DNA of 60,494 bases from Clostridiaceae bacterium (lineage in GTDB: Bacteria > Bacillota > Clostridia > DSM-8532): positions 1 through 60,494 of the forward strand of contig JAAYFU010000020.1 of the NCBI GenBank assembly GCA_012728095.1, in the 5' to 3' direction. Shown one piece after another: positions 1-60,494 of the stretch. The notes under the pieces are model-generated. The model saw nothing but the letters and a program-made list of their open reading frames with translations. It had not been told where the DNA came from and did not search any database. How positions within the stretch are numbered: the first letter of the stretch is position 1; the number at the start of each line of letters is the position of its first letter. The translations under genes and the position numbers were made by a program.

Positions 1-651
1 AATTAGATTATGGCCTCCGCTTGCCGCTACCTCCAATGCCCTTTTTGCGTTTTTTTGGCCTTTTACATCGGAAAAATCCTCGGAATACATATTATGAGAA
101 GGCATAAAGACATTTTCAAAGGTTTTGTATTGTATAGGATTAATTCCGGCAAAATGCTCAGCTGCCTCTTTAAGTGTTTTAACGGGATATATCTCAAGTC
201 CTTTCACAATTGAAACTTCATTAACATTTTCTTCTGGCACCATAAACTTACTGAAACCAAGTTCCATTGCGGCAATCGCCTTGCAAAGCATGCCTGAAGC
301 ATGTCTAATGCTGCCGTCCAAAGCAAGTTCCCCGACAATCATATAGCCATCAACGGCATTTTGCGGAATCAATCCGGCTGATACAAGAATACTTACTGCT
401 ATTGGAAGATCAAACCCTGAGCCTTCTTTTCTGGTGTCTGCCGGTGCTAAATTTACTGTAATACGCCTAACGGGATATTCAAATCCTGAATTCTTGATTG
501 CTGCTTTAACCCGTTCCCTGGCTTCTTTAACCGCAGTGTCGGCTAATCCTACAATATCGAAAGCCGGAATGCCGTTAGATATGTCTGTCTCGACCTGGAT
601 GTGAAAACCATCCAGTCCAATGAGCCCACAGGTGGAAACTCTGCTGAACAT
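1..651 (-). CDS. comM: Mg-chelatase-like AAA+ protein ComM/YifB, N-terminal part (runs off window)
   Basis: The minus-strand frame opens with ATG at 649-651 and stays open for 217 codons to the window edge, so the 3' end lies outside. It begins MFSRVSTCGLIGLDG and has NLAPADTRKEGSGFDLPIA, the N-terminal domain typical of YifB/ComM, a Lon-S16-like fold. It ends in GQKNAKRALEVAASGGHNL, the segment just before the Walker A of the AAA+ domain. ComM-family proteins are about 500 residues; in naturally transformable bacteria ComM is a hexameric helicase helping branch migration during uptake recombination, while in clostridia its role is inferred from family membership. The ribosome binding site GGAGG sits inside a hairpin at 659-682, with a T-run between it and the start codon. 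The family assignment is firm; the role here is not. Confidence 0.93.
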   Translation of the reverse strand, partial: MFSRVSTCGLIGLDGFHIQVETDISNGIPAFDIVGLADTAVKEARERVKAAIKNSGFEYPVRRITVNLAPADTRKEGSGFDLPIAVSILVSAGLIPQNAVDGYMIVGELALDGSIRHASGMLCKAIAAMELGFSKFMVPEENVNEVSIVKGLEIYPVKTLKEAAEHFAGINPIQYKTFENVFMPSHNMYSEDFSDVKGQKNAKRALEVAASGGHNLI

Positions 652-658
652 AAAAAAC

Positions 659-682
659 CTCCGAGTCAGAAACTTCTCGGAG
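659..682 (-). promoter_or_regulatory. hairpin plus T-run overlapping the comM ribosome binding site
   Basis: On the minus strand CTCCGAG and CTCGGAG form a 7-bp stem with a 10-nt loop, followed by GTTTTTT and then the comM ATG. The 3' arm supplies the GGAGG of comM. It may be the terminator of the upstream acyl-CoA ligase/GNAT pair, an attenuator, or a translation-masking hairpin. The short stem limits confidence. Confidence 0.5.
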
Positions 683-748
683 TATATTCTAACATATATA
701 ACAAAATATAACAAGTTATATTCTATATGTTTATTATTTTAATATATG

Positions 749-1570
749 TTATGTCTGTTTATGTCTGTATTTAGGTCTCAATAGCATGGCATAATCACCG
801 GAAGGTACAAAACCCAGACTTTCATATACACGGCCCGCCTTCATATTATTGTAAAACAAATTTGGTAATTTATTATCTTTCAGTATATCTTCACATAAAT
901 TGCTGACCACGAAAGAGGCTAATCCCTGATTTCTATACTCATTTCTTGTGACAACACCGCCAATGGTGGCATATTTTGAACATTCAGTTGTGGTATAAGC
1001 CTGCGAGACAATTTTACCGTTTTTCCTAATCACAAAATATCGGCAAACTCCCATTTCCATACGCCTTCTAATACCTTTTTCAATTTCTTCGGAAGAATGA
1101 TAAAACCTCGCAAAATCAGGTATGCTGTAAATGAGATCCGCCATCTCCCTGCAATCTTCATACCGGGCTTTTTCAGCCATCGGAGAGGTTCTCAGCATTT
1201 TATTGTTTGTAAGAACCATGTGAGTGGATGATTCCAAATACATATCATGGAAGTATGTAGAAATATCATTTAGTAGCTCAGTTTTACCCAAAACAATCTC
1301 CGGTTCCATAAAAGAAGCAAAAAAGCCCAGCTCCTCTTTATCTGGTAAAGAATCCTCGTTATAAATATAAAGGAAGTTAAAGTATCTCATTATTACTGCC
1401 AGAATAATATTTTCGTTATCATCGTTATCGTTATAAACCCAAATATCCAGAAAGTCTTTCTCAAAGCCGTATTTTTCAATAAAGGACAAGAGAGCGGTGT
1501 TGATGCTTCCTCCCTTGTCCAAATAATTTACCACGGTCTCATAATGGTTTTTCTCAGCTTTTTTTATCAT
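749..1570 (-). CDS. GNAT-family N-acetyltransferase
   Basis: This 273-residue protein has a C-terminal GNAT fold. The acetyl-CoA pyrophosphate-binding motif appears as RNQGLASFV near residues 215-223, after the beta-strand YATIGGVVT, and the C-terminus NMKAGRVYESLGFVPSGDYAMLLR is the usual last strand pair. The N-terminal half (about 1-130) is a second, acidic domain with no motif I recognise. The ATG at 1570 follows GAGGGTAGA, and the gene starts 7 nt after the stop of the acyl-CoA ligase gene, so the two are probably cotranscribed. The substrate cannot be read from sequence; acetylation of the neighbouring ligase's active-site lysine is an attractive but untested possibility, since acyl-CoA synthetases are known targets of GNAT enzymes. 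Confidence 0.85.
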   Translation of the reverse strand: MIKKAEKNHYETVVNYLDKGGSINTALLSFIEKYGFEKDFLDIWVYNDNDDNENIILAVIMRYFNFLYIYNEDSLPDKEELGFFASFMEPEIVLGKTELLNDISTYFHDMYLESSTHMVLTNNKMLRTSPMAEKARYEDCREMADLIYSIPDFARFYHSSEEIEKGIRRRMEMGVCRYFVIRKNGKIVSQAYTTTECSKYATIGGVVTRNEYRNQGLASFVVSNLCEDILKDNKLPNLFYNNMKAGRVYESLGFVPSGDYAMLLRPKYRHKQT

Positions 1571-1577
1571 TCTACCC

Positions 1578-3395
1578 TCAATTGTCTATGAAACTCTTGT
1601 TCAGTTTTCTTATATCGACCCCTGCCTTATCAAGATAACTCTTAACCTTATCGAATTCAATATTTCTTTTTATACTCATCTTAGTGGTTTTCGCCAGCTC
1701 TTCATAGGTTAATAAGAAATAACGCAGTATTTTATACTTGGGAATACCTTTATTCATTTCTTTTATGGCAGTTTCAAGCTCATCCCCGATTTTCTCCCTT
1801 GTATATCCCTTAGACTCGAAGTATTCTTTATCAACAACAATTTTCGCGCAAACCTGGATATCTCCGTCAGGCGCTTTATGTCCCCATACAAAGGATTCCT
1901 TCACGCCGGGTATGACGTTTAACAGTATTTCATACTCCTCCGGAAAAGCTTTTTTCCCATTTGTAAACACTATCATGGATTTTGCTCTTCCGGTAATTCT
2001 CAGATTTCCGTTCTCGTCAATAACGCCTAAATCACCTGTTCTGAACCATCCGTCTTCTTCCATGACGCGATTTGTCTCTTCCGGGTTTTCATAATAGCCC
2101 AGCATTACATTGTCGCCTCTGGCAAGAATTTCCCCCATCCCGTTTTCGTCAGGGTTATCTATTGTTATTTCAATATCCTTAAGAGGTGTACCCACCGTGC
2201 CGATTGCATTTTGGAACACCGTATTTACACTGATAACGGGAGAAGTCTCGGTAAGGCCATAACCTTGTAAGAATGTAATTCCAAAGTTCTCAAAACCTTT
2301 TATAATTTCGGGACTTATCGGGGCAGCGCCTGACACGAACAGTCTTAAATTCGGTCCCAGTTTTTCCAATACGGCTTTGAAAATCTTTCTTCTCACATCT
2401 ATACCAAGTTTCAGCAAGAAATTTGAAACTTTTATAGCCTTCTTGATAATGGCTGTTTTGCCCTGTTTATCAATAGCTTCCATAACCCTGTTGTAGATTG
2501 CTTCAAAAATCGCAGGGACGCCAACAAGAACCGTAACATTGAATTCCCGGATATTATCTACAAGGTATTTTATGCCTTCACAATATGATACTGTAACTCC
2601 GCAAAGTACCATAACCATAAGTCCGACCGTATTTTCAAAGGTATGGTGCAATGGAAGCAAAGAAAGGTGAACATCGTTCGGATAAAGCTCAATTTGTGCC
2701 GTTACTGATGCCACATTGCTCACAATGTTTTTATGAGACAACATAACACCCTTTGATGCCATTGTTGTACCGGATGTAAAGAGAAGAATAGACATTTTCT
2801 GATTATCAATGACTGCATCGACAAATCTCCTGTCTCCTTTTTCAAGCAATTCCGATCCTCTCTTTATCAGTGAGCTCATTAAAATAAATCTTGAATCATC
2901 TTTAGGTAACTCTATGTCATCCATACAAATAAAGAATCTAATCTGTGAATTATTTTTCGATAATTCCATCATCATTTCATGATAGTTTTGACTGTAAATA
3001 ATTGCTTCTACTCTTCCCCTTTTAACTAGGTTTTCTACTTCGTTTTTAGGTAAATACTTATCCAGGGGAACACCTACCCCTGTTCCATTAATAATTGAGA
3101 AATATGCGACACCCCATTCATAGCGGTTTTCTGAAATTACTGAAATAAAGCCGTCCTTTAATCCAAGATCATGAAGAGCAGTTCCCAGGGCATCAATATC
3201 GTTATCGAGATCAATATATGTTTTTTCAATAACTTTTCCGTCTTTCTTAAATCTAAAAGCTACTTTCGAATCATACAGCTTTCTGCTTCTTTTAACCAAT
3301 TCTCTGCAGTCGGAAACATAAACAGCTTCATAGTATCCAAGTCCCTTAACAACTCTTCTGCCGTTCTCATTAAATATCTCAACAGCTTTTTTCAT
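1578..3395 (-). CDS. AMP-binding long-chain acyl-CoA synthetase-like ligase
   Basis: This 605-residue member of the ANL superfamily activates a carboxylate as acyl-AMP and probably transfers it to CoA. The P-loop TSGTTMASKGVMLSHKN lies near residue 208, the A5 motif GYGLTETSP near 385, and the A7 motif WFRTGDLG near 455. A C-terminal lysine in TTKMSIKR fits the catalytic position. Length and motifs resemble clostridial FadD-type proteins of about 600 residues. A TTG 15 nt upstream would also give an open frame, but the ATG at 3393-3395 has GGGGGT 8 nt before it and is preferred. The GNAT gene follows after 7 nt. The chain-length preference of the substrate is unknown. Confidence 0.9.
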   Translation of the reverse strand: MKKAVEIFNENGRRVVKGLGYYEAVYVSDCRELVKRSRKLYDSKVAFRFKKDGKVIEKTYIDLDNDIDALGTALHDLGLKDGFISVISENRYEWGVAYFSIINGTGVGVPLDKYLPKNEVENLVKRGRVEAIIYSQNYHEMMMELSKNNSQIRFFICMDDIELPKDDSRFILMSSLIKRGSELLEKGDRRFVDAVIDNQKMSILLFTSGTTMASKGVMLSHKNIVSNVASVTAQIELYPNDVHLSLLPLHHTFENTVGLMVMVLCGVTVSYCEGIKYLVDNIREFNVTVLVGVPAIFEAIYNRVMEAIDKQGKTAIIKKAIKVSNFLLKLGIDVRRKIFKAVLEKLGPNLRLFVSGAAPISPEIIKGFENFGITFLQGYGLTETSPVISVNTVFQNAIGTVGTPLKDIEITIDNPDENGMGEILARGDNVMLGYYENPEETNRVMEEDGWFRTGDLGVIDENGNLRITGRAKSMIVFTNGKKAFPEEYEILLNVIPGVKESFVWGHKAPDGDIQVCAKIVVDKEYFESKGYTREKIGDELETAIKEMNKGIPKYKILRYFLLTYEELAKTTKMSIKRNIEFDKVKSYLDKAGVDIRKLNKSFIDN

Positions 3396-3640
3396 ATGAG
3401 ATACCCCCAAATTATTAGTTGTTTATATTATATTATAATATTACTTGGTCATAATTATATTATAAAAATATATCTAAAGCAAGACATATTTTGATAATAT
3501 TAATTTCACCCGTTAGTATCAAAAACTATGCAGTCTTTTAAAAGCGGATTATCAGGCATAAAATATCTTTGAAGTTTAAAATTTCGAATTTAGAATTTAG
3601 AATCGTTACCGATTTGTCTGCAAAATCTCATTTATAATAC

Positions 3641-3677
3641 AAAAAGCCCAGATAAACCTACTGCTTACCTGGGCTTA
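3641..3677 (-). terminator. intrinsic terminator after the VOC gene
   Basis: Minus-strand AAGCCCAG pairs with CTGGGCTT (3644-3651 and 3669-3676) and is followed by TTTGTATT. It lies 44 nt after the stop of the VOC gene. Confidence 0.8.
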
Positions 3678-3720
3678 TATACCGGAATATTATTTATTCT
3701 TATTATTCTTATACGAAACA

Positions 3721-4095
3721 CTATCTTCTTGCAGGAATAATCTCCAGCCAATAACCGTCGGGATCTTCAATAAAATAAATCCCCATCTTCTTATTTTCAT
3801 AACAAATGCAGCCCATCTCTTTATGGAGTTTATATGCTGCCTCATAATCATCTGTAACAAAAGCGATATGGGACTCATTATCTCCAAGGTCATATTTCCC
3901 TTCTTTTTCGCGTAAGTATGTCAGCTCAATTTTTTGAGAGTTACTGTTGTCACTTAAAAATACAATTGTAAAACTGCCGTCCTCTGCTTCTTTCCTCCTG
4001 ATTTCCTTAAGTCCCAAAGCCTTTTGATAAAATTCAATAGATTTTTCCAAATCGGTTACATTGATGTTGTAATGGTCAATTCTAAAATTTGCCAT
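3721..4095 (-). CDS. VOC/glyoxalase I-family protein (lactoylglutathione lyase-like)
   Basis: This 124-residue protein has two beta-alpha-beta-beta-beta modules of the vicinal oxygen chelate fold. Likely metal ligands are His in RIDHYNINV, Glu in KIELTY, His in ESHIAFV and Glu in YWLEIIP, the pattern of glyoxalase I. It probably binds a divalent metal and isomerises or detoxifies a small electrophile such as a methylglyoxal adduct; the substrate is inferred only from the family. A longer upstream frame exists, but the ATG at 4093-4095 has GGAGGT exactly 5 nt ahead. It stands alone, with a terminator downstream. Confidence 0.88.
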   Translation of the reverse strand: MANFRIDHYNINVTDLEKSIEFYQKALGLKEIRRKEAEDGSFTIVFLSDNSNSQKIELTYLREKEGKYDLGDNESHIAFVTDDYEAAYKLHKEMGCICYENKKMGIYFIEDPDGYWLEIIPARR

Positions 4096-4205
4096 ACTAT
4101 ACCTCCAAATTAGTACTACTACATAATAAGAGTATATCAAACCAAAACATTTAATTCACTATTAAAAAACAAAAACTGTTTAACGAAATTTAACACATAA
4201 CATAT

Positions 4206-4236
4206 AAAAAACAGCCTTATTAAAGGCTGTTTTTTA
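4206..4236 (-). terminator. intrinsic terminator, probably serving the 32-residue membrane micro-gene
   Basis: AAAAACAGCCTT pairs with AAGGCTGTTTTTT around a 4-5 nt loop. Both strands carry a T-run, so it could be bidirectional; it lies 37 nt after the stop of the micro-gene at 4274-4372. Confidence 0.8.
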
Positions 4237-4273
4237 TATATCAGAAACTAAAGATTATAATCGGACAACAATA

Positions 4274-4372
4274 CTATTTCTGTTTTGCATCTTTCATTTC
4301 ATAATTCCATATAGCTTTTAATAATAAATATGTCCCGGTTATTACAAATACAAATGTTAAAATTTCGAACAT
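4274..4372 (-). CDS. 32-residue single-pass membrane micro-protein
   Basis: The minus-strand ATG at 4370-4372 opens a 33-codon frame, MFEILTFVFVITGTYLLLKA then IWNYEMKDAKQK. Residues 2-18 form one hydrophobic helix, and the tail is short, charged and probably cytoplasmic (two acidic and four basic side chains). It has GGGAGG 8 nt upstream and a terminator 37 nt downstream, the layout of a real free-standing gene rather than a chance ORF. It resembles in size small ATPase- or kinase-modulating peptides such as KdpF, but no K+-ATPase genes are nearby and I do not recognise the family. The nearest genes, VOC on one side and tRNAs on the other, have their own terminators. Confidence 0.65.
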   Translation of the reverse strand: MFEILTFVFVITGTYLLLKAIWNYEMKDAKQK

Positions 4373-4608
4373 ATTATCCGCCTCCCTCTATACTGTCAAT
4401 ACCTGGATAATCAAATAATTATCAATCTCTGTTAATAGTTTAACATATATTGATAAAAAATTAACACTATCATATCAAACAAATTTTTTTATGAATTTTT
4501 ATGATTGTTGTATATTTTTATCATCAAGAGACCAGAACATTTATATTTCTTAATGAAATTAATTCAGAGCTTAGATTTATGTTTTTTTCACAATAATTTC
4601 ATTAGCTA

Positions 4609-4642
4609 AAAAAACCTTGAAAGCATTTTGCCTTCAAGGTTT
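4609..4642 (-). terminator. intrinsic terminator of the Glu-Thr tRNA pair
   Basis: On the minus strand AACCTTGAA pairs with TTCAAGGTT, with mismatched GC steps near the loop, followed by TTTTTTT. It begins 5 nt after the CCA end of tRNA-Thr. Confidence 0.85.
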
Positions 4643-4646
4643 ACAT

Positions 4647-4722
4647 TGGAGCTGGAGGACGGACTCGAACCCCCGACCTGCTGATTACAAGTCAGCTGCT
4701 CTACCTGCTGAGCTACTCCAGC
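4647..4722 (-). tRNA. tRNA-Thr (anticodon TGT)
   Basis: The minus strand gives a full cloverleaf: acceptor GCTGGAG/CTCCAGC, D-arm with TAGCTCAGCAGGTAGAGCA, anticodon arm GCTGA-CTTGTAA-TCAGC with TGT, T-arm with GGTTCGAGTCC, and encoded CCA at 4647-4649. It is the second gene of a two-tRNA unit with tRNA-Glu. Confidence 0.96.
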
Positions 4723-4743
4723 AAAACTATTTTATATTTATAA

Positions 4744-4818
4744 TGGTGACCCCTAGGGGACTCGAACCCCTGTTACCGCCGTGAGAGGGCGGTGTCTTAA
4801 CCGCTTGACCAAGGGGCC
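4744..4818 (-). tRNA. tRNA-Glu (anticodon CTC)
   Basis: On the minus strand acceptor GGCCCCT pairs with AGGGGTC, and the anticodon arm CCGCC-CTCTCAC-GGCGG presents CTC. The T-arm contains GGGTTCGAGTCC, and CCA is encoded at 4744-4746. Most Firmicutes carry a TTC isoacceptor for both Glu codons; this is the CTC species that reads only GAG, so a TTC copy must exist elsewhere. Only 21 nt separate it from tRNA-Thr. Confidence 0.95.
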
Positions 4819-4910
4819 ATTGTTTCGGAAAAACCGAACAATGAATATTCTAACGGCTACTCCCCTTCTTGTCAAGCGATTTATCACAAATTTAATTTTA
4901 TAAAAGATAC

Positions 4911-7160
4911 CTATTTTCTCTTCTTCTTATTGACTGCGCCGATATGCTTCAATAACCGCTCATTATACTTTGACGACTTGTATTTTATACCCTCAGGTTC
5001 CTTGAGCTCATTATTTGACCCGTTTACCTCATTTTCATCAACGATAATAAAGTCTATCTGACGGGTTTCTACGCTGACCTTTATAAGCTGAACATTTACC
5101 TTATCCCCTATACGATATATCTTCCTGGTTCTTTCTCCAATAAGGCAAAGGGAACGCTCGTTGTAAGTATAATAATTATCATCCATGGAACTTAGCCTAA
5201 CAAGTCCTTCCACGGTATTTTCAAGCTCAACGAACAAACCAAACGCCGTAATATTGGATATGGTGCCCTCAAAATACTGACCGATCTTGTCCATCATGAA
5301 CTCGGCCTTTTTCAAATCATCGCAGTCTCTTTCGGCATCCTGCGCTGCTCTCTCTCTTTCAGAGCTGTGTTGTGCTATGTTGTGCAGAATACTTTTATAA
5401 TGTTCTATCCTGTTTTCGTCCAGTCTGCCGTTTATTTGCTCCTTCATAATCCGGTGGATAATTAAGTCAGGATAACGGCGAATAGGTGATGTAAAATGAG
5501 AATAATACTCGGCAGCAAGACCGAAATGCCAGTCATGGGTGTCGCTGTATCGGGCTTTTTGCAAAGAGCGCAATATGGTCATACTGATGGCTTTCTCCTC
5601 GGACTTTCCTTTTATTTGGTTCAATACATCCTGTATTGCCTTAGGATGCACATCCCTGTATCCTTTTAATCTATAGCCGAAGGAGCCGAGAATTAAGTTT
5701 AGATTCTCCATTTTTTCCGGATCAGGATCCTCATGTATTCTATAAACAAAAGGAATGCCTATCCAGTAGAAATGCTCGGAAACAACCTCATTACAAAGCA
5801 GCATGAACTCTTCGATTATTTTATTTGCTATGGTCATTTTATAACGTTTAATGTCAATTGTTTTTCCGTTTTCATCCACTATTATTTTAGTCTCATCAAA
5901 ATTAAAATCAACAGAACCCCTGCGCCTTCTTCTTTCTCCCAGGATCAGGGCTAATATCTTCATATTTTCAAAATCAGCCACATACTCCTTATACCGCTCT
6001 TTTAGCTCAGCATCATCTTCCTCAAGAATCTTATAGACATTGGTATATGTCATGCGTTCATTTATATGAATAACGCTCTCAAATATATCATGGTCAATTA
6101 CATTTCCCGAAGAATCTATATCCATTAATACACTGAAAGCCAACCGATCCTCATGCGCATTTAAACTGCATATATTGTTTGATAGTTCTTTGGGCAGCAT
6201 CGGGATTACTCGGTCCGGGAAATATACGCTGGTGCCTCTCTTTAAAGCCTCCCTGTCCAGGTGAGATCCTTCTTTTACATAGTGTGTAACATCCGCAATG
6301 TGAACCCCTAATCTGAAGTTACCGTCAGGCAATATTTCAATAGATACTGCGTCGTCCAGGTCTCTGGCGTCTTCCCCGTCAATCGTAACCATTCTGAGAG
6401 ATCTCAGATCCCTTCTTTTTGCTATTTCTTCTTCTGAAATAGTCGTAGGAATAGCCTGAGCTTCCTTGATAACCTCATCGGGAAACTCATAAGGTATGTT
6501 GTACGCACGTATTATCGACATGACGTCAACACCCTTTTCGTCTTCATATCCCAGAATCTCTATTATGCGTCCTTCCGCATTTCTATTTTTTTCAGGCCAC
6601 TTGGTAATCTCAACAACTACTTTCTGCCCTTTTTGGGCACCGTTTATGAAATCCTTCGGTATGAAAATATCACCGGAAAGTCTGGCATGATCCGGTGTTA
6701 CAAAGCCAAAATGCTCACTTTTGTCAAACTTTCCGACAATTGTCTTATTAACGCGTTTAATAATATTTATTATTTCTCCTTCCTGATGCCTGGCACCGGA
6801 AGCATGACGGCTGATTCTTGCAACAACTCTGTCCCCATGCATGGCCCCGTTTATCGCATTAGCGGGAATAAATAAATCCTCATCTGAAAAATCCGGCAGG
6901 ACAAATCCAAACCCTTTCGGATTGCCCTGAAACTGTCCGACAACGAGGCCCATTCGTTCAGGAACACCATATCGTTCTTTTCGGGTTTTAATAATCAGCC
7001 CTTCAGCTTCCATTTCATCAAGAAGCTTCTGCAAAGATGCTCTGTCCTCTGAAGGCACATCCAATACAACGGCCAGTTCTTCAAATTTCAATGGGGTATA
7101 TGAACGTTCCCGCATAAATGATAAAACTCGGTTTTTTCTTTCTTCCATTATTTCATTCAT
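4911..7160 (-). CDS. rnr: ribonuclease R (3'-5' exoribonuclease, RNB family)
   Basis: This 749-residue protein has the usual RNase R order: a winged-helix N-terminus (about 1-65), two cold-shock OB domains (GFGFVLPD near 85 and FGFVTPDH near 155), the catalytic RNB domain with IDGEDARDLDDAVS near 265-280, an S1 domain (GTISNITAFGLFVELENTVEG near 640) and a basic tail NKKKRK. The clustered aspartates bind the two metals for processive hydrolysis of structured RNA. The ATG at 7160 follows GAGGGAAG. In many Firmicutes rnr is followed by smpB and ssrA, but here two tRNAs follow instead. It probably takes part in mRNA and rRNA turnover and quality control. Confidence 0.96.
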   Translation of the reverse strand: MNEIMEERKNRVLSFMRERSYTPLKFEELAVVLDVPSEDRASLQKLLDEMEAEGLIIKTRKERYGVPERMGLVVGQFQGNPKGFGFVLPDFSDEDLFIPANAINGAMHGDRVVARISRHASGARHQEGEIINIIKRVNKTIVGKFDKSEHFGFVTPDHARLSGDIFIPKDFINGAQKGQKVVVEITKWPEKNRNAEGRIIEILGYEDEKGVDVMSIIRAYNIPYEFPDEVIKEAQAIPTTISEEEIAKRRDLRSLRMVTIDGEDARDLDDAVSIEILPDGNFRLGVHIADVTHYVKEGSHLDREALKRGTSVYFPDRVIPMLPKELSNNICSLNAHEDRLAFSVLMDIDSSGNVIDHDIFESVIHINERMTYTNVYKILEEDDAELKERYKEYVADFENMKILALILGERRRRRGSVDFNFDETKIIVDENGKTIDIKRYKMTIANKIIEEFMLLCNEVVSEHFYWIGIPFVYRIHEDPDPEKMENLNLILGSFGYRLKGYRDVHPKAIQDVLNQIKGKSEEKAISMTILRSLQKARYSDTHDWHFGLAAEYYSHFTSPIRRYPDLIIHRIMKEQINGRLDENRIEHYKSILHNIAQHSSERERAAQDAERDCDDLKKAEFMMDKIGQYFEGTISNITAFGLFVELENTVEGLVRLSSMDDNYYTYNERSLCLIGERTRKIYRIGDKVNVQLIKVSVETRQIDFIIVDENEVNGSNNELKEPEGIKYKSSKYNERLLKHIGAVNKKKRK

Positions 7161-7180
7161 AGTTTTTCTTCCCTCTGTCT

Positions 7181-7205
7181 AAAAACTAAGACGGCTATTG
7201 CCGTC
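7181..7205 (-). terminator. intrinsic terminator after the HD-domain gene
   Basis: Minus-strand GACGGC-AATA-GCCGTC (7190-7205) is followed by TTAGTTTTT. It lies between the HD gene and rnr, so rnr should have its own start; the T-run is interrupted. Confidence 0.6.
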
Positions 7206-7264
7206 ATTGCTTTTTAGATTTATTATTTAACCGGTATTTAATAAAGTATACTTAATTTTGCACA

Positions 7265-7816
7265 CTAAAGTTCCAAATCATCACTAATTTCTTTTAATGC
7301 CTCTAAGGATATCCTTATGAACTCTTCAAGTGTTAATCCCAGTTCGCTGCATGAAGCTATTTGTTCCCTGTCGGCGCCTTTGGCGAAACCTTTTTGATGA
7401 TATTTTTTCAAAACAAACTCTTCACTTACATCTTTCAGTTTTTTACTCGGCAAAATAAGGGCACAGGCAATTATTAAGCCCGCCATCGGATCGGCACAAT
7501 ATAGCGCTTTATCAATTTTTCGTCTGCGGCTTACGTTATTTGCGGGATTATGGGCAAGAACAGCATAAACAATCGTACTGTCAAAATTCAAAGCTTCAAG
7601 TATATCGGCTCCCATTTTTCCGTGTTTGGTCATATCGCCCTGAACTCTTTCATAATCTATGTCATGAACAAGTCCCGCAATCCCCCACATTTTTTCATGC
7701 TCATTAAAATGAATAGCCAGTTTCCGCATAATTGCCTCTACGGCCAGGCTGTGTTTAATTGTGTTCTTATTCTCTATCCTGAGCTTCAGTTCTTCCAGAG
7801 CCATATCGCGATCCAT
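7265..7816 (-). CDS. HD-superfamily phosphohydrolase
   Basis: This 183-residue protein carries the HD metal-binding pattern: His in IKHSLAVEAI, the HD pair in GLVHDIDYE near residues 51-52, a later His in TKHGKMGADIL, and Asp in YCADPMAGL. These are the ligands of a small single-domain HD hydrolase of the kind often annotated HDIG-domain protein, about 180-190 residues. Such enzymes cleave phosphomonoesters or phosphodiesters of nucleotides, and the substrate here is unknown. The start ATG has GGGGGG 8 nt upstream. It is monocistronic, with a terminator before rnr, and it diverges from the queT leader on the other strand. Confidence 0.87.
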   Translation of the reverse strand: MDRDMALEELKLRIENKNTIKHSLAVEAIMRKLAIHFNEHEKMWGIAGLVHDIDYERVQGDMTKHGKMGADILEALNFDSTIVYAVLAHNPANNVSRRRKIDKALYCADPMAGLIIACALILPSKKLKDVSEEFVLKKYHQKGFAKGADREQIASCSELGLTLEEFIRISLEALKEISDDLEL

Positions 7817-7945
7817 GCTGCAATCCCCCCTTTTTTATCAGTTTACTTAATTATAACAAAAACTGTTTCTGCTGCAAATACAATAAATATGCTTTCCCAG
7901 TATATTATTAAATATATTACCGCGCGTTTAAATAATAAATCAACA

Positions 7946-7974
7946 TTGCATAGAAATAACTTATCGGGTAAAAT
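7946..7974 (+). promoter_or_regulatory. sigma-A-type promoter of queT
   Basis: TTGCAT (7946-7951) and TAAAAT (7969-7974) are separated by exactly 17 nt. Transcription should start near 7981, at the edge of the palindrome ATGGGTTAACCCAT (7982-7995) and the preQ1-like aptamer. Confidence 0.65.
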
Positions 7975-7994
7975 ACTTTTTATGGGTTAACCCA

Positions 7995-8045
7995 TGCCAG
8001 TTCGCAAAATCCTGGCAGGCATAAAGCCTGAACAAAACTACGGAG
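7995..8045 (+). ncRNA. candidate preQ1-I-like riboswitch with an extra hairpin
   Basis: In the leader of queT, TGCCAG/CTGGCA forms P1 around a loop that starts TTCGCA. An A-rich tail GAACAAAACTACGGAG follows, much like the 3' tail of class I preQ1 aptamers. TTCG (8001-8004) can pair with CGGA (8041-8044) to make the pseudoknot P2. Unlike the minimal class I form, a small hairpin AGGC-ATAAA-GCCT is inserted between P1 and the tail. Two further hairpins follow (CCGGTT with AACCGG, and GCTTG with CAAGC) before the ribosome binding site. Context (promoter upstream, queT downstream) supports a preQ1 sensor; the class assignment is by eye. Confidence 0.55.
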
Positions 8046-8101
8046 TTCCGGTTACTCAGAATAAAACCGGTGCTTGTTAACGCAAGCAAATAAGGAGCGA
8101 T

Positions 8102-8590
8102 ATGAAATTTACACCTAAATTCTTAATTCAGGCTGCATTGTTGGCCTCAATATATGCAGCGCTTACTGTCGTATTAGGTTCTTTTGGTTACGGACCGGTG
8201 CAGTTTCGAGTTTCAGAAGCTTTAACAGTGCTTCCCGCTGTTATGCCCGCAGCTATACCGGGTTTATTTATCGGATGTATACTGGCAAACTGGTTAGGCG
8301 GTTTTGGTATGATAGATATTGTCTTTGGAAGTTTAGCAACTCTGCTGGCCGCCCTGTCAACGTATTTTTTAAGAAAACACCGTTTCTTGCTTCCGCTTCC
8401 TCCTGTATTATTCAATGCGGTTATTGTAGGAACTTATGTTTATTTGCTTTATGATAACAGTTATTCAATAGTGCTTACAATGCTTTTTATAGGGGTATCC
8501 GAATTGATAATATGTTATGGCTTAGGTTTGCCGCTTTTATCATTTATTAAGGAAAACAGAGTCTTGAATAAAATTTTGGAAACCGATTAG
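8102..8590 (+). CDS. queT: QueT-family queuosine-precursor ECF transporter substrate-binding protein
   Basis: This 162-residue integral membrane protein has about five or six hydrophobic segments. It shows the QueT/DUF988 signature VQFRVSEALTVLP near residues 32-44 and GLFIGCILANWLGG near 59-72. QueT is the S component of an energy-coupling factor transporter thought to import preQ1 or related precursors for queuosine modification of tRNA. The energising EcfA/EcfT module is not here, as expected for group II ECF systems that share it. The ATG follows AAGGAGCGAT. A promoter and a preQ1-type leader lie upstream, so expression should fall when preQ1 is plentiful. No que biosynthesis genes are in the window. 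Confidence 0.9.
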   Translation: MKFTPKFLIQAALLASIYAALTVVLGSFGYGPVQFRVSEALTVLPAVMPAAIPGLFIGCILANWLGGFGMIDIVFGSLATLLAALSTYFLRKHRFLLPLPPVLFNAVIVGTYVYLLYDNSYSIVLTMLFIGVSELIICYGLGLPLLSFIKENRVLNKILETD

Positions 8591-8688
8591 TCCGGTTGAT
8601 ATTGCATTTCATTTAAACAACTGTTTTTTTTATTTTTATGGTGGTAAATATTTTTATCCCATTTTTATTACATTTTAAGGAGCGACTA

Positions 8689-9781
8689 ATGAGACTAGTA
8701 ACTTTAGATCAGATTACCGGTTCAGAAGTACTTGGGAAAGCTATCTATGATTCAGAAGGAAGAAGATTGCTAAATTCTGGAGTTTCATTAAGGCCCACCA
8801 TTGTTCAAAAACTATATGAAAAAGGAATTTCCTGTGTTTATATTAATGATGAGATTTCTGATGGAATAGAGATTAACAGTCTCCTGTGCGAAGAAACCAA
8901 AACTCATGCAAAAATTATTGTTCGGGAAGAAATGCAGAGACTGTCCAAAAAAAGTACAATGGACTGTTCCAGGCTTAGTGGGGTAGTCGATAGAATTCTT
9001 GATGAAATCCTGTCAAAAAAAAAACAGATTGATAAATGTTAAAGACATTCGCTTGCAGGATGAGCAAACATTCGCCCATTGCGTAAATGTTTGCGTTATG
9101 TCTATTGCACTGGCATCCAAGCTTTCACTTACTGTTTCAAAAATTAAAAGCATTGCTTTGGGCGCTTTGCTTCATGATATCGGAAAAGTACTGCTTTCTC
9201 CGACACTTCTTCACAAAAAAGGCAAGCTTACAGATTCCGAAATTGAGGAAATAAGAAAACATCCATTAATCGGTTATAACCTGTTGAAAGATAACCCTGA
9301 TACTTCTGCCACTACAAAAGTATCAGTCCTTATGCATCATGAACATTTTAACGGGAATGGATATCCCATGAAACTTACCGGTGAGAAAATTCATTATTCT
9401 GCGCGAATTCTTTCGGTTTGCAATGAGTTTGACAGCATTGTAAATGACCAGAATAACCAGAATGTATTACATACGACAGATGCCGTTGAATACCTTATAG
9501 GCGCGTCGGGGCATGTTTTTGACAAATCGATTGTGGACGAATTCATTAAAATGATTCCTATTTACAACGAAGGCAGTTTAGTGCTACTAAGCAACGGAAT
9601 TATTGCAATTGTGGTCAAAAATGATCCTGTTAACCTGACCCGTCCCGTTGTCAGAGCGCTATATAACACAAAGACAAGCTCAAAATACTCAAGAACGGAA
9701 ATTATTGACTTAAGAACAGATTTATCAATTAAAATCTTACGGGAAATAAAAACAAATATTAACGAATTATTAAGAGGATGA
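8689..9781 (+). pseudogene. HD-GYP domain protein split by a frameshift at an A10 tract
   Basis: The first frame starts with ATG at 8689 (AAGGAGCG upstream) and gives MRLVTLDQITGSEVLGKAIY, the DUF3391-like N-terminal part of clostridial HD-GYP proteins, then stops at 9042. The second frame carries the HD-GYP domain: FAHCVNVCVMS, ALLHDIGKVLL, HPLIGYNLL, HHEHFNGNGYP. The frames meet at ten A residues (9015-9024); nine would join them as LSKKNRLINVKDIRLQDE, the expected linker, giving about 363 residues. The intact protein would be a cyclic-di-GMP phosphodiesterase-like enzyme. The break could be a sequencing or assembly indel, a real mutation, or RNA polymerase slippage on the A-tract. Every HD-GYP catalytic residue is preserved, which argues against long decay. 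Confidence 0.85.
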
Positions 9782-9852
9782 TGGATTTATCAAGGCGGGT
9801 AAAAGGTTTTTTATCGAGATAAGCCGGTTTGCCCCGTCAGCCGGTTGTCATA

Positions 9853-9908
9853 TAAAAAACGGGTACAAGGTTTCTCTTTGCTTTGAAGAATCCTGCACCC
9901 GGTTTTTC
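9853..9908. terminator. long imperfect bidirectional terminator between convergent genes
   Basis: AAAAAACGGGTACAAGG on the left pairs imperfectly with CCTGCACCCGGTTTTT on the right around a loop of about 25 nt. T-runs on both strands suit termination of the HD-GYP gene and of the oxidoreductase operon. Confidence 0.6.
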
Positions 9909-9929
9909 AAATTCTCACTCACTCTTTAA

Positions 9930-10463
9930 TTAATATTCCATACCTGCTTTTAAGACTTCCATTTCTTCCGGTATCATTGAGTGCCTTTTTTCAGGCAAAA
10001 TACCATACAGCGCTTTTTCAAAGTTTTCTGGCTTCACGCAGCCTGTTTCCTTGATAAGCTTCCCCAAAAGATAAATATTGGAATAGGTTTTATTGCCGCG
10101 CTCACTTGCCAAATGAGTCGCAGGTATTTCAAAAACTTTTATATCGGTTCTTTTCACCTTTTTATGTACCAATGAACTATCTGTAATGATTATACCGTTG
10201 GGTTTAACCCAGCTTTCGAATTTCTCTAGTGATGGGTTATTCATAACGATAAGCGCGTTACAGGAATTTAAAACCGGGGAAGCAATTTCCCGTTCCGATA
10301 TAACAACCATACAGTTGGCAGTGCCGCCTCTCATTTCCGGTCCGTATGAAGGCAGGAAGGACACTTGTTTGTCTTCCAGCATTCCGGCATAAGCCAACAG
10401 TCTTCCTGCAGATAAAATACCCTGACCACCAAATCCTGCGATAATAATTTCATTAGGAAACAT
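9930..10463 (-). CDS. 2-oxoacid:ferredoxin oxidoreductase, gamma subunit
   Basis: This 177-residue protein opens with NEIIIAGFGGQGILSAGRLLAYA, the glycine-rich signature of the gamma domain of pyruvate/2-oxoacid:ferredoxin oxidoreductases, and contains MRGGTANCMVVIS, also typical. Gamma contributes to the CoA-binding and assembly part of the complex. It is the last gene of the four-subunit operon: its ATG sits 3 nt after the beta-subunit stop, and its ribosome binding site GGAGGT overlaps the end of that gene. With the other three genes it forms a full heterotetrameric enzyme set. Confidence 0.93.
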   Translation of the reverse strand: MFPNEIIIAGFGGQGILSAGRLLAYAGMLEDKQVSFLPSYGPEMRGGTANCMVVISEREIASPVLNSCNALIVMNNPSLEKFESWVKPNGIIITDSSLVHKKVKRTDIKVFEIPATHLASERGNKTYSNIYLLGKLIKETGCVKPENFEKALYGILPEKRHSMIPEEMEVLKAGMEY

Positions 10464-10466
10464 AGA

Positions 10467-11213
10467 CTAAACCTCCAAATCTGCGCCGACAAAAACGCCA
10501 AGCGGATAATGCGGAATCATTTCATTTTCAACACGTTTCATGGCTTCAACAGGACTGAGTCCCCAGTTTGTTGGACAGGTGGACAGAATCTCTACCAATG
10601 AAAAACCTTTGCCGGCCATTTGCACTTTAAATGCCTTTTTTACGGCCGCTTTAGCTTTTCTTATATTTTTTATGTCATGAAGGGATACTCTTTCTATGTA
10701 AGCGGGCCCTTCCAAGGTTGCCAGCATTTCACATACTCTTATCGGAAATCCGTTGTATTTTGCGTCTCTGCCGTATGGAGTCGTGGTAGTAATCTGTCCC
10801 AAAAGAGTCGTGGGCGCCATCTGGCCTGAAGTCATACCGTATATTGTGTTATTAATAAATATTACCGTGATATTCTCCGATCTGGCGGCAGCATGGATTA
10901 TTTCTGCTGTTCCTATGGCAGCAAGATCTCCGTCGCCCTGATATGTAAATACTATATTATCAGGTAAACTCCTCTTTACTCCTGTAGCTACAGCAGGTGC
11001 GCGCCCGTGAGCAGCCTGGATCATATCGCAATTGAAGTAAAGGTAATTGTTATAGGCACAACCAACCGGAGAAATTCCGATGGTTTTACCTTCAATATCA
11101 AGTTCATCTATGGCTTCTGCCACAAGTCTATGGGCGATTCCATGCGTACATCCGGGGCAATAATGCAGTGGCACATCACATAATGCATTTGGGGCTTTAA
11201 ATACAATTGCCAT
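10467..11213 (-). CDS. 2-oxoacid:ferredoxin oxidoreductase, beta (TPP-binding) subunit
   Basis: This 248-residue protein has the TPP and Mg2+ binding motif GDGDLAAIGTAEIIHAA near residue 89 and NNTIYGMTSGQMAPTT near 120, as in KorB/VorA-type subunits. Cysteines in YCPGCTHG near residue 20 and in GISPVGCAY are in the usual positions for a beta subunit that binds a proximal cluster. It decarboxylates the 2-oxoacid and passes electrons to the ferredoxin-like subunit. The spacer to the alpha gene is 35 nt. Length and sequence suit the short-beta family that includes 2-oxoglutarate and branched-chain 2-oxoacid enzymes rather than pyruvate synthase. Substrate choice cannot be fixed from sequence alone. 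Confidence 0.93.
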   Translation of the reverse strand: MAIVFKAPNALCDVPLHYCPGCTHGIAHRLVAEAIDELDIEGKTIGISPVGCAYNNYLYFNCDMIQAAHGRAPAVATGVKRSLPDNIVFTYQGDGDLAAIGTAEIIHAAARSENITVIFINNTIYGMTSGQMAPTTLLGQITTTTPYGRDAKYNGFPIRVCEMLATLEGPAYIERVSLHDIKNIRKAKAAVKKAFKVQMAGKGFSLVEILSTCPTNWGLSPVEAMKRVENEMIPHYPLGVFVGADLEV

Positions 11214-11248
11214 TTTAGTTCTCCTCTCTAATAGAAGTTTTCACAGTC

Positions 11249-12313
11249 CTACCTGTGTTTTTCTTTTATTTCCATAACCTTTGTCATGATATTATTTACT
11301 GTTGGAATCATCCCGCCCATTCTTCCGGTGAAGTATACGGGTTTTCTACCGTTTATTGTGAGCCTTACATCATCAACCATTTGTCCGGAACTCATTTCAA
11401 CTGTTAAGAAGGCTTTGGGAATATCTATAACCTTCTCAATAGCGTCAACAGGGAATGGGAATAATGTAATCGGCCTGATAAGCCCTAACCTTATACCCTG
11501 CTCTGCGGCTTCCTTAATAACCCCTTTACAGATACGGGAAACAGTGCCATATGCCACAAGGATTATTTCAGCATCTTCGCAATTGTACAATTCATAGCGT
11601 TGTTCTTTTTCGCTTATCAGCTTATATTTATTCTGCAAACCAATATTCCATTGTTCCAGAACAGCGGGATCAAGATGGATTGAAGTTATCATATTATGTT
11701 CACGTTTGTTGCCGTGTCCGGTTGTTGCCCAGGATTTATCGTAATGTTCTATTATTTCTTCATCACGGAAGTTAACAACCTCCATCATTTGCCCCAGAAC
11801 ACCGTCTCCCAGGATCATCGTCATAATACGATAACGATCGGATATATTAAATGCATCAACTGTCAATTCATACATTTCCTGAATACTGGCAGGTGCAAGA
11901 ACCACCATATGGTAATCACCATGTCCGCCACCTTTGGTGGCCTGAAAATAATCACTCTGGGAAGGCTGAATTCCTCCTAACCCAGGACCGCCCCGCATAA
12001 TATTTACAACAACCGCTGGTAATTGAGCGCCTGCTATGTATGAAATACCTTCCTGTTTTAAGCTGATTCCGGGGCTTGAAGATGATGTCAATACACGTTT
12101 TCCTGTACTTGCGGCTCCATAAACCATGTTTATGGCAGCAACTTCACTTTCGGCCTGTACAAAGACTCCGCCTATTTTAGGCAATTTTTTGGCCATATAA
12201 TGCATAATCTCTGTCTGTGGTGTAATGGGATAACCGAAATAATGTCTGCATCCTGCACGAATAGCAGCTTCCGCAATGACTTCATTTCCTTTCATTAATA
12301 GCTTTTGACCCAT
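11249..12313 (-). CDS. vorB: 2-oxoacid:ferredoxin oxidoreductase, alpha subunit, VorB type
   Basis: This 354-residue protein starts MGQKLLMKGNEVIAEAAIRA and contains FGYPITPQTEIMHYMA, with SSSSPGISLKQEGISYIAGA and IMRGGPGLGGIQPSQSDY, the core of alpha subunits annotated VorB (3-methyl-2-oxobutanoate:ferredoxin oxidoreductase). VorB-type enzymes turn branched-chain 2-oxoacids from valine, leucine and isoleucine into acyl-CoA while reducing ferredoxin, and can run in reverse. Gene order ferredoxin-alpha-beta-gamma is the common clostridial operon. 2-oxoglutarate (KorA) is the main alternative substrate. The start ATG follows GGAGG 7-8 nt upstream, 15 nt after the ferredoxin stop. Confidence 0.88.
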   Translation of the reverse strand: MGQKLLMKGNEVIAEAAIRAGCRHYFGYPITPQTEIMHYMAKKLPKIGGVFVQAESEVAAINMVYGAASTGKRVLTSSSSPGISLKQEGISYIAGAQLPAVVVNIMRGGPGLGGIQPSQSDYFQATKGGGHGDYHMVVLAPASIQEMYELTVDAFNISDRYRIMTMILGDGVLGQMMEVVNFRDEEIIEHYDKSWATTGHGNKREHNMITSIHLDPAVLEQWNIGLQNKYKLISEKEQRYELYNCEDAEIILVAYGTVSRICKGVIKEAAEQGIRLGLIRPITLFPFPVDAIEKVIDIPKAFLTVEMSSGQMVDDVRLTINGRKPVYFTGRMGGMIPTVNNIMTKVMEIKEKHR

Positions 12314-12328
12314 GGCGCTCCTCCTTTT

Positions 12329-12535
12329 CTACTTCTCTACCGTAATAACGCAATCGGGGCAAATAGTAGCGCAGAAAGCACAACCTATACATTTATCCAT
12401 CTCGACCACTTCGGCCGGGAAATAGCCCTTTGCATTAATTCTATCGTGATTCTCAACAATTATTTTCTTAGGACAGACTTCAATGCATAATCCGCAGCCT
12501 TTGCATCGATCTTCCCTGAAAGTTACTTTAGCCAT
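12329..12535 (-). CDS. 2[4Fe-4S] ferredoxin-like delta subunit of the 2-oxoacid oxidoreductase
   Basis: This 68-residue protein has two cluster motifs, CKGCGLCIEVCPKK near residues 11-24 and CIGCAFCATICPDC near 49-62, each of the form CxxCxxCxxxCP. Its position as the first gene of the operon, 15 nt before vorB, identifies it as the delta subunit that carries electrons from the TPP centre to free ferredoxin. The ATG at 12535 has AAGGAGT about 6 nt upstream. A TTGACA element lies about 80 nt further upstream. Confidence 0.95.
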   Translation of the reverse strand: MAKVTFREDRCKGCGLCIEVCPKKIIVENHDRINAKGYFPAEVVEMDKCIGCAFCATICPDCVITVEK

Positions 12536-12596
12536 ATTTTGTTACTCCTTTATAACCAAATATAATGAAACTATTTAAAAACCACTATTAGTTTAG

Positions 12597-12623
12597 TTTA
12601 TAGCTTAATTCGTACCTTGTCAA
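12597..12623 (-). promoter_or_regulatory. candidate promoter of the 2-oxoacid oxidoreductase operon
   Basis: Minus-strand TTGACA (12618-12623) is followed by TATAAA (12597-12602) after 15 nt; TAAACT at 17 nt spacing is the alternative -10. The start would lie about 55 nt before the ferredoxin ATG. Confidence 0.5.
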
Positions 12624-12660
12624 TAAAACAGTTTAACACTTTATCGTAATGCATCGATAT

Positions 12661-12697
12661 CTAACGAAAAAAGATGCCGGAGAAAATCTCCGGCATC
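12661..12697 (-). terminator. strong intrinsic terminator of the small Zn-ribbon gene
   Basis: GATGCCGGAGA-AAA-TCTCCGGCATC (12673-12697) is a perfect 11-bp stem, followed on the minus strand by TTTTTTCG. It ends transcripts from 12802-13065 before the oxidoreductase promoter. Confidence 0.9.
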
Positions 12698-12705
12698 AAG
12701 CAAAG

Positions 12706-12765
12706 CCAATCAAACTGGGGGGGGAATGATTGGTTACTTACCTATGAATAGTCCATTCATGGTAA
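12706..12765 (-). other. two extra 3'-UTR hairpins flanking a G8 tract
   Basis: Between the Zn-ribbon stop and its terminator lie TTACCTATGAAT/ATTCATGGTAA (12738-12765, one bulge) and CCAATCA/TGATTGG (12706-12733). The loop of the second holds eight G residues on the plus strand (C8 in the transcript). Together with the terminator they make three stacked hairpins in a short 3' UTR. Confidence 0.6.
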
Positions 12766-12801
12766 TTAAATTTTACTATATAAATTAGTTTTTGTATATT
12801 A

Positions 12802-13065
12802 TTATTTTGGTTGGCATAAAATACACTTCATAACATCTTCGTTATAGTGTTCGTCACATACCCAACCACCGCACTGATGACAACGGTTAAAATAAATTCT
12901 AGCTTTATTCCATGCTTCTTTGAAAGCCTGCTCCTCAACTTGAAAATCACATAAATCGATTGTTATGTTTTTATGCCCCACGCTGCAGTAAAACGTATAC
13001 CGTACCCTATCGTTTATATGAAATATATCATATTTTGGATATGTTTTTTTTGTGTTTGTTTCCAT
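12802..13065 (-). CDS. small zinc-ribbon-like protein of unknown function
   Basis: This 87-residue soluble protein ends in CHQCGGWVCDEHYNEDVMKCILC in broken form: CHQC near residue 62, then C, H and a final CILC, enough ligands for one or two zinc sites. The N-terminal half is a beta-rich basic/aromatic segment (YTFYCSVGHKNITIDLCDF). The family occurs in clostridia as a hypothetical protein, and I do not know its job. The ATG follows AAAGGT with a rather long spacer. It is alone on its transcript and ends in an unusually structured 3' UTR and strong terminator. A nucleic-acid-binding or metal-sensing role would be a guess. Confidence 0.7.
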   Translation of the reverse strand: METNTKKTYPKYDIFHINDRVRYTFYCSVGHKNITIDLCDFQVEEQAFKEAWNKARIYFNRCHQCGGWVCDEHYNEDVMKCILCQPK

Positions 13066-13213
13066 AAGGCATTTTTACCTTTCAGATTAAAATTCGCTAA
13101 GTGTTATTCCGGTTTCGATATTAAAAGTATGATAATAATGTCTAAAAAAGAGCTGTCATGTTTTTTTGTCTCATTAATTGTATTTTTATTATATTATATA
13201 TTGTTGTAAAAGT

Positions 13214-13232
13214 AATCACCCCAGGGGTGATT
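13214..13232. promoter_or_regulatory. perfect 19-nt palindrome, candidate operator
   Basis: AATCACCCCAGGGGTGATT has 9-bp arms around one central base. It lies in a 404-nt gene-free stretch between the Zn-ribbon gene and the LuxR-type regulator, about 240 nt before the regulator start. It lacks a T-run, so a protein-binding site is more likely than a terminator. The rest of the stretch (13066-13469) is AT-rich and holds nothing else I can name. Confidence 0.5.
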
Positions 13233-13469
13233 CGTGAAAAAAAATATGAATTCTTTTTTGAAAAAGGGTACTTTCCAGGGACCAAGCAATTGTTTCAAAA
13301 ACATCATGAATGGGAATATATATAAATATAGAATTCTGATTAATAAAAAAACTAATGAAAGCTTATTACAATGTACAATGAATATAATTCTCATATTTAT
13401 CAGATTTTTAGATATTTATGATTTTATGGTAAAAACTGTTTCTTATTTAAATCCCACGTAAAGAGTTAG

Positions 13470-15133
13470 ATGAGGTGGATCCATCTGAATACAAAAAATT
13501 CTTCACCAAAAAAACATAATTTAATAGGATGGTTTACTGGATTTATCAATAAAGAAAGGTCATTACAACAACGCTATCTCATTCATATTTTTATTTTTTC
13601 GATAATCATGCTGACATCCGTTTTCATTATTCTTTTAGTTTCCGCGTATTCAGCCTGAAAAATAACAAAACGATAAACCTGTTTGAAAATGAGCTTAAAC
13701 ACGTAGCAAGCAACATCAATAAGGATTTTAACACTATATCCGCTAAAAGTATAAACCTCGCCGAAATTTTGAATGAAAGTATTGAAAAAAGACTAAATGA
13801 AGAAAATATATCAATCAGTGATCTAAAAAAAGAACCGGAAATCTGTAACGAACTTCTGGATTCATTATGCAAAACATTAATTATAGCCCTGTTAAATACA
13901 AAAAGCAGTGGAATATTTATTATTCTGGACAGTACTATAAATCCCAGTCTTCCATCCTCGGATTCTTCAAAAGCAGGTTTATATATATGTAACATGGAGC
14001 CTAATATGACTGAACTGGAAACTCCCAGCTTTCATATGCTCCGTGGACCGTTAAATATAGCGAAAAACAATATTATCCTAATCCACCCGCATTGGAAGAT
14101 GGAATTTGATATAAATAAAGAGAGTTTTTTCACAAAAACCATGGAAACGGTAAGAAATAATGCTGAAAAACCTTTATCCAGGCTTTATTACTGGTATACC
14201 GACAACTCATTGTACAATAACGACAACAAGGTAATGCTCTGTATTGCTCCGCTGATAGCCACGGACGGGACGATATATGGTGTTTGTGGTTTTGAAGTCA
14301 GTTTATTGCTTTTCAAATTATCATACATTCCTGACATACCCATTTCAGACGCTGTTTTTACTATGTTGTCGAAGGTAGAGAATAATGCGTTTAATCTAAA
14401 CTTATCATTCATTTCAGCAAAGTATCCTTCCCTTATAACTGGTAAGTTTTCCGATACCATGACGTCTTGTCAAAAAAAACCGAAATCTCTTGTTAAGTAT
14501 TTATGTAATTCCGGCCAATTCATAGGGCTTCATGAAAAAATTGCGCTTTACGCTGATGATTCTCCATACAAAGATGAAGAATGGGTCGTAAGTGTTATGA
14601 GCCCGGCGGATGATTACGAAAGAGTAGTTTCTAATATTAACCGGAGAGTCTTTTTTTTCTTATTGGTATTGCTGCTAATATCAATTGAAGGATCTTTCTG
14701 GTCCAGTAAATTTTATCTTAAACCTATTACCGAAACCATAAACAAAATGAAACAGATAAAACCTTCAGAAATAGAAAAGACAAATATAGTTGAAATAGAT
14801 GACCTTTTGGAGTTTCTTTCAAAACAAGACAGGGACAAGGAAACAAAAGCCCAAAAAAATAATCCCCCGGTCGCTGATATCCAGAATATTAATATGTTTA
14901 AAGAATTTCTGAATAACATCCGGACCTTATCCCCAGCCGAACGAGCCGTATTTGACTTATACATGGAAGGTTATACCGCAAAAGAAATTGCCGAAAAACT
15001 ATATCTGAGTATTAATACCATAAAAACCCATAACAAGAGGATATATGAAAAAATGAACGTATCATCCCGAAATGAGCTTATGGTATACTTTAAAATGATG
15101 AAGGAAATCAATTTAAACGAACAAGAACATTAA
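13470..15133 (+). pseudogene. membrane-anchored LuxR-family regulator with a frameshift in TM1
   Basis: Frame 1 (13470-13658) gives a basic N-terminus and a transmembrane helix (IHIFIFSIIMLTSVFIILLV), then stops. The next frame is open from the codons for VFSLKNNKTINLFENELK (about 13648) to 15133. It encodes a probable extracellular sensor region of about 280 residues, a second membrane helix (RRVFFFLLVLLLISIEGSFW), a cytoplasmic linker, and a C-terminal LuxR-type HTH: LSPAERAVFDLYMEGYTAKEI, with LSINTIKTHNKRIYEKMNVSS. One extra T in the CTTTTAG run (13631-13636) would join the frames as a protein of about 550 residues. A TTG at 13769 could start a shorter form, but it has no ribosome binding site and would lose TM1. 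The ligand is unknown. It overlaps the convergent P-loop gene by 4 nt. Confidence 0.8.
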
Positions 15134-15807
15134 AAAGGCAATAACAGGTTCTTTCGTAAAACTATCAACGGATGATTTATTTTACCTTCCATCTGTTTTT
15201 CCATCCCCTCCATCACCGATGTCGCAAAAATGGGTATACCGGTCTTTTTTTCTATTTCCCGGGAAAGTTCCAAGCCGTACATAATATCATCCGCGGTAGT
15301 TTCTTCAAGATAGTGGGTATTATTGATTATTCCGGTAATTTTCAGCCTGGAAGCCGCTTCAATTTCATATATATATGTAAGGGTCTCCTCAGGATTTATT
15401 GTCATAGGCCTGGCCCGGTTCAGCACAAAAAACATATCGTATTCATTCTGACTGATTTCGTGGCAGAATCGACCCAAAATCGTAGCTCCGTCCTCGTCTC
15501 CGCCTACGTCCAGGACTACGCGCCGGGTATTATGCTTGAGAGCTACCGATATTTCAGGGCCAACAACCGGTATATCTACATTCGTATTGGCAAACATAGG
15601 CGCAACAACCTTTATCCCTCGACTTTCCAGGGCAATTTTTGCATCAAAACTTCTGAAATACGGATTCACAATATCCATGTCAGCCAAAACTACATCGTCA
15701 AATATTTCTTTCAACAAGAAAGCCGTATTAACGGAAATTTCTGATTTTCCGCTTCCGTAATGACCGCAGAAAATATTAATCCTCTTTTTGAAAACCGCTT
15801 TTTCCAT
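15130..15807 (-). CDS. MinD/ParA/CobQ-like P-loop ATPase
   Basis: This 225-residue protein has a deviant Walker A, CGHYGSGKSEIS, near residue 14, and ADMDIVNPYFRS near 42, with switch II around VVLDVGGDEDG near 98. It belongs to the SIMIBI class of nucleotide-binding proteins. Clostridial relatives are often encoded close to 2-oxoacid:ferredoxin oxidoreductase genes, and one operon of that type lies 3 kb away here, but the function is unknown. A TTG start 5 codons earlier is possible; the ATG at 15805-15807 has GAAGGTT and begins just past the fumarase-type stop. It probably hydrolyses ATP as a molecular switch or in cofactor loading. Confidence 0.85.
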   Translation of the reverse strand: MEKAVFKKRINIFCGHYGSGKSEISVNTAFLLKEIFDDVVLADMDIVNPYFRSFDAKIALESRGIKVVAPMFANTNVDIPVVGPEISVALKHNTRRVVLDVGGDEDGATILGRFCHEISQNEYDMFFVLNRARPMTINPEETLTYIYEIEAASRLKITGIINNTHYLEETTADDIMYGLELSREIEKKTGIPIFATSVMEGMEKQMEGKINHPLIVLRKNLLLPF

Positions 15808-15811
15808 AGAT

Positions 15812-16369
15812 TTAACCTTCAATCCTGTACATTTTTTGTCCTTCTATGTATCTGTCCCTTCCATTGCTATCAATAATCACAACACAAGGAAGATTTTCAA
15901 CCTCTATTCTCCGTATGGCCTCTGTTTCCAGGTCTTCAAACGCTATTAACTCTTGTTTTTTGATACAGGAAGATATTAATGCGCCTGCCCCTCCGATTGC
16001 TCCAAAATAAACCGCTTTATGGGTTTTAATCGCTTCTTTCACATTATTGTCTCTCAGGCCTTTGCCTATCATACCCTTTAGTCCTAATTCAATCAGTTTC
16101 GGAGCATATGCATCCATCCTCCCGCTTGTAGTAGGCCCTGCGGAACCTATTACTCTGCCCTCTTTCGCGGGACAAGGGCCAACATAATAGATAATTTGTC
16201 CTCTAATATCAAACGGAAGAGGCTCTCCTTTTTCCAGCATGGCTATCATACGTTTATGGGCAGCATCACGGCCTGTATATATGACACCTGATATAAGAAC
16301 CTCATCTCCGGCATTTAGTTTTGCAATTACCTCTTCGGTTAACGGAGTGGTTATATTAATTCTTGCCAT
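15812..16369 (-). CDS. Fe-S hydro-lyase (fumarase/tartrate dehydratase) beta subunit
   Basis: This 185-residue protein matches the beta domain of class I fumarases and L-tartrate dehydratases: INITTPLTEEVIAKLNAGDEV at the start, ISGVIYTGRDAAHKRM near residue 28, YVGPCPAKEGRVIGSAGPTTSGRMD near 63-86 and GMIGKG near 99. The beta subunit supplies catalytic and substrate-binding residues to the [4Fe-4S] alpha subunit. The alpha gene normally lies directly upstream, but here the upstream neighbour, 12 nt away, is trmN6. No alpha subunit is visible in the window. The call is firm for the family; fumarate versus another hydroxyacid is open. Confidence 0.9.
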   Translation of the reverse strand: MARINITTPLTEEVIAKLNAGDEVLISGVIYTGRDAAHKRMIAMLEKGEPLPFDIRGQIIYYVGPCPAKEGRVIGSAGPTTSGRMDAYAPKLIELGLKGMIGKGLRDNNVKEAIKTHKAVYFGAIGGAGALISSCIKKQELIAFEDLETEAIRRIEVENLPCVVIIDSNGRDRYIEGQKMYRIEG

Positions 16370-16381
16370 CTGTAACCAACC

Positions 16382-17125
16382 TCACTGATCCATTGAATAT
16401 TGAATACGGGCTTCCCTTGTATAGTTTCCCGATTCATCGTATATAATCAGGTCCGGCATAATCTTTAATCCTGGATTCCCGTTTTTTATACCTTTGATAA
16501 GTATAAGTGACGGTGGCTTACCTTGATACGGGCAAACCATTCGGAGAATTTTGGGTTCGATTCTGACTTCCCTCATTCCAGCAATTATATCGGTAAGCCT
16601 TTCTGGGCGATGAACCATGAAAAATTCACCGTTTGGTTTAAGTATGGCAGAACTGGCTGTCAAGACATCAGTCAGGCTGCAGCAAATTTCATGCCTGGAA
16701 ATGGCTTTGCTGTCGACATCATTGATTCGTCCGCTGCCTGCCTTTGTATAAGGTGGATTTGTAACTACTATATCATAGGTAGCCGCACCAAAGATAGATA
16801 CTGCTTCCCTGATATCACCTTTTACAATTGATATCTTATGGTTCAGATTGTTGCCGTCAATGCTTCTTTGGGCCATATCGGCTATGTCGGGCTGTATTTC
16901 CAGACCCGTAATACTTTTCGCATCTGTTTTTGCGTAAATAAGCACCGCCAGGATACCGGTGCCCGTACCCAAATCAAGTACCTTCTGATGAGCCTTGACT
17001 TTAACAAAATTGGACAATAAAACCGAATCCATTCCGAAACGAAAAGAACCCTTCTTTTGTATGAGAAACAATCCTTTAATCTGTAAATCCTCCAGGGTTT
17101 CATCAGGTAATAGTACAAAGCCCAT
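16382..17125 (-). CDS. trmN6: tRNA1(Val) A37 N6-methyltransferase-like enzyme (YabB/TrmN6)
   Basis: This 247-residue class I SAM methyltransferase has motif I VLDLGTGTGILAVL near residue 49 and the adenine-N6 signature TNPPY near 123. RFGMDSVLLSNFV near residue 30 is characteristic of the YfiC/YabB family. It should methylate N6 of A37 in one tRNA. In Bacillus subtilis yabB lies just after ricT and yabA, and here it sits in the same cluster, with a 56-residue ferredoxin where yabA would be. The start ATG (17125) follows GGAGAAACTGT. A repeat-rich block lies immediately upstream. Confidence 0.9.
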   Translation of the reverse strand: MGFVLLPDETLEDLQIKGLFLIQKKGSFRFGMDSVLLSNFVKVKAHQKVLDLGTGTGILAVLIYAKTDAKSITGLEIQPDIADMAQRSIDGNNLNHKISIVKGDIREAVSIFGAATYDIVVTNPPYTKAGSGRINDVDSKAISRHEICCSLTDVLTASSAILKPNGEFFMVHRPERLTDIIAGMREVRIEPKILRMVCPYQGKPPSLILIKGIKNGNPGLKIMPDLIIYDESGNYTREARIQYSMDQ

Positions 17126-17145
17126 ACAGTTTCTCCGAAATAGAG

Positions 17146-17251
17146 GTTAGAGATTGGACGTTGGAATTTGGAGATTAAAAGTTGGATGTTAGAGATTGGT
17201 AATTTTTACCTCTAATCTCTCACCTCTTACCTCTTACCTCTCACCTCTCAC
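17146..17251 (-). repeat. short direct repeats: GTTAGAGATTGG pair and a YACCTCT heptamer array
   Basis: GTTAGAGATTGG occurs at 17146-17157 and 17188-17199. From 17207 to 17248 the plus strand reads six heptamers, of which five are TACCTCT or CACCTCT and one is AATCTCT; the minus-strand transcript would be purine-rich AGAGGTR repeats. It lies between the ferredoxin terminator and trmN6 and codes for nothing recognisable. Confidence 0.8.
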
Positions 17252-17269
17252 TTATAACTTCTAATTATG

Positions 17270-17303
17270 AAAAAGAGCCAAACACAAGGCTTGACTCCTT
17301 TTT
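17270..17303 (-). terminator. intrinsic terminator of the ferredoxin gene
   Basis: Minus-strand GAGTCAA pairs with TTGGCTC (one G-U), followed by TTTTT. It lies 19 nt after the ferredoxin stop. Confidence 0.75.
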
Positions 17304-17321
17304 AAACAAATATTATTATTC

Positions 17322-17492
17322 TTACTCGGGCTGAGGAGCCTCTACAGGACAGACACTCGCACATGATCCACAATCGATGCAAGCATCTGCGTCAATTATG
17401 TATTTTGATTCGCCTTCTGATATGCAACCTACCGGGCACTCAGATGCGCAGGCACCACAACTGATGCAATCGTCATTAATAATATATGCCAT
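17322..17492 (-). CDS. 2[4Fe-4S] clostridial-type ferredoxin
   Basis: This 56-residue ferredoxin has two CxxCxxCxxxCP motifs: CISCGACASECPVG near residue 9 and CIDCGSCASVCPVE near 38. Spacing and size are those of the classical Clostridium pasteurianum ferredoxin, the main low-potential one-electron carrier of anaerobes, and it could serve the 2-oxoacid oxidoreductase 5 kb away. Upstream in-frame codons exist, but the ATG at 17490-17492 has GGAGGTGT 5-6 nt ahead and the usual MAYIINDDC start. It has its own terminator, so it is probably monocistronic although it lies inside the holB-trmN6 cluster. Confidence 0.97.
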   Translation of the reverse strand: MAYIINDDCISCGACASECPVGCISEGESKYIIDADACIDCGSCASVCPVEAPQPE

Positions 17493-17608
17493 GCTGACAC
17501 CTCCAAGAAAATATATAATGTATACATTGTACAAAATAATCCTATACTATTAATTCTCCCGTGTCAATATTACGACGATTTTTTTGAGGATATTTTTGCA
17601 TTGATGTA

Positions 17609-18490
17609 TCAGTCTTCCAGTATTTTTAATTCTTCTAATTCCTCTAATTCCTTTTCTTCCAGGTCGGGTTTCTTTTCTGCGTCCTTGACAATCTTAATAT
17701 CATCCACAGAGTAATCGACTATATCGGTAATCTGCTCATTGTCGAGCTTGACCTTTACCATTCCTTTTAACAGATTCACCTGTACAACGACTCCCTGACC
17801 CAGTGGCGTTTCAACAATAGCATCAACTTTAGGTGTTCTATTAAGCAGATATTCATAAGTTTCCTGTTCGTATTTCAAACAGCACATAAGTCTGCCGCAT
17901 GTACCCGATATCTTTGCCGGATTTAAAGAAAGGGACTGCTCTTTAGCCATTTTTATTGAAACCGGATGGAATTCCGACAGATGAGTACAGCAGCACAAGG
18001 CTCTGCCACAAGGACCTAACCCTCCAATCATCTTTGCTTCATCTCTGACACCTATTTGACGAAGCTCAATCCTGGTACGAAATACCGAGGCTAAATCCTT
18101 TACCAGTTCCCTGAAATCCACGCGGCCGTCAGCTGTGAAATAGAACAGTATCTTGTTATTATCAAAGGTATATTCTACATCGATAAGTTTCATTTCCAGC
18201 TCATGTTTCTTAATTTTCTCAAGGCAGATTTTAAAGGCTTCGGCTTCCTTTTTCTTATTCTCTTCTACCTGTTTTAAATCATTCTCATCAGCCTTCCTTA
18301 TCACATTTTTCAAAGGAGCTACAACTTCCTCGTCAACAACTTCCTGATTAGCCACGACAATTGTTCCGCATTCAATTCCCCTTGCTGTTTCTACAATAAC
18401 CTTATCGCCTATTTTTAAGTCCAGATCACATGGATCAAAATAATATATTTTACCTGCAGTTCTAAAACGAACCCCTACAACCTTTACCAT
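17609..18490 (-). CDS. ricT: RicT/YaaT, PSP1-domain regulator of RNA processing and sporulation
   Basis: This 293-residue protein has the PSP1 domain, with the conserved cysteine region GLGPCGRALCCCTH near residue 155 and CGRLMCCLKYEQ near 197. In B. subtilis RicT works with RicA and RicF as a [4Fe-4S]-containing Y-complex that tunes RNase Y, and it promotes Spo0A phosphorylation; the cysteines are the cluster ligands. The C-terminus is a Glu/Leu-rich acidic tail. The protein follows holB, as in Bacillus, but with a 120-nt gap. RicA and RicF are not in this window. The start codon at 18490 follows GGAAAGGAAT. Confidence 0.93.
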   Translation of the reverse strand: MVKVVGVRFRTAGKIYYFDPCDLDLKIGDKVIVETARGIECGTIVVANQEVVDEEVVAPLKNVIRKADENDLKQVEENKKKEAEAFKICLEKIKKHELEMKLIDVEYTFDNNKILFYFTADGRVDFRELVKDLASVFRTRIELRQIGVRDEAKMIGGLGPCGRALCCCTHLSEFHPVSIKMAKEQSLSLNPAKISGTCGRLMCCLKYEQETYEYLLNRTPKVDAIVETPLGQGVVVQVNLLKGMVKVKLDNEQITDIVDYSVDDIKIVKDAEKKPDLEEKELEELEELKILED

Positions 18491-18610
18491 CTATTTTGAC
18501 CATTCCTTTCCTCGGAATCACAGCATTAAACTTTAATATTATCCGGACAATCCGGAAATGAAATTTATTGTAAAGCTTTTCCTGTGCTTTCCTTTTAAAT
18601 ATTCTTTCAG

Positions 18611-19558
18611 CTACAGCATTGTGATATAATCAACCGCAAGCTGATAATTAATATTGCGCTTCATGCCATTACGCACTCTTTCCACTCTTGAAATCCTTTC
18701 GGTTATTTCAATGGCACTGTGCATATTTGCGTACTTTAATATATTATCCTTTTTATCTGAATTAATCAACCCATCCTCCACCGAACACTTAACCAGGAGA
18801 GCGTCCCGGTATAATGATTCCAGTATATTAATACAGACGTCAAAAGCATTTTTGTTGTTTGAAAGATATTGATTATAATATAGCTTTGAACTAATACTAT
18901 CATCAAATACAAATTTAAGTGTTTCTTCCCTGTGTTTCTCAAAATCCTTATCGGCCAGAAGCTGGAAAGCTATTCCGGGAATTCCCCGGCTTAGGGCAAG
19001 AAGATGGTCCTTGCCGGTTGTGTCTATTCCGTTTTTTTGCGCAATAAGTTTCAATTCATTAATGGTACTGGGCTTAAGATGCTTTCGTACAACTCTTGAT
19101 CTTATTGTTAAAAGCAGGGATTCATAATTTGAGGTGGTAAGAATTATTTTCGCATAGTTCGGCGGTTCTTCCAGCGTCTTCAGCAGGCAGTTCTGAGCCT
19201 GAACGGTCATTTTTTCGGCGTCTTCTATAACATATACCTTGCGGTAATAAAATGGTTTTACCACAATATCATCGATAAGGTCCCTTATTTGCTTTATGAC
19301 TATATTTTTTGCTTCGCTCCTGATTACCATAAAATCAGGATTAGCATTTTCATCAAAGCTTCTGCACCCTTTGCAGCATCCGCAGGGAAGATTATCGTTC
19401 GAATTTCGCGTGCATAGCAAAGCTTTGGCAATAAAGCGGGCAAGCGTTTTTTTCCCGATACCCTTTTCGCCCGTTAACACAAAAGCATGACTTAGCGAGT
19501 CATGCCTGATTCCGTTTCTGAATTCTTCAATTATTTCGGTTTGACCTATATAATCCAT
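18611..19558 (-). CDS. holB: DNA polymerase III delta' subunit (clamp loader)
   Basis: This 315-residue AAA+ protein has Walker A GEKGIGKKTLAR near residue 31. The zinc module has cysteines in LCTRNSNDNLPCGCCKGCRSF near 50-65. IEDAEKMTVQAQNCLLKTLEEPP near 108-130 is the highly conserved delta'/DnaX segment. It belongs to the clamp-loader pentamer that puts the beta clamp on DNA. The Walker A has GKK rather than GKT, as often seen in delta', which does not need to hydrolyse ATP. yaaR lies 17 nt upstream, so the two are translationally close. Confidence 0.93.
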   Translation of the reverse strand: MDYIGQTEIIEEFRNGIRHDSLSHAFVLTGEKGIGKKTLARFIAKALLCTRNSNDNLPCGCCKGCRSFDENANPDFMVIRSEAKNIVIKQIRDLIDDIVVKPFYYRKVYVIEDAEKMTVQAQNCLLKTLEEPPNYAKIILTTSNYESLLLTIRSRVVRKHLKPSTINELKLIAQKNGIDTTGKDHLLALSRGIPGIAFQLLADKDFEKHREETLKFVFDDSISSKLYYNQYLSNNKNAFDVCINILESLYRDALLVKCSVEDGLINSDKKDNILKYANMHSAIEITERISRVERVRNGMKRNINYQLAVDYITML

Positions 19559-19575
19559 CCGTTGCCTCCAATATA

Positions 19576-20043
19576 TTAAAGTATAAGATCCAATATCAAA
19601 CCTCTTATATCTTCAATACGCCCCAGTATGGCAAGGTTATTCTTCTCGGATTTAAGAACCTCCCTGGTAAGCTCGTCTAGCTTTTCATTTATAATTTTAA
19701 TGGTTGCAAAAACCCTGTGTCTGCCTCTTCTGTCTAAAAAACTATCCTTTGAAAAACGCGCGGAACCTCTTACCGCCTCACTCAAAAATTCCATTACCAG
19801 TTTTTTGTATGCTTTCAATTCAGATATGTCTATATGAGATGCAAGGCGCTTGCCCTGCTTTTCTATCTCCAGCGCTTTCTTTTTAAGCTCTTCATCCCGA
19901 CTTTCAGAAAACTGACGATCCATATGGGAGCTAAATAGTGTCTCATTTTTATCGTTTACTTTTTTTATGTCCCTGTCTATTCTCCCAGTTATATTTTGTG
20001 GTTTTCTATCCGGACTTCGGTCAATTTTCAATGCCATGGGCAA
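19576..20043 (-). CDS. yaaR: YaaR family (DUF327) protein
   Basis: This 155-residue helical, charged protein has the DUF327 core: KKLVMEFLSEAVRGSARFSKD near residues 82-102 and DRRGRHRVFATIKIINEKLDEL just after. Its function is unknown; in Bacillus yaaR lies between darA (yaaQ) and holB. Here its neighbours are tmk, 10 nt upstream, and holB, 17 nt downstream; darA, the c-di-AMP-binding PII-like protein, is missing from the usual slot. The N-terminal 30 residues are basic and probably disordered. The family call rests on both sequence and synteny. Confidence 0.85.
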   Translation of the reverse strand: MPMALKIDRSPDRKPQNITGRIDRDIKKVNDKNETLFSSHMDRQFSESRDEELKKKALEIEKQGKRLASHIDISELKAYKKLVMEFLSEAVRGSARFSKDSFLDRRGRHRVFATIKIINEKLDELTREVLKSEKNNLAILGRIEDIRGLILDLIL

Positions 20044-20053
20044 AACCTCCGCT

Positions 20054-20731
20054 CTATATTATCGCTTGCCGGACAATAGAATATATCTCCTCATGGATCT
20101 CATCAATACTTCTTATCTTTCCGTCTTTTACGCAGCAAACATAATTCCAGTCATATACCTTGGCTATATCGCAAGCGTTTTTATATGATTCTCTGAGATA
20201 TTCAATATTCTTTTCATGTATATCTTTTTGACTTAACCCGGTGATCTTATTTTTCCTGTTTTCCATAAGACTTAAAGCATATTCGGGAGGCATATCCAAA
20301 AAAATAACACAATCCGGTACAGGTATTCCAAGCTTAATAAATTCCAGGTCCCAAAGCCAATCAAGAAAAGCCTTTTTTTCATCAGCAACTTTTATTTTCG
20401 CAGCCTGATGTATCATATTGGACATTGTATATCTGTCGCTTATTATAATGCCGCCGTCATCATAAAAACTTTTCCATGATGTCTTATATGAAGCGAAACG
20501 GTCAATGGCAAAAAAAACAGATGCCGCATACGGATTGACATCCTCAGGCTTATCTCCGAATTCTCCGTTGAGATACATCTTTACCAATGCTGATGAATCG
20601 CTGTTATAGTTGGGAAACTCGACTTTTTTGACTTTTTCATTCTCCTTGATCAAACGCTGATAAAGCTTTTCAGCATGTGTGGCTTTTCCGCTGGAATCTA
20701 CTCCTTCAATTATAACAAGCTTGCCTTTCAA
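20054..20731 (-). CDS. tmk: thymidylate kinase-family protein
   Basis: This 225-residue P-loop kinase has GVDSSGKATHAEKLYQRL near residue 9, DRFASY near 76 and DRYTMSNMIHQAAK near 97, the DRY/DRF signatures of dTMP kinases. It phosphorylates dTMP to dTDP with ATP. The Walker A is GVDSSGKAT rather than GxDGxGKST, and the protein is about 15 residues longer than E. coli Tmk, matching a second Firmicutes subgroup. It lies between speA and yaaR as in B. subtilis, with gaps of 20 and 10 nt, so it is probably cotranscribed. Confidence 0.87.
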   Translation of the reverse strand: MKGKLVIIEGVDSSGKATHAEKLYQRLIKENEKVKKVEFPNYNSDSSALVKMYLNGEFGDKPEDVNPYAASVFFAIDRFASYKTSWKSFYDDGGIIISDRYTMSNMIHQAAKIKVADEKKAFLDWLWDLEFIKLGIPVPDCVIFLDMPPEYALSLMENRKNKITGLSQKDIHEKNIEYLRESYKNACDIAKVYDWNYVCCVKDGKIRSIDEIHEEIYSIVRQAII

Positions 20732-20751
20732 AATAATTCCTCCTGATCATC

Positions 20752-22182
20752 TTAAAGACGTGCCTTTAAGACTTTTATCTTTTGGTCATGAATTCCATGT
20801 ACCGGACAGTTTTCTCTTAATAATATATCGACATAATCTATTACTTCCTTGTTTATTATCTCACCGGGAGCAACAAGAGGTATTCCCGGAGGATACGGAG
20901 TTATGAATACTCCGCTCACTCTATCCAGTGCATTTATAAACGGTATTTCCTCAACATTTTCAAATAAAGCTTCCCTGAGAGGTACTATCCGTTCAGGAAG
21001 TTGCTGAGGCCAACGCGGCAGTTTTGCCTTTGCTTTAACTGTACGGTACTCATCGGAAATTAATTTCAATGCCATTAATAGTTTATCAAAATCCATAGAG
21101 TTATGAAAGGGCGTCGCTATCAAAACAATGTGGTTTAAATCAGCCATTTCGGCTACAATGCCAAATCTCGATCTTAATATTTCTTCCACTTCAAATCCAC
21201 TTATTCCTAATGACTTAAAACTTAAAACAATGCGGGAAAAATCAATTTCAAAATTTTCATTATCACATTTTATTCTTTTAATGCAGGTATTTTTATCAAG
21301 CTTTATCAAGAAATCGGAAATATTATGTTTCAGCTTCTCATATAATTCCCGTCCTTTATTCTCCATAATGCTTCTTGCTATATCAATGGATGCCATTAAC
21401 AGATAGGACGGGCTTGTAGTCTGAACCATGGATACGGTTCTTTCTATAATTCTTCTATCTATCAGGCTTTTGCTGTTTCCATGTAGAATTGCTGTTTGGG
21501 TCAATGTAGGAAGGGTCTTATGCAGGCTTTGAACACATAGATCGGCGCCCTGCGTTATTGCCGGCTCTGGAAGATCCTCATGGAAACGGAAATGAGCCCC
21601 GTGGGCTTCATCAACCAAAAGAGGCATATTATATGCCTTTGCAAGTTTTGATATATTCCTTAATTGTGTCGCTGTTCCATAATATCCCGGCCTTGTTATT
21701 AAAACGGCCTGTGCATCGGGATTTTCTTTTAAGACTATCTCCAGGCTGTCGGCAGTTACCCCAAGAGGTATTTGATGTTTTTCGTCTACATCAGGCAAAA
21801 CAAAGACTGGTTTACCGTTAATCTGGGCTAATGCATTCAATGCTGAAATGTGACAATCACGACCGAGAATAAGCTTTCCCCCAGGTTTAACCGCTGCCTG
21901 GATCATGGCATGGATACCGGAGGTAGAACCGTTAACCAGGAATAACGAATAATCAGCTCCAAAACATAAAGCTGCACGTTCCTGAGCTTCTTTTATAACT
22001 CCCCGTGGCTCGTGCAGGCAATCGGATCCCGGTACCTCGGTAATATCCAGACTGCCTGCAAGCTTGAGTTCTTCACATAAACCTCTGCCAAGAATATGCC
22101 CGGGCATGTGAAAAGGTAAAAAACCTTTTTCATAATATTCTTTTAACATTTTATAAATAGGAGTATTGTTTACAGGTTCCAT
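20752..22182 (-). CDS. speA: PLP-dependent Orn/Lys/Arg decarboxylase (SpeA/YaaO type)
   Basis: This 476-residue fold-type I PLP enzyme has the Schiff-base lysine in SLHKTLPTLTQ near residue 226, the cofactor aspartate in LLVDEAHGAHF near 193, and GFLPFHMPGHILGRG near 19. Its length matches the short gram-positive arginine decarboxylases (YaaO/SpeA, about 480-490) rather than the 700-residue CadA/SpeF form. It probably makes agmatine for spermidine synthesis; lysine is the alternative substrate. Only one nucleotide separates its start from the potD stop, so it is the last gene of the potABCD unit and the first of the tmk-holB block. Confidence 0.88.
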   Translation of the reverse strand: MEPVNNTPIYKMLKEYYEKGFLPFHMPGHILGRGLCEELKLAGSLDITEVPGSDCLHEPRGVIKEAQERAALCFGADYSLFLVNGSTSGIHAMIQAAVKPGGKLILGRDCHISALNALAQINGKPVFVLPDVDEKHQIPLGVTADSLEIVLKENPDAQAVLITRPGYYGTATQLRNISKLAKAYNMPLLVDEAHGAHFRFHEDLPEPAITQGADLCVQSLHKTLPTLTQTAILHGNSKSLIDRRIIERTVSMVQTTSPSYLLMASIDIARSIMENKGRELYEKLKHNISDFLIKLDKNTCIKRIKCDNENFEIDFSRIVLSFKSLGISGFEVEEILRSRFGIVAEMADLNHIVLIATPFHNSMDFDKLLMALKLISDEYRTVKAKAKLPRWPQQLPERIVPLREALFENVEEIPFINALDRVSGVFITPYPPGIPLVAPGEIINKEVIDYVDILLRENCPVHGIHDQKIKVLKARL

Positions 22183-22183
22183 T

Positions 22184-23236
22184 TCAGTTTACAAGTACCT
22201 GGGTCAGGATTTCATTGTATTTGGCCTTGTAGTCCCCTAAATCAACATATACTTCACTTTTCTTTAATATCTCTTCGTCAGGCCAGTAAGCGGGCAAATC
22301 AAATACCTCGGGATATTCCTCCTGCATACGGCGAATAACCTCTTTGTTGGGAGACGAATAACCCATGGCTTCAGAGTTTCTGAAGGCTACATCAGGATCA
22401 AGCATGAAATTTATGAACATCTCGGCTTCTTTCTTATGCTTGCTGCTTGACGGGATAGCCATGCAATCGTACCATAAATTGGTCCCCTCTTTGGGAATAC
22501 CGTAAGCAATGTTTTCAAAACCTTCCCAGTAGAGATCCATTGCATCCCCCGAATAAGTCAGTCCCAACGCAGCGTCGCCGTTGGCAATAAGATCTCTTAT
22601 TTCGTCTCCATAATAACCGTTGACAAGGGGCTTTTGTTCCAAAAGAAGCGCCTTGGCTTCTTCCAATTCTTTATCATTTGTACTGTTCATTGAATAACCC
22701 AGCTTTTTAAGGGCAGCTCCCAGGGCGTCACGCACATCCTTTTTCATAAGGATTTGCCCCTTATATTTCGGATTCCACAGAATATCCCAACTGTCGACCG
22801 GATCATCTACCATATCAGTGTTGTAAAGTATTCCAATAGTACCCCAGAAATAAGGTACCGAGTATTTGTTTTCAGGATCATATCCTTTATTTTTGAACCG
22901 TTCGTCAATATATTTGTAATTTGGAATATTGTTGAAATCTAATTCCAATAGCATATCCCTCTTTATCATTTCCGATATGGCATAATCAGAAGGGAAAATC
23001 ACGTCATAGCTGCTTCCTCCGGCTTCCAGCTTGGCAAGGAGTTCTTCATTCGTTGCATAGGTCTTATAGTTTACCCTGATTCCGGTTTGTTTTTCAAATT
23101 CGTCTATTAATGATTCATCCATGTATTCTCCCCAGTTGAAAACATTAATGGTAACACCGGAGCCGCATCCGTCAAGGGGAACGATAGAAACAACAATCAA
23201 GGTTAATACTGCGAATAATAATACATACTTTTTCAT
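22184..23236 (-). CDS. potD: spermidine/putrescine ABC transporter substrate-binding lipoprotein
   Basis: This 350-residue protein has a lipoprotein signal ending in a lipobox (VPLDGC, Cys near residue 24). The mature part starts VTINVFNWGEYMDESLIDEFEK, the signature of PotD/PotF. SYDVIFPSDYAISEM and NGDAALGLTYSGDAMDLYWE carry acidic residues that bind the polyamine amino groups. It delivers spermidine or putrescine to PotBC. It overlaps potC by 4 nt (ATGA) and is followed directly by speA. Lipid anchoring is expected in a Gram-positive cell. Confidence 0.95.
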   Translation of the reverse strand: MKKYVLLFAVLTLIVVSIVPLDGCGSGVTINVFNWGEYMDESLIDEFEKQTGIRVNYKTYATNEELLAKLEAGGSSYDVIFPSDYAISEMIKRDMLLELDFNNIPNYKYIDERFKNKGYDPENKYSVPYFWGTIGILYNTDMVDDPVDSWDILWNPKYKGQILMKKDVRDALGAALKKLGYSMNSTNDKELEEAKALLLEQKPLVNGYYGDEIRDLIANGDAALGLTYSGDAMDLYWEGFENIAYGIPKEGTNLWYDCMAIPSSSKHKKEAEMFINFMLDPDVAFRNSEAMGYSSPNKEVIRRMQEEYPEVFDLPAYWPDEEILKKSEVYVDLGDYKAKYNEILTQVLVN

Positions 23237-24012
23237 ATTATGATATCTTCTCCTTTATCATTTTTCTTATTTATAATTAGCATCAGAACAAGCACTACAA
23301 CAAACATCAATGTACTCAAAGCATTAATGGTAGGCTTAACTCCTCTCTTTGCCATTGAGTAGATAAGTATGGACAAATTTGTCACCGATGTGCCGGCTGT
23401 AAAGAAGCTAATCACAAAATCATCTATTGATAAGGTAAAGGCGATCAGTGCGCCACTTATAATTCCTGGCATAATCTCAGGAATAATAACCTTTCTCATT
23501 GCATACGCCGGAGTCGCTCCCAAATCCAGCGCTGCTTCTGCCGTATGTTTATTCATCTGCCTTATCTTCGGCAGCACCGCCAGGATTACATAAGGTATAC
23601 TGAAGACTATATGCGATATAAGCATCGTTATAAATCCGAGTTCAATCCGCAGGGAGATAAACAAAGTCATCAGGGCGACACCTGTCACAATATCCGGATT
23701 CAACACGGGAAGGTTGTTAATATTAAGCACGATAGTCCGCCCTAATCTTGACATATTATTAATGCCCAGCGCGGCAATAGTGCCTACAATAGTGGATATC
23801 ACCGTGGATATTACGGCAATCAGTATTGTAAAATAAAGTGCTTCGCGTATCTGCCTGTCTTTAAAAAGGTCAATGTACCAGTCAAAGGTAAACCCGCCCC
23901 ATTGTCCCCGCGATTTTGACTTGTTAAACGAGAACACGATCAACACAATTATAGGAGCATAGAGGAACAAGAATACTAAACCCATGTAAACTCTTTTTAT
24001 TGCTTTCACCAT
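23233..24012 (-). CDS. potC: spermidine/putrescine ABC transporter permease PotC
   Basis: This 259-residue membrane protein has six predicted helices and the EAA loop AEAALDLGATPAYAMRKVIIPEIMPG in broken form (AALDLGATPAYAM near residue 160). The first helix YMGLVFLFLYAPIIVLIVFSF and the following NKSKS are typical of PotC/PotI. It forms the channel with PotB. The gene overlaps potB at 24012 and potD by 4 nt, an arrangement that couples translation across the operon. Confidence 0.94.
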   Translation of the reverse strand: MVKAIKRVYMGLVFLFLYAPIIVLIVFSFNKSKSRGQWGGFTFDWYIDLFKDRQIREALYFTILIAVISTVISTIVGTIAALGINNMSRLGRTIVLNINNLPVLNPDIVTGVALMTLFISLRIELGFITMLISHIVFSIPYVILAVLPKIRQMNKHTAEAALDLGATPAYAMRKVIIPEIMPGIISGALIAFTLSIDDFVISFFTAGTSVTNLSILIYSMAKRGVKPTINALSTLMFVVVLVLMLIINKKNDKGEDIII

Positions 24013-24854
24013 CAGATTTTCCTCCTCTCTTCCTCAGGCTCGCTTTTATCGATGCGGGACATTATAGCCATTGAAATCAATATCATAATCATCAGGATGA
24101 TAGACAGTGCTGAGCCGAAATGCCAATTCCGGGACGACAGGAACTGCTGCTCTATTAAATCGCCGATTAAAGGAGCTTTTCCGCCTCCCAAAAGTCCTGA
24201 TATTACAAATGTACTTACTGCAGGCAAAAATACCATCGTAATGCCCGATACAATTCCCGGTACGCTCAGAGGCAGAATTATTCTCATAAATGTAACGACA
24301 TTGTTTCCTCCAAGGTCATGAGCAGCCTCTATTACACTCTTGTCAATCTTGCTCAGAACTGTATATATTGGCAAGATCATAAACGGCAGAAAATTATATA
24401 CCATACCAAGGAGCACGGCACCCTTACCCGGCATTATTTCAAGCTTAGGCAAGCCGAGCCACATTAACACCCTGTTTAAGAATCCATTAGGGGATAAAAG
24501 TGACATCCAGGCATATGTCCTGAGCAAAAAATTCATCCAAATAGGCACTATAAACAGCGTCAATAATAAATTTCTGTACTTTGCATCCGTATTTGCTATT
24601 ATCATGGCTACGGGATATCCGATAATCAAACATATCAAGGTTGAGATACCGGCCAAAAGGAAAGAATCTCCTATTACTTTTAAATAAATAGGTTCAAGCA
24701 CTTTCTTATAACCGTTGAGAGAGAATCTCAGGTCTTTTATATTATGGATATCTCCCTCGGTAAAACTATAAAACAGGATCAAAAACAAAGGCACTACAAT
24801 GAATATAACCATCCAAACGGTATAAGGATAAGCTATCCTTCCTCTTCGTTGCAC
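24012..24854 (-). CDS. potB: spermidine/putrescine ABC transporter permease PotB
   Basis: This 280-residue membrane protein has six helices and the EAA loop [20 protein letters not shown] near residue 170. The N-terminal helix [22 protein letters not shown] is typical of PotB/PotH. It pairs with PotC in the inner membrane. Its start lies inside the 3' end of potA (22-nt overlap), and its stop touches the potC start. Substrate specificity is inferred from PotD and operon context. Confidence 0.94.
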
Positions 24855-25900
24855 GGTGTACTCCCCCTTTTCATAACTTGTATGTCGGCAGGCTGGACAT
24901 TCATGCCTACAATGCTTCCTTCCGGGAACATCTTGGTACGCTGTACCAGGTATTCACGGGTGTCAGATTCTATAATCATTTCATAATGGACACCTTTAAA
25001 TACGACAGATGTAACCCTTCCTTTAATCATGCCTTCTTCCGGATTAACAACTATACGAATATCCTCCGGCCTGATAACGATGTCAACAGGTTCATTAGGC
25101 GCAAAACCTTTATCAACGCAGTCGAAGACCATGCCATCAAATGAAACCTTGTAATCCTCCAGCATTACGCCTTCTATTATGTTGCTTTCGCCGATAAAAC
25201 CAGCCACAAACCTGTTTATAGGTTCATTATATATATCTTCGGGAGTACCTACTTGCTGAATGACTCCTTTGTTCATTACTACAACAGTATCAGACATGGT
25301 GAGCGCTTCTTCCTGGTCATGGGTAACATAAATAAACGTAATTCCCAAACTTCTTTGCATATCAAGAAGCTCAATCTGCATTTCTTTTCTGAGCTTCAAG
25401 TCAAGGGCTCCCAGTGGCTCATCCAAAAGAAGCACTTTTGGTTCATTTACCAAAGCTCTTGCTATAGCGACACGTTGCTGCTGGCCACCACTCAAGGAAT
25501 CCACATTACGATTTTCGAATCCCTCAAGGTCAACCATTTTCAGCATTTTTTTCACTCTTCTGTCAATCTCGCTATTTGGGATCTTTTTTACCCTAAGACC
25601 GAAAGCTACATTTTCATAGACATTCATATGGGTAAACAAGGCATATCTCTGAAATACCGTATTTACATTTCTTTTATAAGCAGGAACATTATTTAAAAGC
25701 TTTCCTTCAAAAAGAATTTCTCCCTCATCCGGGTCTTCAAATCCGCCTATCATGCGTAAAGTAGTTGTTTTTCCGCATCCGCTGGGACCCAGAAGCGTAA
25801 CAAATTCGTTTTCTTTAATTGTCAGATTAATGCCGTCTACGGCAGTCGTATTATTATATCTCTTGGTAAGATTTCTTAGTTCTATCAGTGGTTTGCTCAT
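24833..25900 (-). CDS. potA: spermidine/putrescine ABC transporter ATPase PotA
   Basis: This 355-residue ABC ATPase has Walker [14 protein letters not shown] near residue 39, signature [15 protein letters not shown] near 138, Walker [13 protein letters not shown] near 158 and a C-terminal TOBE domain. A longer frame begins at TTG 45 nt upstream inside the regulator gene; the ATG at 25898-25900 follows AGGGGACGATTAAA and gives the canonical [15 protein letters not shown] start. It powers polyamine import with PotBCD. It lies 17 nt after the regulator stop. Confidence 0.95.
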
Positions 25901-25917
25901 TTTAATCGTCCCCTGTC

Positions 25918-26460
25918 CTAAAAGCTTGGTGGTGTTGTTATCCAAAGTACTCTGGCAACTGTTTTACCGGTGTTTTTTATCACATGGGTTTTATTAGGTT
26001 TAAACATGAAACAGTCGCCTTTTTTAAGACGGAATCGCTCTTTCCCCAAATATAGGTATAAACTCCCGTTGAGAACCATGCCGAACTCTTCTCCCTGATG
26101 CGGCTGATCCTCTTCAAACGAGCAGTTAGGTCTGATCTCTACTATTATGGGTTCCATCATCCGTTTTTTTGCATTCGGAACTATCCAGTTTATAGCATAG
26201 CTTTGATCCGCCGCCTCTTTCACAAAATAGTTTGCACTATTGAAAACAACCTGTTCATCTATTGCCTCTTCACCGAAAAACTGCTGCAGATTTGTACCGA
26301 GGCATTCTAAAATATCCTGCAAAGTCGCGATCGAAGGCGATGTAAGATCTCTTTCCAGCTGTGATATATAACCCTTGGTAAGCTCACAACGGTCGGCAAT
26401 CTCTTCCTGTGTCATGCCGCATTCCAATCTTAGCCTTTTTAATTTATTACCAATCTGCAT
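25918..26460 (-). CDS. XRE-cupin transcriptional regulator of the pot operon (PuuR-like)
   Basis: This 180-residue protein has an N-terminal HTH ([20 protein letters not shown], recognition helix [16 protein letters not shown]) and a C-terminal cupin ([19 protein letters not shown], ending [19 protein letters not shown]). PuuR and related regulators use the cupin to sense polyamines and repress uptake or degradation genes. It heads potABCD-speA, so it is very probably their regulator. The ATG at 26458-26460 has GGAGGT 5-6 nt upstream, which decides against a start 22 codons earlier. Two matching 17-bp dyads 85-145 nt upstream are candidate operators. Whether putrescine, spermidine or agmatine is the effector is unknown. 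Confidence 0.9.
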
Positions 26461-26544
26461 CAAATACCTCCTAACGCATAAAAGCGCCCAAATGTTATTA
26501 ATTGTAAACTCATCAATATTTAACATAATCGATACACAAAAAAA

Positions 26545-26605
26545 GTTTAATATAATTAAACAAAAACGAGAATCTTACATGACATTTTGTTTAATTTTAC
26601 TAAAC
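26545..26605. promoter_or_regulatory. pair of 17-bp operator-like dyads upstream of the pot regulator
   Basis: GTTTAATATAATTAAAC (26545-26561) and GTTTAATTTTACTAAAC (26589-26605) share the pattern GTTTAATWTWAYTAAAC, with centres 44 bp apart, about four helical turns. Each is close to palindromic. They lie between lepB and the regulator gene and are the obvious binding sites for the regulator; the exact promoter is not clear. Confidence 0.6.
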
Positions 26606-26741
26606 AACATTAGATATTATTGCACTATTATATTTAAATGTCAATGAAAATTTTAAAAATTTTATTTCGTTCATTAGATTTGATTATTAATATAAAAAAT
26701 TAGGTCGGAAAGGCTCCAATATTCAGCAAAATAAATAAAAC

Positions 26742-26764
26742 AGAACCGGTTTTTTGCCGGTTCT
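26742..26764 (-). terminator. intrinsic terminator of the lepB transcript
   Basis: AGAACCGG pairs with CCGGTTCT around a 7-nt loop, followed on the minus strand by GTTTTATTTATTTT. It lies 24 nt after the lepB stop. Confidence 0.8.
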
Positions 26765-26787
26765 ATATCTTATTGACATTAAATGTA

Positions 26788-27402
26788 TTATTTTATTTTT
26801 CCAAACTTGGATATCGGCGCTATTCTGAAAATTGCCTTGCCTTCGACCCAAGATTGTTTAATCACCCCAAAGTCTCTGCTGTCGGCGCTATGGCCCCTGT
26901 TATCCCCCATTACAAACAACTCGCCCTCTTTTACGGTAACTTTTGGCATGCTGCGGTTCAATACAATTTTCTCATACGGATCAATACGGGCATAAGGCTC
27001 ATGTTGTTCTACGCCGTTAACATACAGTACATTGTCAACAATTTCTATCGTATCCCCGGGAATTCCTATAACTCTTTTAATAAGCCTGTTTCTTCTGAAA
27101 TCTTTTTTTAACTTTTTGCAAATATCACTTATATAGATGGAAGCCCTTCCAAGAACGCCGTTTACGGGTTCATCCCTTAAAAAAATTATTATATCCCCTC
27201 TCTGGGGTTCATTAAAAGTATATGCCAGCTTGTTCATGATCAGCTTATCGCCAGGTTCCAGCGTATCCATCATTGATTGCATATTAACCTCTGTGAGGGC
27301 AAACAACTCGCTTTGAACTATTGAAGCAATAACGAACGCAATAATAATCAGTATGACCCATTCAGAAATCTCTTTAACAATGCTTTTCCCTGTATTTGAC
27401 AA
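26788..27402 (-). CDS. lepB: signal peptidase I
   Basis: This 204-residue protein has a single N-terminal membrane anchor (WVILIIIAFVIASIVQSELF) and the S26 catalytic boxes. The nucleophile Ser is in VNMQSMMDTLEPGD near residue 42, the general base Lys in LIKRVIGIPGDTIEI near 107, and GDNRGHSADSRDFG near 165. It cleaves Sec and Tat signal peptides on the outer face of the membrane. The usual box B is SMxPTL and here reads SMMDTL, Asp in place of Pro, a modest deviation. It is followed by a terminator and preceded, 19 nt away, by the MgtC-like gene. Confidence 0.92.
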   Translation of the reverse strand: MSNTGKSIVKEISEWVILIIIAFVIASIVQSELFALTEVNMQSMMDTLEPGDKLIMNKLAYTFNEPQRGDIIIFLRDEPVNGVLGRASIYISDICKKLKKDFRRNRLIKRVIGIPGDTIEIVDNVLYVNGVEQHEPYARIDPYEKIVLNRSMPKVTVKEGELFVMGDNRGHSADSRDFGVIKQSWVEGKAIFRIAPISKFGKIK

Positions 27403-27421
27403 AGTAATTACATCTCCTTTT

Positions 27422-28114
27422 TTACAGGGACACCTTCAGTATCCCTTCTATCTCGTTTATTTTAGCCGATATTTCATTTAAATCCAAGTTTTTATTGCTC
27501 TCAAACTGAAATATAATTCTCTGCCGGGTAGATTTAGGAATATCATATATATCTAGGCTCTTAACTTCAATATTTAACTCTTTAAACAGGCTGCTTAAGG
27601 GGTAAAGAACCTGTTTATCCTTTTCTCCTTCTACTTCGATTGTTTTATAACGGTTATGTCTTGAAAGTTTTACTTCAAGGTTTTTCAGGTACATGAGTAT
27701 GGTCCAGATCAGTAAAGTAACCAGTATTGCACCGGTATAAAAACCGATGCCGCATGCCAGTCCGACACATGCTACTGCCCATATACTTGCTGCCGTAGTA
27801 ATACCTTTAACCGAGAGTCCATGACGTATTATTGTACCTGCTCCTAAAAATCCTATTCCGCTTACAACCTGACCTCCAATACGCGTAGGGTCTATATTTA
27901 CCTTGCCTGAGTATGCAATTATTGAAAACTCAGCAATCAACATTACAAGGCATGACCCCAGGCAAACAAGAATATGGGTTCTGAAGCCTGCCGGTCTGTA
28001 ACTGGATTGTTCGCGTTCAAAACCGATGATCCCACCTAATACACATGATAATAGAATACGTGTCAGGGCAGTTAATAAAAATTGCGAATTAAACTGGAAA
28101 AGAAACCAATCCAT
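27422..28114 (-). CDS. MgtC/SapB-family membrane protein
   Basis: This 230-residue protein has about four or five helices in its N-terminal 135 residues: ILLSCVLGGIIGFEREQ near residue 20 is the MgtC signature, with PTRIGGQVVSGIGFLGAGTII near 75-95. The C-terminal 90 residues form a soluble ACT-like domain (YKTIEVEGEKDKQVLYPLSSL). MgtC proteins are linked to growth at low Mg2+ and to regulation of the F-ATPase or P-type Mg transporters in other bacteria. No Mg2+ leader is visible here: it lies in the middle of a chain, 17 nt after yqeK and 19 nt before lepB. Confidence 0.9.
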   Translation of the reverse strand: MDWFLFQFNSQFLLTALTRILLSCVLGGIIGFEREQSSYRPAGFRTHILVCLGSCLVMLIAEFSIIAYSGKVNIDPTRIGGQVVSGIGFLGAGTIIRHGLSVKGITTAASIWAVACVGLACGIGFYTGAILVTLLIWTILMYLKNLEVKLSRHNRYKTIEVEGEKDKQVLYPLSSLFKELNIEVKSLDIYDIPKSTRQRIIFQFESNKNLDLNEISAKINEIEGILKVSL

Positions 28115-28131
28115 AAAGGCATCCCCTTACT

Positions 28132-28716
28132 TCATACATTTTCATTCCTGTTTCTTATGAGCATTAAACTGTAATTGCGGGTGTCTATAGTGTTTTTATG
28201 CAAAAACGCTCCTTTTTTTAATATAAATTTTATAGTACTTTCAGAACAATAAACAATACATCTTTCCAAGTCCTCAAAAGCCATTTTTCGCATTGTGTCA
28301 ATACCCTCAAAGGATCTTAAGGGTTCTATATAGTCAGCCACATAAATGATTTTCTCCAACAGATTCATACCTGACTTGCCTGTTGTGTGCCACCTTATAG
28401 CGCCCAACACTTCTTCATCGGTTACTCCGTACACTTCTTCAGCAAGATGTTTCCCTATTATACCATGAAGCAGCTTTGGCTGTAGAATCTCAATTTCATC
28501 GGCTTCATAACCGATTTTTTTTACATATTCAATTGCTTCTTCACCTTTATAGTTCTTGCCGCAATCATGGAGAATGCCTGCAAGCCTTGCTTTACTGACA
28601 TCTGCCCCGTAATGCTTTGCAAGAGCTTCAGCCGTCTCCATAACATTCATTGAATGGTTGAACCTGTAAGGATCCAGTTCCTTCTTCAGTATATTAATAA
28701 TAGTATTTATATCCAT
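28132..28716 (-). CDS. yqeK: YqeK-family symmetrical Ap4A hydrolase (HD domain)
   Basis: This 194-residue HD-domain protein has RFNHSMNVMETAEALAKHYG near residue 18, ARLAGILHDCGKNY near 42-55, and a third His/Asp set in GIIGKHLAEEVYG and IIYVADYIEP. YqeK hydrolyses diadenosine tetraphosphate to two ADP through a di-iron site. It follows nadD, as in most Firmicutes, with 26 nt between them. A TTG one codon earlier is in frame, but ATG at 28714-28716 is taken as the start, with GGGGG 9 nt upstream. RsfS, which often comes next, is absent. Confidence 0.92.
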   Translation of the reverse strand: MDINTIINILKKELDPYRFNHSMNVMETAEALAKHYGADVSKARLAGILHDCGKNYKGEEAIEYVKKIGYEADEIEILQPKLLHGIIGKHLAEEVYGVTDEEVLGAIRWHTTGKSGMNLLEKIIYVADYIEPLRSFEGIDTMRKMAFEDLERCIVYCSESTIKFILKKGAFLHKNTIDTRNYSLMLIRNRNENV

Positions 28717-28742
28717 CAATCTGGCCCCCGGTATTAAAGGTA

Positions 28743-29345
28743 TTAAGCATTTTTATAGAGTCCGTTTTCATAAATATATCTTTCAACCTCGGGTGGCACC
28801 ATATATTTTATTGACAGTCCCATCCCGACTCTTTTTCTTATTTCTGTAGATGAATAGTCCATAGCCTTGCCCGAATATTTTTGAATATTTGCACCGTATT
28901 CTTTCCTGAATTTATTAATATAGCTGCTCAAAATATCTTCTTTGGTATCCGGCCTTGATGCCACGATAATTACCGCCAGTTTAAAAATCTCACGGTAGTC
29001 TTTCCAGGTTTCAAACTGCACCAATGAATCGGCTCCGATTATAAGTGATATTTCCTTGTTATTCTCCTGTTCCTTAATTAATCTTAGTGTATCAACCGTG
29101 TATGATGCCCCTTCCCTCTTCATCTCAATTTCACTGGCTTCAAAAAATGGATTGTCTCCGATGGCAAGTTCTACCATCCGCAACCTGTCCTGCGCTTCGA
29201 TAATCTTTGTATTATCCTTATGAGGTGGAGTTTTTGCAGGAATAAATATTATTTTCTCAAGGTTGAATTCTTCCCGTATTCCCTCACACATAAGAAGATG
29301 TCCGTAATGTATCGGATTAAATGTTCCTCCCATTATACCCAGCAC
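28743..29345 (-). CDS. nadD: nicotinate-nucleotide adenylyltransferase
   Basis: This 200-residue nucleotidyltransferase has GIMGGTFNPIHYGHLLMCEG at residues 3-22 with the GTFxPxHxGH motif, FIPAKTPPHKD near 36, and ISLIIGADSLVQFETW near 101. SSTEIRKRVGMGLSIKYMVP near 165-185 is the ISSTxIR motif. It makes deamido-NAD from NaMN and ATP. The start is GTG at 29345, with GAGGTGTAATT just upstream; no in-frame ATG precedes the conserved GGTFNP. It is coupled to yqeK. Confidence 0.95.
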   Translation of the reverse strand: MLGIMGGTFNPIHYGHLLMCEGIREEFNLEKIIFIPAKTPPHKDNTKIIEAQDRLRMVELAIGDNPFFEASEIEMKREGASYTVDTLRLIKEQENNKEISLIIGADSLVQFETWKDYREIFKLAVIIVASRPDTKEDILSSYINKFRKEYGANIQKYSGKAMDYSSTEIRKRVGMGLSIKYMVPPEVERYIYENGLYKNA

Positions 29346-29358
29346 AATTACACCTCAA

Positions 29359-29736
29359 TTAAAACCAGCTTTTTGTAAATATCCTTGCGCCAAAAGGAAC
29401 CAGCGAAAGTTTAGCCAGCTTAAAATGCTGTTTCCCAAAAGGAATTCCGATTATAGTGATACACAGTAAAAATCCGATTACCAGATGGCATATACATAGT
29501 TCCAGGCCCAGGACAATTATCCATATTACATTTCCGACAAGGCCGCCAAAACCGAATCCTTTAATTTCAATGTCACGTCCGAAAGGATATAAAACAAAGC
29601 CGGCAATTTTAAAACACTGTATGCCGAAAGGGATTCCGATAAATGTCAAACAACAGATAACCCCGGCTGAAAACCATAGTATCGCGGCAATGAATCCTCC
29701 AAATACTATCCAGATAAAATTGCCCAACAAACGCAT
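29359..29736 (-). CDS. yccF: YccF-domain inner-membrane protein
   Basis: This 125-residue membrane protein carries the YccF repeat twice: CCLTFIGIPFGIQCFKIAGFVLYPFG near residues 28-53 in broken form, and CITIIGIPFGKQHFKLAKLSLVPFG near 92-116. The IGIPFGxQxFK core is the family mark. There are about four hydrophobic helices. The function is unknown. It is 13 nt upstream of nadD, so probably cotranscribed with it, and an RBS (GGAGGCTGTACA) precedes the ATG. Confidence 0.88.
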   Translation of the reverse strand: MRLLGNFIWIVFGGFIAAILWFSAGVICCLTFIGIPFGIQCFKIAGFVLYPFGRDIEIKGFGFGGLVGNVIWIIVLGLELCICHLVIGFLLCITIIGIPFGKQHFKLAKLSLVPFGARIFTKSWF

Positions 29737-29780
29737 TGTACAGCCTCCAAATTGTCCAGTTTAAAATATACTTAAACGAA

Positions 29781-29817
29781 TAAATGCCTATCCGCAACAT
29801 TTTAGGACAGGCATTCA
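29781..29817 (-). terminator. intrinsic terminator after the HMA-like gene
   Basis: Minus-strand AATGCCTGTCC pairs with GGATAGGCATT with one mismatch, followed by TATTCGTTT. It lies 20 nt after the stop of the HMA-like gene. Confidence 0.65.
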
Positions 29818-29836
29818 ATGCAGGGACTAACGAGGT

Positions 29837-30049
29837 CTATTTCACCTTAAAGCCTGCATCTTCGATCTTTTCTCTGATTATTCCGGCACTGAGCCTTTCT
29901 TCGTCATACTCAACAACGACACGCCTGGTATTAATATCAACAATGACTTCAATAACCCCGTTAAGTATTGAAAGATAATTTTTAATTAATTGAGCAGAAT
30001 CTTCACTTATCATACCTTCAATATTAAACGCTATATTTTGTTCAGCCAT
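29837..30049 (-). CDS. HMA-fold (heavy-metal-associated) protein lacking the metal-binding cysteines
   Basis: This 70-residue protein has the beta-alpha-beta-beta-alpha-beta pattern of CopZ-like domains: NIAFNIEGMISEDSAQLIKN, NGVIEVIVDINTRRVVVEYD and AGIIREKIEDAGFKVK. At the place of the GMxCxxC metal site it reads GMISEDSA, with no cysteine anywhere in the protein. It therefore probably does not bind Cu+ through thiols and may use the fold for another purpose. It is monocistronic, with an upstream RBS (GAGGTGATTTA) and a downstream terminator. No metal ATPase is nearby. Confidence 0.8.
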   Translation of the reverse strand: MAEQNIAFNIEGMISEDSAQLIKNYLSILNGVIEVIVDINTRRVVVEYDEERLSAGIIREKIEDAGFKVK

Positions 30050-30131
30050 TAAATCACCTCACAAAGTAGCCAAGAAAAATTATATAATATTGTTCTGTTA
30101 ATGTCCAACATTTAATTGTTAAATAATATGC

Positions 30132-31064
30132 TTAACATAATCCTCTCAGAAGAATAAGAAGTTCGGAAAAATAATCGGGCAGCGGAGCTTCAAAAACCAT
30201 TTCTTCGCCGCTTACCGGGTGCTTCAGCATCAGGTACCGGGCGTGCAGAACCTGACCGTTCGTATTCATCAGCTTACATGCTTTCCCGTAAACGATATCT
30301 CCAGAAACAGGATGGCCAATTGAAGCCATGTGTACTCGTATCTGGTGCGTCCTGCCTGTTTCCAGCTTAAGCTGAATATGTGTATATCTTTTAAATCGTT
30401 CAATTACCTTAAAATGCGTGACGGCAGGCTTACCGTTTTTATAGTTCACGGCCATTTTTTTCCTGTTTATCGGGTGCCTCCCGATAGGAGCGGAAATCTT
30501 GCCTGCATCATCTTTAATTATACCATCAACTATAGCTTCATAGATTCGTTGGATCTGATGATTCTTCAACTGCTCCGATAATTTTAGATGGGCATTGTTG
30601 TTCTTTGCTACCACCAGCAATCCTGAAGTGTCTTTATCAATTCGATGTACAATTCCGGGTCTTATCACACCGTTAATATCCGACAAGGAGTCCCGGCAAT
30701 GGTGAAGAAGCGCGTTAACCAATGTACCTTTCCAGTTTCCTGCCGCCGGATGAACTACAAAACCTTTAGGCTTGTTTATTACAATAATATCGTTATCCTC
30801 AAAAATAATATCTAAAGGAATGTCCTGAGACTCAAGCTTCTGGGTTTCCGGTTCTGGTATTTCAACAGTTACGCTCATACCGGATTTAATCTTATAACCG
30901 CTTTTAACTTTCTTTCCGTCCACCGTAACCAGGCCTTGGCCGATTAATTTCTGTATAAAACTTCTGGTAAATGATTCAGATTCAAGCTGAGAAACCAGGA
31001 AAGCGTCAAGTCTCATACCTTCATCTGACTCATCAATAATAAATGTTTTATTTGCGCTGTTCAT
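30132..31064 (-). CDS. RluA/RluD-family pseudouridine synthase
   Basis: This 310-residue protein has an N-terminal S4 RNA-binding domain (MRLDAFLVSQL near residue 17) and the synthase domain with catalytic Asp in GIVHRIDKDTSGLLVVAKN near 138. RTHQIRVHMASIGHPVSGD near 230 is also typical. It isomerises uridines in 23S rRNA. A longer frame starts 66 nt earlier inside lspA, but the ATG at 31062-31064 has GAGGTGG nearby and overlaps lspA by 17 nt, the normal coupling in Firmicutes (lspA-rluD/ylyB). It matches B. subtilis YlyB more than E. coli RluD by context. Confidence 0.92.
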   Translation of the reverse strand: MNSANKTFIIDESDEGMRLDAFLVSQLESESFTRSFIQKLIGQGLVTVDGKKVKSGYKIKSGMSVTVEIPEPETQKLESQDIPLDIIFEDNDIIVINKPKGFVVHPAAGNWKGTLVNALLHHCRDSLSDINGVIRPGIVHRIDKDTSGLLVVAKNNNAHLKLSEQLKNHQIQRIYEAIVDGIIKDDAGKISAPIGRHPINRKKMAVNYKNGKPAVTHFKVIERFKRYTHIQLKLETGRTHQIRVHMASIGHPVSGDIVYGKACKLMNTNGQVLHARYLMLKHPVSGEEMVFEAPLPDYFSELLILLRGLC

Positions 31065-31548
31065 CGGCCACCTCGGAAGGATTGAGTTCGCCTTTTTCTT
31101 TTGCAGGATCTTTATAGATGAAAATGACATAATAAACCAATAAAAAGGCGCCTACATTAATACATATATCAGCGAAATTGAATATCGGGAAATCATATCC
31201 AAACAGGTAAAAGTCCAGAAAATCAACTACGAACCCTCTGAACAGCCTGTCAATCAAGTTTCCTGCGGCTCCTGATATTAAAAATGTCATAGAAAGCCTT
31301 AATACGGTGTTCTTGTTTTTTATTAAATGCCAAATCATAAAGCCGAGAGCCGCAATGGTAAGTATTATAAAGAACCATCTGAAATTCTGCAGCATTCCAA
31401 ATGCCGCTCCCCTGTTTTCCAGGTATGTCAAATAGAAAAAGTCTTTTATTACAACAAAGCCGTCATATTGATGTCTGTTTGTATAAAAATACCATTTTGA
31501 CAACTGATCTGCTCCTGTTAATATAACTATCAATATAATCCAAAACAT
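31048..31548 (-). CDS. lspA: lipoprotein signal peptidase
   Basis: This 166-residue membrane protein has four helices and the catalytic aspartates of LspA: GAAGNLIDRLFRGFVVDFLDF near residue 108 and FNFADICINVGAFLLV near 136. It removes signal peptides from prolipoproteins after lipidation, and there are at least two lipoprotein substrates in this window (PotD and the TrpX-like protein). The C-terminal 15 residues are hydrophilic. It overlaps the pseudouridine synthase start. Confidence 0.95.
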   Translation of the reverse strand: MFWIILIVILTGADQLSKWYFYTNRHQYDGFVVIKDFFYLTYLENRGAAFGMLQNFRWFFIILTIAALGFMIWHLIKNKNTVLRLSMTFLISGAAGNLIDRLFRGFVVDFLDFYLFGYDFPIFNFADICINVGAFLLVYYVIFIYKDPAKEKGELNPSEVADEQRK

Positions 31549-31572
31549 TCATTTACTCCGTTCACTTTTTGT

Positions 31573-33258
31573 TTATTCAACTGTTATACCGGTAAAATAG
31601 TGCTTCAATATCTGGTCATATGTATAGCCGTTTCGGGCCAGTCCCTTGGCACCTTCCTGGCTCATTCCCACACCATGTCCCCATCCTTTGCCGGTTAAGA
31701 CAAAGGTTCCTGAAGGAACATTTCCCGTTATAACAGATGTACCGGCAGAACCCATAACTTTAACAGCGCCTGATGAAGATAAAATATCATATACTCCTGA
31801 CGAAGTCACTGCTTTAGTACCGTATACATTCAGAGTAGTTTTCCCGTCCGCAGATATAACTGATACCGTACCTGAACCGGTACCTGAACCTGATGTATTT
31901 ATTGTAAACATGCGGCTTGGCAAATAATTGCCGTTATCCCCCAGTATAATGCGTATATCCTCATTTCTGTATGTAATTGAGCCTTTTGTACCCACAATTC
32001 TGAGTTTACTAACCCTACCTGCCGGTGTATATTCATCAGCTACAATTGTTACAATATCGCCGATTTCCACACCGTTTATGAAAAGCTTCATTTTTATTTC
32101 TTCCGCCGTAAATGTCCTTGTCCAGTTATAATTATAGGAAGTACCCGATTCATACGGGTCAACCACGCTTTTCAAATATGGGACATCCGTTCCCCATACA
32201 TAGATATTATCCTCTGTCATGCCTCCGCTTGAACTAAAATAATGCATGGATATAAGGCTTCCATTATACAGGGCTTTTATTCCTTTCGTATCGTCCACTG
32301 CCTTGTTGGTGGCCGGTTTTTCATCATTATATCCCCCGTAAACCTGTGAAGCAACGGTATTAACAACATCAAAATCCCATTTTTTATAGCTTCCCATGGA
32401 TTTGTACGCAAAAGTCCTGGCAGCGACCGCCTGGGCTTTCAGCGCCTCCATCGGGGAATCAGCCTCAATCTCCCTGGGGACTACCCCGTATAAGTATTCC
32501 TCAATATTAACAACATTTATCACTGTCATGTCACTGTCGGGAAAGCGTCTTAACTCAATTTCACCGCGGTAAGGCTTGCTGTTTACAGAAATCACTTTCG
32601 GATTATTGGAACTGTCAGGCCGCACCGTCAGTTTATATTTAGTATCGCCAAAAATGAGCAATGGTTCAAAACTGCTGCTGTATACAATTATTCGTGAACC
32701 TGACCGATCAATAACCTTTAAGGAGATACCCCCCAGTTTTGAAGCAAGGTTGGGCAAATCCTTATTTGCCTTGTCAATATCTGAATAAAATCCTGTCCAG
32801 ATTGACCATCCATTTTCAAAAACCGGATAGGCAAGAACACCAGCTGCTTTGTAATCATTGCATAATTTCTGCGCAGAAGCCAAATCCGCAGTCTTGTCCC
32901 CGATCTGAATGTGATATGGCCCATAGGTTTCACCTTCAAAAGGTATACCTTCATTTGGATCATATTCGGTTACAGAACCGGAAGATGATTTAATAAAGTG
33001 GGCATCCTTCCTGAATATTAACTGGCCTCCGCCTTTTTCAGCAAGAAGAGTAATAAACTCATTGCCATTATAATAACCTGCCTCAATTCCTGACTTAGCC
33101 GATAATGCAACACTGGAAGCAGAGGCACTCCCAAAATACAGCCCTACTCTGATTATCTCCGGATATGACTGTGCAAAAACACAATTGCTTTGAAAAGTAA
33201 GAAAAACAAAACAAATGACAAATACTGCGGTAATACTGCGCCATATTCTTTTTGTCAT
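31573..33258 (-). CDS. secreted SPOR-SpoIID/LytB domain protein
   Basis: This 561-residue protein has a signal peptide (SITAVFVICFVFLTFQSNCVFAQS). A region near 105-165 resembles a SPOR peptidoglycan-binding domain (YGPYHIQIGDKTADLASAQKLC). The SpoIID/LytB domain follows: NIEEYLYGVVPREIEADSPM near 245, with the likely catalytic Glu in PREIE, EALKAQAVAARTFA, and the C-terminal GKGWGHGVGMSQEGAKGLA. SpoIID is a lytic transglycosylase acting on septal peptidoglycan during engulfment, but this protein is nearly twice the size of SpoIID and is closer to vegetative LytB-like proteins with a serine-rich insert. The ATG at 33256-33258 is chosen because GAGGT lies 6 nt before it. Confidence 0.88.
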   Translation of the reverse strand: MTKRIWRSITAVFVICFVFLTFQSNCVFAQSYPEIIRVGLYFGSASASSVALSAKSGIEAGYYNGNEFITLLAEKGGGQLIFRKDAHFIKSSSGSVTEYDPNEGIPFEGETYGPYHIQIGDKTADLASAQKLCNDYKAAGVLAYPVFENGWSIWTGFYSDIDKANKDLPNLASKLGGISLKVIDRSGSRIIVYSSSFEPLLIFGDTKYKLTVRPDSSNNPKVISVNSKPYRGEIELRRFPDSDMTVINVVNIEEYLYGVVPREIEADSPMEALKAQAVAARTFAYKSMGSYKKWDFDVVNTVASQVYGGYNDEKPATNKAVDDTKGIKALYNGSLISMHYFSSSGGMTEDNIYVWGTDVPYLKSVVDPYESGTSYNYNWTRTFTAEEIKMKLFINGVEIGDIVTIVADEYTPAGRVSKLRIVGTKGSITYRNEDIRIILGDNGNYLPSRMFTINTSGSGTGSGTVSVISADGKTTLNVYGTKAVTSSGVYDILSSSGAVKVMGSAGTSVITGNVPSGTFVLTGKGWGHGVGMSQEGAKGLARNGYTYDQILKHYFTGITVE

Positions 33259-33503
33259 ATGCATACCTCGCTGTTTTTTTCTTTAGTAGTTTTAAGAATC
33301 CAATAGAAAACATGATTTACTCTAATTTGATTATACCTGTAAAAGTCAATAATGTACATAAAACAATCAAAATTTAATAATAATGTTGTATTGCGTTTAT
33401 ATTCAAAACATCTGAAATATTTTCAAATAGCCAGAAATATCTACATATGACTGTAATAATTTTTATGCTTATCAAATGCTTGAAGCGACAGGAGGTTGAA
33501 AAA

Positions 33504-33690
33504 ATGAAGATTAACATGAGACAATGGATTTCAGATTTATTAATTGAGGAAAAAAAGTCATGCCTGTTCTGATTTTTCCCGAAGTACAAAAAAAGGGAAT
33601 TGACGTTGAAAAATTTATAAACGACAGCGTTTTATTGGCCTAAGGAATGAAAATTATTGCTGATACAATCCCGATATGAGCTAATAATAT
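33504..33690 (+). pseudogene. remnant of a UroD/MtaA-type corrinoid methyltransferase, N-terminal 60 codons
   Basis: A good RBS (GGAGG, 8 nt) leads into MKINMRQWISDLLIEEKK, then a -1 shift at an A7 tract leads to MPVLIFPEVQKKGIDVEKFI. This reads through a TAA stop into GMKIIADTIP and a TGA. Together they match the start of uroporphyrinogen-decarboxylase-fold methyltransferases (MtaA/CmuA family: MxMRQWI, then PVLxFPGIQ, then KxIADRY). After about 33690 the similarity dissolves. One frameshift and two stops within 60 codons mark it as decayed. The rest of the 33259-33836 stretch holds no gene that I see. Confidence 0.6.
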
Positions 33691-33836
33691 AGGTTTACAA
33701 GGTTTTATTTTATTAATTTATTTATTAATAATATTAAGATTAAGCATTTTAATAATATTTTTACAGGTCTGTTCGCCTTGATATAGTTTATGTGGTATTA
33801 TAAATGAAGCATATTTAACTTTATCCGGAGGATAAC

Positions 33837-34571
33837 ATGAAGGTAACTGCTGTTAAAACAAAGTTATTGGAGGCTAATAAAAATACTTTGACAGAAGTTC
33901 TGGCAGAGTCAATTGACACTCTTACCGAAGGTAGCGTTGTCGCAATCAGTTCAAAGGTTGTTTCATTATGTGAAGGAAATGTGCTTTCTTTGAGGGATAT
34001 ATCCAAGGACGAGCTTATAAAAAAAGAAGCAGACTGTTTCATACCTAAGGAATACAGCAAATACGGCGTTTATTTGACCATAAAAAACGGTATGCTGGTA
34101 CCTTCCGCAGGTGTAGATGAGTCCAATACAAACGGATATTATGTTATGTGGCCGAAAGAACCGCAAAAATCAGCAAATTACTGCTGGGAATTTTTAAGAG
34201 AGAAGTTCGGTCTTAAGAAGATTGGCGTCATAATAACCGACAGCACTACTTCTCCTCTTAAATGGGGCGTCACGGGAAAAGCAATAGCTCACTGCGGATT
34301 TGCCGCCATAAACTCAAAAATTGGCGAAAACGATCTTTTTAAAAAAACCCTCAGACAAACCCGCATAAATATCGCCGATGGGCTTGCCGCCTCGGCGGTT
34401 TTATGCATGGGCGAATCAGTGGAGCAGACTCCAGTTGCAATAATAGAAGATGTGCCTTTTGTAAATTTTCAGGATCGTGTTCCTACTGAAGAGGAACTTA
34501 AATTTCTTAGAATCAGTATTAAGGATGACCTATACGCGCCTTTGCTGGAAAATGCCCCCTGGAAAACTTAA
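33837..34571 (+). CDS. CofE-like F420-0:gamma-glutamyl ligase family protein
   Basis: This 244-residue protein matches the CofE/FbiB N-terminal family: VVAISSKVVSLCEGNVL near residue 35, YLTIKNGMLVPSAGVDESN near 80, IGVIITDSTTSPLKWGVTGKAIAHCGF near 131-157 in order, and DGLAASAVLCMGES near 182. CofE adds gamma-linked glutamates to coenzyme F420-0. The rest of the F420 pathway is not here, and most clostridia lack F420, so this may act on another carboxylate such as a folate or cofactor; that is inference. The start follows GGAGGATAAC. It overlaps the convergent RNase H gene by 4 nt. Confidence 0.85.
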   Translation: MKVTAVKTKLLEANKNTLTEVLAESIDTLTEGSVVAISSKVVSLCEGNVLSLRDISKDELIKKEADCFIPKEYSKYGVYLTIKNGMLVPSAGVDESNTNGYYVMWPKEPQKSANYCWEFLREKFGLKKIGVIITDSTTSPLKWGVTGKAIAHCGFAAINSKIGENDLFKKTLRQTRINIADGLAASAVLCMGESVEQTPVAIIEDVPFVNFQDRVPTEEELKFLRISIKDDLYAPLLENAPWKT

Positions 34572-35314
34572 AGATTACTTCTGGCCCCGTTTTTAGCCAG
34601 TTCATCCGCCCTGTCATTCAACTCGATTCCGGTATGGCTGTCAACCTTATGCCATATTATTGATATGCCGCAGTTATCTATATAATCCTTATAAGCCTGT
34701 GTCATGGGAGTATTTGTTCGGAATTCGCCTGTCGCCCATTTTTCAATGTTCTGAAAGTCGTAAAAAATTGTTATTTCTTTTACGTTTTCTTTCTTACACC
34801 ATTCAAGCACTTCTATGACAGCCCGGATTTCACCGCCTACCTGCCTTGATGCAAAGGCTTCCTCAGAATCCACTTTCCCGGAGAGTTCGGCTGCGATTTT
34901 CCCTTCTTTCAGTATTACTGCGCCATAGCCTGTGGAGCCTTCTATAAATGAACCGTCCACATAAGCATAGTAAGAAGTTGAAACTGGAATTTCCTGAACA
35001 TTGGATTTCTGTTTTTTAGCAGTTTTCCCTGAAGAGGCGCTTTTTTCTTTTAGTTTATCCAACTGTCCCAATAACTCTATGATTCGTATAAACTGTTCTT
35101 CAGGCAGATCCGAATCCCTTCTAAAATTATAGCTACCCTTTTTGGGGCTGTAATCTATGATTAACTTACCCAGTACATTATCATTTTCACTTACTTTTAT
35201 TTTCAGCATATAATCTCTTATAAGCACTATCTCCGGTTCCAAACCGGCATTTATGAATTTGGGTTCCAATGAATTGTATATTGATATAAGTTCGTTCTCG
35301 CAAATATACGACAT
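34568..35314 (-). CDS. type 1 ribonuclease H with a novel N-terminal domain
   Basis: This 248-residue protein carries an RNase HI fold in residues 115-248. The catalytic residues are visible: Asp in YAYVDGSFIEG, Glu in RQVGGEIRAVIEV, Asp in TIFYDFQNIEKW and Asp in NDRADELAKNG. It removes RNA from RNA-DNA hybrids. The N-terminal 95 residues (PKFINAGLEPEIVLIRDYML and VLGKLIIDYSPKKGSYNF) and the basic linker KTAKKQKS are not the caulimovirus-type hybrid-binding domain usually seen, and I do not recognise them. The ATG lies directly after an RBS-like AGGAGTAAATAAAGT. Confidence 0.88.
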   Translation of the reverse strand: MSYICENELISIYNSLEPKFINAGLEPEIVLIRDYMLKIKVSENDNVLGKLIIDYSPKKGSYNFRRDSDLPEEQFIRIIELLGQLDKLKEKSASSGKTAKKQKSNVQEIPVSTSYYAYVDGSFIEGSTGYGAVILKEGKIAAELSGKVDSEEAFASRQVGGEIRAVIEVLEWCKKENVKEITIFYDFQNIEKWATGEFRTNTPMTQAYKDYIDNCGISIIWHKVDSHTGIELNDRADELAKNGARSNL

Positions 35315-35456
35315 ACTTTATTTACTCCTGGTTTTTATCCTGTTATAAGTATTTTAACAGAACATCTCTGTTCAGACTATAGAGCAAAGCATCTTCCCTG
35401 GAAATATTACATATGCTTAAAACCATAATTCTTGTCGCTGTGGAGAAAATACGAAG

Positions 35457-35939
35457 TCAGTTTTTAAACTCGAATGGCTCATGCCAAAATCTCCACTCTA
35501 AAACCGAACATATGTCATTTGCGTTATCTTCAATGGAGTTTGGCTCCCGGATTAATAATTTCACCTTTAGGTACATGTTCCTTGAATTTTCTTCCAAAAC
35601 GAAATTACGTTCTATAATCATTACAGGAACGCCATTTCTATAACTCATTGTTCTGTTGATACCTTCGTTCAGAAGTGAATCAAGATTTTTGAAAAAAATT
35701 ACGGTGTTGTCAGAAAAATCAAGTATTTTCTTTATCTTGCCCTTTATATCATATAAGAAACGTTTGGCTTCCGAGTCAAGCAAATAATAAGTTTTATGGT
35801 TCTCTGCGTTTCTCTGGGACAATCTCAGTTCAGAAGCGGATATAGTAACGCTTAACAACGCAAACACAACCAATGTAACTAACAGAAGGGATATTAAGAT
35901 CATTGAACTTCCCTTTTGTGACTTTAAATTAGCCATCAT
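35457..35939 (-). CDS. PilX/minor-pilin-like membrane protein
   Basis: This 160-residue protein has one N-terminal hydrophobic helix (GSSMILISLLLVTLVVFALLS) after a short basic lead MANLKSQK, then a polar ectodomain of alpha/beta character. The layout (K-G-S leader, helix, NAENHKTYYLLDSEA) resembles minor pseudopilins of the PilX type, although the classical prepilin site FTLIE is not present. It is the last gene of the pilC unit, 14 nt from the preceding pseudopilin. Its function would be in assembly or tip composition of the fibre. Confidence 0.7.
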   Translation of the reverse strand: MMANLKSQKGSSMILISLLLVTLVVFALLSVTISASELRLSQRNAENHKTYYLLDSEAKRFLYDIKGKIKKILDFSDNTVIFFKNLDSLLNEGINRTMSYRNGVPVMIIERNFVLEENSRNMYLKVKLLIREPNSIEDNANDICSVLEWRFWHEPFEFKN

Positions 35940-35953
35940 TATTATTCACTCCA

Positions 35954-36388
35954 TTATTCACTCCAGTAGGATGTATCTTCAATAATTACGTCAATACTGT
36001 AGATTTCATATTTCTCTTTATTCTCAAACGGGTATGGCTTTAATCTTACAGCTCTTATACTCAGATTAAACAGGCCTTCCTGTTCTTCAGACAATTGTTT
36101 AAAATCGCCATAGATAACGTATTTTATTTCCGAATCATTAGTTGAGCGTTCCCATTTATCATCATAATATATCGCAAAACTGCTGGCTCTTACTGTTGAG
36201 TTCTCAGTACCATGGAATCCTTCGATAAGAGAATCTATTTCCAGGACAGCATTATCAAGATCCATGGCTTTTTTTATATTGACATGTGATGCAATAAACA
36301 TACTGAATATACCAACGGCCAATACTGCCAGTATGCCTGTCGAAATAATTATTTCTATCAATGTGAATCCTTTTTTTCCTGACTTCAC
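35954..36388 (-). CDS. type IV pseudopilin with class III prepilin motif
   Basis: This 144-residue protein begins MKSGKKGFTLIEIIISTGIL, the textbook prepilin peptidase site G/FTLIE with Glu at +5, followed by a hydrophobic helix of about 20 residues. The remaining 110 residues form an ectodomain without cysteines. It starts at GTG (36388) with GGGAGTTTT upstream. The prepilin peptidase that would cleave it is not in this window. It lies in the middle of the pilC operon and is probably a minor pilin. Confidence 0.85.
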   Translation of the reverse strand: MKSGKKGFTLIEIIISTGILAVLAVGIFSMFIASHVNIKKAMDLDNAVLEIDSLIEGFHGTENSTVRASSFAIYYDDKWERSTNDSEIKYVIYGDFKQLSEEQEGLFNLSIRAVRLKPYPFENKEKYEIYSIDVIIEDTSYWSE

Positions 36389-36401
36389 AACAAAACTCCC
36401 G

Positions 36402-36914
36402 TTATCTTGATCTTATTTTTATAACGCTATTATACGGTCTTACACCTTCAATGCCTACACTGAAAGTAATCTGTCTTTTTTCACGGTCGAAATCCAGACT
36501 GAAACTGTCAACTTTTGCAATTACCTTGCTAACATCCGGTGAAGGAACTTCATGTCTTAAAACCAACGCTTCCATAAGGCATCCTGAATCATGATAAATC
36601 CATGTTGCATAATTTTCACCGTTAATGCTCTCATATATTACCAAAGCATTATTGCCTGAAATTGTATCAGGCCTTACGTCAATATTACCGGACATATCAT
36701 TCTGCCGAATCTTATTAATTATGAAAGAACTGGCTATCCTGAGTTCGCTGCTTTTAGCCCTTGAATTATCCAATCTTTGGTACGCCCCAAATGATGACAT
36801 AGCCAAACTTAAGCTACATACTCCAAGCAAAACAAGGAGCAGCATTACTGAAATAGTTTCAACCAGGATACTACCTTTTTTCTGTCTCAAATTGTTTCTA
36901 AGAATCTTTTTCAT
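36402..36914 (-). CDS. pseudopilin-like membrane protein
   Basis: This 170-residue protein has a basic start MKKILRNNLRQKKGSILVE and a hydrophobic helix (TISVMLLLVLLGVCSLSLAM) with KKGSILVETI in the prepilin position, where Glu at +5 is replaced by a V-E pair. The ectodomain is beta-rich (ALVIYESINGENYATWIYHD). It resembles DUF4860-type pseudopilins of clostridia. The ATG at 36912-36914 has GGAGGTTT upstream, and the gene overlaps the previous one by 17 nt, so translation is coupled. An upstream ATG 12 nt earlier is the alternative. Confidence 0.75.
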   Translation of the reverse strand: MKKILRNNLRQKKGSILVETISVMLLLVLLGVCSLSLAMSSFGAYQRLDNSRAKSSELRIASSFIINKIRQNDMSGNIDVRPDTISGNNALVIYESINGENYATWIYHDSGCLMEALVLRHEVPSPDVSKVIAKVDSFSLDFDREKRQITFSVGIEGVRPYNSVIKIRSR

Positions 36915-37212
36915 AAACCTCCACATAAGGCATAACATTTGATGCGGATATCTTATAATGGTAGAAATACTTGTCATTATTCAGGACAAGACCATAATTC
37001 TTGCTTAAATAATCCAAATCCGGGGGATAACTTCCCTCAAGAGCATAACATTGAACACATGCACGCTCAATAGCCTCCTTAATTCTTTCGGGTTGTTCCT
37101 CATTGCTCTTTACCCAGAATATATCCATGAAATACACAGAGGCAACTGCTATAATTGCAATAATAATCAGAAGAAAAAACTGAACCCATTTTATGCTGTC
37201 GCTCTTAAACAT
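36898..37212 (-). CDS. small pilin-like membrane protein
   Basis: This 104-residue protein has one membrane helix (VQFFLLIIIAIIAVASVYFM) near its start and a small ectodomain with two cysteines (ERACVQCYALEGSYPPDLDYL). ACVQCYALEGSYPPDLDYL is reminiscent of T2SS/T4P major pseudopilins, where AVxxYYxxxGxYPPdL follows the helix, but the GFTLIE cleavage site is missing. It is 10 nt downstream of pilC and overlaps the next gene. It is a plausible pilus component of unknown role. Confidence 0.7.
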   Translation of the reverse strand: MFKSDSIKWVQFFLLIIIAIIAVASVYFMDIFWVKSNEEQPERIKEAIERACVQCYALEGSYPPDLDYLSKNYGLVLNNDKYFYHYKISASNVMPYVEVYEKDS

Positions 37213-37222
37213 ACCAAGCTCC

Positions 37223-38266
37223 CTATCCTATAGAAGACATTATTCCGATAATCGGCAAGAGAATTGATAGAAGTACTATCCCCAGAACAGCAGAAAGTAT
37301 TGCGACCAATGTAGGCTCAAGGGTCTTTCTGAACTTTTTTATGGAAACTTCTGCTTCCTTTCCATATATCCTTGTTAATTTTTTCATGGTATCGCTTACT
37401 GTTCCGTATTGTTCGGCAGTTTTGATCATGCTTGAAAAAAGCTCTGAGAATATATTGGTACTTTTGATGGCATCTGATAACGGTTCGCTGTCGTTAATTT
37501 TTTCGGATACTTCATCAAGCCGTTTTGCAACATACCTGTTTTCAATTAATATTTTAGCCAAATTAAAGCTGTCAATGAGATTCATACCGCTTTCGGTTGC
37601 CAAAGCGAGACCCATGCCAAGCCTGTAGGATATTATTTTACGATTTAACTTACCTGTGAACGGGTTCTTAATTTTATAACCATCCAACAGGTATTTTCCT
37701 ATTTTTGTTATACCGAACAGTTTAATGATTATGACAATCAGTACCAGTATTGCAGGAACCCATATAATGTATTCATTAAGATAAATGCTAAATAAAAGAA
37801 TAAGCTGTACCTCTTGCGGCATCTGGCCGCCAAGACCTTGTAGAATTTCAATGAAAACAGGTATGACCTTAAAAATCATAAGCCCGATAATGCCGATAAT
37901 AAGTAATAATAATACAATTGGATATGTTATAGCATTTTTCTTTTCTTTAATTAAATCCGATTCGTTTTCATAATAATTTGAGAGGATTTCCATAACAGTA
38001 TCAAGCTTACCTGTCAGCTCACCAATTCTAATCATCTGCAGCATATAATCGGGAAATCTTCCCGCTTCTGAAAAAGCCTGATACAGTGAAGCCCCTTCAA
38101 CAACTTTTTTTGAGATTAATTCCATTGTTTTTTTTAATCGATTATTGCTTATTTCCTCTGATATTTCAGGTATCCCCTCTAAAGGGCTGACACCGGATTT
38201 AATGAATTGTTCCATCTGATGACAAAGCAATGATAGATCCATTGCATTGAATTTTCTTTTCTTCAC
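37223..38266 (-). CDS. pilC: type IV pilus / type II secretion inner-membrane platform protein PilC/GspF
   Basis: This 347-residue protein has the duplicated T2SSF domain: FIKSGVSPLEGIPEISEEI near residue 18 and ATESGMNLIDSFNLAKIL near 223. Three hydrophobic stretches include AITYPIVLLLLIIGIIGLMIF. It is the membrane platform that couples the PilB ATPase to pilin polymerisation. It starts at GTG (38266) with GGAGTG 7 nt upstream. It heads the pseudopilin operon; PilB, PilT, PilM and PilD are not in the window, so they must be encoded elsewhere. Confidence 0.92.
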   Translation of the reverse strand: MKKRKFNAMDLSLLCHQMEQFIKSGVSPLEGIPEISEEISNNRLKKTMELISKKVVEGASLYQAFSEAGRFPDYMLQMIRIGELTGKLDTVMEILSNYYENESDLIKEKKNAITYPIVLLLLIIGIIGLMIFKVIPVFIEILQGLGGQMPQEVQLILLFSIYLNEYIIWVPAILVLIVIIIKLFGITKIGKYLLDGYKIKNPFTGKLNRKIISYRLGMGLALATESGMNLIDSFNLAKILIENRYVAKRLDEVSEKINDSEPLSDAIKSTNIFSELFSSMIKTAEQYGTVSDTMKKLTRIYGKEAEVSIKKFRKTLEPTLVAILSAVLGIVLLSILLPIIGIMSSIG

Positions 38267-38306
38267 AAACTTTCACTCCGTTTTTGAGTGTGATTTAATT
38301 TTCATT

Positions 38307-38335
38307 ATTATAACATTTTTTATAGACAAAAAATA
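38307..38335 (-). promoter_or_regulatory. candidate promoter of the pilC operon
   Basis: A perfect minus-strand TATAAT (38307-38312) lies 40 nt before the pilC GTG; the -35 at 17 nt spacing (TATTTT) is weak, so an activator may be needed. The rest of the 295-nt stretch 38267-38561 is AT-rich apart from the suhB-type terminator. Confidence 0.4.
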
Positions 38336-38481
38336 CTATTTATCTGCAAAAATCGATAAATTGCCTTCATTATTTAATCGTACAGTATGGTATCAGACTT
38401 TCGCCCTGATTGTTAATTTTCTTTTTTATTTCCACTAATCAGGAGTGTAAAAATGCCAAAAAAGAGAGTTATAATCCAATA

Positions 38482-38517
38482 CGAAAAAACCAGGCCATCC
38501 CTGAGGAATCGGCCTGG
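38482..38517 (-). terminator. intrinsic terminator of the ABC-phosphatase operon
   Basis: Minus-strand CCAGGCC pairs with GGCCTGG (38490-38517), followed by TTTTTTCGT. It lies 44 nt after the stop of the monophosphatase gene. Confidence 0.85.
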
Positions 38518-38561
38518 ATTAAAATATAATTAATACTATTAGACTTTAATATCTCTCTTTT

Positions 38562-39392
38562 TTAGAAGGAAGTAAGGCTGCTAACGATATCATTGTGATT
38601 TAATCCGTTTGATGCAAGTATATTGTCTGATGTTAACTTTATTTCCGAACCGTCTATTTGTGTTACGACACCTCCCGCTTCACGTACAATAATAATACCT
38701 GCGGCCATGTCCCACAAATGTATGCCCGCTTCATAATCTGCATCGAGCTTTCCGGCAGCAACATAAGCAAGGCTCATTGCTGCGCAGTTCCATACGCGTA
38801 ACGCCTGGTACTTATTTGCAATTATTGGCAATAATCTGACCATTTTTTCCCTGGTTTCCAGGCTGTTTGTCGGGATACTGGTATTTAAAATCATTTCATC
38901 GGGTCTTTTCCGTTCGGATACGTGTATCCGAACACCGTTCATGTAGGCACCACAGCCAATTTCCGCATAAAAGGTTTCTTCATGTACCGGATCGTAAATC
39001 ACACCCACTACGATTTTTCTTTTATGAATGACTGCAATAGAAACAACATACTGTGGGAACCCCCGAATGTAATTTACCGTTCCGTCAATAGGATCGACCA
39101 CCCAAACAAAATTATCGTCTGAAAAACTCAGTATATGATGCTCCTCTTCTTCGGGTGTTTCACCAAAAACGGATTCCTCTCCGAAGAACATATGGCCGGG
39201 ATATTTCGTTTTGATTGCTTTACGAATCATGTTTTCTGATATTTTATCCTTATCAGAAACGAAATCAATAGCGGACTTGGCATCAACATGAATGCCTGCT
39301 GACCGTGAATCACGCACATAATTACCCGCTTCATGCGCTATATTGATTGCATGTTTAAGTATCTCTGAATATTCTCCCATATTCTTTACCAT
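38562..39392 (-). CDS. inositol-monophosphatase-family phosphatase in an ABC operon
   Basis: This 276-residue protein has the metal-binding motifs of the IMPase/FBPase superfamily: FFGEES near residue 70, WVVDPIDGTVNYIRGFPQ near 97 and LWDMAAGIIIVREAGG near 225. It hydrolyses a small phosphomonoester with Mg2+; inositol phosphate, FBP, PAP or another sugar phosphate are all possible. It begins 1 nt after the stop of the ABC ATPase and shares its terminator, so it belongs to that operon. A phosphatase placed with an importer suggests that the imported substrate is phosphorylated, but that is inference. Confidence 0.92.
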   Translation of the reverse strand: MVKNMGEYSEILKHAINIAHEAGNYVRDSRSAGIHVDAKSAIDFVSDKDKISENMIRKAIKTKYPGHMFFGEESVFGETPEEEEHHILSFSDDNFVWVVDPIDGTVNYIRGFPQYVVSIAVIHKRKIVVGVIYDPVHEETFYAEIGCGAYMNGVRIHVSERKRPDEMILNTSIPTNSLETREKMVRLLPIIANKYQALRVWNCAAMSLAYVAAGKLDADYEAGIHLWDMAAGIIIVREAGGVVTQIDGSEIKLTSDNILASNGLNHNDIVSSLTSF

Positions 39393-39393
39393 A

Positions 39394-40497
39394 TCAACAC
39401 TCTTTCTTGCTATCGGAGGCTATTAAGCGCAATGAAGATTCCATTACGTCGACTCGTATTTTATCGCCTTCCGAAATATTTGTATTGGTTTGTGAGAAAT
39501 CCATTAATTCAATGTCCTGACCGTTAATATTCAGCATGTATTGTACATATTGTCCAAAATAAGCTTTGGCTGTAACCAGGGCTGTAAATCTTCCATCAGG
39601 TGTTATTACTATATTCTCCGGACGTATCATACATGTAAAGCTTTCGGCATCCTTACAGTTTTCAGCCGCCGTTATATTCATTTCATGTCCAAATAATACG
39701 ATATTTGCATATCCATTGCTGATATCTTTAACTTCATCTACCTTGACAAAATTTGCCTTTCCAATAAAATCGGCTACGAAAACATTCCTGGGCTTTGAGT
39801 ATATCTCCATTGCCGTGCCGACTTGCTCAATCATACCATGGCGCATGATAATGACTTTGTCGGAGATAGCCATTGCCTCGGACTGATCGTGTGTCACATA
39901 CAGACTTGTTATACCGACACGCTGCTGAATTTTGCGGAGTTCTCCGCGCATATACTCCCTCAATTTTGCATCAAGATTTGAAAGAGGTTCATCAAAGAGC
40001 AGAACGCTCGGCTCGGTTACCACGGCACGTGCAAGCGCCACTCGTTGCTGTTGTCCTCCGGACAGCTCATTGGGCATATTGTTTTTATAATCCCCTATCT
40101 GCATAAGAGACAATATGTTTTCTACACGGTCTTTAATCTCATTCTTGTCCATATGCTTGAGTTTCAAGCCATATGCCACGTTATCGTAAACATTCATATG
40201 CGGGAATAATGCGTAACTCTGGAACATCATTCCGACATTGCGCTTGTTCGGCGGAACCTTGCTGACTTCCTTATCCCCGATATAGATCTCTCCGCTGGTA
40301 GGTATAAGGAAACCGGCAATCATACGTAGAATTGTCGTCTTTCCGCAACCGGACGGACCAAGCAATGTTACAAGCTGCCCCGGTTCAATATCAATTGAAA
40401 CATTTTTTACAGCATAGATCTCTTTACTCTTATTACCGTAGGCAGGAAATGTTTTGCTTACGTTTTTTATTTTTACTCCTACAGCATTGCTACTCAT
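39394..40497 (-). CDS. Fbp/Afu-type ABC transporter ATPase
   Basis: This 367-residue ABC ATPase has Walker [14 protein letters not shown] near residue 47, signature [15 protein letters not shown] near 147, Walker B SVLLFDEPLSNLDA near 165 and a TOBE domain at the C-terminus. It matches FbpC/FutC/AfuC-like importers with a two-domain permease. A longer frame begins 96 nt upstream inside the permease; the ATG at 40495-40497 has AAGGAG about 8 nt upstream and overlaps the permease stop by 8 nt. Iron, thiamine, phosphonate and sugar phosphates are all known substrates of this family. Confidence 0.92.
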   Translation of the reverse strand: MSSNAVGVKIKNVSKTFPAYGNKSKEIYAVKNVSIDIEPGQLVTLLGPSGCGKTTILRMIAGFLIPTSGEIYIGDKEVSKVPPNKRNVGMMFQSYALFPHMNVYDNVAYGLKLKHMDKNEIKDRVENILSLMQIGDYKNNMPNELSGGQQQRVALARAVVTEPSVLLFDEPLSNLDAKLREYMRGELRKIQQRVGITSLYVTHDQSEAMAISDKVIIMRHGMIEQVGTAMEIYSKPRNVFVADFIGKANFVKVDEVKDISNGYANIVLFGHEMNITAAENCKDAESFTCMIRPENIVITPDGRFTALVTAKAYFGQYVQYMLNINGQDIELMDFSQTNTNISEGDKIRVDVMESSLRLIASDSKKEC

Positions 40498-42205
40498 AGA
40501 TTTTTCTCCTTCTTCCAAAAATCTGTTTAACAAGCAGTTCCAGCACAGCAATTGCCAGTACGACCAGAACCATAAGGGCAACGCAATATGCACATGCAGC
40601 GCTCATCCTTTGTGATTCAATTTCCGACAGAATTGATACCGTAAGCAGGTTCCAGTTAACGGATACAAGGAAAATAACTGCGCTTATCGAGGTCATTGAA
40701 CGAACGAACGTGTTAACGAGCCCAGAGAAAAGCGCCGATTTCATAATTGGCAATGATATGTTGAAAAATACCCTTACGTTGCTGGCACCCAAAACAGTTG
40801 CCGCTTCCTCAATGCTTGGATCAACCTGTCGCAGACTGTTGGAACCGGTCTCAACACCAATTGACAATGTACGGAATACCATTGCGGTAATGATGATGAA
40901 GGCTGTTCCCGTCAAAAGCAACGGTTTTGTATTGAAAGATACAATATATCCGATACCGAGAGCAATTCCTGGAACTGCAAAAGGTAAAATGGTTGAAATG
41001 CTCATTAATTTTTTCCCGATAAAATTCTTTCTTATCAGGAGGTAAGAAATAAGCATTCCGAGCTGAGCTGTAACCGGTGTTGAGATTGCCGACAGGAAAA
41101 GTGTATCCTTTATCGCATTTGCGCCTCTCTTCAAAATAAACTTATAACTGTCTAAAGTCAGTGTCCAATTTACTCCCCAGGTTTTTACAAAGGATACGTA
41201 TATGACCGTACCGTACATGAGAATTGTAAAAGCAGTCAACAAAACCAGGATAATGAAAAGCGGAATAACTATATGTGGTTCAGTAATAAGTTCAACCTGG
41301 CCTGTAGCCTTGCCGGTTATAGTAACATATGACCTTTTGGAAACCCAGTAGTTTTGTATGATATATGCCAGCATACATGGCAATAGAATCGTTAACGCAA
41401 TGAGCGATCCGGTTTTCAGATTGTACAATCCTACAATCTGCAGATAGGCTGAAACAGACAAAACATTATAATCTCCCGCCAATACCTGGGGATTACCCAA
41501 ATCGCAAAGAGATTTAGCGAAAACAATCAGGAGAGAGCTCAAAATTGCCGGTAAAGATAACGGAACAGTTACTGTCAAAAAAACCTTCAGCCTGCTGGCG
41601 CCCAGACTTCGGCTTGCATTTTCTATGGAACTGTCCAGTGATTCAAGCATTCCGCTTATATTCAGGTAGGACAATGGAAAAAGCGATAGAATCTGAACAA
41701 TTGCAAGCCAGGTAAAGCCATAAATATTATTTCCTTCTATCCCTAAAATATTTTTTGTAATGATGCCGCTGCGGCCGAACAAAAGGATTACCGCAAGAGA
41801 AATAACAAACGGCGGTGAAAGGATCGGAAACATAGCCATCATGTTAAAGAATTTTTTGCCTGGTATTGCAGTACGTTTGATGGCAAATGCATATATGTAA
41901 CCAACTATGGTCGCAAAAACACCTACAAAAGCGCCAAGTTTGATACTATTCCAAAATGCCCTGAAATAATCAGTCTTGGTAAAAATATATCTAATATTGT
42001 TAAAATTAATATTCCCGCTTTCATCTGTCAGACATGAAATAAAAAGTCTTATTAACGGGTAAACACAAAAAAGAAAGAGAATCGCAAATACAATTAAAAC
42101 CGCCAACAGCAGACCGGGTTGCCTGAGAAGCATCAAGAATTCCTTACGCTTCATATCCCATCTGCGTGAAAACTTAGTTTTTTCTACAGAAGCAACCGCC
42201 TCCAA
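40490..42205 (-). CDS. two-domain (fused) ABC permease of the FbpB/AfuB type
   Basis: This 571-residue protein has about 12 helices in two MetI-like halves. Each half has an EAA loop: ENASRSLGASRLKVFLTVTV near residue 195 and EEAATVLGASNVRVFFNISL near 470. Fusion of the two permease halves is typical of ferric, thiamine and sugar-phosphate importers. It starts at TTG (42205) with GAGGGGGG 8 nt upstream; an ATG 17 codons in, without a good RBS, is less likely. A 9-bp hairpin separates it from the remnant of its binding protein. Confidence 0.9.
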   Translation of the reverse strand: MEAVASVEKTKFSRRWDMKRKEFLMLLRQPGLLLAVLIVFAILFLFCVYPLIRLFISCLTDESGNINFNNIRYIFTKTDYFRAFWNSIKLGAFVGVFATIVGYIYAFAIKRTAIPGKKFFNMMAMFPILSPPFVISLAVILLFGRSGIITKNILGIEGNNIYGFTWLAIVQILSLFPLSYLNISGMLESLDSSIENASRSLGASRLKVFLTVTVPLSLPAILSSLLIVFAKSLCDLGNPQVLAGDYNVLSVSAYLQIVGLYNLKTGSLIALTILLPCMLAYIIQNYWVSKRSYVTITGKATGQVELITEPHIVIPLFIILVLLTAFTILMYGTVIYVSFVKTWGVNWTLTLDSYKFILKRGANAIKDTLFLSAISTPVTAQLGMLISYLLIRKNFIGKKLMSISTILPFAVPGIALGIGYIVSFNTKPLLLTGTAFIIITAMVFRTLSIGVETGSNSLRQVDPSIEEAATVLGASNVRVFFNISLPIMKSALFSGLVNTFVRSMTSISAVIFLVSVNWNLLTVSILSEIESQRMSAACAYCVALMVLVVLAIAVLELLVKQIFGRRRKIYE

Positions 42206-42236
42206 CAGAAGTTCCCCCCCTCAAAGTTTTTTATGA

Positions 42237-42265
42237 GGGACTGCTGCCATAGTAGTAGCAGTCCC
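42237..42265 (-). other. intercistronic hairpin between binding-protein remnant and permease
   Basis: GGGACTGCT pairs with AGCAGTCCC around an 11-nt loop. No T-run follows, so it probably stabilises the upstream message or slows transcription, as common after binding-protein genes in ABC operons. Confidence 0.6.
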
Positions 42266-42296
42266 AATTATAGTATTTGCTCCCCAATATGCTCCA

Positions 42297-42668
42297 TTAT
42301 TTAGCATCGGAGGAAGAACGAACCTCAGCTTCAAACCTTTCACAAATAGCTGCCTTGTTCTCGGAAGACCATTTGAAATCATATTTTATCTTATTAATCT
42401 GATCAAACGTAACCATCTTCGGATCTGACTCAACATTTTTGTTAAGTGAATACTGATTAAACTCACTGGTTGCGATTTTCATTGCGTTTTCACTAATAAG
42501 CCAATCTATGAATTTCTGGGCTGCCTCTACCTCGTCTGCAGGACCACCCTTAACCATAGCGGCACAAGTTATGCCGTATCCGGCACCTTCTTTAGGATAC
42601 GTAATGACAATCGGATAACCCTGAATAACCGATCGCAACGCCGCATTCACAGGTTCGTTATAATTGTT
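42297..42668 (-). pseudogene. C-terminal remnant of the ABC substrate-binding protein (AfuA/FutA type)
   Basis: The open stretch codes for about 123 residues, NNYNEPVNAALRSVIQGYPI and on to GAGYGITCAAMVKGGPADEV, AAQKFIDWLIS and the end SSSDAK. This is the last third of an Fe3+/sugar-phosphate-type periplasmic binding protein, normally about 340 residues. Upstream, an in-frame TAG at 42669-42671 comes directly from the T-run of the pepF terminator. There is no signal peptide and no N-terminal lobe. A GTG 8 codons in could start a 117-residue product, but half a binding lobe could not work. A deletion that removed the promoter and N-terminal two thirds explains this. Confidence 0.85.
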
Positions 42669-42670
42669 CT

Positions 42671-42713
42671 AAAAAATTAAAACTGGCAGACAATCATAAC
42701 GATCATCTGCCAG
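42671..42713 (-). terminator. intrinsic terminator of pepF
   Basis: CTGGCAGA pairs with TCTGCCAG (42683-42713), followed on the minus strand by TTTTAATTTTTT. It is directly fused to the binding-protein remnant, whose reading frame is closed by the TAG at the end of the T-run. Confidence 0.85.
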
Positions 42714-42753
42714 GAATACATAGTATGCATAGGCTATATAGTTTTACTTTGTT

Positions 42754-44445
42754 TTATCCCGTTATTTTTATCTCTTCAATTGCTTCTTCACACTCTTTGC
42801 ATATATCTCTGACACAACCTTCATCCATGGGTGAACGAAGTCCTGAGGTTTTTAAGAGTTCCGTGAATGTCATGGTACCGGCCTTTCTGCTAAAACCAAG
42901 ATATTTCTCCCATGCGGCTTTGTAATCGTCAACCATAAGGTTTCTAAATTGAAGAGCGCAGGTCTGAGCCAGGCAATAGTCTATATAATAGAAAGGAGAA
43001 CTGTAAATATGAGTCTGCGCCTGCCAGCGTCCCCCATTCCCAAAAAAAGGATCATCCTCATAATCCAAATCCGGCTGGTATATGTTTTCTATTCGCTTCC
43101 ATAGGGCTTTCCTCTCATCTGGCGTCATTTCGGGGTTCATGTATACTTCATGCTGAAATTCGTCTACAGCGCATCCGTATGGAATAAAATTAATAGCCGA
43201 CGCCAAATGCATATATTTATATTCTTCCGCTCTTTCTTTGAAAAACAAATTCATCCAGGGCATTGTAAAAAACTCCATACTCATGGAATGAACCTCACAG
43301 GTTTCCATGGTAGCCGTTCTGTATTCACGTATTTCTATGTCTTTAGCCAGGTAGCCGTTAAACGCGTGACCGGCTTCATGAGTTAAGACATCAATATCTC
43401 CGCTGGTTCCGTTAAAGTTGGCAAAAATAAACGGAGCCTTATAATCAGGAATATAAGTCATATAACCTCCTGCAGCTTTCCCTTTACGGCTGAGACAATC
43501 AAAAAGCTCATTATCCAGCATAAAACGGAAAAACTCGCTGGTCTCGACTGACAGTTCGTCATACATTTTCTTCCCGGCTTTAAATATTTCTTCGGGGGTC
43601 CCTTCCGGTTTCGGGTTTCCGTCTTTAAAATACAGAAGGTTATCAATAAATGTTAGCTTTTTAAGTCCCAGCCGTTCTCTCTGTTTTTCATTAAGCTTCA
43701 CTGAAAGTGGAACCATGTACTTCTTAACCTGTTCCCTGAAGGCAGCGACTTCTTTGGGGCCATAACAGTTTCTGCCCATTCTTATATAACCCAGCTCCAC
43801 AAAGTTCTTAAATCCCAGCTTTTTAGCCATTTTGGTGCGGACTTTAACTAATTTGTCATATATCTCATCAAGCTTAGCTTTATTCTCTTCAAAAAATTCC
43901 GTCCGCTTTTTATAGGCTTCCTTCCTGATATTCCTGTCCGGTGATTCCATGTACAAACGAAGCTGTGATAAATTTAGTTTTTTACCGTCAAAATCAAGCT
44001 GAGCCGATGCTATTAACTTTATATATTCGCTTACCAGTTTGTTTTCTTCCTGCAACTCAGGTATGATTGCCGGATCAATAGCTTTCAGCATCAGTTCAAC
44101 GTTTTCAAAGAGTAGTTTGCCAAGTTTCTTCTCCAACTCTTTCCTGTAACGGGATGATACAAAAGCCCTGTAGAATTCTGCTGTGGAGTTTTCTATAAGC
44201 GGCCCGTTCTCATCAAAAAAATCCTTTTCCCTGTCATAGAAATCATCCTCTGTGTTCATGGTATTGCGAATATGCGCTATGGTACTCATAGTATCCAATT
44301 TATCCATTAAAACAGTAAACTCCTTATGCGCTGAAAGCTGCTCTTCATATGATTTTGCGTTTTTTACCCTCTCTGTAAGCTTTTTTATTTCATTTATATA
44401 AGCGTTTATATCCGGTCTCTTATACAGCATTTCTGAAAATTTCAT
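42754..44445 (-). CDS. pepF: M3-family oligoendopeptidase
   Basis: This 563-residue zinc metallopeptidase has HEAGHAFNGYLA near residue 356, with the HExxH zinc site and catalytic Glu, and a downstream Glu in TMETCEVHSMSMEFF near 384 as third ligand. The family, M3B oligoendopeptidase, degrades peptides of roughly 5-20 residues in the cytoplasm. The length fits clostridial members. The start ATG has AAGGGGAGAAG upstream. A good promoter lies 34 nt further on, and a terminator follows the stop, so it is monocistronic. Confidence 0.93.
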   Translation of the reverse strand: MKFSEMLYKRPDINAYINEIKKLTERVKNAKSYEEQLSAHKEFTVLMDKLDTMSTIAHIRNTMNTEDDFYDREKDFFDENGPLIENSTAEFYRAFVSSRYRKELEKKLGKLLFENVELMLKAIDPAIIPELQEENKLVSEYIKLIASAQLDFDGKKLNLSQLRLYMESPDRNIRKEAYKKRTEFFEENKAKLDEIYDKLVKVRTKMAKKLGFKNFVELGYIRMGRNCYGPKEVAAFREQVKKYMVPLSVKLNEKQRERLGLKKLTFIDNLLYFKDGNPKPEGTPEEIFKAGKKMYDELSVETSEFFRFMLDNELFDCLSRKGKAAGGYMTYIPDYKAPFIFANFNGTSGDIDVLTHEAGHAFNGYLAKDIEIREYRTATMETCEVHSMSMEFFTMPWMNLFFKERAEEYKYMHLASAINFIPYGCAVDEFQHEVYMNPEMTPDERKALWKRIENIYQPDLDYEDDPFFGNGGRWQAQTHIYSSPFYYIDYCLAQTCALQFRNLMVDDYKAAWEKYLGFSRKAGTMTFTELLKTSGLRSPMDEGCVRDICKECEEAIEEIKITG

Positions 44446-44478
44446 ATACTTCTCCCCTTTTTATTAATGTTACCTTTG

Positions 44479-44507
44479 ATTATATTAATACAGTTATGGA
44501 AAAACAA
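44479..44507 (-). promoter_or_regulatory. sigma-A-type promoter of pepF
   Basis: Minus-strand TTGTTT (44502-44507) and TATAAT (44479-44484) are separated by 17 nt, about 35 nt upstream of the pepF start. Confidence 0.6.
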
Positions 44508-44627
44508 CAATTTATACTCTTATGGTACTATTCTGTATTGTCTGTATAATAAGCCCGTTTAATATACCTGTTTAAATAAATATTTCGGGAAAAGCACTTA
44601 TTATCTGGAGTTATATAAAAAAGACAC

Positions 44628-44662
44628 AAAAAGCAGCCGGTTATGGAACCGACTGCTTTTTG
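44628..44662. terminator. intrinsic terminator of tRNA-Arg
   Basis: AAAAAGCAGCCGGTT pairs with AACCGACTGCTTTTT with one mismatch and has T-runs on both strands. On the minus strand it follows tRNA-Arg by 31 nt. Confidence 0.85.
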
Positions 44663-44692
44663 TACCCCGCATAAATATGGCAGGGATTTCTT

Positions 44693-44769
44693 TGGCGTGC
44701 CAGAGATGATTCGAACACCCGACCGACGGATTAGAAGTCCGTTGCTCTATCCTGCTGAGCTACTGGCAC
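44693..44769 (-). tRNA. tRNA-Arg (anticodon TCT)
   Basis: The minus strand folds into a complete cloverleaf: acceptor GTGCCAG/CTGGCAC, D-arm TAGCTCAGCAGGATAGAGCA, anticodon arm with loop CTTCTAA (TCT), T-arm GGTTCGAATC-like (GTGTTCGAATCAT), and encoded CCA at 44693-44695. It reads AGA/AGG codons and stands alone between a hypothetical gene and pepF. Confidence 0.95.
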
Positions 44770-44883
44770 ATGTCTGAGCGACTTTTATATTATACAAATG
44801 ACTAAAAGCTTTGTCAAGAATGTTATTATAATTACAAACAAACGAAAAACAGCTTCATTTGATGCTTTTTGCCTGCACCCTAT

Positions 44884-45402
44884 TTACAATTGCTCTTTCA
44901 GAATTTTAAAAAGAAGATCTATCAATTCATCGTCCTTGTCTACTTCACCGTACCGATCGCTGATTTTGAATCCACCTTCAGCGCCGCTTGGCGGAATGTC
45001 CAGTGTGAACCCTCCTTGCCCGGCTTTTGTTTTTCTTAAGCAGTCAATCAGTTGCCCAATATTAAATAACGGCAGGCAATTTTCTTTTAAGAAATAATCT
45101 CCCGGGTCAAATTCATTATTATAGAAAACTTCTTCCGGGGATTCTTCCTCGTTGACAGGAAGTTCTTCGTCCACTGCCAGTTCTTCAGGTTTCCTCAGCC
45201 TTTTTAAAGTGATGGTGCCTCTTTCGGAGACAAGAACCTCCCCCACTACAAATTCAAGGTTTTCATAAATATCATTCTCCGCATCCTTGCATACAGACGC
45301 TACAGCCCGATCGTATACGGCAGGAAGCCACAGCGAATTTAAAGATTGTTTCTGGCTGAATGTTAAAGATTCCAAATCTTCAATTGTCAAATTGAGTTTC
45401 AT
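44884..45402 (-). CDS. acidic protein of unknown function
   Basis: This 172-residue, acidic, soluble protein starts MKLNLTIEDLESLTFSQKQS. A beta segment follows (YENLEFVVGEVLVSERGTITL near residue 52), then a Glu-rich linker and a C-terminal segment KDDELIDLLFKILKEQL. There is no membrane helix and no catalytic motif that I recognise. The ATG at 45400-45402 follows GAGGTCGG, and an upstream codon nine residues earlier is less likely. It is divergent from gdhA and separated from tRNA-Arg by 114 nt. Real-gene evidence is the RBS, the length and the codon pattern; no function is assigned. Confidence 0.7.
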   Translation of the reverse strand: MKLNLTIEDLESLTFSQKQSLNSLWLPAVYDRAVASVCKDAENDIYENLEFVVGEVLVSERGTITLKRLRKPEELAVDEELPVNEEESPEEVFYNNEFDPGDYFLKENCLPLFNIGQLIDCLRKTKAGQGGFTLDIPPSGAEGGFKISDRYGEVDKDDELIDLLFKILKEQL

Positions 45403-45680
45403 GAATCCGACCTCTTTCAATACTCTCAATATTTTTATTAAGTATGGACAGTCAATATAGATTTAGTATAGCATGGCAACAATCTTTTTTTAAAGTATCA
45501 TGGCAAAAAATCTCCTGTTTATGGTTTATCTTGATCTTTTCTGCAACCTCCTCCTTTTCAGTTTCAACCCTGGCTTCAATTCAGCTTTTTGTTGACATAT
45601 TAATATTGTGTTGGTATTATATGTTTATCGCGGGTTTTGGAAGATACCGGATACTTGTTTAAATGTTTCTTTTTTAATAT

Positions 45681-45720
45681 TAGATTAGTATTTTTTATAA
45701 TAGATTAGTATTTTTTGTAA
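45681..45720. repeat. tandem 20-bp repeat upstream of gdhA
   Basis: TAGATTAGTATTTTTTATAA and TAGATTAGTATTTTTTGTAA lie head to tail, differing at one base. They sit 50-90 nt upstream of the gdhA promoter elements within a 427-nt stretch (45403-45829) that otherwise holds only AT-rich DNA. Confidence 0.85.
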
Positions 45721-45771
45721 CATGTTATTATTTTTACTTAACTGTTCCTGGAAATTATTAAAGTTTGTGTA

Positions 45772-45799
45772 TTACAGAATACTTTTATGAAATTATAAA
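45772..45799 (+). promoter_or_regulatory. candidate promoter of gdhA
   Basis: TTACAG (45772-45777) and TATAAA (45794-45799) are separated by 16 nt, followed by GGAGG 8-9 nt before the gdhA ATG. Confidence 0.45.
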
Positions 45800-45829
45800 A
45801 AAATATTATAAACTGGAGGCCAGACAAAA

Positions 45830-47116
45830 ATGAGTAACACTTCTTATAATCCCTTTGAGATTGCTCAGCAGCAATTTGATTCGGTTGCCTCAAAGATAGG
45901 CCTTGATGACGCAACCCGCGAATTTTTGCGCCAGCCTATGCGGGAATATCATTTTACAATTCCCGTAAAAATGGATGATGGTACCACAAAAATTTTTAAG
46001 GGCTTCAGAGTACAGCATAATGACGCAAGGGGACCCGCAAAAGGTGGTATTCGTTTCCATCCAATGGAGACCATTGATACAATTCGGGCCCTGTCTATGT
46101 GGATGACATGGAAATGTTCTGTTGTTGACATTCCCTTAGGCGGTGGTAAAGGCGGCGTCATTTGTGATCCAAGGAATCTTACAGAACGCGAACAGGAAAG
46201 ACTATGCCGAGGCTATGTCCGTCAGTTGGCAAGAAATGTCGGCCCTAACATTGATGTTCCTGCCCCCGATGTTATGACAAATGCAAAGCATATGCTTTGG
46301 ATGCTTGACGAATATGAAGCTATCCACGGCAGCAGAAATCCCGGATTTATTACAGGTAAACCTGTAGGTATGGGCGGTTCTTTAGGAAGAACCGAAGCTA
46401 CAGGTTATGGTGTTATCTATGTTCTGCATGAAGCATTGAAGAATCTTAATATACCTATTGAAAACACTACGGCCAGTTTTCAGGGTTTTGGCAACGTTGC
46501 ACAGCATGCCGTCAGGTTATATCAGCAATTAGGCGGTAAGGTCGTTGCCATTTCCTGTTGGGATGAAGCGGACAAAAAGCCCTATACTTTCCGCAAAATG
46601 GACGGCATGGACATAGATGCCCTGGTAAATATCACAGATGCATACGGGACTATCGATAAAGACAAAGCCAGGGACTTGGGATATGAAGTTCTGCCGGGGG
46701 AAGCCTGGATTGAACAGGATGTTGACATTTTGATTCCCGCTGCTTTGGAGAACCAGATAACAATTGAGAATGTACATAAAATCAGCAAGCAGATTAAGAT
46801 TATTTGTGAAGCGGCTAACGGACCGACAACTCCCGATGCCGACAGGGTAATAGATGAAAGAAATATATTCCTCATTCCTGACTTTCTGGCCAATGCCGGA
46901 GGTGTGACCTGCAGCTATTTTGAACAGGTTCAGTCCAACCAGAATTATTATTGGGAAAAGGATGAGGTTCTTGCGAAACTAAAAATAAAGATGACCTCAG
47001 CTTTTAAATCAGTTTACGAGCTGGCAAAGAGCAAAAACTTGCGTATGCGGGACGCTGCCTATGTAATTGCTATTAATCGTGTCGCTCAGGCTGTAAAGAG
47101 CCGCGGATGGGTTTAA
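45830..47116 (+). CDS. gdhA: glutamate dehydrogenase (Glu/Leu/Phe/Val dehydrogenase family)
   Basis: This 428-residue protein has the catalytic-lysine region RGPAKGGIRFHP near residue 70, WKCSVVDIPLGGGKGGV near 92, and the nucleotide-binding motif FQGFGNVAQHAVRL near 210. It interconverts glutamate with 2-oxoglutarate, ammonium and NAD(P)H. The DEADKKPY segment after the second beta strand does not settle cofactor choice. It is monocistronic by spacing (256 nt to the next gene). With the GltS-type carrier 3 kb downstream it suggests that glutamate flow is important here. Confidence 0.95.
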   Translation: MSNTSYNPFEIAQQQFDSVASKIGLDDATREFLRQPMREYHFTIPVKMDDGTTKIFKGFRVQHNDARGPAKGGIRFHPMETIDTIRALSMWMTWKCSVVDIPLGGGKGGVICDPRNLTEREQERLCRGYVRQLARNVGPNIDVPAPDVMTNAKHMLWMLDEYEAIHGSRNPGFITGKPVGMGGSLGRTEATGYGVIYVLHEALKNLNIPIENTTASFQGFGNVAQHAVRLYQQLGGKVVAISCWDEADKKPYTFRKMDGMDIDALVNITDAYGTIDKDKARDLGYEVLPGEAWIEQDVDILIPAALENQITIENVHKISKQIKIICEAANGPTTPDADRVIDERNIFLIPDFLANAGGVTCSYFEQVQSNQNYYWEKDEVLAKLKIKMTSAFKSVYELAKSKNLRMRDAAYVIAINRVAQAVKSRGWV

Positions 47117-47309
47117 TAAAAAAATACATACCGGTGGCATTGAATCGTTAAGGCGCTGTCGTATGCCGTATACCAGGCAACGCCTAATGCAATAAAAATG
47201 CTTTAGAGCTTAAGATTATCGAAACGTAGCCAAAGATTCTGTTTTACTGTCATGTAAGGATTATTCGCTGGTGCTTAAGTCCGCCTGTTCAGTATACGTC
47301 GGTCGCTTA

Positions 47310-47318
47310 TGATATAAT
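47310..47318 (+). promoter_or_regulatory. extended -10 promoter for the GAF/ATP-grasp/NTase gene
   Basis: TGATATAAT is an extended -10 element 55 nt before the start codon; no good -35 is present. The rest of 47117-47372 holds only a weak AGGCG/CGCCT hairpin. Confidence 0.5.
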
Positions 47319-47372
47319 ATATGAGGTAGGATTTCTCCAACCTCCACTTTTTATAAAGGGAGCCTTCATAAT

Positions 47373-50300
47373 ATGGATAATGAACATATCGTATCCGACA
47401 ATTTATTAAATGTCTTGAAGGAACGCGAAAAAGAATTAAACTGCCTCTACATGGTTGATGAGATTCTTGAAAATCCCCAATTATCTTTGCCTGAGATTTT
47501 CAACGGAATAATAAGAGTATTGCCCTCCGGCTGGAGGTTCCCCGAACTGTGCCGCGCAAGAATAATATACAAAAACCAAAATTATCAGAGCCCTGGTTTT
47601 ATATCTTCTCCCCTTTCTTTAACTGCTGATATTAAAACAGACGGAAAAACTGTAGGAAAAATTGAAGTTGTATATATTCAGGAAGTACCAACAACCGATG
47701 AAGGGTATTTCCTTTATAAAGAAAAAAAACTGATTAAGCATGTTGCTGACAGAATAGGCCAGGTACTTGTTTACAGGCATATGAAAGCCGTAATGCACGG
47801 CTGGGAAGAAACCAAATCAGTTTTGACAGGCTCTGAGAATGAATCAAAAGAGTGGGAATTTTTAATTGAGTTTCTTAAGAATACCGACCACAGCACGCTT
47901 CTGCACATATGCAGGAAACTGACGAATTACCTTCTTTTTTTAGGAATAAACGAGGCATCTGAGCTTTTTTACCGTTCTCCCGGCACATTATTTTACGATG
48001 ACGGTTATGCAAATTATCCCACAGCAACTGCTCCCATAGATGATATAGAATGCATCTGTGAAAAAGCGTTCAGTGTCGCAAAGAAATACATCGGCGCCGA
48101 AGAGCTGAAAAACCAAATCAAAAGATGGATGCTCGAAGAAAGCGCATACTCCCTGGTAAAGGCAATCGGCAGTACTTGTCCCATTCTTCATAATATAATT
48201 GAGGCTCTTAGAAAATTCAAAAAATTCCCAAAAAGAGACAAGCTGCTATACTCCCCAAAAGGGCGATGGATTACCGTAGGTCTAATAAAGAACTTTTTAA
48301 CTGAGAGGCCTGATTTTATAAATATTGCCGCACAGTATTTAACCTTTAATGACTTTTATGAAATTATCGAGAGAATTATTTATCCACCGGACAGTCAAGG
48401 CCGTATCGGCGGCAAGGGAACAGGCCTGTTCCTTGCAAGCAAGATATTGAAAAAAGAAAAAGAAAATATTCCTCAGCTTGATTCCATTAAAACTCCGAAA
48501 ACCTGGTATATCACAACAGATACCATAACCAGGTTCCTGCATTATAACGATTTGGAAGAACTCAATGAGCAAAAATACAGGGATATCCAGGAAACCCGTT
48601 TGGAATACAGAAATCTTATTCAGTTGATGAAAAGCTTCAAGCTGCCTCCTGAGATATTAAACAGTCTTTCAGTTGCTCTGGATGATTTTGGCGATACACC
48701 GATTATTGTCAGGAGCTCCAGCGTCCTGGAGGATCAGACCGGCGCTTCTTTTTCCGGTAAATATAAGAGTCTGTTTTTAGCTAATCAGGGCAGTAAACAG
48801 GAAAGGCTGGAAGCACTTCAGGATGCTATTATTGAAGTATATGCGTCAATGTTCAGTCCGGACCCCATCCAGTACAGGGCAGAAAGAAATCTATTGCACA
48901 GCACGGAAGAAATGGGCATAATGATACAACAAGTTGTCGGAAACAAAGTAGGCAAATATTTCTTCCCTCTTTTTTCAGGTGTTGCATTTAGTAACAACGA
49001 ATACAGATGGTCGCCCAGAATAAAACGTGAAGACGGTTTATTAAGGATGGTTCCGGGTTTGGGCACCCGTGCTGTGGACCGTTTGACAGATGACTTTCCA
49101 ATACTTGTATCACCCCAGCAGCCGGGTATCAGGGTCAATATTGTTCCTGAAGAAATAAAAAAATATTCGCCAAAAAAGATTGATGTTATTAATCTTGAGA
49201 AAAATGCCTTTGAAACAATAGAAATTTCGAAGCTGCTTAAAGAATACGGGAATCAAATTGAGAATATAAACAAAATTGTTTCCATCATGGAATACGATCA
49301 TATCAGAAAGCCCAATTTATTTGAGATAGATTTTGAAAAGGACGACCTTGTCGTAACTTTTGACGGTATAATAAGCGATTCGCCCTTTATTTCACAAATA
49401 AACACCGTCGTCAAGACTTTGCAGGAAAAGCTGGGGTATCCGGTAGATATTGAATTTGCATCTGACGGAAAAGATTTATATCTCTTACAATGCAGGCCGC
49501 AAAGCGTAAGAGATGAGACCGCTCCTGCTCCCATTCCCCAGGATGTGCTTCCCAAGGATATTATTTTTACTGCCAATCGTTATATTTCAAACGGGCTTAT
49601 TCAAAACATATCACATATTGTTTACGTTGTCCCGGAACGTTACAGCGAACTGACCGATCTGAACGATTTAAAAACCGTGGGGAAAATTATAGGCGCATTA
49701 AATTCATTCCTTCCGAAACGTCAGTTTATTCTTATAGGTCCCGGCCGTTGGGGAAGCAGAGGAGATATAAAACTGGGCGTATCTGTCAAATATGCTGACA
49801 TCTGCAATACCGCGGCTTTAATAGAAGTAGCAAAAAGTAAAAGCGGGTATGTTCCTGAATTGTCTTTCGGCACTCATTTCTTCCAGGATCTTGTAGAGGC
49901 CAATATACGTGTGCTGCCCTTGTATCCTGATAACAATGGTATTATTTTTAACGAGAAATATCTTACCAAATCCAGGAATATTCTTAAGACTATATTCCCT
50001 GAATACGAAAGATTCGAGGATATTGTAAGAGTAATAGATGTTCCGTCCACCTCTGACGGGTGTAATTTGAGTATATGCATGAATGCTGAATTATCCCAGG
50101 CTATAGGATTCCTTACCCCCCACAAAATTAAGATTCCCCGTCAGCACAATGTGGTTGAATACGAGGATTATAAAGGCGATGACAAAGCCTGGAGATGGCG
50201 GTATCATATGGCTGAACTGCTGGCTTCAAGAATCGATCCTGAAAGGTTCGGAGTCAAAGGTTTATATCTTTTTGGAAGCACAAGCACAGGCACAGCAGGT

Positions 50301-50546
50301 CCCGGCAGTGATATTGATATTATTGTTCACTTTGATGGAAATGAGAATCAGCGAAAAGAGCTTGAAAACTGGCTGGAAGGCTGGAGCATGAGTCTTGCCG
50401 AGATAAATTACATGAATACCGGCTATAGAATGGATAAAATGCTTGATGTCCACATCATTACAGATGAGGACATCAAGAACAGGGATTCCTTTGCAATTAA
50501 GATTAATCACCCGGTAGATCCGGCCATACCTTTAAAAACCTCTTAA
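47373..50546 (+). CDS. GAF-like / PEP-synthase ATP-grasp / nucleotidyltransferase fusion protein
   Basis: This 1057-residue protein has an N-terminal GAF-like sensor (about 5-140; KEREKELNCLYMVDEILENP, then KTVGKIEVVYI). Next comes a helical region and the PEP/pyruvate-binding ATP-grasp of PpsA (about 340-710): RIGGKGTGLFLA, IIVRSSSVLEDQTGASFSGK and YLLQCRPQS. A further conserved module follows (about 720-930: LIGPGRWGSRGDIKLG, FGTHFFQDLVEA). The last 100 residues are a Pol-beta-type nucleotidyltransferase with FGSTSTGTAGPGSDIDIIVH near 966. The swivelling phosphohistidine domain and the PEP TIM barrel of real PEP synthase are both missing, so it cannot be a normal PpsA. It may sense a ligand and phosphorylate or nucleotidylate a target. 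An RBS (GGGAGCC) precedes the ATG. Function is unknown. Confidence 0.85.
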   Translation: MDNEHIVSDNLLNVLKEREKELNCLYMVDEILENPQLSLPEIFNGIIRVLPSGWRFPELCRARIIYKNQNYQSPGFISSPLSLTADIKTDGKTVGKIEVVYIQEVPTTDEGYFLYKEKKLIKHVADRIGQVLVYRHMKAVMHGWEETKSVLTGSENESKEWEFLIEFLKNTDHSTLLHICRKLTNYLLFLGINEASELFYRSPGTLFYDDGYANYPTATAPIDDIECICEKAFSVAKKYIGAEELKNQIKRWMLEESAYSLVKAIGSTCPILHNIIEALRKFKKFPKRDKLLYSPKGRWITVGLIKNFLTERPDFINIAAQYLTFNDFYEIIERIIYPPDSQGRIGGKGTGLFLASKILKKEKENIPQLDSIKTPKTWYITTDTITRFLHYNDLEELNEQKYRDIQETRLEYRNLIQLMKSFKLPPEILNSLSVALDDFGDTPIIVRSSSVLEDQTGASFSGKYKSLFLANQGSKQERLEALQDAIIEVYASMFSPDPIQYRAERNLLHSTEEMGIMIQQVVGNKVGKYFFPLFSGVAFSNNEYRWSPRIKREDGLLRMVPGLGTRAVDRLTDDFPILVSPQQPGIRVNIVPEEIKKYSPKKIDVINLEKNAFETIEISKLLKEYGNQIENINKIVSIMEYDHIRKPNLFEIDFEKDDLVVTFDGIISDSPFISQINTVVKTLQEKLGYPVDIEFASDGKDLYLLQCRPQSVRDETAPAPIPQDVLPKDIIFTANRYISNGLIQNISHIVYVVPERYSELTDLNDLKTVGKIIGALNSFLPKRQFILIGPGRWGSRGDIKLGVSVKYADICNTAALIEVAKSKSGYVPELSFGTHFFQDLVEANIRVLPLYPDNNGIIFNEKYLTKSRNILKTIFPEYERFEDIVRVIDVPSTSDGCNLSICMNAELSQAIGFLTPHKIKIPRQHNVVEYEDYKGDDKAWRWRYHMAELLASRIDPERFGVKGLYLFGSTSTGTAGPGSDIDIIVHFDGNENQRKELENWLEGWSMSLAEINYMNTGYRMDKMLDVHIITDEDIKNRDSFAIKINHPVDPAIPLKTS

Positions 50547-51943
50547 GATTCTTCAATTTCTTTTTTCCTGCGAACCTTAAGCATTATAAACAGAAGCGGA
50601 ATCAGATATACAACAAGCAGCCCCAATGTTACAAACAGCATTTGATCTGATTCGGGCGCAAGTCCTATAAACACCAGCATAGGAGCCCCCAATGCTATAG
50701 CAAAGCTGCTTCCTGTCAACAGATTATTTGCAGCGGGAGTTTTGAACTCAGGATCTATTTCCCTTAGCAATACTACTCCCGAACTGATTGTCCCTGTAAG
50801 CATTCCGTACATGGAAACCATTCCTTCATGCTCATATCCGGGATATATTCTTTTGCACAACCATAACAGATAATAATAGGTTACAATACCGCCAAGGATA
50901 GCCATCAGAAGGAAAGGAACCCATAATCCTTTCAATTCCTTGAATTCGATTGACGCTATACCGGCGATGGTCATGAAATCAAACGCAAGACCGGATATCC
51001 TGGATAATAAATAATTATTTGGGTATTGGCGCGTCATTACCTTCGCCTTTGTCAAAGCGTCAAATCCCAGTCGGCAGCCTATTGCCAATATCGAACCTGT
51101 GATAAAATTAAATCCCCAAATTATTGGCGACAACGTCTTTGACAAACCAGGCGCAACATTCGTCAATAAACTTGTAACGCCAAGGGATACTAAGTACGTG
51201 ACCAGATATATTAATAGAACCAGTGCACACTGAATAGAAAACCTGTCAACCGATTGGGATATGGGAATCTCATTCTTACTCTGAAAATCTTCTACAGTAA
51301 CCGAACCTGAGATATATTCCGGTTCCTGAACTGATATTCTTTTTTGCCTTTTTACTATATTTATATAATATATGCCCACAACACAGGCACATATAAATCC
51401 TGCAGCGGCAATTGACAGCCCGAAGGATTGCCCTCCCACAAAACCCAGCTGCTCATAAGACGAGCCGACATTATTGGCCTGTCCCGGCCCCTGACCAAAT
51501 CCCATTGGTAAAAGTATACCGGCGGCCTTAAAAAAGCCGGGCATTATTGTATATCCTAGTCCAATTGAAATTATCAGACCCAAAATACCCTGAACCAAGT
51601 ATGTACTTACAATTAACGCACCGCTCTTAAGCCCTGCCAAATCATTCTTTTCTTTCTCGCCGTATTTTGCAGGAATTCTTAAAGAAAGTGCAATGAAGCC
51701 AATACCTATAGTATGGTAAGTAACTTTTTCCAGAAAGTCCAATTCCAGAGGAAGCAAATTCAGTTCTCTTAAAAATAACGCTATAAAACCGCCTAATACC
51801 GCCGTAGGAACCATAGCTTTCCTGATAAAAGCTATTTTACGGGTCAGTATATTGGCAAAAAGCAGAAGCCCGGCTATTAATCCAAACTGAATAATGAAAT
51901 CCCACAAACTGGTATTAGCCGCAGAAAAATCCACAAAAAACAC
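50543..51943 (-). CDS. gltS: GltS-family sodium/glutamate symporter
   Basis: This 466-residue membrane protein has about ten helices and the GltS signature MGFGQGPGQANNVG near residue 146, repeated more loosely at GMLTGTISSGVVLLREIDPE near 390. ESS-family carriers import glutamate with Na+. It is larger than E. coli GltS (401) because of a hydrophilic loop (ISVQEPEYISGSVTVEDFQS) near 205-235. It overlaps the end of the convergent fusion gene by 4 nt. It neighbours a GDH gene but is not in its operon. Confidence 0.9.
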   Translation of the reverse strand: MFFVDFSAANTSLWDFIIQFGLIAGLLLFANILTRKIAFIRKAMVPTAVLGGFIALFLRELNLLPLELDFLEKVTYHTIGIGFIALSLRIPAKYGEKEKNDLAGLKSGALIVSTYLVQGILGLIISIGLGYTIMPGFFKAAGILLPMGFGQGPGQANNVGSSYEQLGFVGGQSFGLSIAAAGFICACVVGIYYINIVKRQKRISVQEPEYISGSVTVEDFQSKNEIPISQSVDRFSIQCALVLLIYLVTYLVSLGVTSLLTNVAPGLSKTLSPIIWGFNFITGSILAIGCRLGFDALTKAKVMTRQYPNNYLLSRISGLAFDFMTIAGIASIEFKELKGLWVPFLLMAILGGIVTYYYLLWLCKRIYPGYEHEGMVSMYGMLTGTISSGVVLLREIDPEFKTPAANNLLTGSSFAIALGAPMLVFIGLAPESDQMLFVTLGLLVVYLIPLLFIMLKVRRKKEIEES

Positions 51944-51953
51944 TCCTTTTATA

Positions 51954-53144
51954 CTAATGTTTTCGAACTTTTAGAAGTTTAAACAACTCTCTGTATTTCA
52001 GGGCGCTTCTGGGGTGATTTGACTTAATTTCGTATGCCTGCCTGTTATTGGTGGCAAACGCAATATCCATCTGACCTATAATATTCATATCAGACATATC
52101 GTCAAATTTATATATATATTTATGATTGTCCTCACCTTCAAAAACTATACGATCGTTGTAGCAAAGCAGCTTGCCTTTTGCAATCAGCCTGTTTCTGCCC
52201 CGGTCAGCCTTCCACAGGGTTTGATCTTCATCGGAATATATCAGTTCATCAGGCGGCAGGTTTTTAATTCTTTCAATATCCTCTTTCATCCTTGTATCCT
52301 GAAATCTGCACCAATCCAAAACCGTCTTAAATGGCGGTTCATCATCGTTGTTGGATGATATATATCCGTAAGCGTCATATCTTAAATCTAATCCGCAGTT
52401 GCAAAAGAACCTGTCTCCCTGGCTTTTCAGCGTTGAGTATCTGTAACACTTTGGACATATATAAAGGGCTGTCTCAATATTCTCCGCAAGTCTGTCGCCT
52501 ATATATGCAACAGGATTTTTTTCCTGCTCCTCATAAGCATTGACATATAAGTCATTCTTAATAGCCATATATATCTCATCTGCGGTCATAGACTTCAGCT
52601 CTTCAGGGGTGTATTCCTTAACTACCCGTCCTCTCATCTCGCCCCTTCGAAGTGTCTTTGACCATCGAGGGCTTGTAAAATATCCACCGTCCAGACGAAA
52701 AGTAATTAATGATACACCGCTTTTTTTGATAAGCTTACCCGTTGCAGGATGAATCTCGCCGGTTTCTCCGCTGAAGGAACGGTTGCCTTCTGCAAACATA
52801 CAGACATTTGCCCCATCTTTTAATCTCTTTAATATGTTTATAGCTGTTTGTATCTCTGTTATGGCTTTTACCCTGGGAATCGGCCCGACAAGAAAATTGA
52901 TAAGCTTACTTATTAAGCCCCATCTGAAAATATGCTCGCTCGCTACATAATACATTTGGTGAGGAAACGCCAAACCGACCAAAAAAGGATCATAATCAGT
53001 GTTGTGATTGGCCAGAACAATGTATGGAATATTTTTGGGTTCGGCTTTTTCATAAGAATAATTTAATTTCTTTACAAGATAAGGTTTCAGAAAAATATGC
53101 AACAATCTATAAACAAATCGGTGCCAGTATAAAATCTTCATCAT
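51954..53144 (-). CDS. PlsC-type acyltransferase fused to a Zn-ribbon and a C-terminal beta domain
   Basis: This 396-residue protein has a 1-acylglycerol-3-phosphate acyltransferase domain (about 1-210): motif I NHNTDYDPF (an HxxxxD variant), motif III FAEGNRSFSGETGE and IPRVKAI. It continues with a zinc ribbon (CPKCYRYSTLK then FFCNCG, about 230-260) and a C-terminal domain of about 100 residues with beta strands KLLCYNDRIVFEGEDNHKYIYKFDDM that look PH- or GRAM-like. Ordinary PlsC proteins are 200-250 residues. The motif has Asp in NHNTDYD at the catalytic base position. It is probably membrane-associated and modifies a lipid or glycolipid. Confidence 0.82.
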   Translation of the reverse strand: MMKILYWHRFVYRLLHIFLKPYLVKKLNYSYEKAEPKNIPYIVLANHNTDYDPFLVGLAFPHQMYYVASEHIFRWGLISKLINFLVGPIPRVKAITEIQTAINILKRLKDGANVCMFAEGNRSFSGETGEIHPATGKLIKKSGVSLITFRLDGGYFTSPRWSKTLRRGEMRGRVVKEYTPEELKSMTADEIYMAIKNDLYVNAYEEQEKNPVAYIGDRLAENIETALYICPKCYRYSTLKSQGDRFFCNCGLDLRYDAYGYISSNNDDEPPFKTVLDWCRFQDTRMKEDIERIKNLPPDELIYSDEDQTLWKADRGRNRLIAKGKLLCYNDRIVFEGEDNHKYIYKFDDMSDMNIIGQMDIAFATNNRQAYEIKSNHPRSALKYRELFKLLKVRKH

Positions 53145-53456
53145 TTTCCTCGCCTTAAAAAATTTATGAATTTGCGAAAAAATGCTTAATTTTAACTTAT
53201 TATCTCATACTTTTATACTGCTTGTATACACTGTAAAATTTAATTTTAGTTTTTCTTTATATATATTCCAATTTTTATATTAACAATCAAATAAGAACAT
53301 GTAAAGCCGTTATGTCATACTTAACTGATTACCACTATTGCCTGATATTAACAGAATGCAGTATAAATATAAAACTAGAATAAAACTATATCGGCAATAA
53401 CATGTAACCTATGTAAACCGGCATGGCTAAAAAGAATCTATCCGGCAAGTCTAATT

Positions 53457-53493
53457 AAAAGCGAGGTTGTTTCAAACATTATGAAACAACCTC
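53457..53493 (-). terminator. strong intrinsic terminator of the TrpXYZ-like ABC operon
   Basis: GAGGTTGTTTCA pairs perfectly with TGAAACAACCTC (12 bp, 7-nt loop), followed on the minus strand by GCTTTTAATT. The rest of 53145-53462 shows AT-rich upstream DNA of the PlsC gene and nothing else recognisable. Confidence 0.85.
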
Positions 53494-53532
53494 TATTAAC
53501 ACTTACAATTATTTTCATCAGTTTAAGACCGT

Positions 53533-54336
53533 CTATGACAGGAGAGTGCGGTCATATGCGAATTCTTCACCACTGGCATTACCGAAGCGTTTTAAAAGGC
53601 TTTCAACTGTGAGTTTCTTTTTCTCATCTCCTTTGATATCCAGTATTACTCTACCATCATGCATCATTATTAATCGATTCCCGTACTTTATAGCGTCACG
53701 CATATTATGGGTGATCATCATGGTGGTTAAATTGTTTTCCTTAATCAATTGATCCGTCATGGATAATACTCTTTCAGCCGTTTTGGGGTCAAGAGCCGCC
53801 GTATGTTCATCCAACAATAGCAGTTTCGGTTTTTTTATCGTAGCCATCAATAAAGTGATAGCTTGTCTTTGTCCTCCCGAAAGCAGTCCCACTTTTGTCT
53901 GGAGCCTGTTCTCAAGACCGAGCTCCAACCTGGAAAGCATTTGTCTGTATGTTTCCCTTTCCCTATTTGTTATTCCCCATTTTAGACCCCTGGGTTGCCC
54001 ACGTCTTAATGCCAAAGCTAAATTTTCCTCAAGCATCATATCCGAAGCTGTTCCCATCATTGGATCCTGAAAAACTCTTCCCAGCATTGTAGCGCGTTTG
54101 TGTTCGGGTAGTTTTGTCACATCCGTTCCTGCAATGTGAATTGTACCCTTATCTACTCCATAGACTCCGGCAACACAGTTCAATAAAGTGGATTTTCCGG
54201 CTCCGTTACCACCAATCAGGGTTACAAAGTCTCCTTCTTCCAAGTGTATGCTGACATCCCGTAATGCTATCTTCTGGTTGACAGTTCCGGGATTAAACAC
54301 TTTATAGATCCCATCTATCTTAAGCATGTTACTCAC
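53533..54336 (-). CDS. ABC transporter ATPase (TrpZ-like)
   Basis: This 267-residue ABC ATPase has Walker A GGNGAGKSTLLN near residue 42, signature LSGGQRQAITLLMA near 150, Walker B LLLLDEHTAALDP near 172 and His in MITHNMRDAIKYG near 208. The KPKLLLLDEHTAALDPKT core is found in LivF/LivG-related ATPases of the TrpXYZ class. It starts inside the end of the permease gene (8-nt overlap). It is the last gene of a three-gene importer operon and is followed by a strong terminator. Confidence 0.92.
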   Translation of the reverse strand: MSNMLKIDGIYKVFNPGTVNQKIALRDVSIHLEEGDFVTLIGGNGAGKSTLLNCVAGVYGVDKGTIHIAGTDVTKLPEHKRATMLGRVFQDPMMGTASDMMLEENLALALRRGQPRGLKWGITNRERETYRQMLSRLELGLENRLQTKVGLLSGGQRQAITLLMATIKKPKLLLLDEHTAALDPKTAERVLSMTDQLIKENNLTTMMITHNMRDAIKYGNRLIMMHDGRVILDIKGDEKKKLTVESLLKRFGNASGEEFAYDRTLLS

Positions 54337-55222
54337 CCTCCTTAATAGTAATTTTAGGCGGGTTGAGCCGTTCCCTTATTATTGGAAGAGACAGAGCTAT
54401 TGCAACCGTAATTGCGGTAAAAAGTTTCAGATCATTGCTGTGCATTCCCAGTTTCAGTACAAAGGCTATGATTATTCGATATGTAATAGCTCCCATCGCA
54501 AGCGATGTCAGTCTCATAAAATAATTTCTTTTCCCAAAGAGAACCTCGCCTATTATCACCGAAGCAAGACCGATTACAATTGAACCGGTGCCCATCTGCA
54601 CATCGGCAAAAGTCTGGTTCTGTGCTATAAATGCCCCGCTCAAAGCAACAATGCCATTACTTAATACAAGCCCAATAGTTATCATTGTATCGGTGTTTAT
54701 ACCCTGAGCCCTCACCATATTGGGATTATTTCCGGTTGCCCTGATGGCACAGCCGATTTCAGTTCCGAAAAACCAGTATAAAAAGCATATTACAACAGTT
54801 ACACTTATAAAGCCTAAAGCAATAATGGCCCATGAAGATTCCAATCCAATTTTTTCAAATGCCGTATATACTGTCTCCATGCGTAATAATGAAAGGCTTG
54901 CTTTTCCAAGTACGCGAAGATTTACAGAGTATAGCGCAATCATAGTAAGTATGCCTGACAACAAGGCAGGAATCTTCAGTTTTGTGTGTAACAGGCCTGT
55001 CGCCAGGCCTGCGGCCATTCCTCCCAATAATGCCATTCCTGTTGCAATATATGGATTAATACCCTTTGTAATAGCTTGTGCCGCAATTGCCGCACCCAAA
55101 GTAATGCTGCCTTCCACCGTAAGGTCTGCGATTTCTAAAATCCGAAAGGAAATATACACCCCTATCGTCATCACAGACCATAATAACCCCAGTGAGACTG
55201 CTCCTTTTATTATCTCCAGCAT
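54329..55222 (-). CDS. ABC transporter permease (TrpY-like, BPD_transp_2 family)
   Basis: This 297-residue membrane protein has about eight helices and a LivH-like segment ADLTVEGSITLGAAIAAQAI near residue 33. It also has AIRATGNNPNMVRAQGINTD near 160, the coupling loop typical of the BPD_transp_2 family. It forms a homodimeric or paired channel with the ATPase. The upstream substrate-binding gene is 85 nt away, with a possible weak stem-loop in between. The substrate is not evident; in streptococci the TrpXYZ family moves tryptophan. Confidence 0.9.
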   Translation of the reverse strand: MLEIIKGAVSLGLLWSVMTIGVYISFRILEIADLTVEGSITLGAAIAAQAITKGINPYIATGMALLGGMAAGLATGLLHTKLKIPALLSGILTMIALYSVNLRVLGKASLSLLRMETVYTAFEKIGLESSWAIIALGFISVTVVICFLYWFFGTEIGCAIRATGNNPNMVRAQGINTDTMITIGLVLSNGIVALSGAFIAQNQTFADVQMGTGSIVIGLASVIIGEVLFGKRNYFMRLTSLAMGAITYRIIIAFVLKLGMHSNDLKLFTAITVAIALSLPIIRERLNPPKITIKEGE

Positions 55223-55307
55223 GTTTGTCCACCTTTTTTATAAAGTCCGATAAAATCAGCTCTTATTAATAAACCCCTTTAACCACCGGTTTTATTATTT
55301 TGATTTT

Positions 55308-56279
55308 TTAATAATTAACAACGTATTCCAACAGATCATCAGGAATCTTTATACCGATTTCCTCGGCTACGGTTCCGTTAATTGCGAAATCATACTTGTC
55401 AGGTTTCTCAATCGGCATTGTGGCCGGCTTTGCTTCACCTTTAAGAACTTTTATTGCCATAAGACCTGTTTGGTAGCCTAAATCATAATAATTTATGCCA
55501 AGAGTCGCCAGCCCTCCGTTTTCTACCATTCCGGCCTCCCCACAGATAACAGGAGTCTTGGATTTTGACGTAACGCCGTAAACGGTAGGCATTGCCGTTG
55601 CAAAAGTGTTATCGGTCGGTATGTAAATTGCGTCACATTTTTCAACGATGGATTGTGTTGCCTGCTGTACATCATTGGAATTTGCGACTGTGACTTCCAC
55701 ATAATTAAGTCCCATTGCTTCAATGTGTTCCCTGGCAATCTTAGCCTGAACAATGGAATTGTCTTCACTTGAAGTATAAAGTACACCAACCGTTTTTGCA
55801 TCGGGTACAAGCTTGACAAGAAGCTCGATTTGTTCCTTAATCGGATTCATGTCCGTGGTTCCGCTCACATTTAAACCCGGGACTTCATTCGACTGGGCTA
55901 ATCTGGCGGCTACATAATCCGTAATGGCCGTTCCGAGAATAGGAATTTCAGAAGTTTTTCCGGCAATCGACTGGGCTGCCGGTGTTGCGATAGCCAGTAC
56001 CAGGTCTACCTTGTTACTGACAAAGCGATCGCTTATAGTTGACAGATTTGTTTGATCCCCCTGGGCATTCTGTATGTCGAAGGTAATATTCTTGCCCTCA
56101 ACATACCCATTGTCCTTTAAGGCTGCAATAAAGCCTTCCCTTGCCGAATCAAGGGCAACATGCTCCATGTACTGAATAATACCGACTGTGGGGACCTTTT
56201 TCCCCTTAGTGCAACCTGCAAATACTACAAATAATGCCATGGCAAGAACAAAAGCCATAGCTTTCGCTATTCTTTTCAT
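55308..56279 (-). CDS. ABC substrate-binding lipoprotein (TrpX-like, PF04392 family)
   Basis: This 323-residue lipoprotein has signal peptide MKRIAKAMAFVLAMALFVVF and lipobox FAGC near residue 23. The PF04392 fold follows: VPTVGIIQYMEHVALDSARE near 30, LVLAIATPAAQSIAG near 93, GVLYTSSEDNSIVQA near 167 and IYIPTDNTFATAMP near 213. Family members bind tryptophan, tyrosine or nucleoside-like ligands. It is the first gene of the operon and directly follows a consensus promoter with a dyad at the start site. There is no T-box leader, so amino-acid tRNA control is unlikely. Confidence 0.9.
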   Translation of the reverse strand: MKRIAKAMAFVLAMALFVVFAGCTKGKKVPTVGIIQYMEHVALDSAREGFIAALKDNGYVEGKNITFDIQNAQGDQTNLSTISDRFVSNKVDLVLAIATPAAQSIAGKTSEIPILGTAITDYVAARLAQSNEVPGLNVSGTTDMNPIKEQIELLVKLVPDAKTVGVLYTSSEDNSIVQAKIAREHIEAMGLNYVEVTVANSNDVQQATQSIVEKCDAIYIPTDNTFATAMPTVYGVTSKSKTPVICGEAGMVENGGLATLGINYYDLGYQTGLMAIKVLKGEAKPATMPIEKPDKYDFAINGTVAEEIGIKIPDDLLEYVVNY

Positions 56280-56311
56280 ATCCGTACCTCCGTGCTACGA
56301 TATTTTATTTA

Positions 56312-56324
56312 TACCCTATGGGTA
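56312..56324. promoter_or_regulatory. dyad TACCC-TAT-GGGTA at the TrpX-operon start site
   Basis: A perfect 5-3-5 inverted repeat lies about 12 nt downstream of the -10 element and 30 nt before the lipoprotein ATG, a position suited to a repressor. Confidence 0.5.
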
Positions 56325-56335
56325 AATTATAATTA

Positions 56336-56364
56336 ATTATATGCAAAGCATATTTCCTTGTCAA
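56336..56364 (-). promoter_or_regulatory. consensus sigma-A promoter of the TrpXYZ-like operon
   Basis: TTGACA (56359-56364) and TATAAT (56336-56341) are separated by exactly 17 nt on the minus strand. This is the best promoter match in the window, about 56 nt before the lipoprotein start. Confidence 0.85.
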
Positions 56365-56376
56365 TAAACAATAAAA

Positions 56377-56850
56377 TCAACTGTCCCTGTTGGATTTTAT
56401 TACCTGGATTACTTTTTCGATGTTTTTCAGTTGCTCTATTTTATATTCTGTGTTTGAAGCTGTCTTTATATATAAATATGAAAGATTCCCGTATATAAAG
56501 CTTTTCTTTGTTTTTTCCTCGATGTTGGTTATATCGCAGTAGGGGATATCAAATGAACTGTAACCTGTATTTCCGAATACTCTTTTATCTGTCAGGCACA
56601 GCATTCTTTTTCTGTTTAATATCAATTCTTTTACACACAGAAAAAGAGAAACCACTGAGACGGTAATAATAATGTAATCGATTTCTGCAAACACGTCCGC
56701 ATTCTCTCCGGCAAGGTAAAAAGATGAAAAAACAATGCAGACAATTGCCAAAACAATGCCGACTATAAATACCTTATTATGAAATTCACCTTTTAGCAGT
56801 ATTTTTTCTCCTCTTTCTTCAAGAATATTTGTGTTCTTTTCATTATTCAT
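56377..56850 (-). CDS. bacterial PH-like membrane protein
   Basis: This 157-residue protein has two helices (VFIVGIVLAIVCIVFSSFYL near residue 27 and YIIITVSVVSLFLCVKELIL near 58) followed by a bPH-like domain: KRMLCLTDKRVFGNTGYSSF near 80, then IPYCDITNIEEKTKKSFIYG and a terminal helix. bPH domains often occur next to membrane stress or proteolysis genes. A longer upstream frame exists, but the ATG at 56848-56850 is preferred because AGAAGG and GAGGAG lie just ahead. It follows the YhfC-type gene by 77 nt on the same strand. The function is unknown. Confidence 0.78.
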   Translation of the reverse strand: MNNEKNTNILEERGEKILLKGEFHNKVFIVGIVLAIVCIVFSSFYLAGENADVFAEIDYIIITVSVVSLFLCVKELILNRKRMLCLTDKRVFGNTGYSSFDIPYCDITNIEEKTKKSFIYGNLSYLYIKTASNTEYKIEQLKNIEKVIQVIKSNRDS

Positions 56851-56927
56851 TATCCTTCTTATCTCCTCTCGGGACTGCTTTCTCGTATGCCTGAAATCCG
56901 GGTTTGAATAATGCAAATAATCTTATT

Positions 56928-57770
56928 CTATACTGTTTCAACCGGGTCTACGCTGTCTTCCAAATTATAATTTATACCATGCTTTTTCCATACTTGTACT
57001 GCTATTAATATAATGCAAACTGTAATTAAATATATTACCAATTCTACAACCCACACGTTTGGTACATTTCTTGAAAGTATTACTGCGACTGCATCAACAA
57101 AAGCATGTAATAATATTGCAAGAGGATATAACCAGAAACATTTCCCCTTTTTTTTCACCGCAAACCACACCAGGACTGATAACGAGATATGAATAGCTAC
57201 TGCCGCAATGCGTTCAAATATGCCGATTAAAAAATTAACTGGAGGCGAATTTGACAATAATTCAAATGTTTTGTTAAGCTCCTGTAACTGGGCCTCATCG
57301 GTTATTCCGGCTGTAAGCTGCTCGATAGCTCCGGTATTCAGCATTATTGACGTTATGATATTTGACGCCATACCCAATACTAGGATAAAAAAGGCTTCAA
57401 CTCCGCCGTGTCCCGCTCCGTACATCAGAGCATTCCTGTCATTCTTCAAATCTTTTTTTAACACTGTTTTGAATGCAGCCAAACGACCTGTTTCTTCAAA
57501 AAGTCCGGCCATTAACCCACCGTAAATGCTAAACAACCATGTATTTGTTTTTATTGTTTTCCCAATGCCGGAATTTAATATAACCAGGTGAAAGAACTGC
57601 TCAAGAATTAATGCAAATACAATAAATGTGGCACAACCGATAAAGAACGGCTTAATACCAGTCTTAAGTTTATTTTTCAGATAGAATAGAAGGGCAACAG
57701 GTAAAGCGAAACCGGTCAAAGCGCTGATTGACATAAAAGATATAGATAATGCAGGTACAGAATATGCCAT
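56928..57770 (-). CDS. YhfC-family intramembrane glutamic-type protease-like protein
   Basis: This 280-residue membrane protein has about eight helices. Conserved polar motifs within the membrane are AGLFEETGRLAAF near residue 90, YGAGHGGVEAFFILV near 117 and LLHAFVDAVAVILS near 222. This Glu-Glu, His and His/Asp pattern is shared by the YhfC and CPBP/Rce1 superfamilies of putative intramembrane proteases. Substrates are unknown. The ATG follows GGAGGG, and a TTGAAA-17-TACAAT promoter lies 29-57 nt upstream. The PH-like gene is downstream on the same transcript. The assignment to YhfC is by motif. Confidence 0.82.
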   Translation of the reverse strand: MAYSVPALSISFMSISALTGFALPVALLFYLKNKLKTGIKPFFIGCATFIVFALILEQFFHLVILNSGIGKTIKTNTWLFSIYGGLMAGLFEETGRLAAFKTVLKKDLKNDRNALMYGAGHGGVEAFFILVLGMASNIITSIMLNTGAIEQLTAGITDEAQLQELNKTFELLSNSPPVNFLIGIFERIAAVAIHISLSVLVWFAVKKKGKCFWLYPLAILLHAFVDAVAVILSRNVPNVWVVELVIYLITVCIILIAVQVWKKHGINYNLEDSVDPVETV

Positions 57771-57798
57771 AAAATATACCCTCCTTTGAGTTGTTTTT

Positions 57799-57827
57799 AT
57801 TGTATTCTATGTAACCATTCATTTCAA
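57799..57827 (-). promoter_or_regulatory. sigma-A-type promoter of the YhfC/PH unit
   Basis: Minus-strand TTGAAA (57822-57827) and TACAAT (57799-57804) are separated by 17 nt, 29 nt upstream of the YhfC start. Confidence 0.65.
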
Positions 57828-57953
57828 GTTTTTATTACATCAACAAATTAAAATCAGATACGGGATATGGTTTATAAAATGCTAATATTCTGTTCATGTT
57901 TGCATGGTATCTTATTTCGGTATAAACCTTTATTTCTATCAGGTTGTAATAAA

Positions 57954-57962
57954 TGATATAAT
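57954..57962 (+). promoter_or_regulatory. extended -10 promoter of the membrane-protein gene at 58007
   Basis: TGATATAAT lies 45 nt before the start codon; no strong -35 is visible. It is the same extended -10 sequence seen before the GAF/ATP-grasp gene. Confidence 0.45.
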
Positions 57963-58006
57963 CGACATTGAAATTACAAAATTACAATAGACATTAGAGG
58001 GGGGTT

Positions 58007-58702
58007 ATGATGCTGAAAAAAATTAAATGGAATTGGAGAAAAATATTCGGTCTTATCCTCTTTATTACATTAATTGCTTCCATCGTATATATTATTATAA
58101 TGCTTTTTTTATCGCCGTCGGGTATTTCGGGATCAGAAACCTTCATACATGTAAAAAGCCATTATACTTTAATGCTGATCCAGTGTGTCCTGGGCCTGGT
58201 GGTCATGATGATCCCCACGTTTATTGAACGGAAATTTTCCATCAGTATTCCAAATTACATGTACGTACTTTATTTTATTTTTCTCTATTGCGCCATCTAC
58301 CTTGGAGAAGTTCGAAGTTTCTACTACCTTATTCCCTATTGGGACACCATACTGCATGCTTTTAGCGGCGCTATGCTTGGTGCTTTGGGTTTCTCCCTCA
58401 TAAGCATACTTAATAATACCAAAGATATTAATCTCGAATTAAGCCCCTTTTTTGTCTCATTGTTTGCCTTTTGCTTTGCGATGGCAGCAGGCGCCATATG
58501 GGAAATATATGAGTTTTCCGTTGACAGTCTGTTATCCCTAAACATGCAGAAATATATGCTTGAAGACGGTACGCCGCTTATTGGACAGGAAGCGCTGGCC
58601 GATACAATGAAAGACATTATAGTTGATGCAATAAGCGCCTTTGTTATTTCGACAGCAGGCTACATTGTGAATAAAACCGCTGTGATAAGTAACAAAAAGT
58701 AA
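58007..58702 (+). CDS. multi-pass membrane protein of the DUF2238/YjdF-like type
   Basis: This 231-residue protein has about six helices. Intramembrane polar residues are clustered in YWDTILHAFSGAMLGALGFS near residue 112, AAGAIWEIYEFSVDSLL near 162 and DTMKDIIVDAISAFVIS near 200. The D-H, E-E and D-D pattern recalls the DUF2238 (YjdF) family, whose function is unknown. The start ATG follows GAGGGGGG; a second ATG one codon later is equally possible. It has its own promoter and is 55 nt ahead of the GT8 gene on the same strand. Confidence 0.72.
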   Translation: MMLKKIKWNWRKIFGLILFITLIASIVYIIIMLFLSPSGISGSETFIHVKSHYTLMLIQCVLGLVVMMIPTFIERKFSISIPNYMYVLYFIFLYCAIYLGEVRSFYYLIPYWDTILHAFSGAMLGALGFSLISILNNTKDINLELSPFFVSLFAFCFAMAAGAIWEIYEFSVDSLLSLNMQKYMLEDGTPLIGQEALADTMKDIIVDAISAFVISTAGYIVNKTAVISNKK

Positions 58703-58757
58703 CTTACTAACCTACAGAAAATATGATATATAATTCTACTGAGGGTGATAAATTAAT

Positions 58758-59567
58758 ATGAATCTGCTGGTAACCTTAGATTCAAAATATATAAGGCCGT
58801 TAAAGGTTATGCTTGCTTCACTCTTCATAAATAATCGCTCGGAAAAATTCGACATATATCTTATGCATTCCAGGATTAAAGATGAAGAGATAGATGATGT
58901 TGAACGCTTTATAGCCGGTTATGGGCAAAAGCTTTTTGTAATAAAAATAGACAGCAGCTATTTTGAAAATGCCCCTGTGGTTTTTCATTATACAAAAGAG
59001 ATGTATTACAGGTTATTGGCTTATAAATTCCTGCCGGCAAATCTTGATCGTATCCTTTACCTTGATCCGGATATCCTGGTCATTAATCCCATTCGTGGAT
59101 TATATGAAATCGAACTTGACGGGTATCTTTACGCAGCGGCACATCACAGTGTTTTACCTGTCAAGAAAATAAACAGCATCCGCCTGTATCCGTATAAAAT
59201 TAGCGCATATTTCAATTCAGGCGTTTTGCTTATGAATCTGGACTTACAAAGAAAACTTTTAGATGAAAAAACGATTTTCGAATTTGTCGAAAAAAATCGT
59301 TCAAAACTAATTATGCCGGATCAGGATATTATTAACGTTCTTTATGCCAATCAAATAAAAAGTCTTGATGAGAAACTTTATAATTACGATGTCAGATATT
59401 ATAAATATTATAAAAAAATCACAAACAAAAACTGCGATATGGACTTTATTATCAGAAACACCGTTATTCTTCATTTCTGCGGCAAGAAAAAGCCATGGAA
59501 CAGTAGTTATAACGGCCAGTTTCATTCATTGTACAAGCATTATGAAAAGCTGGCTATACCCGAATAA
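58758..59567 (+). CDS. glycosyltransferase family 8 protein
   Basis: This 269-residue GT-A enzyme starts MNLLVTLDSKYIRPLKVMLA and has DRILYLDPDILVINPI near residue 95, the DxD-type motif for Mn2+ and nucleotide-sugar binding. YFNSGVLLMNLDL near 153 and VILHFCGKKKPWN near 236 are GT8 hallmarks. It probably transfers glucose or galactose from a UDP-sugar to a lipopolysaccharide-like, teichoic acid or glycogenin-type acceptor. No other cell-wall glycan genes are nearby, so the acceptor is unknown. GAGGGTGAT lies upstream of the ATG. Confidence 0.9.
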   Translation: MNLLVTLDSKYIRPLKVMLASLFINNRSEKFDIYLMHSRIKDEEIDDVERFIAGYGQKLFVIKIDSSYFENAPVVFHYTKEMYYRLLAYKFLPANLDRILYLDPDILVINPIRGLYEIELDGYLYAAAHHSVLPVKKINSIRLYPYKISAYFNSGVLLMNLDLQRKLLDEKTIFEFVEKNRSKLIMPDQDIINVLYANQIKSLDEKLYNYDVRYYKYYKKITNKNCDMDFIIRNTVILHFCGKKKPWNSSYNGQFHSLYKHYEKLAIPE

Positions 59568-59643
59568 AATCTAAAATCCCAACATCTATAAGCTGCTTTT
59601 CCAATTTCCCTGCTATATTAGGCTGTTTCGCCAAATCAGCCAA
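59554..59643 (-). pseudogene. possible remnant of a TfoX-C/HhH-type protein
   Basis: A 30-codon minus-strand frame starts at TTG (59641-59643) with AAGGGG 8 nt upstream and reads LADLAKQPNIAGKLEKQLID, then VGILDFIRV. It resembles the LPNIGKxLEKKLxxVGI pattern of TfoX C-terminal or pathogenicity-locus helix-hairpin-helix proteins, then stops. Its 3' end lies inside the GT8 gene. A decayed fragment is likely; chance cannot be excluded. Confidence 0.3.
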
Positions 59644-59683
59644 TGTTTATGCCCCTTAAACCTATTGAACGGTTCTTTTTGGT

Positions 59684-60442
59684 TTATGCTTTAAGAATGA
59701 ATAACCTGTTTATTCCCGTCAGACGTTCTAATTGTCTTGTAGATATACCTTTATCCTTGAGTTGTCTTATAAGCGCTTTTCTTTTTTCTTTGTCAAAATT
59801 CTTTAACTCCAAGGTATCTTTTATTCTGCATTCTTTTTTGATTATTTCCTTTGCCTCTTCGTCGGTCAGTCGTAGCTTGTATTCCATATCAAGACACTTA
59901 TCTTCAGTTTGTGCAGCATGAAAATTAACGAATTCCTCAACTGCCCTGGTATAATCATCACCCATTAACATAAGGGCAAAATCTTTATCTGTAATACCCT
60001 CATTGTTAATATAATCGTTGTAACTGCTCCATTTATACTCAGAAATATCATCTACCAACCCTGCTTTCTTAGGATTGTTATGTATGAAACGAAGGACTGT
60101 TAAAAAATACTTGAGGGTTTCAACAGCTTCGCTCTTATAACGATCATAAAATAACTGGCCATATCGTTTGTATTTGAAGTTATACCAATATACATAACTT
60201 GCTCCTATCCGTCGCATAATTTTGTCCAGGCTTTCATCCTGTTCATGTAAAAGCAAATGTACATGGTCTCCCATAATACAGTATCCATATAATTTATATT
60301 TGCTGATTTTTTTATATCTTTCCAATGTCTGTAAAAACTTCTCCCTATCCTCATCATCTTTAAATATTGTTTCTCGGTTATGACCCCGCAATACGATATG
60401 ATAGATCCCGCTTTCACTCTTTTTTCTTGCTTCTCTTGACAT
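59684..60442 (-). mobile_element. REP-associated tyrosine transposase (RAYT, IS200/Y1-like)
   Basis: This 252-residue protein is a single-tyrosine HUH enzyme: SGIYHIVLRGHNRETIF near residue 11, MGDHVHLLLHEQDE near 57 with the HxH metal pair, and a Tyr in ASYVYWYNFKYKRYGQLFYDR near 85-105. RFIHNNPKKAGLV near 123 is the typical RAYT linker. The C-terminal 35 residues form an HTH (KGISTRQLERLTGI). RAYTs are domesticated or low-copy transposases that act on REP palindromes. No flanking terminal repeats or REP array are visible within the window. The ATG at 60442 follows GGGAGTGG. Confidence 0.88.
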
Positions 60443-60456
60443 TTTTCACCACTCCC

Positions 60457-60478
60457 ACAATTATAGTAGCATAATTGT
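60457..60478. repeat. inverted repeat at the RAYT promoter
   Basis: ACAATTAT-AGTAGC-ATAATTGT is a perfect 8-bp dyad 15 nt upstream of the RAYT start. A TATAAT on the minus strand lies partly inside it, so it may be both promoter and operator. Confidence 0.55.
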
Positions 60479-60494
60479 CGTTTAAACATCAACA

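Follow-up and report, generated by a model that had tools for sequence, protein, structure and literature searches.

The gene at 47373-50546 on the forward strand of a 60,494-nucleotide stretch of Clostridiaceae bacterium DNA (the window) encodes a 1057-residue protein in which a GAF domain, a helical region, a PPDK_N ATP-grasp, a module resembling a swivelling histidine domain, and a nucleotidyltransferase (NTase) follow one another, and it lies just downstream of gdhA, the gene for glutamate dehydrogenase (GDH). We propose, with a probability of slightly under 60%, that this protein is a GAF-gated covalent regulator of the GDH encoded just upstream, which it would reversibly modify by AMPylation and/or phosphorylation. 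GDH is a carbon-nitrogen crossroads enzyme; the covalent switch of glutamine synthetase (GS) by GlnE is textbook knowledge, and we know of no dedicated modifying enzyme established for prokaryotic GDH, nor did the papers that we searched describe one. The core family described below supplies a named, testable candidate GDH modifier in a dozen distant groups.

Architecture and catalytic residues

The features of the locus are as follows.

45830-47116, +: gdhA, GDH gene and putative functional partner (Pfam ELFV_dehydrog, 1e-72; linkage)
47373-50546, +: gene for the 1057-residue GAF / helical / PPDK_N ATP-grasp / His-swivel-like / NTase protein (frame, Pfam, structure model)
47400-47810, +: GAF domain, residues 10-146 (VIA-align Z 13.2 to the 3cit GAF)
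47835-48371, +: all-helical middle region, residues 155-333 (structure model; no Pfam family)
48402-49538, +: PPDK_N ATP-grasp domain, residues 344-722 (Pfam E 1.2e-62)
49539-50120, +: GPGRWGS/FGTHFFQ module, residues 723-916, probable diverged swivelling phosphohistidine domain (structure alignments, strand/helix order)
49875-49877, +: codon of H835, candidate phosphoacceptor histidine (conservation)
50184-50543, +: NTase domain, residues 938-1057 (NTP_transf_2 at residues 957-999, E 4.4e-11)
50274-50318, +: GSX10DXD motif, G968 S969 ... D980, D982 (NTase-row alignment)

An earlier note on this DNA, made from the letters and their reading frames, had described one uninterrupted 1057-codon frame, and this frame is indeed present, with the opposite strand closed by stops along its whole length. 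The order of the parts is the same in eight full-length orthologues sharing 61-84% identity with the window protein. A Pfam scan left residues 1-343 and 723-929 without any match. The structure model, built from 117 homologous rows (an input of nine sequences gave a pLDDT of only 49), reached a mean pLDDT of 91.3 and a pTM of 0.76. Residue conservation was scored over about 102 diverse rows, with all architectures included.

The GAF-like N-terminus anticipated in the earlier note is supported by fold, residues 10-145 matching solved GAF domains: the alignment to 3cit extends over 126 residues, and the GAF domains of NifA and PtsP (the latter 3trc and 3ci6) match the same region with Z 11+. A profile of this region also matches short GAF-NTase proteins, and the helical region that follows is restricted to the long form of the family. 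The PpsA-type ATP-grasp was likewise borne out, both by PPDK_N and by an hhalign comparison with the profile of Escherichia coli PpsA (probability 99.2, E 6.6e-20). In structure alignments, residues 304-719 of the model match the ATP-grasp of rifampin phosphotransferase (RPH), PEP synthase (PEPS), and PPDK, with a Z of 26 against RPH and PEPS. Mapped by motif, the K22/R92/E323/Q335/R337-type dikinase residues are present as K348, R447, E694, Q706, and R708. Across the scored rows, R447, D454, and E694 never vary, and Q706, R708, and K348 each change in a few rows only, several of which are misaligned short proteins.

The GPGRWGS and FGTHFFQ motifs are present and conserved among homologues. 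The earlier note had held that no phosphohistidine domain accompanies them, which is probably wrong, as in the model residues ~723-930 fall onto the region that forms the swivelling His domain in PPDK, PEPS, and RPH. Alignments limited to the ATP-grasp domain (5lu4_B, 5hv1) match 231-296 residues, and those to 5hv3, 2ols, and 1dik reach 386, 364, and 348 residues. On the model, the latter stop at residues 888, 916, and 930, which fall within the FGTHFFQ module or at its end, and on the template chains they stop at residues 854, 467, and 525, in or just past the swivelling His domain, which in RPH spans residues 767-865 (PMC4844700); such alignments yield residue ranges only, not residue-level superposition. 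Position 835 is a histidine in 100 of 102 diverse relatives and is the sole conserved histidine of the module. It lies at a helix start in the model, the order of strands and helices appears to be that of the swivelling His domain, and by this order H835 would overlay the template histidine.

Sequence profiles give no sign of this domain. PF00391 is not matched anywhere in the protein by the Pfam scan, the module alone yields no profile-profile match to PF00391-type sequences, and hhalign anchored on the ATP-grasp finds nothing past residue ~749, the template profiles being shallow in both comparisons (Neff about 2). The FGTHFFQ module (~723-930) is most likely a diverged swivelling His domain, visible by fold alone, and phosphotransfer chemistry would thus be retained. 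An intact swivelling His domain had been named in the earlier note as evidence against its own interpretation; its partial recovery, in the structure model and not in the profiles, corrects the domain reading and leaves the regulatory one unharmed. A natural H-to-R substitution at the H835 position (YGTRFF) occurs in two standalone cores of sister genomes (L214, L218), which are otherwise well kept and possibly inactive.

The NTase end with its GS..DID residues is also present. GSX10DXD is kept in all 54 NTase-bearing rows, so that the loss of these residues in close homologues, which the earlier note had set as a counter-sign, is not observed, and a third acidic residue, D1025, is conserved across the same rows. 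MNT antitoxins are among the structure matches of the domain, and some matches in the NCBIfam scan are aminoglycoside nucleotidyltransferases. MntA AMPylates its partner protein and needs GSX10DXD to do so (PMC7641770), a motif related to the GX11DXD of GS adenylyltransferase (PMC7641770). By motif and partner, the window protein would be a GlnE-type modifier and a candidate member of the AMPylators.

Several identities can be set aside. Pfam and NCBIfam scans find no PEP/pyruvate TIM barrel in the protein, in agreement with the earlier note, and its C-terminus is the NTase instead; a metabolic PEP synthase is thereby ruled out. It is not a rifampin phosphotransferase either, as the module stands directly behind the ATP-grasp with no RIF-binding domain between them and the NCBIfam score is 52.7 against a cut-off of 999. 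The MntA antitoxin model NF047752 scores 31.2 bits against an NCBIfam cut-off of 60, and the conserved neighbour is GDH, not a HEPN toxin.

Linkage to glutamate dehydrogenase and the wider family

The gene upstream, named gdhA in the earlier note, is a GDH gene by Pfam. It is separated from the 1057-codon gene by 256 bp, a gap in which no forward-strand terminator-like site was found. Of the long-form loci, 49 have 1.4 kb or more of upstream sequence, and in 47 of them a GDH gene precedes the long form on the same strand, at a median gap of 65 bp; GDH lies within 350 bp in 43 of these 47, and in the other four a further core gene, whole or in pieces, intervenes. The two exceptions are L067, which lies close to a contig end, and the second of the copies in L077, which is inverted. 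When all neighbours were clustered, GDH was the only family found in 12 of 12 taxonomic groups, followed by a metallophosphoesterase in five, with every remaining family in three or fewer. In 61 related genomes, the long form always stands beside GDH wherever the upstream flank is readable, and GDH is often present without the long form. Besides, the identity matrices of GDH and of the long-form protein correlate (r 0.84 over 41 loci), and the linkage could reflect co-regulation or co-transfer as one cassette. A comparison of partnered with unpartnered GDHs brought out no residue that cleanly marks the partners, only drift-like differences.

The gltS assignment that the earlier note gave to the other flank received no Pfam or NCBIfam support; this neighbour, a 466-residue membrane protein encoded at 50543-51943 (-), is matched by no model of either collection and is seen in close relatives only. 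A tRNA gene (Rfam RF00005) lies at 44696-44769 (-), between an M3 peptidase gene and gdhA.

The core, PPDK_N plus the FGTHFFQ module, occurs in several settings. In the window protein, it is combined with the GAF domain, the helical region, and the NTase; in Bacteroidota, Aminicenantes, and archaea, with response-regulator (REC) domains; in Clostridia, with an N-terminus that reads as KaiC-like from sequence, unsupported by Pfam; and it is also found standalone, without any sensor. The genome of the window protein also carries a paralogue (L002, G000:C43:231-2777) made of a KaiC-like N-terminus, PPDK_N, and the FGTHFFQ module, with no NTase, which is 33% identical to the window protein over the core. 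Short GAF-NTase proteins without a core are present in Bacteroidales and in one Selenomonadales genome, and as each of the four short-form genomes searched also encodes a core protein, the long form looks like two cooperating parts that became fused in nature. One archaeal locus (L086) has the gene order gdhA, REC-PPDK_N, GAF-NTase, a split version of the window set, and in another locus (L092), gdhA is followed by a short GAF-NTase. A search of plasmids returned distant Bacteroidales relatives only.

In these other architectures, another type of GDH adjoins the core, on the same or the opposite strand. Of 31 loci with REC-type relatives, 17 have GDH no more than 1.5 kb away, mostly in Bacteroidota and often in both GDH types. 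In Parabacteroides distasonis, the annotated gdhA adjoins a “PEP/pyruvate-binding domain-containing protein” (WP_041525632.1), and the core gene and its nearest gdhA are transcribed divergently. Four of 17 KaiC-type relatives lie beside GDH and 13 do not, and the loci of standalone cores in Bacillota (L241-L246, L312-L317) hold no GDH; it may therefore be that not every family member acts on GDH. KaiC-type cores were also observed directly behind the glutamate synthase genes gltB and gltD in two related genomes (L230, L310), and, in a same-strand run of genes, behind one for a PrkA serine kinase and ahead of one for an NADP-type GDH (L308:4765-10775, L309:5145-11300).

Short forms have GDH within 1.5 kb in only one of 17 loci, those of Bacteroidales adjoining a metallophosphoesterase instead. 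There, a calcineurin-like phosphoesterase with intact metal motifs nearly always lies ≤30 bp behind the short GAF-NTase, and the two are possibly a writer/eraser pair. In L088, L089, and L093-L103, the phosphoesterase is 282 residues long, with motifs DLHG, GGD, GNDD, and GHVHE.

According to older reports, genes nearby change the activity of Bacteroides GDH, or the enzyme is inactivated within the cell, and its reversible inactivation in vivo was reportedly described for B. fragilis in 1987; the literature that we searched contained nothing relevant on a GDH-modifying dikinase or on reversible B. fragilis GDH inactivation. The response-regulator relatives beside gdhA in Bacteroidales may explain such reports. 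That the Parabacteroides core gene, divergent as it is from its nearest gdhA, is the “downstream” gene of Baggio and Morrison (1996) is unproven.

A proposed switch for glutamate dehydrogenase and its alternatives

In the mechanism that we favour, the GAF domain would read a nitrogen or energy signal, and the ATP-grasp would use ATP to phosphorylate H835 and set AMP free, in the manner of PEP synthase and rifampin phosphotransferase, a step suggested by the conserved residues and the model. From the charged His domain, the phosphate could go on to GDH or to a residue within the regulator; a protein is the expected acceptor because no small-molecule acceptor domain is present. In PTS enzyme I, phosphate is handed from such a His domain to another protein. 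The MNT-type nucleotidyltransferase, to judge from GSX10DXD and the linkage, would put AMP on GDH, inactivating or tuning it, and the neighbouring metallophosphoesterase, where present, may remove the mark. The whole would amount to a GlnE-like switch for GDH with a built-in dikinase-type phosphate relay. In mammals, AMPylation by SelO lowers the activity of the GDH Glud1 (PMC12375108).

The earlier note had tentatively read the protein as a signal-controlled kinase or nucleotidyltransferase tied to nutrient status rather than a PEP synthase, which fits the GAF domain, the ATP-grasp residues, the fully kept AMPylator motif, and the GDH linkage; its “unknown target” need not stand, as the linkage points to GDH.

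The protein might instead make or charge a small molecule downstream of the GDH product, for example by phosphorylating and nucleotidylating a glutamate- or 2-oxoglutarate-derived compound, and leave GDH unmodified. The known enzymes with PPDK_N and a His domain (PEP synthase, PPDK, rifampin phosphotransferase) do act on small molecules, and the aminoglycoside nucleotidyltransferases among the NTase matches point the same way. We consider this unlikely, given that no substrate domain of the TIM-barrel or RIF-binding type separates or follows the catalytic parts, the neighbourhood has no other conserved pathway gene, and the sensor varies (GAF, REC, KaiC-like) around a constant core, as in a regulator.

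The split and fused forms, in which kinase core and GAF-NTase work together, would also suit a regulator that acts on itself, its state being set by H835 phosphorylation and auto-AMPylation and GDH being controlled by binding. PTS systems offer a case of reversible phosphohistidine signalling that works by binding, but to control binding with two intact catalytic motifs would be costly, and this arrangement seems quite improbable. Transcriptional or post-transcriptional control of the gdhA operon, or the mere carriage of a co-transferred bystander, is very unlikely: the pair does move as one cassette with correlated identities, yet the Pfam scan reveals no DNA- or RNA-binding domain in the 1057-residue protein, the GDH linkage persists over 12 groups while other neighbours turn over, and in other architectures the core adjoins another type of GDH, on the same or the opposite strand. 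An antitoxin- or defence-type MNT protein is hardly credible, as the weak NTase matches to the MntA and PADLOC PDC-S09 profiles cover the generic NTase core alone (31 against 60 bits for the NCBIfam cut-off) and the conserved neighbour is GDH, with no conserved toxin or defence gene.

More tentatively, at what we judge to be somewhat below even odds, the family would be a widespread new class of enzyme switch in bacteria and archaea, in which an ATP-driven phosphohistidine relay, fused to or partnered with an AMPylator, reversibly modifies GDH, the sensor being exchangeable (GAF, response-regulator, or KaiC-like) and a phosphoesterase acting as eraser.

Comparison with known systems

The proposed GDH regulator resembles GlnE in its NTase-fold AMPylator motif (GX11DXD in GlnE, PMC7641770) and in its suspected target, a central enzyme of ammonia assimilation. 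GlnE, however, has two NTase domains, answers to PII, and acts on GS, whereas the window protein combines a single NTase with a GAF sensor and an ATP-grasp/His core, and its gene is linked to that of GDH rather than GS. With MntA of the HEPN-MNT type VII toxin-antitoxin systems, it shares a GSX10DXD NTase fold that in MntA AMPylates a partner protein; MntA is a lone domain of <150 residues paired with HepT, whereas the window NTase is fused to a sensor and a kinase core and paired with GDH.

With PpsA, PPDK, and RPH, it has in common the ATP-grasp catalytic residues and a module positioned like their swivelling His domain, but it lacks the TIM barrel or RIF-binding domain, carries a GAF domain and an NTase in addition, and has a putative His domain too diverged for PF00391. 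EI-Ntr (PtsP), a nitrogen-linked regulator, has a GAF sensor joined to a His phosphocarrier domain, as the window protein probably does, and the GAF domains match structurally; enzyme I uses PEP through a TIM barrel, whereas the window ATP-grasp would use ATP, and the window protein is not known to have an NPr/HPr partner. An annotated counterpart, WP_041525632.1 of P. distasonis, has the same PPDK_N and FGTHFFQ-type core next to gdhA, but a response-regulator sensor replaces the GAF domain, the NTase is missing, and the annotation describes no function. The family suggests a use of PPDK-type ATP-grasp/His chemistry in signalling as well as in metabolism or drug resistance. In the window protein, familiar chemistry is arranged in a new way and probably directed at a new target.
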